The notes under the pieces: model-generated
Told to the model about the DNA's origin: nothing
The model's input: only the letters and a program-made list of their open reading frames with translations
Databases searched by the model: none
Shown: positions 1-33,082 of the stretch, in pieces
Position numbering within the stretch: position 1 is the stretch's first letter
How the letters are laid out: every line of letters begins with the position of its first letter
Source of the DNA: Planctomycetia bacterium
GTDB taxonomy: Bacteria > Planctomycetota > Planctomycetia > Pirellulales > JALHLM01
Assembly (NCBI GenBank): GCA_034440135.1
Contig: JAWXBP010000171.1
Coordinates: forward strand, 1-33,082
Direction of reading: 5' to 3'
Length of the DNA stretch: 33,082 nucleotides
Program-made: the position numbers and the translations under genes

Positions 1-848
1 ACATCCTGTTCGTTATTGGCGGCGATGGCAGCTTGCGCGGAGCCATGTCGATCGTCAAGGAAGTCACCGATCGATGCTCGAAGATTGCCGTTGTCGGTAT
101 CCCCAAGACGATCGACAACGACATCATGTACATCGACCAGAGCTTCGGTTTTCAGACCGCGTTCTCGCTGGCGACCGAATCGATCCGCGCCGCGCATTCC
201 GAAGCCAAGTCGTCGCCGAACGGCATCGGTCTCGTGAAAGTCATGGGCCGTCACTCCGGCTTCATCGCCTGCTACGCGGCGCTCGCCAAGAACGATGCCA
301 ACTTCGTGCTGATTCCCGAGGTATCGTTCGAACTCGACGGTCCGCACGGCCTGCTGCCGGCGATACAAGATCGACTCCAACGCCGCGGCCACGCGGTGAT
401 CGTCGTCGCGGAAGGGGCCGGGCAATCGCTGATGGATTGTTGCGCCAACGGCACCGACGCTTCGGGCAACAAGCGCCTTGGCGACATCGGCACGTTGCTC
501 AAGCAGAAAATCACGGCCCATTTCGATGGCCTGGGCATCGAGCTGAATCTCAAATACATCGACCCCAGCTACCTGATTCGCAGCGTCCCGGCCAACCCGT
601 TCGACAGTGTTTACTGCCTGCGATTGGCGCACAACGCGGTTCACGCCGCGATGTGCGGCCGCACGGAAACGGTCGTCGGCCGGTGGCATGGTCGCTTCGT
701 CCACGTGCCGATCCCGCTGGCGATTCGCGCCCGCAATCAAGTCGACCCGAACGGCGACTTGTGGATGTCCGTGCTGGAGGCGACCGGCCAGCCGCCGTCA
801 TTCAATCACGGCCTGACGCCGGAGTTGACGGTGAAGGGGGACAATTGA
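1..848 (+). CDS. 6-phosphofructokinase, plant-like type (5' truncated)
   Basis: Phosphorylates fructose 6-phosphate to fructose 1,6-bisphosphate in glycolysis. The reading frame is open from the window edge, so the N-terminus is missing; the TGA stop is at 846-848. Visible motifs are GGDGS near the left edge (nucleotide-binding), PKTIDNDI (substrate/catalytic loop), [28 protein letters not shown] and a C-terminal STGQP-like ATGQP. The whole retained part resembles plant ATP-dependent PFKs (group III). The residue after GGD is Gly, as in ATP-using enzymes, while the loop residue before TIDND is Lys, as in PPi-using enzymes; plant ATP-PFKs show the same combination, so ATP is the likelier donor (inference). 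The gene converges with the next one, leaving 10 bases between stop codons. Confidence 0.93.
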
Positions 849-858
849 TCGCGTGTAG

Positions 859-1491
859 CTAGGCTTGCCGCGCGATCGGCACCAGGGGCTTGCTGCCGTT
901 GGCGGTGGGTAATTGCGGCAAATGGTCGTAGAACGCTGGCGGAAGTTTCTTAAGCCAGATGGCGTGCTTGTCGATGCGTTGGACGTGAATGGTGCGGCTG
1001 CCAATGGAGCCAACGACAGCGCCGGCGATCATGGTTGCGATGCCAGTGAAGATTAGCATGATCGCCCAGTCGGGCGGGCTGGGCCTCCCGATGAAGGAGA
1101 AGATGACGCCTATTTGCGCCAGGCCAAGACACGCGATCACCCAGGCGGCCGCGATCATGCGGCGACGGCGACGCGCATGGGCGTCGCACAGCGCGAAATA
1201 AACGACGCCCTTCTTCTGAAAGACCAACGCGAGGATCACGAAGATCGGGACGCTCAACAGAATCGTGAGTGCGAGCCAAGGGTTGTACCAATGCACGTTT
1301 TTCTTGCGCAACGGCAATTCGGTCGGCTCGCCGCAACGTACGCAACGCGGCGGCAACGTGCCTTCGCGCGGGAGCAACAGATAATTCGCCCAGCGCCAGT
1401 TCGCTTTCGGATCGTCGAGCTCCACTTCGCCAGAGCCATTGATTGGCGGCGCTGCATATTGCGGTGAGGCGTAGGGATTCTGGTCTTCCAT
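859..1491 (-). CDS. Small multi-pass membrane protein, NPYASP N-terminus
   Basis: Function unknown. The 210-residue product starts MEDQNPYASPQ; short N-termini with NPYxSP are common in planctomycete membrane proteins (recalled, not searched). A CVRCGEP motif near residue 60 could bind a metal but has only one Cys pair. Three hydrophobic stretches follow: LALTILLSVPIFVILALVF, IAAAWVIACLGLAQIGVIF and WAIMLIFTGIATMIAGAVV. The tail contains IWLKKLPPAFYDHLP, a pattern I recall from a planctomycete-specific uncharacterised family. The frame stays open upstream into bioF, but the ATG at 1491 fits the NPYASP start and follows the bioF stop by 31 bases, so the two are probably co-transcribed. No strong ribosome site is visible. 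Confidence 0.8.
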   Translation of the reverse strand: MEDQNPYASPQYAAPPINGSGEVELDDPKANWRWANYLLLPREGTLPPRCVRCGEPTELPLRKKNVHWYNPWLALTILLSVPIFVILALVFQKKGVVYFALCDAHARRRRRMIAAAWVIACLGLAQIGVIFSFIGRPSPPDWAIMLIFTGIATMIAGAVVGSIGSRTIHVQRIDKHAIWLKKLPPAFYDHLPQLPTANGSKPLVPIARQA

Positions 1492-1522
1492 GTCTGGATG
1501 ATCGCCGACTGGGAGCGCAGAA

Positions 1523-2680
1523 TCAAGCGCTGATGAGCGACTCAACGAGTTGGGCGAGCATCTCCGGCGTATGCCCGGCCGCGAGGCTGATGCGCAGGCA
1601 GGCTTTGCCGACCGGCACCGTCGGCGGGCGAATTGCCGGGACCCAGACGCCATGTTCGCGAAGTTTCGAAGCGGCGGCGAGGGCCCGCTGCTCGTCGCCG
1701 AAAATGATGGGGATGATCTGACTTGCCGATGGGCCGATGTCCCAACCAGCGGCGCAGAGTTGTTCGCGCAGACGGGCGGCCGTCGCGAGGAGCTTGGTGC
1801 GCGTCTCCGGCTCGCGCTCGACGATGTCGAGCGCCTCCAGCGCCGCCGCGCATACCGGCGGCGGCGGCGCGGTCGAGAAGACGTACGAGCGGGCGCGGTT
1901 GGCAATCCAATCGATCAACGCCTGGCTGCCAGCGACGAAGCCGCCGGAGGCGCCAAGAGCCTTGCTGAGCGTGCCGACGCGAACAGGGACGCGATCTTCG
2001 ACGCCAAGATGTTCCGCCACGCCGCGCCCGCGCTCGCCGAACACGCCGGTGGCGTGGGCTTCGTCGACATGCAACATGCAGTCGTAACGCTCAGCCAATT
2101 GGCACAGATCCGGCAATGGCGCGAGATCACCGTCCATGCTGAACAGCGAGTCGGTGACGATCAACCGCCGGCGAAATCCGGAAGCCTCGCGCAGCAGTGA
2201 TTTCAAATGTTCGCAATCGTTGTGACGGTACACCTGCACCGCCGCGCGCGAGAGCCTGCAACCGTCGATCAGACTAGCATGGTTGAGCGCGTCGCTGAAC
2301 ACCACATCGCCTTCGGCAACGAGCGCCGGGATCACGCCGGAGTTGGCCGCGAAGCCGGTGTTGAAGAGGATCGCCGCCTCCGTGCCTTCAAACTCGGCGA
2401 TGCGCAATTCCAACTTTTCGTGAAGCACGGAACGCCCGGTGACCAGCGGACTGGCGCCGGCGCCCCAGCCGAATTCTTGCGCAGCTGATGAGACGGCGGC
2501 AGCGAGACGCGGGTCGCTGGCGAGGCCGAGATAATCGTTAGCCCCGAAGTTGATGTACCGCCGGCCGTCGATGGTGATCAACGGGCCTTGCGCCCCATCG
2601 TGTGCGTTCAACCGACGGCGCAGAGCGCGGGCGTCAAGATCTTCGAGGGCGGCGTCAATCCAGGAGAGCGGGTCAGGCAT
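1523..2680 (-). CDS. bioF: 8-amino-7-oxononanoate synthase
   Basis: PLP-dependent alpha-oxoamine synthase that condenses a pimeloyl thioester with L-alanine to give 8-amino-7-oxononanoate, the first ring-building step of biotin synthesis, in the cytoplasm. The 385-residue product has the usual family length. It shows NFGANDYLGL near residue 44, GWGAGASPLVTG near 71, the cofactor-contacting DEAHATG at 206-212, and GTLSKALGASGG with the PLP-binding Lys at about residue 240. Other alpha-oxoamine synthases (KBL, ALAS) share this fold, but length and motif details favour BioF. No other biotin gene is visible; the downstream neighbour is a membrane protein gene 31 bases away. No clear Shine-Dalgarno sequence precedes the ATG. 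Confidence 0.9.
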   Translation of the reverse strand: MPDPLSWIDAALEDLDARALRRRLNAHDGAQGPLITIDGRRYINFGANDYLGLASDPRLAAAVSSAAQEFGWGAGASPLVTGRSVLHEKLELRIAEFEGTEAAILFNTGFAANSGVIPALVAEGDVVFSDALNHASLIDGCRLSRAAVQVYRHNDCEHLKSLLREASGFRRRLIVTDSLFSMDGDLAPLPDLCQLAERYDCMLHVDEAHATGVFGERGRGVAEHLGVEDRVPVRVGTLSKALGASGGFVAGSQALIDWIANRARSYVFSTAPPPPVCAAALEALDIVEREPETRTKLLATAARLREQLCAAGWDIGPSASQIIPIIFGDEQRALAAASKLREHGVWVPAIRPPTVPVGKACLRISLAAGHTPEMLAQLVESLISA

Positions 2681-2740
2681 GTGCCGTGCATTTTAGCACA
2701 ACGCCGGGCCGTCGACTCAGGTAGCGGCGCGCAGCGCGCT

Positions 2741-2804
2741 AAGCCCAGGGCAGGCTGTAGAAATCGTCCCATCTGCAACGATTCCTGCAGCCTGCCCTGG
2801 GCTT
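2741..2804. repeat. Near-perfect 27-bp inverted repeat (hairpin)
   Basis: Arms of 27 bases (25 of 27 complementary) beginning AAGCCCAGGGCAGGCTG surround a 10-base loop, CCCATCTGCA. The palindrome lies between the end of the VWA gene and the start of bioF. On the minus strand it is not followed by a T run, so it is not a classical terminator for the VWA gene, though the RNA would fold strongly. It resembles the REP-like palindromes elsewhere in the window but has a different sequence. Confidence 0.8.
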
Positions 2805-2847
2805 TTCTTGAAACAGCGCTCGTTGGAGAAACGGCGATCTGTCCACT

Positions 2848-5313
2848 TTACTTCCCGCCGCTCAACCGTTGCGCCGTCTTCACCAGTTCAATGTACTCGG
2901 CGCGATATCCTTCGGCGTCGCGGGACATGCCCGGCTGGGCCATTTCCAATACCGCGCCGTAGTTCATCGTGCCGGCGTATTGCGAGTGCCGCAGCAGCAT
3001 GCCGAAGGCGGCGACCGACGAGGCGAATTGGAAGTCGGGGCTCGATTGGCCGATTTTCTGTTCGCTGTCGGCGACCGGCGTCTTGATCAGTTTGCTCGTG
3101 TCGCCGTCCGGCTGCTTGTAGCGGAGCTTGAGCATCAGTAGATCGCTCGATTGCTTCGCCGCTTCCGTGGGGCCGCCGACGGACTGGTATTCAAGTTCGT
3201 CCACCGAGGGCGTGTTGACCGGTTCGCCGGCCGGGATGACTTCGTACAGCGCGGTGACGGTATGACCCGCGCCGATCTCGCCGGCGTCTTTCTTGTCGTC
3301 GTTGAAATCTTCCTTGGCGAGGATGCGATTCTCATAGCCGATCAGCCGATATGCGGCCGTTTTCGCCGGGTTGAACTCCAGTTGCAGCTTGACGTCCTTG
3401 GCGATTGTCAGCAGCGTGCCGGAAAGTTGCTCGACCAGCACCTTGCGGGCTTCGCGTTCGGTGTCGATGTAGGCGTAGTTGCCGTTGCCCTTGTCGGAGA
3501 GCTTTTCCAGCGTGGCGTCTTTGAAGTTGCCCATGCCGAAGCCGAGGACCGAAAGGAACACGCCGGACTTGGCTTTGCCTTCGATCAGGCTGACGAGTTG
3601 GCTTTCATCCGTGACGCCGACGTTGAAATCGCCGTCGGTGCAGAGGATCACACGATTCGCTCCGCCCTGGACAAAGTTCTCGACGGCGACCTGGTAGGCT
3701 TGCTCGATGCCGCCGGCGCCGTTGGTGCTGCCGCCAGCTTCGAGCTGATCGAGCGCGGCGAGGATCGTTTCCTTTTGATTGCCCGGCGTGCTGGCGAGCA
3801 CCTGCCCCGAACTGCCGGCGTAAACGACCATCGCGACGCGGTCGTTTTCCGACAGTTGCTCGGTCAGCAGCCGAAGGCCCGTCTTCACGAGTTGCAACTT
3901 GTTGGCGTCCTGCATCGAACCGGAGACGTCGATCAGGAAGACGAGATTCGTCGCCGGGCGCTGGTCGACGGCCACTTCGCGTCCCTTGATGCCAATCCGC
4001 ACCAGCCGATGTTTCGCTTCCCATGGGCACTGCGCCACTTCGACATGCACCGCGAACGGGTCGTCGCCAGTTGGCGGGGCGTAGTCGTAGCTGAAGTAGT
4101 TCAGCATTTCCTCGATCCGCACCGCGCCCGGTGGCGGCAAGGTTTCCTGCGTGAGAAACCGCCGCACATTGGCGTAGGAGGCGGTGTCGACGTCAATCGA
4201 GAACGTGGAAAGCGGTTCCTGCGCGACTTGCTTGAACGGGTTCTCGATGATCTGGTCGTAGGCTTCGGTGTTGGACTCACCGTCTTGAACTTCAACGAAA
4301 TCGGCCCCCAGCGACATCGACGGCGACTTCGCTTCGCTCGACAGTTTCGCCAGCGACTCTTCGGAATAATCGTCCGCGCTCAGTGGCGTCGACAAACGAA
4401 AGTAGGTCGCCGGGCCACTGGCTGTCGCCGGCGAGGCGCCTCGTTGACGATAAGAGCTATCGCCACCTTGAGCGTATCCACGGCCATCATAAAGACCGTC
4501 GCTGGCTCCACCGGCTGGAGGGCCGTAAGGGCTGCCACCTCTCGAACCACCGGCGTAGCCCCCTTGGCCGCCGCCAGCTTGCGCAGGCTGCGAAGCGGGT
4601 TTGTTCGCAGCGACGGAGGCCAGGTCGGAGAGCTGCTTCTCACCTTCACCGCTTTCGGACATCGCTTCGTCGATGGTCGCCGCCTTGTCTTCGCCAGCAC
4701 CTTGCTGCGGCGCGGTGGCATACACCGGTTTCGATACTGTGTAATTCTGTTCCTTTGAGCGAACCTCCCAAACCGGTTTTGCAACGGTGTCGGCGCTGTT
4801 GCCTTCTTGCGTTTCATAGTGAGCGACAGAGCCCTGTTCGTATTCCATACCCATGTCAGTCGGCGTTTCCCCCATGGACGCAAGGACCGGTGGATTAATC
4901 GTCGTCGAGTCTGGGCGAGCAGACGTACCAACTGCGACCTGGTTCGATTGAATCGAGGGCAACACCAGCGCGGTCACCACGCCGCCGATGCCGACGGCGA
5001 CGCCGAGTTCCAGCATGTGCCGCAGTGACCAGAAGCGATGTGCCGGTGCGCTGGTGGCTGCGACCGTCGCGGGTGCGCCGTTGACGGATGGCTCCTGTGC
5101 CAGGATCGCGGCGCGGCGCGCTGCGTCGAGCGCCGGGCCTTGCTCATCGGCGAACGAGGCGCTCAACATGCCGGTCACGCGGCGAATCTCCGCCAGCGCT
5201 TTCGCGGCTTCGGGGGAGTCAGCGAGCTCGCGCTCCAGTTCAGTGCGCGCAGACTCATCGAGCTCGCCAAGAGCGTAGTCGATCAGACGCGGGTCGTCGG
5301 GATCTAGCGACAT
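2848..5313 (-). CDS. VWA-domain (YfbK-like) protein with anti-sigma-like N-terminus
   Basis: An 821-residue protein. Residues 1-60 (DPRLIDYALGELDESAR onward) look like the short helical N-terminus of planctomycete anti-sigma proteins but lack an HxxxCxxC zinc motif. A membrane helix follows at about 101-119, then a long low-complexity linker that is Gly-rich at 245-285. From about 358 (NPFKQVAQEPLSTFSIDVDT) the protein matches YfbK-type N-terminal sequence, then a von Willebrand A domain with the MIDAS motif DVSGS at 462-466, then a DUF3520-like tail. It probably sits in the membrane with the VWA domain on the outer face, and could hold the ECF sigma factor encoded 266 bases upstream (inference). 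GAGGAG precedes the ATG. The gap to the sigma gene is filled with repeats. Confidence 0.88.
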   Translation of the reverse strand: MSLDPDDPRLIDYALGELDESARTELERELADSPEAAKALAEIRRVTGMLSASFADEQGPALDAARRAAILAQEPSVNGAPATVAATSAPAHRFWSLRHMLELGVAVGIGGVVTALVLPSIQSNQVAVGTSARPDSTTINPPVLASMGETPTDMGMEYEQGSVAHYETQEGNSADTVAKPVWEVRSKEQNYTVSKPVYATAPQQGAGEDKAATIDEAMSESGEGEKQLSDLASVAANKPASQPAQAGGGQGGYAGGSRGGSPYGPPAGGASDGLYDGRGYAQGGDSSYRQRGASPATASGPATYFRLSTPLSADDYSEESLAKLSSEAKSPSMSLGADFVEVQDGESNTEAYDQIIENPFKQVAQEPLSTFSIDVDTASYANVRRFLTQETLPPPGAVRIEEMLNYFSYDYAPPTGDDPFAVHVEVAQCPWEAKHRLVRIGIKGREVAVDQRPATNLVFLIDVSGSMQDANKLQLVKTGLRLLTEQLSENDRVAMVVYAGSSGQVLASTPGNQKETILAALDQLEAGGSTNGAGGIEQAYQVAVENFVQGGANRVILCTDGDFNVGVTDESQLVSLIEGKAKSGVFLSVLGFGMGNFKDATLEKLSDKGNGNYAYIDTEREARKVLVEQLSGTLLTIAKDVKLQLEFNPAKTAAYRLIGYENRILAKEDFNDDKKDAGEIGAGHTVTALYEVIPAGEPVNTPSVDELEYQSVGGPTEAAKQSSDLLMLKLRYKQPDGDTSKLIKTPVADSEQKIGQSSPDFQFASSVAAFGMLLRHSQYAGTMNYGAVLEMAQPGMSRDAEGYRAEYIELVKTAQRLSGGK

Positions 5314-5380
5314 TTTTCAGAAACTCCTCACATGAGGAAATGAATGCTGGGTAACCACGAAAGTCACGAACGGCACTGTT

Positions 5381-5514
5381 GTGGCACGGTCTCTGTTGTG
5401 GCACGGTCGGGAGACCTCTGTTGTGGCACGGTCTCCCGACCGTGCCACCGGCCCGACCGAAGGTCTCCATGCGTCGCAAACCCGCCACGTGGCACGGTCG
5501 GGAGACCGTGCCAC
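5381..5514. repeat. Cluster of GTGGCACGGTC palindromic repeats (REP-like)
   Basis: Four copies of a motif starting GTGGCACGGTC lie here. Two are truncated (5381-5393 and 5398-5416). Two are complete 26-base palindromes (5423-5448 and 5489-5514) in opposite orientation, so with their flanking TT/AA they form a perfect 28-base inverted repeat around a 40-base spacer. Spacer sequence such as AGGTCTCC is partly shared with the copy near 9.03 kb, which shows this is a dispersed composite element. Frames crossing it give spurious peptides such as VARSGDRAT. It sits in the gap between the ECF sigma gene and the VWA gene. Confidence 0.92.
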
Positions 5515-5579
5515 AACATGCGTCTGCAATCTCTCAGCGTCTCCGCGCCTCTGCGTTTCAATTGGATTCACCGTCTCAC

Positions 5580-6095
5580 TCACGCTTCAACCATCTTTCC
5601 GCGTAAGGTTTTAATCGCCGTGTGCAGCAAGAACCCCACGTTGGTCACGGTGAGATTCGTGACCTCGCTGATTTCCTTGTAGCTCAGTCCGCCTTGAAAC
5701 TTGAGGCGGACGACTTCCTGTTGATTCGTCGGCAGCGTCGACAGCCAGCGCGTCACCGCGGCATGGTCGTCGCGGGCTTCGGCGCGGTAGTCGGGCAGCG
5801 GCTCATGGCTCACGAACGGCGTGGCCACGTCTTCGGCAAGTTCACGCATGCGTCCCTCCTTACGCTTGAAGTCCAACGCCCGGCTCCGGCAGACGCGATA
5901 CAACCACGGCGTCAGGTGTCCGTCCAGGTTGGCCTGGGTCTCGCGGCAGAGCCGGAGAAAGGTTTCCTGAACGATGTCCCGGGCCTGCTCCAAGTCGCCG
6001 ACCAGCCGGCAGGCGTAGCGCATCAGCGGACCTTCGTGACGCTCCAAGGCGTCCCGCAGCCATCGGTCATGCTCCGCCGAACCTTCGCCGCCCAT
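5580..6095 (-). CDS. ECF-type RNA polymerase sigma factor
   Basis: Sigma-70 family protein of 171 residues, the usual ECF length. Region 2 covers roughly residues 20-85 (LMRYACRLVGDLEQARDIVQ, then ETFLRLCRE and PWLYRVCRSRALDFKRK). Region 4 covers about 115-165 (LPTNQQEVVRLKFQGGLSY then KEISEVTNLTVTNVGFLLH, a helix-turn-helix). It would direct RNA polymerase to its own promoter set. The downstream VWA gene on the same strand has an anti-sigma-like N-terminus and membrane helix, a typical arrangement for a membrane-controlled ECF system. The start was chosen as the first ATG of the family-like region; the ribosome site is weak. The target genes are unknown. Confidence 0.92.
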   Translation of the reverse strand: MGGEGSAEHDRWLRDALERHEGPLMRYACRLVGDLEQARDIVQETFLRLCRETQANLDGHLTPWLYRVCRSRALDFKRKEGRMRELAEDVATPFVSHEPLPDYRAEARDDHAAVTRWLSTLPTNQQEVVRLKFQGGLSYKEISEVTNLTVTNVGFLLHTAIKTLRGKMVEA

Positions 6096-6285
6096 TCGAA
6101 TCGCACCCCGGAGAAGTCGTTCCGACCGGGTTCTCTTAGCTGTTCCAAGAATAACAACGCCGGTCGGTCTCGCTTATTAGACGAAACCGACGGCCAGTTC
6201 GGGTCCCAGCGTAGGGCGGGCCGGCATAAAAAGAGAAATCGCCGGAAGCGGGAAAGCGCCGACCACTCCTGAAGGACCTACACAA

Positions 6286-6324
6286 ATAAAACGAGGCCCG
6301 CCGTTTTGGGAACGGCGAGCCTCG
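6286..6324 (-). terminator. Rho-independent terminator of the PEP-CTERM gene
   Basis: On the minus strand, 35 bases after the stop of the PEP-CTERM gene, a 14-bp stem (13 of 14 paired, CGAGGCTCGCCGTT with a CCCAA loop) is followed by a T-rich tract, TTTTATTTG. This is the expected form of an intrinsic terminator and separates that gene from the sigma factor gene downstream. Confidence 0.85.
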
Positions 6325-6358
6325 GCGAGAATTCAAATTCTTGGCAATCGCCAATCGC

Positions 6359-7570
6359 CTAGCGGCGACGGCGCTTCACCAGACCGCAGACGACGCAGCC
6401 AGCCAGGGCCAAGATCGCCGTCGACGGTTCCGGAACGGCGGAGCCGCCTGGCGGGCTGACACCAAAGTTGTTGCGCACGCCGTTCAAGTCGTCCACATTC
6501 ACGACGCCGTCATACGGAAACGCGTCGCCGACCAACGATCCGTCGGTGGCGCCTTGTTCGCCGAAGTTGTTGCGCACGCCGTTGAGATCGGTGATATCCA
6601 CGTCGCCGTCTTCATCCGTGTCGCCGACCTGGAAAACCTCCAGGAACGAGTTCACGGACAATAGGCCCGTGGCCTCGACGAATCCCAGCGCGGGGTCCGC
6701 CGCGGAGTTGTCGGCGAACGTCTCGATGAACTCTCCGCTCAGGCTGTACTTATCAATGCGGCCTGTGCCATCGACAAAGCCGAGACTGCCGACGAGCAGA
6801 CCTCCGTCATTCGGCAGGAGCGCCAGGCTGGCCGGAAAGACGAGCCCCGAAATCGGCGCAAAGGTCGGATCGGGCGCTCCGGTCGTCGCATTGAACTTCA
6901 TGACCGCGCCGGTGAAGCCAGCGGCGACATACAGCGAGTTAGCGTCAACGATCAGGTTGCCTGCGCCCAGCAAGGCTTGATCGGGGCCAATAAACGTCTC
7001 GAAGGACGATGTTGCTTCGTTGTAACGGAGGATCTCGCCGGTGCCGAACGAACTGACCAACAAGTCCCCGTTCGGAGCAAAAGCCAGGCCGGTCCGCCCG
7101 GCAGGCAAGCCGCCGGTCAGTTCGGCGCCGGCGCTCGAGCCGTCCGCATTGAATTGGCCTACCGTCGCACCGTCGAATGCCGCGCCGCCCAGATTGGAAA
7201 CGTAGAACTTGCTGTCGCCCGGCTCAAGCAAGATGCTGGAGGGCGTGGTCAGGCCCTCGGTGACCAGTACGGTAGGGTTGGCCACTTCGAACCCGTTATA
7301 GTCATAGCGCACGATGCTGCTGTTCTGCCGACTGGCGACGTACAGCTTCGACTTGTCAGGGGACAACGCCATGCCATTCGGTTCGTCCAGGTTGATCGGA
7401 TCGTCGACCAAAACGCCAATCAACGAGCCGTCGCTGCCGCCGTAACGGAGCACACGATTCGTCAGCCGGTCGGCAACGAGGATTTCATTTTCTTCGCCAG
7501 CAGGAGCGGCATCCGCCCAGACGCAAGCTAGGAGCGGAACGAGGACGAGAAATCGAAAGCGAGACAACAT
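6359..7570 (-). CDS. Secreted beta-propeller protein with dockerin and PEP-CTERM anchor
   Basis: A 403-residue exported protein of unknown ligand. The start at 7570 is chosen because GGAGGT lies 8 bases upstream and a signal peptide follows (MLSRFRFLVLVPLLACVWAD). An NHL/SMP-30-like repeat region spans about residues 27-310, with recurring PNGxALSPD and LYVAS-type strands. Two dockerin type I calcium-binding repeats lie at about 316-372 (DTDEDGDVDITDLNGVRNNF and DGVVNVDDLNGVRNNFG). The last 25 residues form a PEP-CTERM sorting signal: VPEPST, a hydrophobic helix, then KRRRR, which an exosortase would process. It has its own terminator. In-frame codons upstream of 7570 would bury the signal peptide and were rejected. 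Confidence 0.9.
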   Translation of the reverse strand: MLSRFRFLVLVPLLACVWADAAPAGEENEILVADRLTNRVLRYGGSDGSLIGVLVDDPINLDEPNGMALSPDKSKLYVASRQNSSIVRYDYNGFEVANPTVLVTEGLTTPSSILLEPGDSKFYVSNLGGAAFDGATVGQFNADGSSAGAELTGGLPAGRTGLAFAPNGDLLVSSFGTGEILRYNEATSSFETFIGPDQALLGAGNLIVDANSLYVAAGFTGAVMKFNATTGAPDPTFAPISGLVFPASLALLPNDGGLLVGSLGFVDGTGRIDKYSLSGEFIETFADNSAADPALGFVEATGLLSVNSFLEVFQVGDTDEDGDVDITDLNGVRNNFGEQGATDGSLVGDAFPYDGVVNVDDLNGVRNNFGVSPPGGSAVPEPSTAILALAGCVVCGLVKRRRR

Positions 7571-7943
7571 GCGGGAAACCTCCACGGTGATCAGGGTGCG
7601 ATGCTTCGGGGGCAAAACTAGGCGGCTCGCCGGCGCCGGCGATCATCTCATTGAAGGCCAAAACGGCCCTCGCGGGACCAGTGTGCCTGTGGCGGTTCGG
7701 CGGGCACAAAAGGGCCTGCATCGTTCCTGCCATTCAGGAGCACGAACGACAACCGGGCAGGCTCGCCAAATATGGGGACTCTTACTCTAACTACCCAACC
7801 AGACCACACCCACCCCCCCTGCCGGTGGAGAGCGACAGTGGCCGTGAAGAACATTGAGCTGGAACTAGTAGTTGATCCCGACTATCCTCCGCGCGCAGCG
7901 CGGCGGTGATGCAACGCCAGAATGTGGCCCAAGGAGGGGTGAC
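7571..7943. other. Divergent intergenic region
   Basis: This 373-base stretch separates the divergent PEP-CTERM and endonuclease-family genes and should hold both promoters. I see ribosome sites at each end (GGAGGT for the minus gene, AAGGAGGGGTGAC for the plus gene) but no convincing -35/-10 pair, no strong palindrome and no further gene. Confidence 0.5.
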
Positions 7944-8924
7944 GTGTCGCGGCGATTACAAGGACTTGGGGTGCTCGGCGTCCTCGTGGCGGCGGCCGCC
8001 TGGGTGTACTCGAACTACGAGTTCTCGGGAACTCTTGATCAATTCACGGTCCGCCGGCGCGGCGCGGCCGGACCGGACTTGGGACCCGCGCCCCCGGTGG
8101 CGCGGTCCAGCAACACCATCCGCGTGGCGACTTTCAATATCCAGGTGTTCGGCGAAAGCAAACTCGAGCACCAGGCCGCGGTGGCGGCGCTGGTCGACAT
8201 TATGCGGCGGTTCGACGTCGTCGCCGTGCAAGAGATTCGCGCGCAAAGCGTCGACCAAATCCCCCGTTTCCTGGAACAAGTCAACGCTGGCGGGGGTCAC
8301 TATCACTACGTGCTTGGGCCGCGGCTGGGACGTTCCAACAGCAAGGAACAATACGCCTTCATCTACAACCGCGCCAGCATCGAGGTCGATCCCAGTTCCG
8401 TCTACACAATCGATGACCCCGATGACCTGCTGCATCGCGAACCTTTGGTGGCCAGCTTTCGCGTTCGCGGGCCCAGCGCGCAGGAAGCGTTCACGTTCAC
8501 GTTGATCAACATTCATGTCGACCCGGATGAAGTCGCGCGCGAGGTCAATGTCCTGGACGATGTCTACCGCGCGGTGCAACGTGACGGCCGAGGCGAAGAT
8601 GATGTGATTTTGCTCGGCGACTTGAACGCCGACGTCCGTCATTTGGGGCAACTTGGCGAGATCTCGCAGCTCACGCCCGTCGTGACGGGCAAGACGACTA
8701 CCAACACGCTCCGCAATGCGCAGTTGGACAACATCCTGTTTATGGCGCATGCCACGACGGAATTCACCGGGCGCGCCGGCGTCGTCGATCTAATCCGGGA
8801 TCTCAATCTCACCACGGCCCAAGCCTCGGCGGTCTCCGATCATTGCCCCGTCTACGCCGAGTTCTCAATCCAAGAAGGCGGCGCGGACGGCGCCATTGCG
8901 GGGCGGGAAGTGGAGAGAAAGTAG
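7944..8924 (+). CDS. Endonuclease/exonuclease/phosphatase (DNase I-like) family protein
   Basis: A 326-residue member of the EEP superfamily, metal-dependent phosphodiesterases acting on nucleic acids or phospholipids. The GTG start at 7944 was chosen because an excellent ribosome site (AAGGAGGGGTGAC) precedes it and a membrane anchor or signal (LGVLGVLVAAAAWVYSNY) follows. Family motifs in order: RVATFNIQVFG (~60), VVAVQEIRA with the metal-binding Glu (~95), YAFIYNR, LINIHVD, LLGDLNAD (~224) and SDHCPVYAEF with the catalytic Asp-His (~298). The order and spacing suggest DNase I-like rather than inositol phosphatase. The enzyme is probably outside the cytoplasmic membrane. The TAG stop lies in the first bases of a dispersed repeat. 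Confidence 0.88.
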   Translation: MSRRLQGLGVLGVLVAAAAWVYSNYEFSGTLDQFTVRRRGAAGPDLGPAPPVARSSNTIRVATFNIQVFGESKLEHQAAVAALVDIMRRFDVVAVQEIRAQSVDQIPRFLEQVNAGGGHYHYVLGPRLGRSNSKEQYAFIYNRASIEVDPSSVYTIDDPDDLLHREPLVASFRVRGPSAQEAFTFTLINIHVDPDEVAREVNVLDDVYRAVQRDGRGEDDVILLGDLNADVRHLGQLGEISQLTPVVTGKTTTNTLRNAQLDNILFMAHATTEFTGRAGVVDLIRDLNLTTAQASAVSDHCPVYAEFSIQEGGADGAIAGREVERK

Positions 8925-9158
8925 GTCAGGCTTTCCAGCTGACGGAAGACGACTTGGCGTCAGGTAGCGTGTCGGACCGGCAATGCGCGAGTGCCACGAG
9001 TCAGGCTGGAAAGTCTGATGATGTTGTGGCACGGTCTCCCGACCGTGCCACCGGGCCGACGCAGGTCTCCCGTTCCGGATGTCACCACGCTCAGCCGTGG
9101 CACGGTCGGGAGTCCACATGTAAAAGCGTAGCACGTCAGGCTGGAAAGCCGGACCTAC
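8921..9158. repeat. Composite palindromic repeat filling a convergent gene gap
   Basis: The outer arms are an imperfect inverted repeat: GTAGGTCAGGCTTTCCAG at 8921-8938 and CTGGAAAGCCGGACCTAC at 9141-9158. A third, internal copy of CAGGCTGGAAAG lies near 9002. Inside is a complete GTGGCACGGTC palindrome (9026-9051), a roughly 45-base spacer containing AGGTCTCC, and a half palindrome (9097-9112). This core matches the repeat cluster at 5.4 kb. The element fills the space between the two convergent genes: its left end contains the TAG stop of the plus gene, and its right end is 3 bases from the zwf stop. Confidence 0.88.
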
Positions 9159-9161
9159 AAA

Positions 9162-10616
9162 TTACCGCAGCACCGGACACGTATCGAACCAGCTGCGGCC
9201 TTCGGCTTCCATCCAGTCGGTCGATTCCGTCGGGCCCCAGAGGCCGGGTTCGTAGCTGAGCATCGCCGGGCGACGCGTCTCTTTCCAGGCCTGGTGGATG
9301 GGATCGACAATGCCCCACGCGAGTTCCACTTCGTCGCTGCGGGCGAAGAGACTCGCGTCGCCGTTGATGGCGTCGAGCAGCAGTCGCTCGTAAGCCTCCG
9401 GCATCACGCCGGCGAAGCTGCGGTCGAAACGGAAATCGAGATCGGTCAGCCGCATCTTCATGCCGGCGTCGGGCACCTTGGTTTGCAGGTGCAGTTGAAT
9501 TCCCTCGGCGGGCTGCACCTGAATCACGAGCCGGTTGGCTTGATGGCACGCGTCTTTGCCGTCCTCGAACATCATGAACGGCGGCTGGCGAAATTGAATG
9601 ACGATTTGCGTTGTGCGGCAGGACATCCATTTGCCGGATCGCAGATAAAACGGCACTCCTTGCCAGCGCCAGTTGTCGACGCCCAGCTTCACCACGGCAA
9701 ACGTTGCCGTCTCGCTGTCCGCGGCCACGCCTGGCTCTTCCAAATAACCGCGATACTGCCCCCGCAATGTCGCCCGCGCAACTTCCTCCGGAGTGAGCGG
9801 GCGAATTGCTTGCAGCACTTTGACTTTTTCATCGCGGATCGCGTCGGCGGTGCGTCGCACCGGCGCTTCCATGGCGGTGACCATCAGCAATTGCAGTAGA
9901 TGGTTCTGGAACATGTCGCGCAGCACGCCGGCCTGATCGTAGTACCCGCCGCGACGTCCGACGGCGACTTCTTCGGCCGCCGTGATCTGGACATGATCGA
10001 CATAGTTGCGATTCCAGATCGGCTCGAAGATCGCGTTTGCGAACCGCAAGACGAGCAGGTTCTGCACCGTCTCTTTGCCCAGGTAGTGGTCGATGCGGTA
10101 GACCTGCCGCTCGGCGAAGACCTGATGTACCGCGGCATTCAGCTTTTGTGCGGAGTCCAGGTCGGTCCCGAACGGCTTTTCGATGATGATCCGCCGTCCG
10201 CCGTGCGATTCCTCCGCCAATCCCGCCGCGCCGAGTCGCGCCGTCGCTTCGGCGTAAAACTGTGGCGCGGTCGAAAGGTAGTACACGCGCGACGTGGACT
10301 GGCCCCCTTCCAACTCGTTCAGGGCCTTCGCCAGGGCGTCGAAATCTTCGCCTCGGCCGATATCGCCCGACTGATAGAAAATCGATTGGCTGAATTCCTG
10401 CCACTTCGCATCGTCGAAATCCTTGCCAGCGAATTCGCGGGTGGTTTCCGTGAGCTGCTCGCGCCAGGCCTCGTGCGTGAATTCCGTCCGCGAGAACCCC
10501 ACGACACGCGTGTCCGCGGGCAGCCGTCCCTTGCGGTAGAGTTGATACAACGCCGGAATCAACTTCCGGCTGGTCAGATCGCCCGACGCTCCGAAAATGA
10601 CGATCGTATGGGCCAT
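9162..10616 (-). CDS. zwf: Glucose-6-phosphate 1-dehydrogenase
   Basis: Oxidises glucose 6-phosphate to 6-phosphogluconolactone with NADP+, the entry to the oxidative pentose phosphate pathway. The 484-residue product has the normal family length. The N-terminal dinucleotide-binding loop is IFGASGDLTSRKL (residues ~5-17). The active-site signature RIDHYLGKETVQNLL lies near 172-186, with IIEKPFGTDL before it and FAVVKLGVDNWRWQGVPFYL later. The ATG at 10616 is preferred because it puts the Rossmann loop at the very N-terminus; an in-frame GTG at 10655 would add 13 unconserved residues. No other pentose-phosphate gene is adjacent. It is divergent from the next sigma factor gene, with 270 bases between. 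Confidence 0.95.
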   Translation of the reverse strand: MAHTIVIFGASGDLTSRKLIPALYQLYRKGRLPADTRVVGFSRTEFTHEAWREQLTETTREFAGKDFDDAKWQEFSQSIFYQSGDIGRGEDFDALAKALNELEGGQSTSRVYYLSTAPQFYAEATARLGAAGLAEESHGGRRIIIEKPFGTDLDSAQKLNAAVHQVFAERQVYRIDHYLGKETVQNLLVLRFANAIFEPIWNRNYVDHVQITAAEEVAVGRRGGYYDQAGVLRDMFQNHLLQLLMVTAMEAPVRRTADAIRDEKVKVLQAIRPLTPEEVARATLRGQYRGYLEEPGVAADSETATFAVVKLGVDNWRWQGVPFYLRSGKWMSCRTTQIVIQFRQPPFMMFEDGKDACHQANRLVIQVQPAEGIQLHLQTKVPDAGMKMRLTDLDFRFDRSFAGVMPEAYERLLLDAINGDASLFARSDEVELAWGIVDPIHQAWKETRRPAMLSYEPGLWGPTESTDWMEAEGRSWFDTCPVLR

Positions 10617-10886
10617 GAATGCGGTCTCGCGCGAATCGAACGGGGTGGACGGCACGGTAGCTTAGCACGAGCGGCCGTGAGCGCCACGTGGGCTACATGA
10701 GCGCAAGATCCGTAACGCCGCACGGCAGAAACCCAGGCCCCTGTATGGGGTTTCAATTCCTAGGCGGTCGACGGGACCGACGCCGCCGCGACTGGCCGGG
10801 CGCGGCGGCGGCGACTACATTGGTTTTCGGAGGCGTCGCGCGGCGGGTTCTCGCCCACGACGCTCCGCGATCCACCCTGGCGGGCG

Positions 10887-11549
10887 ATGTCCATGGGAGT
10901 TGGCTTGGCCACGAGCGAACCGGCGGGGCAAACGTACGAACAGCGCGACCCCGACGTGCGCCTGATGCTGGATGTGCGCGCCGATAACGCGGCCGCGTTC
11001 GAGGAATTGGTGCTGCGCTACCAGAATCGCTTGGTCACGGTCCTCGAACACCTGGTGGGCCGCCGCGAATTGGCCGAGGATTTGGCGCAAGAAACCTTCC
11101 TGCGCGTCTATCGGGCCAGAAAAAACTATGTGCCGGGGTCGAAGTTTTCGACCTGGCTGTACACGATCGCGAACAACGTCGCTTCCAACGCGCTCCGGTC
11201 GCAACGGCGGCGGCGGGAAGTGCATTGGGAGAGCAAACCGTCCGGCGACTCGCAGGCCGTCATGTCGCTCGACCAATTGGCGCAGGCCGCCAGCGGACAG
11301 ATGCCGACGCGGCTGATCGACAAGGCCGAAATGCGGGACGTCGTGCGGATGGCCGTCGAAACCCTCGGCGAACGACAACGCTTGGCGGTCTTGTTGAATA
11401 AATTTGAGGGCATGAGTTACGAGGAAATCGCCCAAACGATGCGGATGACCACGAAGGCGGTGAAGTCGTTGCTGACCCGGGCGAGAGTCAATTTGCGAGG
11501 AGTTCTGGAACCTTACCTGGAGCGGGGCGATCACCCCGATCCGTCATGA
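10887..11549 (+). CDS. ECF-type RNA polymerase sigma factor (second)
   Basis: Sigma-70 family protein of 220 residues. Region 2 includes FEELVLRYQNRLVTVLEHL, ELAEDLAQETFLRVYRA and FSTWLYTIANNVASNALR (about residues 38-104). Region 4 includes LGERQRLAVLLNKFEGMSY, EEIAQTMRMTTKAVKSLLTR and ARVNLR (about 155-203). The linker between the regions is longer than in the first sigma factor. The stop overlaps the next start as ATGA, so translation is coupled to the anti-sigma protein. ATG codons at 10887 and 10893 are both possible starts; neither has a strong ribosome site. Confidence 0.93.
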   Translation: MSMGVGLATSEPAGQTYEQRDPDVRLMLDVRADNAAAFEELVLRYQNRLVTVLEHLVGRRELAEDLAQETFLRVYRARKNYVPGSKFSTWLYTIANNVASNALRSQRRRREVHWESKPSGDSQAVMSLDQLAQAASGQMPTRLIDKAEMRDVVRMAVETLGERQRLAVLLNKFEGMSYEEIAQTMRMTTKAVKSLLTRARVNLRGVLEPYLERGDHPDPS

Positions 11550-13012
11550 CGGCGCCGGCCCGGCACGACCGGGAACCCAACGCGTTGGACGAAGAGCTGG
11601 TCGCCTATCTGGACGACGAGCTAGACGCCGATGCACGCGCCAAACTGGAACGGCGGTTGGTCTCCGAGCCCGGCGTGCGCGAATCGCTCCGAAAGCTGAC
11701 GCGCGTTTGGGACGCCTTGGAAACCTTGCCGCGCGCGGAAGTGAACGAGGCGTTCGCCACGACGACGGTCGAGGCCGTGGTCGCGAAGGAGGCGCTCTCG
11801 CAGGCGAGCACGTTCGCGATGCGTCGGAGCGCGCGTTCGTGGATGCGCGGCGTGGCGTTGCTGGCCGCGTGCGCGCTCGTGAGCTTCGTCGCCGTGCGCT
11901 GGTTTTGGCCCGACCCGAACCAGCAACTCGCCAATGATTTGCCGATCTTGGAGAACTACGACGCGTTCCGCGCGGTGCGGAATATCGAATTCCTCCGCGA
12001 ATTGCACCAGGCGAGTTTGTTCGACAGTAAGCCAACGGATGCCGCCACGGCCACTGCGGCAACTGGCCCCGGCAAATCGCTCGTCGAAACAAACCTGGCA
12101 CGGCTGGCGGCGATGAACGACGATGATCGCGCTTTGATTGCCAAGACGCGCGTCGATTTCGAAGGGCTGGACGAAAACCAGCGGTTACGGATCGAGCAAT
12201 TGGAGGTGGCGCTCCGTGCCGATCCCAACGAATCCGAGCTGCGACAAGTCATGATTCGCTATTTTGAATGGCAGTCGTCACTCTCCACGGGGCAACGCGA
12301 CGAGCTGCGCAGTCTCAACGCGCCTGGCGCGCGCATTGCGCGCGTGAAGGACATGATCGCCGCGGATTTGCCGGAACCGGACCGGGCTGTCGTTTTTGAG
12401 TGGGTTCGCGAGTACGCAGAAGAAGAGGCGGATGAATTGCTCCGCATTGCGCGTGGCAAGCAGTGGGTGCCGCGGCCAGAGTTGCTGGAAGCCATGCAGC
12501 GCGACAAAAAGAAGTGGCAGGCGGTGCTGGTGATCTTCCGCGCCGCGGAAAACGGAGAACTGGAGGACTTGCCGTTCAATGAAGTCGATTTCAAGCTGCT
12601 TGAATCGCGACTGTCCGAAGTCCCGGCCGGCCGGCTCGAGGAGTGCCTGAACGCGGACATGAAGAAATTGGTGCTGAGCAGTTGGTTGCAAACGATGGCG
12701 CGCGATTTCGCCGAAAAGATGCGCAACTTCGATCCAAGATTTGCCGACAGGGACTACAAGGACTTGTTGGAAAAGCTGCCAGTCGACCGGAAGAACGAGA
12801 TCTTTTCCCTGCCGCCAGAACAAGCCCGCCAGGCCTTGAACGACGAGTGGTACTTAAGAAACGGCGATACGCGGTTCGGCGGCCCCGGCGGATTCATGCC
12901 GCCGCCGCCCGGCGGACGGCCGTTTGGTCCGCGGGACGACGACCGCAATGACGGCAAGAACGGCCGCCGCGGAGACCGCCGTCGCCACGATGACGATGAT
13001 CGTCACGATTAG
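11546..13012 (+). CDS. Membrane anti-sigma-like protein, long form
   Basis: A 488-residue protein translationally coupled to the preceding ECF sigma factor, so most likely its membrane-bound regulator. Residues ~14-52 (DEELVAYLDDELDADARAK and onward) form a small helical domain like that at the start of the VWA protein in the first sigma module; there is no zinc-binding His/Cys motif. A single membrane helix lies at about 101-121 (RGVALLAACALVSFVAVRWF). The large region after it is mainly charged and helical and matches no domain I can name. The C-terminus is low complexity: Pro/Gly-rich (PPPPGGRPFG), then Asp/Arg-rich. This is far longer than a classical anti-sigma factor (about 250 residues). 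Confidence 0.85.
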   Translation: MTAPARHDREPNALDEELVAYLDDELDADARAKLERRLVSEPGVRESLRKLTRVWDALETLPRAEVNEAFATTTVEAVVAKEALSQASTFAMRRSARSWMRGVALLAACALVSFVAVRWFWPDPNQQLANDLPILENYDAFRAVRNIEFLRELHQASLFDSKPTDAATATAATGPGKSLVETNLARLAAMNDDDRALIAKTRVDFEGLDENQRLRIEQLEVALRADPNESELRQVMIRYFEWQSSLSTGQRDELRSLNAPGARIARVKDMIAADLPEPDRAVVFEWVREYAEEEADELLRIARGKQWVPRPELLEAMQRDKKKWQAVLVIFRAAENGELEDLPFNEVDFKLLESRLSEVPAGRLEECLNADMKKLVLSSWLQTMARDFAEKMRNFDPRFADRDYKDLLEKLPVDRKNEIFSLPPEQARQALNDEWYLRNGDTRFGGPGGFMPPPPGGRPFGPRDDDRNDGKNGRRGDRRRHDDDDRHD

Positions 13013-13143
13013 GTATTTGCGAGAAACACGGGCCCGAGTTGAGCACCGTCGACGCATTCTTGTACGAGGCTTCCTCTCCCAATCGCTGCTGCGTCGGACT
13101 AGTATGAGTGAAAGGACGCACTCCCTCACTCGATAGATCGCCC

Positions 13144-14232
13144 ATGACAATTCCGCGGACGCTCGAATGGATTGGCGAATTGCCGGGCGTGTTGCGGTTG
13201 CTGGACCAGACGCGGCTGCCGACAGAGGTCTGCTATCTCGCTTGTGCGACCGTCGACGAACTCGTCGTGGCGATTCGCGCCTTGGCGGTCCGTGGAGCGC
13301 CCGCCATCGGTTGCGCCGCGGCGTACGGCGTTTGCCTGGGCTTGCAAGCGGAGCTTCATCGCGATGAAGCGGCATTCGTCGCGGCGCTTGAAACGTCCAT
13401 TCAGCAACTTGCCGGAAGTCGCCCCACGGCCGTGAATTTGTTCTGGGCCCTGGAACGCATGCGCCGCACCGCCGAGGCGCAAACGGGGCGCCTTTCGCCG
13501 CGCGAAGTGCTGGAGCGATTACTACAAGAAGCCCGGGCGATCGAAGCGGAGGATCGCGCGATGTGCCGCGCGATTGGCCGGCATGGCGCAGCGCTACTCC
13601 AAGACGGCGACGGCGTACTGACGCACTGCAACGCCGGCGGGCTGGCCACCTCGGATTTCGGGACGGCGCTCGCGGTGATTTTCCAAGCGCACGAAGATGG
13701 CAAGCAACTCCACGTCTGGGTCGATGAGACGCGTCCACTGCTGCAAGGCGCGCGGCTTACCGCCTGGGAATTGATGGCCCGAGAAGTCCCGTGCACCTTG
13801 ATCTGCGACAACATGGCCGCCCAAGTGATGCGATCCGGCCGCGTGCAGGCCGTCGTCGTCGGGGCGGATCGAATCGCAGGGAACGGCGACGTCGCAAATA
13901 AGATCGGCACCTATGGCGTAGCAGTGTTGGCGGCGGCGCACGGCGTGCCGTTCTACGTGGCAGCGCCCTCGAGTACGTTTGACCTGAGTCTCGCTAGTGG
14001 CGACGGAATTCCGATCGAGCAGCGCGCTGCGGAGGAAATCACGCACGGGTTCGGTCGTCAAACGGCTCCGAGTGGCGTAAAGGTTTACAACCCGGCGTTC
14101 GATGTCACGCCGGCATCGCTGCTGCGCGGCATCGTTTACGAGTGCGGCGTCATCACTCCGGTGAATATGGCCACGGTGGCCGCGGCGCTGAGGGAATCGA
14201 GCTGCGAGCAGCAATCGGTTGTGTCGCATTGA
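13144..14232 (+). CDS. mtnA: S-methyl-5-thioribose-1-phosphate isomerase
   Basis: Converts 5-methylthioribose 1-phosphate to 5-methylthioribulose 1-phosphate in methionine salvage. The 362-residue product shows RGAPAIGCAAAYG, RPTAVNLFWALERM, the catalytic Cys in THCNAGGLAT (residue 162), ETRPLLQGARLTAWEL, and the catalytic Asp in GADRIAGNGDVANKIGTYG (residue 242), then YVAAPSSTFD. These distinguish it from the related eIF2B-type subunits, which lack the catalytic pair. The ATG at 13144 gives the usual N-terminus; an in-frame GTG at 13108 would add 12 residues and has no better ribosome site. No other mtn genes are adjacent. A hairpin repeat separates it from the CYTH gene. Confidence 0.93.
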   Translation: MTIPRTLEWIGELPGVLRLLDQTRLPTEVCYLACATVDELVVAIRALAVRGAPAIGCAAAYGVCLGLQAELHRDEAAFVAALETSIQQLAGSRPTAVNLFWALERMRRTAEAQTGRLSPREVLERLLQEARAIEAEDRAMCRAIGRHGAALLQDGDGVLTHCNAGGLATSDFGTALAVIFQAHEDGKQLHVWVDETRPLLQGARLTAWELMAREVPCTLICDNMAAQVMRSGRVQAVVVGADRIAGNGDVANKIGTYGVAVLAAAHGVPFYVAAPSSTFDLSLASGDGIPIEQRAAEEITHGFGRQTAPSGVKVYNPAFDVTPASLLRGIVYECGVITPVNMATVAAALRESSCEQQSVVSH

Positions 14233-14233
14233 C

Positions 14234-14288
14234 AGTCGCCTTTCGCTCCGCGAAAGGAAAAGAACCTTTCGCCTAGCGAGAGGCGACT
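14234..14288. repeat. Inverted repeat containing nested hairpins
   Basis: Arms AGTCGCCTTTCGCTCCGCGA... (14234-14257) and its imperfect complement ending GCGAGAGGCGACT (14265-14288) pair at 21 of 24 positions. The left arm contains its own hairpin, CCTTTCGC-TCC-GCGAAAGG. The element begins 2 bases after the mtnA stop and ends 22 bases before the CYTH start. No T run follows, so it is more like a REP-type palindrome than a terminator. Confidence 0.8.
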
Positions 14289-14310
14289 AGGGTTTGCGGG
14301 AGAAACTTCG

Positions 14311-14871
14311 ATGTCGTTTGAGGTAGAGCAGAAGTTTCGCGTGAACGACGCGGCGGCGCTCGAAGCGCGGCTGACCGAACGTGGCGTGACATTCGGTACT
14401 CCGATCGCGCAGTGTGATCGGTATTTCAATCATCCGAGCGTCGACTATGCCCTAACGGACGAAGCGTTGCGAATTCGTCGCTCAGGCAACGAAGTGTTCA
14501 TCACTTACAAAGGCCCAAAGCTCGACGCCACGACCAAGACGCGCCGCGAATTGGAACTGCCGCTCACGGCGGATGAAGAGCGCTGGGCGGAGTTGCTCGT
14601 ATTGCTGCGATTTCGACCGGTCGCCGAAGTTCGCAAGTCGCGGCGCATTGGCGAGATCGCCTTCCAGGGACTCGACTTCGAGATCGCTCTCGACGACGTC
14701 GCGGAGGTCGGAAGCTTTTGCGAATTGGAAGTTCAGGCCACGGCCCTGGCACTGGACCGCGCGCGGGAGTCGCTCCAATCGCTGGCAGCCGAACTGGGGC
14801 TGACAGCGGTGGAGCGATGCAGCTACCTGGAGCTACTCTTGGCGCGCCGCGAAGCGCCGCGCCAAAAGTAG
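14311..14871 (+). CDS. CYTH-domain protein (class IV adenylate cyclase / thiamine-triphosphatase-like)
   Basis: A 186-residue single-domain protein. It begins with the CYTH signature EVEQKF (residues 4-9, the ExExK pattern that binds triphosphate through metal) and continues with ALRIRRSGNEVFITYKGP, with the Arg and Lys residues of the triphosphate tunnel, RRELELPL, and a later acidic strand FEIALDDVAEVGSFCELEVQ. The C-terminal SYLELLL is typical of CyaB-like members. Such proteins hydrolyse triphosphates or cyclise ATP; sequence alone does not decide which. GGGAG lies about 10 bases before the ATG. It converges with the chemotaxis gene with 10 bases between stops. Confidence 0.88.
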   Translation: MSFEVEQKFRVNDAAALEARLTERGVTFGTPIAQCDRYFNHPSVDYALTDEALRIRRSGNEVFITYKGPKLDATTKTRRELELPLTADEERWAELLVLLRFRPVAEVRKSRRIGEIAFQGLDFEIALDDVAEVGSFCELEVQATALALDRARESLQSLAAELGLTAVERCSYLELLLARREAPRQK

Positions 14872-14881
14872 TCGTCCCGGG

Positions 14882-16933
14882 TCAAGCGTTGTACTGCGCC
14901 ACCAGAGACTGCAATTCCCCGGCCAGCGACTGCATGTGTCCTCCGACGGTGCGCGTCTCGGTCGCGCCTTGCGCCGTCTCTTTGGCGGAGCGTTCGACTT
15001 TGACGATATTCACCGCGATCTCCTGGCAGGCCGCGGCGCTTTCCGACACGTTCTGCGCCATGACCGCGGCCGCGGAATTCGTCCGCGCGACGTTTTGCGA
15101 GATCTCTCGTGTGGCGCCGTTTTGTTGGTCGACGGCCGTCGCGATCGATTTCGCGGAGTCGTTCACCTTGCGAATCGCCGTGCCGATCTGGGCGATCGAC
15201 TTCACGGTTTCGCCAGTCGAAGCTTGAATGCCGAGCACCTTGTTGCGGATGCCCTCGGTGGCGACCGCGGATTGCTTCGCCAATTCTTTGACTTCCGTCG
15301 CGACGACCGCGAAGCCTTTGCCAGCCTCGCCGGCGCGGGCGGCTTCAATCGTGGCGTTCAGTGCCAACAGGTTAGTTTGATCGGCGATGTCCTGGATGAC
15401 ATCAATGACTTTTCCGATCTCCTCCGCCGCAACGCCGAGCGCCTGCACACGCTCATTGCTTTGCTCCGCCAGCGACGCGGCCTCCTGAGCGACCGCGGAC
15501 GAGCTTTCCACGTTCTTCGAGATCTCGGTCATATTGGCGGCCATTTGATCGATGGCAGTCGCTACGGTACGCACGTTCGCGGAGACTTGCTCAGCGGCGC
15601 CCGCCATGCTCCGAGCTCCGACCGACATCTGTTCCGCCGCGGCCGCCACGGTGGCGGTCTGATGCGTGGTGTCCGCGGCGCCCTGTTCCAAACCGCCGGA
15701 CGTGTTCGCAAGTTGATCCGCCGACTGCGTCAGTGATCGCGAACTGTCGATCACGCGCCGGACCATCTGCTGCAGGCTGTCGCAGAGTTGATTGATCGCC
15801 GTGCCGAGCGCGCCGATCTCGTCGCTGGAACGAACCGTGACGCGCTTGGTGAGTTCGCCTTGCGCGGCCGCTTGGACGACTTCGACGACGTTGAGGATCG
15901 GACGGCAAATCGCCCGCGTCAATCCATAGGAGACGGCGGCCACGACCAATGCAGCCGCGCCGACGACGATGGCCATCGTGAGCGCGAGCGAGCGCGCCAG
16001 GCGATAAGCGTCGGCGGCGTTTTGCCGGACGAGCACGCCCCAGCGGTAACCGGCGAAGCCCAAGGCGCCCTTCGACGCCGCGAAACCGTTGATTTGCTTC
16101 GTATTCAGTTCCGGATTGAACTCGGTCGTAAAACCCCGGTCGCCGGCGACCAGCTGCTGCGCGGCATTGAGCCCGCTTTTGGCGAGATCCGTTTTCAGAA
16201 TCGCGGCCGGTTGTTCGTCGAACAACACGACGCCTTGCTGCGAGATGAGCTGCGCGCAGATGTTCTGGTAGCCCTTTTCCTCGAGCCCCTTGCGCTGGTT
16301 GACCATGATCTCGCCGACGATCCGGTCCCACGAGGCCCAGTTCACCCAGATGCGCACGACGTTGCCTTGCTCATCGACGATCGGCGCCGCGTAGGCCAGG
16401 CAAAGACCGTTGGTCTTCGCCACCTCGGCCACGCGTGGATTGCGTTCCATGTCACTGAAAAACGTGGCGCCGAACTTGACGCGACCCGCGGCGATTTCTT
16501 CGAACCAGGGTTCTCCCCGGACGCTTTGCCCGATCAGGGCCGCGCTGTCCACCGCGTCGCCGTTATAGGCCTCGGTATTGGCCACGATGATTTTGCCGTC
16601 ACGATCCACGATCAGCATCAGGTCGTAAATGCCGTAGAGCCGCGTGTAGTGGTTCGCCGCGCCGCGCAACGCTTCCACGTCGCCGAGCGCCTTTGGATTC
16701 GCGGCGAAGGCTTGCACGTCGCCGTAACGCTCGAACAGATTGCGATCGACTTTGTCGATCGTTTCTTCCGCGAGTGTCTGCAACCGCAGGCCGGACTCGG
16801 CGATCTGGCCGTCGCGGCAACTGCGATACGCCAATCCGCCGACAATCACAGCCGGCGCGAGACCAATCAGAAACAAACTAACGAGCATTTTCGACTGAAT
16901 GCTCATGCGCCGCAGGCGCGCAATGATCGACAT
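14882..16933 (-). CDS. Methyl-accepting chemotaxis protein with periplasmic Cache-type sensor
   Basis: A 683-residue transmembrane receptor. Membrane helix 1 is at about 16-36 ([21 protein letters not shown]). A periplasmic region of about 280 residues has the look of a double Cache domain ([31 protein letters not shown]). Membrane helix 2 is at about 318-341, followed by a HAMP linker to about 400. The cytoplasmic signalling coiled coil peaks in the highly conserved hairpin tip [20 protein letters not shown] (about 512-531), which contacts CheA and CheW. The ligand cannot be read from the sequence. No che gene is nearby, so it must work with a remote chemotaxis cluster. GGAG precedes the ATG by about 8 bases. 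Confidence 0.93.
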
Positions 16934-17228
16934 GACTTACTCCGATGTGAGCGTTGACAAAGTTCCGCCTGGACAATAGCCGTGCTCTACCCGACCTCTG
17001 GGAATTGCTATCCCCCCAAAGGTCGCAGAGTATGACGAACGGTATGCCCGGATTGCGTCTTGTCAAAGCGCTGGAGGCGATCCGCCATCGTTTTTCGCGT
17101 TGGCGCAGCCGCGAAGTTCCATTCGCGCCAATAAACTGCCGTGCCATCCCTCAAAGGGGGTGGAATTCCGGATTTCGCAGTAGCGAAGTGGAAATAGTCG
17201 CTTGGCCCAGCGCCAGCGATGCGGACCG
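16934..17228. other. Intergenic region between rhodanese and chemotaxis genes
   Basis: A 295-base stretch upstream of the chemotaxis gene, which presumably holds its promoter. I found no convincing promoter, terminator hairpin or small gene in it; frames through it give only low-quality peptides. Confidence 0.4.
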
Positions 17229-17573
17229 TCAATAACGCGGAACTTGCGGATCGATTTCTTGCGACCATTGATCGATGCCGCCTGCCATGCTCTGGGTTCG
17301 ATCGAAACCCTGAGTTCTTAGCCACCGCGCGACGCGCAGACTACGTCCGCCGTGGTGGCAATGGACGACGATGCAATCCTGTTGACGCTCGCTCAGTTCG
17401 CCCATCCGCTCCGCCAACTCGGACATTGGCAGCATTAGCGCGCCTTCAATCCGGGCAGTCGCGTACTCGTCCGGCTCCCGGCAATCGAGCAGCAGAAACG
17501 ATTCCCCGGTACGGCGCATAGAATCGACCGTACGGACATCCACTTCCCACGGCATGGACGATCCTGAAGACAT
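17229..17573 (-). CDS. Single-domain rhodanese-like sulfurtransferase
   Basis: A 114-residue cytoplasmic protein with one rhodanese domain, of the GlpE/PspE size class. It shows LLLDCREPDEYATARIEGAL (the DxR-E-E-H/A-I-GA strand) and an active-site loop CHHGGRS with the sulfur-carrying Cys at residue 72, followed by RVARWLRTQGF and the C-terminal GGIDQW. It would transfer sulfur from thiosulfate or a persulfide donor; the acceptor is unknown. AAGGAG lies about 10 bases before the ATG. It lies downstream of the DUF1559 terminator, so it is probably transcribed separately. Confidence 0.92.
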   Translation of the reverse strand: MSSGSSMPWEVDVRTVDSMRRTGESFLLLDCREPDEYATARIEGALMLPMSELAERMGELSERQQDCIVVHCHHGGRSLRVARWLRTQGFDRTQSMAGGIDQWSQEIDPQVPRY

Positions 17574-17606
17574 TGCGTTCCCGCTCCTTCCGGCGCCTCC
17601 AGCGGC

Positions 17607-17646
17607 AAAAAAAAGCCGCCCCGGCGAAGTGAATCGTCGGGGCGGC
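17607..17646 (-). terminator. Rho-independent terminator of the DUF1559 gene
   Basis: On the minus strand, 30 bases after the DUF1559 stop, a perfect 8-bp GC stem (GCCGCCCC / GGGGCGGC) closes a 16-base loop and is followed directly by eight T residues. This is a textbook intrinsic terminator. Confidence 0.93.
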
Positions 17647-17676
17647 GCGAGTTGCTTTCTCTCATTTCAGGCTTGA

Positions 17677-18835
17677 CTACGGGGCCTCGCCACCGGTCGG
17701 CTCGGTGCCGGCGCGGGTGTAGTTCGAGTAGTAAACCTGCACGTCGACGTTGTCAGCGATTGAGCTGGCGCGACCGTCACCCCAGAGGTGATTGACGGCG
17801 CCGCTGTGCTCGCTGCTCGGCCCCCATACGCACTTGTTGATCAAGCCCGTCGCCTGCGTCGGCACGTACGAATCGCCGGTTGAATCCGACGAGTCCAGCA
17901 CGCCGCCCTTGTTAAGGGCGACCTTGGCTGGATTGCTACCGGTCACCTGCGGGAAACGCACGTTGGGATACTTCAGATTGGCGCCGACGACGATCGTCGG
18001 CGTGGGAACGGGCAACAAGGCGACCACCGCGGCCACGTTACCGTCCATCCACGAATTGCAGTTCGTCTCACGGCTTTCCACCAGCAAACAGGTGTTGGAC
18101 GCTCCGTCCAAGACGTCGGCGAACCGGCGCGACTTGACCGGGCTGATCATCGCGTCCGTGTTGGGAGAAGGCCAACCATTGAACGTCTCGGCGTCATTGT
18201 TGATCAGACCCCGCTTTTGCTGCGCGTCCAACCACGTCGAAGCGCCAGCCGCGAAGTAGGTCGTAATCGCCGGCTCAGTAAAATCAGTCTGTTGGTATGC
18301 CGCCTTCATCGTTTGCTTCGGCGTCGATGGCGGCGTGGTCGAGATCGGATCCCCCGAATACGTCGGGCAAATCACCGGCGGCAACGCGGTCTTCACGACC
18401 AGATTGTTGCGGTTCGCCGTAATCGGTTCGACAACGCTGAGAAACGGCGCAGCTTTGAAGTTGATCCGCTTGTGCAACGCCGTTTGCTCGAAGTACGGCA
18501 GCGACAGCGAAATCCAGCTGTGGCCGGCACTCGGGTACGGCACGGCCAACGGATTGGCCGCACTTGTCATCGGCGGAAAGATGGCGCCCGGGTCAATGGA
18601 ACTCGAGTGATTCACCGGGCCGGTTGACGACGGCGGGAAAATCTTGAACGTACTCTCGTAGTTCAGCACCGCCAAGCCGAGCTGCTTGAGGTTGTTGATG
18701 CACTGAGCCTTACGGGCAGCCTCGCGGGCCACCTGCAACGCCGGGAGCAACAACGCAATAAGAATACCGATGATGGCGATCACCACCAGCAGCTCGACGA
18801 GGGTGAACCCCTCGTCTCCGCGCTACGTTGGACAT
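17677..18835 (-). pseudogene. DUF1559 prepilin-like protein gene, frameshifted near the start
   Basis: DUF1559 proteins are an expanded planctomycete family with a type IV prepilin N-terminus; they are exported, and their role is unclear. The body encodes [10 protein letters not shown], then [20 protein letters not shown] and [17 protein letters not shown], and ends with an H-x9-DG-type motif ([14 protein letters not shown]). The natural start is the ATG at 18835 (GAGGAGGT 6 bases upstream; reads MSNVARRRG). The frame then breaks at a GGGG run (18808-18811, minus strand): three Gs would give [11 protein letters not shown], four put the body in another frame. The body frame has a TAG just upstream and no ATG before the prepilin signal. 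A promoter and terminator are intact. Either a sequencing error or a real recent frameshift. Confidence 0.85.
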
Positions 18836-19145
18836 GAAGCACCTCCTCTGGAACAAAAAGAACGAATGAGACACGCCTCCCCGTCAATCGACGAGGTTAT
18901 CGAAACGCGCCGCCGAGGCAGCCGCGCAGTTCAACCCAATAAGTGTAGTGAATCCGCGATCCAACTGTCAAATAGTATTTGATGATTATCGGCGTTTACC
19001 CGTCGAGACCCAACGAATTGGGGGCCCGGCGTGAATCTTTCGCCACAACCCGACGCCTGCGCCGGCCGACGCCTTACCGCCCGGGGGAATCCCATTACGA
19101 TGGTTGCTGACCGCTCCCACCGACGGATCACAGGGACGTGACGCC
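18836..19145. other. Divergent intergenic region between DUF1559 and addB
   Basis: A 310-base region. The left part carries the minus-strand promoter and ribosome site of the DUF1559 gene. The right part, before addB, has a weak ribosome site (CAGGGACG) but no promoter I can defend. No additional gene is seen. Confidence 0.5.
18942..18971 (-). promoter_or_regulatory. Sigma-70-type promoter for the DUF1559 gene
   Basis: Reading the minus strand, a perfect -35 box TTGACA (18966-18971) is followed after 18 bases by TACACT (18942-18947, 4 of 6 to consensus). Transcription would start near 18935, giving a leader of about 100 bases before the ATG at 18835. Confidence 0.6.
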
Positions 19146-22100
19146 ATGCCTCCGCCCCCGACGCTGATTACCGGACCCGCCGCCAGCGGAAAAACCAGCT
19201 TGGCCCTGGCCGAATACGCCGCGCGGTTCTCCGCCGTGCGCCCCGGACAAGCGCTCTGGATGGCCCCCTCCGGCCGCGCCGCGACACAGATTCGCGGGCA
19301 GATACTAGCGGCCGCGCCGCGCGCAGCCGTGCTCGCGCCCGGCGTCCACACCTTTGCCGGCCTCGCCGCGGCCGTCGTGCAGGCCTCGCGACAGCCGGTA
19401 CGACGTATCGGACCGCTCGAGAAGCGGGTGCTCGTTGCTCGCCTGATCGACGAAGCCCGGCGATCCGGCCGACTGCGCCACTTTCACGCCGTGGCGGACA
19501 CGCGCGGATTCATCGACCTGATTTTGCAATTCATCGCCGAATGGAAGCGGCTGGAAATCTGGCCGGATGACTTTCGCTCCGCGGCTGAAAGCCGTGGCCG
19601 GACCGCCAAGGACGCCGAGCTGGCGATGCTCTACGAATCCTACCAGGCCACGCTCACACGGCGGCAATGGTTCGACGCCGAAGGTCTCATCTGGCTTGCC
19701 CGGGCTCAGTTACGGGATGGCCAGGCGGCCCCGTTTCCGGAACTGCGGATCCTCGTAGCGGACGGTTTCTCAGACTTCACCCGCACGGAACACGAAATCT
19801 TGGAACTGCTCGCCAAGCGTTCCGAGCGGTCGCTGATCACGTTGCCGGACGAAGCGGGCGACGAACGAAGCGACTTGTTCGCCAAAGCCAGGCGAACCGC
19901 GACGCAGATCAAGAGCCGTCAGCCAGGTTGTTGTATCGAGCAACTGCCGCCGCGTAGTTCCGGCGCCTGGCCGGCGATGGAGCATCTGGAACGGCGAGTA
20001 TTCGGCCATCCGCGGCAGGTCGTTCAGTCAAACGACGCGCGGAGGATTGAAATCCTCGCGGCCAGCCGAGAATTGGGCGAACTGGAAATGATCGCCACGC
20101 GGATCAAGTCGCTGTTGATCGATGGCGACTCAGACGACGGCCGCGCGGTCGCGCCCGGGGACATCGCCGTGGTGTATCGCTCGCTGGACTCAGTCGCGCC
20201 GCTCGTTCGTGAAGCGTTCGAGCGATACGGGATTCCGTACTATCTGGAAAAAGCGGAATCGCTATCCGCCACGCCGCTCGTCAGCGCGCTGCTGCAACTA
20301 TTGCGGTTGCACGCGGAGGATTGGCCGCATCGCACGCTGCTAAGCGTGCTGAACCAAGCGTACTTTCGCCCCCCTTGGGCCGGCTGGAGCACTCGCGCCG
20401 CGACGGCCGTGGAACGGGCCGTGCGCGCGATGCAATTGCCGCGCGGCCGCGAGGCGTTGCTGAAGCGCAGCGAACGCGCGGCACTGTCCGCGCCGGACGA
20501 TCTCAAGATGGACGTTGCCGCGCAACATCGATTCTTGGCGGCGCTTCGCGAAGAACTTGCGTCGCTGCCGGAACGGGCGCTGGCGCCGGATTGGCTGGCG
20601 TCGTTGGAGCAAGTATCTCGCGCGCTGGGTTACTTTCGTGAGCTCTCCGCAGCGGACGCCTCGGCCTGGCGGCAGTTGCAGGAGGCCGCGGCGCTCTTGG
20701 CGCGAATGTCGGATGAGCTTGGCGACGCTGCCGAGCACATTGCCGCCGAATTCGTGCGCTGGCTCAGCGACGTGGCGGCCGCGACGCCGACGATGCAGCC
20801 GGCCGATGAAGTGGGCCGCGTCCGAATTCTGGCCGCGGCCAGCGTACGGGCGTTGGAGATCCCGTACCTGTTCGTTGCCGGAATGTCGGAGAAGGCGTTC
20901 CCAGCCGCGGCGGGCGAAGGGCGCGTCTATGGCGAAGCCGAATGCCGGCAACTGTGCGACGCCGGGCTGCCGCTCGTGCTCCGCGCAGAGCGCGCGGAAG
21001 AGGAAATGCTGCTCTTCTACGAGACGTTCACCCGCGCACGGCGACGGCTGTATCTGTCGTATCCGGCCATCGACGCCCGGGCGCAACCGTTATCGCCGAG
21101 TCCATATCTCACGGAAGCGGAACGCGCGATGGGAGGCGCGGAGATTCAACGGCATGTCACCGAGAATCTCAGTCCGCTGCCAGCGCGTGGCGAACTCTGG
21201 AACGAACGCGACTGGCGCGTCGGCGCCGTCGTGGCCGCGGCGTCCGGCGAGTCTCATTCCTTGGACGCATTAGCGCGGCAGCCGGCGCTCTCGGCGATGA
21301 CCGCCAACGTGCTGGGCGGGCTGAGCGTCGTGCAGGCTCGTTCGACGCGTGAAGTGTTCGGTCCGTTTGAAGGGATGCTCGTCAGCGGCGCCGTGCAACG
21401 CGATTGCTCAAAGCGATTTGGGCCGCAGCGCGTTTGGAGCGCAACCGAACTGGAACAATACGGTGAATGTCCGTTTCGGTTCTTCATGGAGCGTGTGCTG
21501 AACCTGTCGCCTCTGCCGGAGCCGGAGTTAACGGCGGACTACATGACGCGCGGCGCGCGGATGCACTCCGTATTGGCGGCATTGCATCGCCACGTGAACG
21601 TGATGCACGCGCCGGGCGCCCATCCACAGATCTTGGACGTCGACAGCTATGCGGAGTTGATTGATCGATTGCTGTTGGATTCGATCGCGGCCGAAGCGCC
21701 GGAGGATGCTTCGCTCGCGGGCGCGCTCGACGACCTGCAACGCCGCGAGTTACGGGAATGGTTGGTTGACTATCGGGAGCAACACCAGCACTATGCCGGA
21801 GTGTCGGGACTCACGACGCCGATGCAGCCATTGCATTTCGAGGCCGCGTTTGGCATGCGGCGGGAACGGCGCGAAGGCGAGCCGGCCCGCGATGACATCT
21901 CCGTCGATGAATGTCTGGAGCTGCGTCGCGGCGAGGACTCGATTCGCATCGCCGGACGCGTCGATCGTGTGGACGTGGCCGACGTGGATGGCCGCCTGGT
22001 CTTCAACGTGCTCGACTACAAGACCGGCAAGCATCCCAAGAAGAACGCCATCGAGTCCGCGGCGGCGCTCCAACTGCCGCTCTATGCACTGGCCGTCGAG

Positions 22101-22424
22101 CGCCTGCTACTCGCGCCACACGGCGCTGTACCCTGGCAGATCGGCTATTGGTCGGTCGCCGACAAGGGATACTCCGGGCACTTGCAGCTCGGCGTGCAAG
22201 CCGGCGAAAACGTGAGCACGACCGATGTTTGGCGTCAACTCATCGACACGATTGAGAACCAGGTGTTCGCGCTCGTCCGCGGGTTGCGTCACGCAGAGTT
22301 TCCCATGCACAACACCGACAAGCATTGCACCTCGCGGTGCGACTTCCACACGACGTGTCGGGTCAATCAAGTTCGCTCGCTGGAGAAAACATGGCAGCCG
22401 CCGGCGGAACACCCCTCGGCCTGA
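19146..22424 (+). CDS. addB: AddB-like helicase-nuclease subunit (PD-(D/E)XK, Fe-S)
   Basis: A 1092-residue subunit of the AddAB complex, which resects double-strand breaks to load RecA. A Walker A motif, GPAASGKT, lies at residues 10-17. The middle has degenerate UvrD-like helicase segments (VRILAAASVRALEIPYLFVA). The C-terminal nuclease carries GRVDRVDVADVDGRLVFNVL with DYKTGKHP near residue 950. The Fe-S cluster ligands are visible as one Cys in YGECPFRFFMERVL (~774) plus CTSRCDFHTTCR (~1060-1071), the spacing found in AddB. It is slightly shorter than B. subtilis AddB (1166). The ATG at 19146 places Walker A at the N-terminus; an in-frame TTG at 19104 was rejected. It overlaps addA by 34 bases. 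Confidence 0.9.
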   Translation: MPPPPTLITGPAASGKTSLALAEYAARFSAVRPGQALWMAPSGRAATQIRGQILAAAPRAAVLAPGVHTFAGLAAAVVQASRQPVRRIGPLEKRVLVARLIDEARRSGRLRHFHAVADTRGFIDLILQFIAEWKRLEIWPDDFRSAAESRGRTAKDAELAMLYESYQATLTRRQWFDAEGLIWLARAQLRDGQAAPFPELRILVADGFSDFTRTEHEILELLAKRSERSLITLPDEAGDERSDLFAKARRTATQIKSRQPGCCIEQLPPRSSGAWPAMEHLERRVFGHPRQVVQSNDARRIEILAASRELGELEMIATRIKSLLIDGDSDDGRAVAPGDIAVVYRSLDSVAPLVREAFERYGIPYYLEKAESLSATPLVSALLQLLRLHAEDWPHRTLLSVLNQAYFRPPWAGWSTRAATAVERAVRAMQLPRGREALLKRSERAALSAPDDLKMDVAAQHRFLAALREELASLPERALAPDWLASLEQVSRALGYFRELSAADASAWRQLQEAAALLARMSDELGDAAEHIAAEFVRWLSDVAAATPTMQPADEVGRVRILAAASVRALEIPYLFVAGMSEKAFPAAAGEGRVYGEAECRQLCDAGLPLVLRAERAEEEMLLFYETFTRARRRLYLSYPAIDARAQPLSPSPYLTEAERAMGGAEIQRHVTENLSPLPARGELWNERDWRVGAVVAAASGESHSLDALARQPALSAMTANVLGGLSVVQARSTREVFGPFEGMLVSGAVQRDCSKRFGPQRVWSATELEQYGECPFRFFMERVLNLSPLPEPELTADYMTRGARMHSVLAALHRHVNVMHAPGAHPQILDVDSYAELIDRLLLDSIAAEAPEDASLAGALDDLQRRELREWLVDYREQHQHYAGVSGLTTPMQPLHFEAAFGMRRERREGEPARDDISVDECLELRRGEDSIRIAGRVDRVDVADVDGRLVFNVLDYKTGKHPKKNAIESAAALQLPLYALAVERLLLAPHGAVPWQIGYWSVADKGYSGHLQLGVQAGENVSTTDVWRQLIDTIENQVFALVRGLRHAEFPMHNTDKHCTSRCDFHTTCRVNQVRSLEKTWQPPAEHPSA

Positions 22425-25400
22425 CCGGGGAGCAACGCGAGGCCCTGGAAACTCGCGGCGTATCGATTGCGCTCTCGGCGGGGGCCGGTTGCGGCAAGAC
22501 GTTCGTGCTCACCGAGCGCTTCCTGGCGGAAATCGCGCCGGACGCGCGGGCCGTACGCTCGGAACTTAGTGAAGTCGTGGCGATCACCTTCACGGAACGC
22601 GCCGCGCGCGAAATGCGGGAGCGCATTCGACAGAAGACTCGCGAGCGACTATTGGCCGCCGAGGAAGCGGATGAAGCGGACTTCTGGCTCTCGATCGAGC
22701 GGCAACTCGATGCCGCGCGGGTCAGCACGATCCATTCCTTCTGCGTATCGCTGCTACGATCGCAGGCGATCGACGCCGGACTTGATCCGCGTTTCGCCGT
22801 GCTGGACGAAAAACAAACCCGCGCGTTGCAGAACGCGATCGTCGAAGATCAACTTCGCAATCTGCTGGCGGCGCGCCACGCCTCGTCGATGGAGCTGGTC
22901 TTCCAGGTCGGACTTCGGTCCGCCTCCGAGTTGTTGCGGCAGGTGCTTGTGGAGCGGCATGCATTCCGGCTTGACGCCTGGCGGGGCCTCAGCGCCGAAG
23001 CCTTGCTCGCCCGCTGGCAGCAATACTTCGTCGACGTCTATCGCCCTGCCAAGCTACGCGACTTCCAAGAGCATCATTCCTGGCGCACGGTCGAACAAAT
23101 GGCCCGTGGGACGCCTCCCAGCGATGCCAACCTGCGCGCGCGCTGCGAACAGTTGGTCGAGCTGTTCGATCGCTTGCCGACGAGCGAAGAAATTGTGCCG
23201 ATCTTGAGGCAAATCAAGGAACAAGCCGGCGTTAAGGGAGCGAAGAAGAAGCTGGAAGTCAACTGGAGCGTCGACGAGTACGACCGATTCGCCGCGGCGG
23301 CCGAGAAACTTCGCGAGCGGATTACGGCCAGCCTGAAGGAGCGTAACCGCTGGGAGTTTTCTCCCGAGGGCGCGCGATTGTCGGCGGAATTGGGCGTGCA
23401 TTTGATCGCGCTCGCGGAAGTCGTGATTGCCGCATACGACGCCGCGAAACGCGACGCGGCGGCGCTCGATTTCGAGGACTTGTTGATCCTGGCCCGCGAC
23501 CTGCTCACCGGAGACGAGCGCGCGCCGTTGCGGCGGCATGTCGCCGAGCAGATTCGCTTACTGCTCGTCGACGAGTTCCAAGACACCGACCCGCTGCAGG
23601 TCGATCTCGTGCGGGCCCTCTGCGACGCGGCGCTTACGGAGGGCAAGCTATTTTTCGTGGGAGATTTGAAGCAATCGATCTATCGTTTTCGCGGCGCGCA
23701 GCCGGATGTGTTCCGCGCGTTGCGTGAATCGATGCCGGAATCCGGCCGGTTGCCGTTGACCCGCAACTTTCGCAGCCAGCCGGAAATCCTGGCGTTCGTT
23801 AACGCGCTGTTTCACGAGGAACTCGGCCCGGCGTACGAACCGCTCACAGCCAACCGACCGCAGGTGACCGTGCCGCCCGCGGTGGAGTTCCTCTGGGTCC
23901 GCAGCGAGGAGGATCCGGAAGAGGACTCCGCCAGGCAGCCCGGCAAGGAGGTCGAGGCGGAATGGATCGCCCGGCGGCTGCGCGCAATGCTCGACTCCGA
24001 AGAGCCGATCGTGTTGGCGCACGATGACAACGGCGCGCCGACGGCACGGGCCGCGCGTCCGGGCGATATGGCGCTGCTGTTCCGCGCCATGACGCACGTC
24101 GAACTGTACGAAGCGGCCCTCCGCAACTACGGCATCGACTACTACGTTGTCGGCGGGCATGCCTTCTACGCTCAGCAGGAAGTGTTTGACTTAGTGAATC
24201 TATTGCGCGCCGTGACGAGTCGCGCGGATGAACTCAGTTTGGCTGGCGTTCTGCGCAGCCCGTTCTTCAGCCTGGCGGATGAGACGTTGTATTGGTTGGC
24301 TAAGCATCCGGAGGGTCTGCAAGCCGGTTTGTCACAGAGTGCGCAGCCTGCCGTATTGCCCGCGGACGAGCAGCGAAAGGCCGTGTTTGCTGCGCAGACG
24401 ATCGAAACGCTCCGCGCGCTCAAAGATCGAGTGCCGATTGCCGCGCTCGTGCAAGAATCACTGCGACTCACCGGCTACGACGCCGTGCTGACCGCGGAAT
24501 TTCTCGGCGAGCGCAAGTTGGCCAACTTACATAAGTTGATCGACCAGGCCCGCGAGATGGACGCCGCTGGCATCTTCACGTTAGGGGATTTCGTCGCACA
24601 GCTCGCGGAGTTCACGCGGCAACAACCTAAGGAAGCGCCGGCGGCGACTCTGGCGGAGAACGCCAACGTCGTGCGATTGATGTCGATTCATCAATCCAAG
24701 GGGCTGGAGTTCCCCATCGTTGTCGTGCCCGACTTGAATGCGCGCCGGCAGGGGAGCCAGGATCAGATTGCCTTCGATCCGCAGCTCGGTCCGTTGGTGC
24801 GGGCGAAGCGCGATACGGGCCTCGTCGGGCTGGAGATGTGTCGCTTGGTGAACAGCGAGGAAGATCGCGCCGAGCGCAGCCGCTTGTTATATGTGGCCGC
24901 AACCCGCGCGGCCGACTATCTGATCCTGTCGAGCGGCGTCAAGGATTTGACGCGCCCTACCGGACCGTGGCTGGAATTGCTCGCCAAGCGATTCGACTTG
25001 GAAACCGGCGAACTGCTCGCGGAGCTGCCGGACGAATACGATCGGCCGCAAGTGCGGGTGACGATGTCCGAGCCAGCTTGCGTGCGGCCGAAGTTGGAAC
25101 ACCAGGCCCGACCGGATTGGCAGGCGATCGTCGCGTCGCTGACGCCCGCCGCGAAAGCCAACGGGATGCGCCTCCCGCGATCCGTAGCCAGGGTTGAAGT
25201 GGACTATCAAGCCCGTCGCAGGTTTTCCTTCTCGCGGCTCAGCGGTGCGCTGGAACCGCATTCGGACGATCCGGTCCTGCCCGAGGTCGACGAATCGGCA
25301 CAGCATGACGCGCTGTCGTTAGGGCTTTTGGTCCACGCGACTCTCGAACAGCTCGACATCGCGAGTAACGAGTCGCCCGAGAATTTAGTCGACTTGTTGG

Positions 25401-25894
25401 CGCCGCGATTCGTCAAGCCAGACGCCCCGGAGATTCCACTCGCGAAAGCCCTGCTGTCACGGCTGGCAACTTCCGGCGTGCTGAAGGAACTGGCTGACGC
25501 TCGTGCGCTGTACCGCGAATTGCCGTTCAGTCTGCGTTGGCCCATTGACGCGTCGCCGGACGATGCGGTCGTAATCGACGGCGTGATTGATTGCCTATAT
25601 CAAGACGCCGACGACCATTGGCATCTTCTCGATTTCAAGTCCCATCGAGTCAGCGCGGAAGGCGTTCCCAATGCAGCGCGGCGCTATGAAGCGCAATTGC
25701 TCTTGTATACGACGGCCTTGCAACAGGCGCTCGGCGTGGAACCGCACGGCGCGTCACTCTACTTCTTGCAGCCCGGCGTGCGACACGCCGTCAACTGGGA
25801 CTCGGCGAGCAAATCGCGCATGTACGCTGAGATCGACGCGGCGATTGCGCGGTTGCGTTCACCGCCCGCGCCGAGTGCTAAAGCGAGCGAATGA
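22391..25894 (+). CDS. addA: AddA-like UvrD/Rep helicase-nuclease subunit
   Basis: A 1167-residue superfamily 1A helicase with a C-terminal nuclease; with AddB it forms the recombination nuclease. Helicase motifs in order: I GAGCGKT (31-37), Ia AITFTERAAREMRERI, II LLVDEFQDTDPLQ (~391-403), III FFVGDLKQSIYRFRGAQPD, IV LTRNFRSQPEIL, V RLMSIHQSKGLEFPIVVVPD and VI LLYVAATRAADYLIL (~832). The nuclease active site is DGVIDCLYQD with LLDFKSHRV (~1062-1087) and a following QLLLYTTALQ, matching the GxxD / DxK / QxxxY pattern. The ATG at 22391 overlaps addB and follows GGAGAAAAC, so translation is coupled. Frames further upstream only extend into addB. Confidence 0.94.
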   Translation: MAAAGGTPLGLTGEQREALETRGVSIALSAGAGCGKTFVLTERFLAEIAPDARAVRSELSEVVAITFTERAAREMRERIRQKTRERLLAAEEADEADFWLSIERQLDAARVSTIHSFCVSLLRSQAIDAGLDPRFAVLDEKQTRALQNAIVEDQLRNLLAARHASSMELVFQVGLRSASELLRQVLVERHAFRLDAWRGLSAEALLARWQQYFVDVYRPAKLRDFQEHHSWRTVEQMARGTPPSDANLRARCEQLVELFDRLPTSEEIVPILRQIKEQAGVKGAKKKLEVNWSVDEYDRFAAAAEKLRERITASLKERNRWEFSPEGARLSAELGVHLIALAEVVIAAYDAAKRDAAALDFEDLLILARDLLTGDERAPLRRHVAEQIRLLLVDEFQDTDPLQVDLVRALCDAALTEGKLFFVGDLKQSIYRFRGAQPDVFRALRESMPESGRLPLTRNFRSQPEILAFVNALFHEELGPAYEPLTANRPQVTVPPAVEFLWVRSEEDPEEDSARQPGKEVEAEWIARRLRAMLDSEEPIVLAHDDNGAPTARAARPGDMALLFRAMTHVELYEAALRNYGIDYYVVGGHAFYAQQEVFDLVNLLRAVTSRADELSLAGVLRSPFFSLADETLYWLAKHPEGLQAGLSQSAQPAVLPADEQRKAVFAAQTIETLRALKDRVPIAALVQESLRLTGYDAVLTAEFLGERKLANLHKLIDQAREMDAAGIFTLGDFVAQLAEFTRQQPKEAPAATLAENANVVRLMSIHQSKGLEFPIVVVPDLNARRQGSQDQIAFDPQLGPLVRAKRDTGLVGLEMCRLVNSEEDRAERSRLLYVAATRAADYLILSSGVKDLTRPTGPWLELLAKRFDLETGELLAELPDEYDRPQVRVTMSEPACVRPKLEHQARPDWQAIVASLTPAAKANGMRLPRSVARVEVDYQARRRFSFSRLSGALEPHSDDPVLPEVDESAQHDALSLGLLVHATLEQLDIASNESPENLVDLLAPRFVKPDAPEIPLAKALLSRLATSGVLKELADARALYRELPFSLRWPIDASPDDAVVIDGVIDCLYQDADDHWHLLDFKSHRVSAEGVPNAARRYEAQLLLYTTALQQALGVEPHGASLYFLQPGVRHAVNWDSASKSRMYAEIDAAIARLRSPPAPSAKASE

Positions 25895-25914
25895 GGGCTA
25901 CTCGCCCTTACGCT

Positions 25915-25944
25915 TTGCCCTCGCACCGTCCTATCGGGTACACT
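25915..25944 (+). promoter_or_regulatory. Possible sigma-70 promoter before the FabD-like gene
   Basis: TTGCCC (25915-25920) and TACACT (25939-25944) are separated by 18 bases, 41 bases before the next ATG. The -10 box is identical to that of the DUF1559 promoter. The -35 box is weak, so the call is tentative; read-through from addBA is the alternative. Confidence 0.35.
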
Positions 25945-25985
25945 CACGCCTCCGAACTGTGACGGCACTTGGCGGCGAGGCTTAC

Positions 25986-27131
25986 ATGGAATTGCTGACT
26001 CAGGACACGCTGGCGAGCGCCGCCTGCGCGTTCCGCGGTTACAACATCACCAATCTCGGCCGCACGCCGGAATTGCTCGCCCACGACGCCTACGGCCCGA
26101 TCATTCGCCGCCACCTTGTCGAAGCCTCGCAGGCCGCGGCCGATTTGTCCTCGCATCGCTTTGACCTCGTGGAGCGCGTCACGTCCCGGCGCGAGTCTTC
26201 GCTGGCCACGTTCGCCGAAGATATCGCGCTGATTATGTCGGTGGAGATGGCCCACCTCGAAATCATGCGCGAGTTGCACGGGCTCGACTACCGCCGCGTC
26301 CGCCTGGCCTTCGGTTATAGCCTGGGCGAAGTCACGGCCCTCGTCGCGGGCGGAGTGTTTCGACTCGAGGAAGTGCTCGGAACGCTGTTGTCGATGGCCG
26401 ACGACTGCGCGGACTTGGCGACCGACGTCACAATGGGCGTGCTGTTCTCGATCGGCCCCGCGCTCGATCTGACCGCCATCGAGCGCCACTGCCTGCATAT
26501 TTGTTCGCAGGGCCACGGCGTGATCGCGATTTCCGCGCAGTTGGCCCCCAACGCGGTGCTGCTCTTGGGGCAAGGCGACACGGTCGATCGCTTTCGGCAG
26601 TCCATGCATCCGGTCTTACCGGCGACCACGCACCTGCGGAAGAATCCCCATCACTGGCCGCCGCTGCACACGCCGTTGTTGTGGCAAAAACAGATTCCCA
26701 ATCGCGCCGCGTGGACCATGTTCCAGATGCCCGGCGGTTTTGTCGAGCCGGCGCCGCGCGTGTTATCGCTCGTCACGGGGGAAATTTCCTACAACGACTA
26801 CAACAGCCGCACGCATCTCGCCCGCTGGCTGGATGAACCGCAACGGCTTTGGGATGCCATCTACGCGACGCTCACGCGCGGCATCGAGACGGTGATCCAT
26901 CTCGGCCCGGAACCCAATCTGATTCCAGCCACGTACAAGCGGCTGAGCGAGAACATCGACGCCCAACTCAAACGCCGCACCATGGGCGGCTTCGGCCTCC
27001 GCGCCGTCTCCGGCATGGCCCGCCGCCCTTGGTTGACGGCAATCCTGCCGTCCCGCACGGCACTACTTCGCGCGCCGGTCGTGAAGCACGTGATCCTCGA
27101 AGATTGGCTACTAGAGCATCCGCCCGCGTAG
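25986..27131 (+). CDS. ACP S-malonyltransferase-like (FabD/AT fold) protein
   Basis: A 381-residue protein of the acyltransferase fold that moves malonyl or another acyl group to acyl carrier protein in fatty acid or polyketide synthesis. The nucleophile elbow reads FGYSLGEVTALVAGG, with Ser at residue 112; the usual GHSLGE has His where this has Tyr. The catalytic His is in PPLHTPLLW (residue 228), matching the usual PFHSPL. SYNDYNSRTHLARWL and TVIHLGPEPNL follow as in FabD. At 381 residues it is longer than FabD (about 310), and it stands without other fab genes. It could be a specialised acyltransferase rather than housekeeping FabD. The start at 25986 follows GGCGAGG and is the first ATG of the conserved region. 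Upstream in-frame sequence overlaps addA and looks non-coding. Confidence 0.78.
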   Translation: MELLTQDTLASAACAFRGYNITNLGRTPELLAHDAYGPIIRRHLVEASQAAADLSSHRFDLVERVTSRRESSLATFAEDIALIMSVEMAHLEIMRELHGLDYRRVRLAFGYSLGEVTALVAGGVFRLEEVLGTLLSMADDCADLATDVTMGVLFSIGPALDLTAIERHCLHICSQGHGVIAISAQLAPNAVLLLGQGDTVDRFRQSMHPVLPATTHLRKNPHHWPPLHTPLLWQKQIPNRAAWTMFQMPGGFVEPAPRVLSLVTGEISYNDYNSRTHLARWLDEPQRLWDAIYATLTRGIETVIHLGPEPNLIPATYKRLSENIDAQLKRRTMGGFGLRAVSGMARRPWLTAILPSRTALLRAPVVKHVILEDWLLEHPPA

Positions 27132-27165
27132 CGAGCGGCCGCGTACCAACACCAGCCCGCCGACA

Positions 27166-27316
27166 CTAAGTGCACACGCAGAAGAAATAATGCGATGGGT
27201 GCCACTGGCGGCTTGTCCGCCAGTGCGGTTTTGATCTTGTTAGCAAGCCCAACTCCAGCACTGGCGGACAAGCCGCCAGTGGCGCCCCGCATCAAACTTT
27301 ATGCGGGTGTACTTAG
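27166..27316. mobile_element. MITE-like palindromic element, 151 bp
   Basis: About 60 bases at each end form an imperfect inverted repeat: CTAAGTGCACACGC at the left pairs with GCGGGTGTACTTAG at the right (12 of 14), and the inner arms GCCACTGGCGGCTTGTCCGC pair perfectly with their complement. The centre is about 30 bases and there is no reading frame. The tips can be read as TA-AGTGCAC...GTGTACT-TA, compatible with the TA duplication of IS630/Tc1-type elements (inference). I recall the inner CACTGGCGGACAAGCC motif as frequent in planctomycete genomes; this was not checked. Confidence 0.75.
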
Positions 27317-27483
27317 CCCGTAGCGCTGGCGAGGGAGAGTGGACAACGGCGATCGTTTGACGCGAACGCCAGGCCGACCTTCCAGTTCGCCAAACCGCAT
27401 TCGATCGTGCTGATACGGTTTGCCTGGCGTATGCGGTTGGTCTATCGCCCGGCGCCAACTCCCCCTCGCTGGCGCTACGGGCT
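27315..27483. mobile_element. Second palindromic element abutting the first, 169 bp
   Basis: AGCCCGTAGCGC (27315-27326) is repeated inverted at 27472-27483. The arms continue imperfectly inward (GGCGAGGGAGAGTGG against CCAACTCCCCCTCGC, then CGCCAGGC against GCCTGGCG), so nearly the whole element can fold back. It starts within the last two bases of the preceding element. Its right arm overlaps the last codons and the TAG stop of the DUF900 hydrolase gene. Confidence 0.72.
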
Positions 27484-29514
27484 CGTGTGGGCGTCGTTCG
27501 TCTTCGGTCCGAACAGATGCTTGAAGATCCAATACGCGGAGGGTCCGCTCAACTTGACCGGCTCCAGTTCGCGTTCCGCCGGCGGCAGGTTCTTCTCGAA
27601 CAGTATGCGCATATCCTTCAACAGCGGCAGGCAGTCGCCGTAATACGAATGGCCGAGGAGCGTGGTGTCGATGCCCGACGCGTCGACGGTATCCGCGCCC
27701 GGGACGACCAGGATGCCGCCGCTGGAATCTCCTGCGCGCCAGGCGTCGTTGAACGTGTTCGAAGCCACGAGAGCCCAATCGGTGTTGGAGCAATACAAAG
27801 TCGTGCGCTGCGAATGGGCCGCCATGGCGGGCGCGATTTGCTCGCGAAACACGTCGGCGTCGATATCCGGCGCCGCCAACACAATCTGGTCGAACACGCG
27901 GCCGCGATCTCCCATCTCCGCGATCGCGCGCCCCACGGCGTCCGTGCCCATGCTGTGGGCGATGATGTGGATGCGGTCGGCGTCGAGTTTTTCCGACAGC
28001 TCCAGCAGGAACTGCTTCACGTAGCGATAGCTGTATTGGATTTCATTGCGATCCCCAAAGTAATGCCGGAGCGCGCCCCGCGACGGCCAACTGTAGAACA
28101 GCGGCGCGCCGGGGAACTTGAGATCGTAATGAATCTGCGCCGTGCGCCGCGCCGCCTGATCGAAACTGGAATTGTACCCGTGGACGAACACAAAGCAGTC
28201 ACGTCGATCTCGTGGCAACCCGTCAAGCACTTTACGTACCGACTGGAAGAAGGCCTCGTCCTCCAGTCGCTCGGTACGACGCAACAAGACGTGGCGGTCC
28301 TCGTCGTCGGGACCTAAGAGCGGTTGCTCGACCACGCCGACGGAGTGCGTCGGCGGAATCGAGACGTCGCAATAGCCGTAGTAGATCTTGCCTTCCTGGT
28401 TCCGCAGGGGACCGAAATCCGCGCCGACGTGTTCGGAAAAGTGAGTGCGCAATGCGTCGTTCCAAGCGGTGACGCTCCCCAAAGCCACGCCGCTCATCGC
28501 CAACACGATCAGCGACGTCGCCCAGCGGCTGCGCGGCGGCGCTTCCGGTTTACGCGTGCGCAAGCGCCAGTAAATCGCCGTCGCCGCGGCCAATAGCAAG
28601 AACGGCATGCCGTACAGGCGGGGCTGCGGGTCCGGCGTTTCGTTGACCAATTGCCGGTTGGTGCCGAAATAGACCCGCACGTCCTTGGGCCGTGCTTCGT
28701 CGCGATCGCGAACCGCCTGCGGTTCCGTCGACCCTCCTTTGCGCGCCTTTGTGGGGACGACGGCCGTCGGTTCAACGATCTCGGCGGGCGGTTGTTCCGT
28801 GGTTTCCGGCGCAAGCGGTTTCCCGCCGCCACCGCCTTTTTGGTCCAGGAAGGACGGCCGCAGCAGCACCGACAACATGGCGGCCGCGGGCTTGCGCAAT
28901 TTCGGCTCGGCAGATTCGACGGCGTCCATCAAAAACGGCACCGCCGCGGCGCCCCAGCGCGTGAATTGAGACTCGGCGGCAGCGCGGACCGACGCGTCGG
29001 TCGAGGCCAGCGCTTCCAGCAGGGCGTTCCAATATGCGTCCGATACTTGTTCAGGCGCAATACTCACGTTTTGCAGCGCCACGATGGCCGCGAATTTGGA
29101 TTCACGATCATTCGCGTCCGCCAATCGCAACAGCACCGAGCTTGTCGCGTCGCCCAGCCAATTTCGCAATTTCAACTGCGCCGCCGCCTGGCGGCGGACG
29201 ATCATCGAGGAATCCGTAAACGCCGCGAACAGAAACTCGCGGCGTTCGTCATCGGATAAAGTCGCCCGCGCGAAATGGCGCGGGATGACCGTATCGCGGC
29301 GCCCTTCGTCGGCCAGCGCGGTGCGCAATTCTTCCAGCGTGACTTGCTCGTCACCGGCCAGCGGATCGTCGGCCAAATAGGTCTTGGCCCAGTCCTCCGT
29401 CGGAGGCGGCGGCAACGAGGGCGGCGGCGCCTCCTGCGCAGACGCTGCACCGGCGACCAGGAACAGTGCCAAGAGCAATTGGCCGAACTGCGATCTCAAA
29501 CACGGTCGTTTCAC
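27475..29514 (-). CDS. HEAT-repeat / DUF900-type alpha/beta hydrolase, membrane-bound
   Basis: A 679-residue exported protein. The GTG start at 29514 begins a signal peptide (SQFGQLLLALFLVAGAASA). Residues ~60-220 are HEAT-like helical repeats (IVRRQAAAQLKLRNWLG, SKFAAIVALQNVS, ASVRAAAESQFTRWGAAAVP). The DUF900 hydrolase domain begins with VRVYFGTNRQL (~279), is interrupted by two membrane helices (about 302-317 and 332-352), then resumes with YYGYCDVSIPPTHSVG, CFVFVHGYNSSFDQAARRTA, FYSWPSRG and the nucleophile elbow AHSMGTD with Ser at residue 521, plus LAAPDIDADVF. The substrate is unknown. The TAG stop lies inside a palindromic repeat. It lies 159 bases downstream of the caspase gene on the same strand. 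Confidence 0.87.
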   Translation of the reverse strand: MKRPCLRSQFGQLLLALFLVAGAASAQEAPPPSLPPPPTEDWAKTYLADDPLAGDEQVTLEELRTALADEGRRDTVIPRHFARATLSDDERREFLFAAFTDSSMIVRRQAAAQLKLRNWLGDATSSVLLRLADANDRESKFAAIVALQNVSIAPEQVSDAYWNALLEALASTDASVRAAAESQFTRWGAAAVPFLMDAVESAEPKLRKPAAAMLSVLLRPSFLDQKGGGGGKPLAPETTEQPPAEIVEPTAVVPTKARKGGSTEPQAVRDRDEARPKDVRVYFGTNRQLVNETPDPQPRLYGMPFLLLAAATAIYWRLRTRKPEAPPRSRWATSLIVLAMSGVALGSVTAWNDALRTHFSEHVGADFGPLRNQEGKIYYGYCDVSIPPTHSVGVVEQPLLGPDDEDRHVLLRRTERLEDEAFFQSVRKVLDGLPRDRRDCFVFVHGYNSSFDQAARRTAQIHYDLKFPGAPLFYSWPSRGALRHYFGDRNEIQYSYRYVKQFLLELSEKLDADRIHIIAHSMGTDAVGRAIAEMGDRGRVFDQIVLAAPDIDADVFREQIAPAMAAHSQRTTLYCSNTDWALVASNTFNDAWRAGDSSGGILVVPGADTVDASGIDTTLLGHSYYGDCLPLLKDMRILFEKNLPPAERELEPVKLSGPSAYWIFKHLFGPKTNDAHTSP

Positions 29515-29673
29515 GGCAATCGCGGCGCTGGTTCCAGCGCCGCACGGCAGGGTTTTCCAGGGATCGAACTGAGCAGACGGACACGCCGTCCACCGCGCAT
29601 ACTGGCGATCGATCCAAGAGAATATAACCCGCGGCCAGCGTCCACAGGAACGGATTCGCAGCCGGCAGAATCG

Positions 29674-30819
29674 TTAATAACGCAGCCGCATCAGGAATTC
29701 GCGCTCCCCGTTCGAGGTCCGGACCGTCAGCCGCATGACCTGGGGCGATTCCTTCATCAGGGCCAGGAATTCATCGACGGTCTTGACCCGCCGGCCGTTC
29801 GCGACCGTAATTTCTTGCCCAGCCCGCAGCGACGTGTATTGATTGGCGGCCACGTCGTACGCCTGGGCGGCCGGATAGCCGTCGCGGACCTCGGTAATGA
29901 TCACGGCGCGGCCTTGGCGGTTCTTGACCATCACGCCCGCCCGCTGGCCGCTCGCCTCGGGCATGCCCGGGTATTCGATCGCGAAGACGTTCTGGTCCAG
30001 CTGCCGAATGTTCCCCTTGGCCATCGTGGCCCCCTTGGGATATCCGGCGCGGAACCAGACGTTCACCTGCAAGCTGGTGTTCAACAACAAATCTTCCCAA
30101 CTGACCTGTTGATCGCGATTATTGCGTACGTAGTTGGACAACGCCTTGGTGAACAGCGAACCAAATTCCTGATCAAACTCGTTCGCGGCTTCTGGAATGA
30201 AAAAGGCGCTCTCGCCCGGCGAACAGGCGTTGATATCTACCGAACCGGCCGGCTCGATGAATAGCGAGCGAAACACGGGCGTGTAGTCCTGCGGTTCGTC
30301 CGGACCGGGGGCGGCGGCGGCGATTTTTTCGCCGTCACTGCGCACGTTGCAACAATCGGTCAACAGCGCCGCCAGCCGCGCGCCTTTGGCGTTCATCGTG
30401 GCGCGAAGGTCGTTGCGATAGAGCTTGCCGCCGACCAGGTCGAAATACTGCCCGCGATCATCCGACCCGCCATGCCCGGTGTAGTAGACGAGCAACGTAT
30501 CTTCGGCCGCCGGTTGCAACTCGTCGAGCATTTGCAGAACCGCTTGCGGCCGCGCATCGGCGTCCTGTTCGATCGACAGAATGCGAAACTCCAACCGATC
30601 CGGCGGCACGTTGTCGAGCAGCATCGACAACATGTACGTGACATCAAAATGCACATGCGGCGCGAACTTCCCCCAACCAGCAGCCGGCGAGGCGTCCGCG
30701 ACAATCAACGCGTGAAAACGCTGCGCATGCGCCGGCGCTCCGCCCAGCAGGCAACACCAACACAGCAGGAACCAGCACACCAGAAACCAGAACTGCTGAA
30801 GCCAGGTCGCGCGTTTCAT
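29674..30819 (-). CDS. Secreted caspase-like (C14) protease with PDZ-like C-terminus
   Basis: A 381-residue exported protein. A hydrophobic signal (FWFLVCWFLLCWCCLLGGA) ends near APAHAQ. The caspase-like domain follows: FHALIVADAS, TLLVYYTGHGGSDDRG with catalytic His at residue 116, and LLTDCCN with the catalytic Cys most likely at residue 157. The C-terminal ~90 residues (AGVMVKNRQGRAVIITEVRD, SLRAGQEITVANGRRVKTVD) look like a PDZ domain. Cleavage specificity is unknown, though bacterial metacaspase-like enzymes usually cut after Arg or Lys. Of two adjacent ATGs, 30819 has the better spacing to GGAAGG (6 bases). An upstream in-frame extension to 30957 is repeat sequence. Confidence 0.88.
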   Translation of the reverse strand: MKRATWLQQFWFLVCWFLLCWCCLLGGAPAHAQRFHALIVADASPAAGWGKFAPHVHFDVTYMLSMLLDNVPPDRLEFRILSIEQDADARPQAVLQMLDELQPAAEDTLLVYYTGHGGSDDRGQYFDLVGGKLYRNDLRATMNAKGARLAALLTDCCNVRSDGEKIAAAAPGPDEPQDYTPVFRSLFIEPAGSVDINACSPGESAFFIPEAANEFDQEFGSLFTKALSNYVRNNRDQQVSWEDLLLNTSLQVNVWFRAGYPKGATMAKGNIRQLDQNVFAIEYPGMPEASGQRAGVMVKNRQGRAVIITEVRDGYPAAQAYDVAANQYTSLRAGQEITVANGRRVKTVDEFLALMKESPQVMRLTVRTSNGEREFLMRLRY

Positions 30820-30840
30820 CATGCACCTTCCGCCGTTCGA

Positions 30841-30935
30841 ATTCAGCCCCAACGGGGCGCCAGACAATAGCCAGCGGTGCAAACCGCTGGAACAATGGCC
30901 CGAATAACAATTGTTGAGCCCCAATGGGGCGTCAC
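30841..30935. repeat. GCCCCAACGGGGC palindromic repeat unit
   Basis: Four small palindromes in a row: GCCCCAACGGGGC (30846-30858), CCAGCGGTGCAAACCGCTGG (30871-30890), AACAATTGTT (30906-30915) and GCCCCAATGGGGC (30918-30930). The first and last are direct copies with shared flanks (AGCCCCAAyGGGGCGyCA). I recall the type as widespread in planctomycete genomes. It lies between the patatin-like and caspase genes, ending 12 bases before the caspase ribosome site. Translating it gives the spurious peptide SGAPLGLN. Confidence 0.82.
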
Positions 30936-30957
30936 ACTTCATGATGGTGTCGCTCAA

Positions 30958-32385
30958 CTACGGCTTAGCGTCCGGTGACAACAATGTGCCGATGCCGCGC
31001 ATCGTATTCAGTCGTTCCGCGCCTTGTCCATCCTTCACCAACATAGCGTCCACGGCCTGCGTCGGCCAAATGGCGTGCTCGGCCGGCGTCGCCCAGCGCG
31101 GCGGGTATGCATAGACCGGCAAACCCGCCTGGCCGGCGAAACATTCCGCGGCGCGGCGTTGGCCGAAATCGAACTCCTGTTGAGAGCTCAAATCGCGCAC
31201 GCCCATGTGCGATTGGAATTCCTCATTGGGGTTCGCCTCCAGATCGATCCACCACTCGGCCCGCTGCGCGACTGCTTCCACGTCTGCCAGCAACCAATTC
31301 GCCAGCAGCTTGCGGGCGATCATCGGATTGTGCCGCCAGCCGGTGCCGAGCACGCGCACGCCCGGGAGCATGCGCCGCACGTCTTGCGCAGGCACGGAGA
31401 CGATGTAGCCGCCGTAGTAAGTCCGCTGCTGGACGTTGCCCAAATCGCCCGGCGCTCCCCAGGTGACAAGCTTAGCGGGCTGCTGTTCCACGACGGGATC
31501 GAAATACGTCGGCTCGGAGGTCGAAGCGAGAATGGCCAGCGCCACGTCGGCGGCGTCGGTCATCAATCGCAAATCGGCCTGGCGTTCGTCGGCCGGAATC
31601 TGCTGGAGCAACTGGTACATCGACGGATCGACAAAATACGTGACCGCATGGCCAATGCGGGGCGTTGCGCCGAGCTTCAAGTGCGGATGGTCCCGCCGGA
31701 ACTGTTCCGGGTGTTTCTGATAAAAGGCAAACACTTCGTCGCGCCACGAAACAGTCAACGTATCGAGATCGATCCGCTTCAAACCGCGCGCCGCGCTGCC
31801 GTCGTCTGGATGGGCGTCCGCCAGCACTTCCTTGTTACAGGCCACGATCACGACCGGAAACCGCGGCCGCGCCGTGCTTTGCCGCACGATCGCATCGATC
31901 GACCCTGCCTCGCGCCAATTCGCCACGCCCAAGGCGAAGCCAATGTATTCGCGCAACACGTCGTGCGGAATTTCCGTTCGCTTACCCTGCGACAGCTTCG
32001 AGAGCTTGGAATGCGGGTTCTCCATATCACGCACGGCGTCGCGATTTCCGTTCAACATGCGGTCTTCGGCATGCCGGACCGCGGCGTCGGAAAACCCGAA
32101 GCAACAGAAGTAGGCGGCCGGAATCGACCCGCTGCTGTTGCCCGCGACGACGACTTGCCCCTTACCAATCGCCGGAACACGGGCATGGGCCTCGTGTAAC
32201 ACGCCGGCGTCATAGGGCAGGCAGGAACCCTTGCCCTGGAAACACAGCAGCAATCGCGCCTCGGCGAACCGTTGGACGTACGCCGCATCAATCTCATCCG
32301 CCACGGCGCCGCCGCACGGCAGCAGCGCGATCATCGCTGTGACGACGGACCATGCGCTGCGATGCCGGCCGATGGTATTGTTCAT
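30958..32385 (-). CDS. Patatin-like (phospholipase-fold) exported protein, catalytic Asp apparently Tyr
   Basis: A 475-residue protein with a signal peptide (SAWSVVTAMIALLPCGGAVA). It shows the patatin pattern: an oxyanion-type FQGKGSCLPYDAGVLHE loop, the nucleophile elbow AGNSSGSIPAAYF with Ser at residue 84, then ASTSEPTYFDPVV as in patatins before the second catalytic motif. There the expected D-G-G reads YYGGYIVSVP: Tyr (codon at 31414-31416) replaces the Asp of the Ser-Asp dyad, so hydrolysis is doubtful unless another acid serves. GGAGG precedes the ATG at 32385 by 10 bases. The start is 2 bases after the upstream gene's stop, so the two form an operon. The open frame upstream of 32385 only runs back into that gene. 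Confidence 0.8.
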   Translation of the reverse strand: MNNTIGRHRSAWSVVTAMIALLPCGGAVADEIDAAYVQRFAEARLLLCFQGKGSCLPYDAGVLHEAHARVPAIGKGQVVVAGNSSGSIPAAYFCCFGFSDAAVRHAEDRMLNGNRDAVRDMENPHSKLSKLSQGKRTEIPHDVLREYIGFALGVANWREAGSIDAIVRQSTARPRFPVVIVACNKEVLADAHPDDGSAARGLKRIDLDTLTVSWRDEVFAFYQKHPEQFRRDHPHLKLGATPRIGHAVTYFVDPSMYQLLQQIPADERQADLRLMTDAADVALAILASTSEPTYFDPVVEQQPAKLVTWGAPGDLGNVQQRTYYGGYIVSVPAQDVRRMLPGVRVLGTGWRHNPMIARKLLANWLLADVEAVAQRAEWWIDLEANPNEEFQSHMGVRDLSSQQEFDFGQRRAAECFAGQAGLPVYAYPPRWATPAEHAIWPTQAVDAMLVKDGQGAERLNTMRGIGTLLSPDAKP

Positions 32386-32387
32386 AG

Positions 32388-33082
32388 CTATTTCGCCTCC
32401 GGCGTCACACGGGCCGCCGGCGCCGGACCAACGCCTAGCACCAACCAACCGTTGTCGAGTCGCAAATCCCGCACCACCATCCGCTGCCCTTGTCCGGCAT
32501 TGTTGAATCGCGCCCGGGGCGTCAACAAGGCGGGGAAGAATCGTTCCAGCAGCGCCACGTCGAATTGATTCGTCGCCGGTTCAACGGCGATCTCGCCGCG
32601 TCGGTTCAAGCTGATTCCCGTGGCCGACGGCGATAAATCGTAACGTACGCGAAGCGTGACTACTTCGCTGGGTTGCACCGCGCCTTCCGGACCGGCGCCG
32701 CGCACGCGTAGCGTCACGTCGATGCCGGAATCTCGGAGACGCAACGTCACCGGCAAATCGTCCGCGAGTTGCACCACCGACGACACGCGCCCCGGCGGCA
32801 GGTTTTCGACGTCCTCGCTGCGAAACTTGAATTCCTCGTTGAGGATCATCCAGAACGTGGCTTCGTCGAGTTGCTTGCCGCCCCATTGCTCGGCGAGATT
32901 GTTGATCGCCGATTCGTGCAGCGAAACCACATAGCTCAACGCCTCCGCGGGCACGCGCGGTTCCGGCGGCGGCGAGAGCGCCCCAAGTTGGTCGCGGCGC
33001 GCGTAAGTTGCCGTGCCGGCAATGCCGCGCGGGCGGGAACGGAACGCGATCGCCGCATCGACGTCGAAAGCCAGCAACGGGC
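32388..33082 (-). CDS. Hypothetical protein (5' part beyond window)
   Basis: The frame is open to the window edge, so the start lies outside; 230 codons and a TAG stop (32388-32390) are present. No recognised domain. The middle is rich in alternating hydrophobic strands (VVQLADDLPVTLRLRDSGID, VTLRVRYDLSPSATGISLN), suggesting a beta-rich fold, and the C-terminus has MVVRDLRLDNGWLVLGV. The preceding part mentions no catalytic motif I can name. It lies 2 bases upstream of the patatin-like gene and so is translationally linked to it. Confidence 0.75.
   Translation of the reverse strand, partial: PLLAFDVDAAIAFRSRPRGIAGTATYARRDQLGALSPPPEPRVPAEALSYVVSLHESAINNLAEQWGGKQLDEATFWMILNEEFKFRSEDVENLPPGRVSSVVQLADDLPVTLRLRDSGIDVTLRVRGAGPEGAVQPSEVVTLRVRYDLSPSATGISLNRRGEIAVEPATNQFDVALLERFFPALLTPRARFNNAGQGQRMVVRDLRLDNGWLVLGVGPAPAARVTPEAK

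Follow-up and report, generated by a model that had tools for sequence, protein, structure and literature searches.

The palindromic element at the 3' end of the DUF900 hydrolase gene in the window, by which we mean the whole 33,082-nt stretch of planctomycete DNA that was analysed, is an old copy of a small mobile repeat, able to form a hairpin, that is common among planctomycetes. We put the probability at about 0.92 that it is a REPIN, i.e. two inverted REP units with a spacer, that was probably spread by a RAYT transposase and is kept downstream of genes, and that its stop codon was captured by way of a GTAG particular to the lineage.

An earlier note on this DNA, made from the sequence, had placed a palindromic element at 27315-27483, and such an element is present, with its edges 5 nt further out on each side. 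The arms of the inverted repeat, 27315-27335 (+) and 27463-27483 (-), each match AGCCCGTAGCGCNNGCGAGGG without a mismatch, and the arm sequence, AGCCCGTAGCGC(TG/CA)GCGAGGG, has a chance expectation of 0.03 matches in the window. Because the conserved block begins with ACACT, where a logo of 112 ends taken from the genome has a sharp conservation border, we set the edges at 27310 and 27488, giving an element of 179 nt with near-perfect terminal inverted repeats that falls, by end logo, length and hairpin fold, in the 179-181 nt class of REPINs. Its left REP unit (27310-27344, +) was delimited by alignment to the consensus and to the sister species, its right unit (27454-27488, -) reads ACACGAGCCCGTAGCGCCAGCGAGGGGGAGTTGG on the minus strand, and the spacer between them (27345-27453) is partly self-complementary and conserved within the 179 class, as judged from the class consensus and folds. 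The REP consensus, ACACTAGCCCGTAGCGCCAGCGAGGGAGAG, consists of a short 5' tag, ACACTAG, and an imperfect hairpin, CCC..GC-NNNN-GC..GGG, and in the fold of a single unit the tag is followed by a small hairpin whose waist is mismatched. One strand of the entire window copy folds into a long hairpin, with z-scores against shuffles of -5.7 as DNA and -6.6 as RNA.

The outermost bases of the left unit read TACTT in place of ACACT, having been altered by the element that abuts it. This adjacency had also been reported correctly; the first element spans approximately 27168-27314 and belongs to a different repeat family, with ends AAGTnCACnCGCA and a core CACTGGCGG..CCGCCAGTG (104 core sites in the same genome, 79 in the sister species). 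In the sister species the first element is missing from the hydrolase site and the REPIN edge reads ACACTTAGCCCG without interruption, so that the first element was probably inserted later into the edge of the REPIN. Elsewhere, two CACTGGCGG cores lie just upstream of a Y1_Tnp ORF (1378-2022) at 1190-1353 of locus L094 (G000:C285), making this ORF a possible candidate for the RAYT of the first element's family.

The hydrolase gene occupies 27475-29514 on the minus strand, encodes 679 AA as an ORF (our coding-score caller favours a start at 29478), matches DUF900 (PF05990, E 3.4e-43), an alpha/beta hydrolase, and ends ...TNDAHTSP-stop. As the earlier note proposed, the stop lies in the right arm of the palindrome: the minus strand reads AGC CCG TAG in frame with the ORF 29514-27475, the TAG (27475-27477) belonging to the GTAG that the right REP carries in its 5' hairpin arm. 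The sister species has an orthologous REPIN at the same site, with the same stop and the same TSP-stop ending, and the hydrolase gene took its REP stop before the two lineages split. Comparison of hydrolase C-termini gives agreement in the sister species and none among more distant homologs, whose tails are of similar length and unrelated in sequence. The C-terminal region that includes the REP-encoded tail varies in length and sequence among relatives, and the REP replaces or extends a few residues that vary anyway.

The hydrolase case had been likened to a repeat at 8.9 kb, and the parallel holds in one respect and fails in another. The GTAG of that repeat (8921-8924) does end the gene at 7971-8924, with the TAG of its tag (8922-8924) as the stop; the repeat itself, at 8921-9158, is a classical GTAG-tagged REP doublet (GTAGGTCAGGCTTTCCAGCCTGAC) with a degenerate left copy and 51 sites in the genome, and belongs to a separate family. 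The window therefore holds two independent stop-providing REP families. Among its other features are repeats of the form GTGGCACGGTC(TCCC/GGGA)GACCGTGCCAC in several inverted copies (5376-5525 and 9019-9115), an inverted repeat, AAGCCCAGGGCAGGCTGTAG.., with 27-nt arms that are 93% complementary around a 10-nt loop (2741-2804), and an Acido-Lenti-1 RNA at 30845-30890 (-), which at 41.8 bits scores above the gathering threshold and is the sole Rfam match over the window.

Allowing at most two mismatches, we find the REP pattern 240 times in the draft genome (7.3 Mb) and the reversed control pattern twice. In the approximately 0.5 Mb of stretches by which we sampled this genome, chosen mostly around copies, REPs occur as inverted pairs and as solo copies. 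Across this genome and that of the sister species we count 100 doublets in three length classes, the remainder being solos, and both species have the same peaks of pair length, at 104-105, 148-150 and 179-181. Interior identity inside a length class is 0.56-0.68, compared with 0.27-0.31 after shuffling, and the two arms of one pair carry matching variants, which together indicate that the repeat spreads as a doublet together with its spacer. Nearly all elements (68 of 69) lie outside genes; many copies are common to the two species compared, and presence or absence differs at a few sites.

With respect to genes, identified here by a home-made coding-potential caller, the family sits preferentially at 3' ends, as the earlier note had surmised. 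In the sampled genome 64 genes point their 3' end at a REP edge; 36 of them stop 5-40 nt before the edge, ten stop at the internal GTAG, 14 nt inside the REP, two stop on the edge CTAG (in one case at a degenerate unit), and one reads through. When each element was slid inside its own gap, 33.5 +/- 2.8 facing ends were expected within 40 nt, compared with 47 of 71 observed (0/2000 placements), and close 5' ends were rarer than expected. The sister species repeats the 3'-end excess (P 0.002), and random placement of the repeat ends relative to stop codons is thus contradicted. We also considered whether stops just before the hairpin are avoided and rejected this, the relative G015 having gene ends at -7 to -1. 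The preference for 3' ends agrees with what has been published for REPs, which lie beside the 3' ends of genes where neighbours are in tandem or convergent (PMC3733652).

Whether the repeat donates stops, as had been suggested, has a divided answer: stop provision is recurrent, with ten of the 64 facing genes ending at the GTAG, and a dedicated stop-donor design is unsupported. GTAG in the hairpin arm is a spelling specific to this genus; elsewhere in the order, families have GAAG, GACG or GCAG, and GTAG occurs in four of 279 (1.4%) RAYT-flanking REPs across the phylum. In G015, units lacking the TAG hug 3' ends in the same way and no gene ends in the GTAG phase. Moreover, an element at 3937-4115 of locus L082 is absent from the orthologous site in the sister species (L187). 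There, the two convergent genes close at stops of their own, ...SP(TGA) and ...TDA(TAA), and their counterparts beside the element close with ...SPMSINTSP and ...THTGPDTSP. At another site, with the REPIN in the sister species, ...EHLNEQGQPKK becomes ...EHLNAHTSP. Sites L082 and L078 were compared with their orthologs by eye, automatic alignments being poor, and with two species the repeat-free state of L187 could in principle be a loss. Taken together, the lineage-specific GTAG, the 3'-end hugging of TAG-less units and the repeat-free orthologous site argue that stops are captured opportunistically and not by design. Once its own stop has been lost, or cut off by an insertion, a gene would end a few residues later at the GTAG, with ...TSP-stop, because the REP of this genus happens to read GTAG in its 5' arm; here it is the order of REPIN insertion and stop loss that we infer. 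That REP ends provide TAG stops to flanking ORFs was described by Di Nocera et al. (2013; PMC3733652), and stop supply by a REP is a known habit of such repeats rather than a new kind of thing.

Possibly the sole new aspect is an excess of one phase, which simple tolerance does not explain. In the two species, 14 of 19 independent REP-internal gene ends use the GTAG phase where 37% would be expected from a weak flank preference (P ~0.001), in a test that is post hoc and based on small numbers. Such an excess could stem from a target preference, from real use of the stop or from selection that disfavours longer read-through. An alternative that we consider unlikely, albeit the best placed of the rivals, is that selection maintains the repeat as a 3'-end module whose long RNA hairpin ends or protects convergent and tandem transcripts and whose TAG is a built-in stop. 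The strong placement at 3' ends, the phase excess, the strong RNA hairpin (z -6.6) and the many copies common to both species are all in keeping with this. However, the TAG is not conserved outside the genus, TAG-less copies in G015 are placed alike, mobile DNA also does least harm at 3' ends, and 10-12 copies are located where two genes diverge, between their 5' ends. Slightly more doubtful still is a version confined to this genus, in which the REP gained the arm GTAG and the REPIN is now a selected gene-end module, with genes ending preferentially inside the hairpin in one phase, which may determine how ribosomes clear it and, through this, what becomes of the mRNA end.

In relatives the REP is linked to a RAYT transposase. 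It borders the genes of one clade of Y1_Tnp proteins (FLTWTTYGTWLPGD...NHVHVVV...Y), flanking 9 of 11 loci of this clade in relatives and none of the other Y1_Tnp loci. Scanning genome contigs, we recovered 80 loci of the clade in Pirellulales and other Planctomycetota; a REP lies within 350 nt of 68 of these, on both sides in 61, as against 17 of 516 control windows (Fisher P ~3e-60). The sister species (G001, same genus) has an intact RAYT 22 nt from a REP doublet and a broken RAYT copy near a single REP unit. A RAYT of this species is 100% identical to one in a Pirellulales MAG (isolate Bin_18_1_sub), which assigns the window to a Pirellulales planctomycete. The five Y1_Tnp genes of the genome under study were rejected as partners of the hydrolase REP, as they are not flanked by it, and an intact RAYT of the REP-linked clade was not found in this draft (96% complete, 534 contigs).

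The RAYT proteins have H83, H85 and Y142 invariant in 41 sequences (HUH motif and tyrosine), match PF01797 in six of seven cases and NCBIfam REP_Tyr_transpos weakly in four of seven, and are predicted with high confidence to fold like IS608 TnpA, ISDra2 and the REP-bound RAYT 4er8, a likeness that emerged by fold search only, as a sequence search of the PDB with the RAYT profile gave no match. On the strength of the flanking REPs and of these motif, profile and fold matches, we place the element as the REPIN of a RAYT system. By analogy with known RAYT/IS200-type families, a RAYT (IS200-like HUH/Y1) that recognises the REP hairpin would have spread the REPIN by single-strand transposition; copies persist for the most part between genes, immediately past a gene's 3' end. 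Among 268 distinct REP units beside transposases across the phylum, two CCC/GGG stem pairs covary (CG to AT, TA or GC) well above shuffles, and the outermost of the three foot pairs has no compensatory excess over them. At two loci of G015 (L166, L170), RAYTs of the same clade are flanked by a diverged REP (TAGCCCGAGGCGCAAGCCGAGG), which suggests that transposase and REP may diverge together.

The long inverted ends and the interiors conserved by size class are also what an ordinary MITE of a DDE transposon (IS5-like or similar) would have. We nevertheless regard this origin as improbable, since solo ends exist, the same ends flank RAYT genes in relatives, and the flanks contain no target-site duplication, their identity equalling that of a mismatched-pair control at every offset tested (0-8). 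Finally, that the repeat-borne stop is a coincidence of a single locus, to which one of three arm frames meeting GTAG might lend itself, is refuted by recurrence and has next to no probability left, given that the same phase and TSP-stop ending recur in ten genes here and in five of the sister species (one shared), and that the hydrolase site is conserved between the two.

These results link a palindrome abundant in planctomycetes with a particular RAYT clade throughout the phylum, and in the sister genome a mobile hairpin can be seen becoming part of gene ends. Since lineages with GTAG can be set against those with GAAG, GACG or GCAG, stop donation by REPs as opposed to mere tolerance is testable by comparison alone. 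As for planctomycete REPINs, a literature search at title and abstract level found nothing relevant beyond Di Nocera et al. (2013).

A close parallel is with the REPINs of Pseudomonas fluorescens SBW25 (Bertels and Rainey, 2011; PMC3116915), which are likewise extragenic, hairpin-folding doublets of inverted REPs around a spacer, linked to a RAYT and accompanied by singlets that are likely remnants. The planctomycete elements differ from these in REP sequence, in host and in a CTAG-type foot instead of GTAG or GTGG, and from the classical Pseudomonas REPIN in that spacers fall into three fixed classes and doublets are longer, up to 181 nt. With the GTAG-tagged REPs (PMC3733652) they share a tag and stem-loop, 3'-end placement, dimers, RAYT flanks and the supply of stops; however, the tag in this genus is CTAG, and the stop TAG lies inside the hairpin arm and not in the tag. 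The 5' foot in this genome is CTAG (74%) or CCAG (19%), not the unpaired GTAG that characterizes the superfamily, and it varies across the phylum, ATAGTAG being present in G015; hence the family works like GTAG-tagged REPs but is not filed among them. Known RAYTs (Nunvar et al., 2010; PMC2817692), including the E. coli RAYT of structure 4er8, have the same HUH/Y1 fold and REPs on both sides, often just past the stop, whereas the planctomycete RAYTs form a divergent clade with ~11% identity to 4er8 in structural alignment. The transposase fold, the hairpin-type ends and the lack of target duplication are also those of the IS200/IS605 elements IS608 and ISDra2, from which the REPIN is set apart by carrying no transposase gene and by having ends that are inverted copies of one unit.
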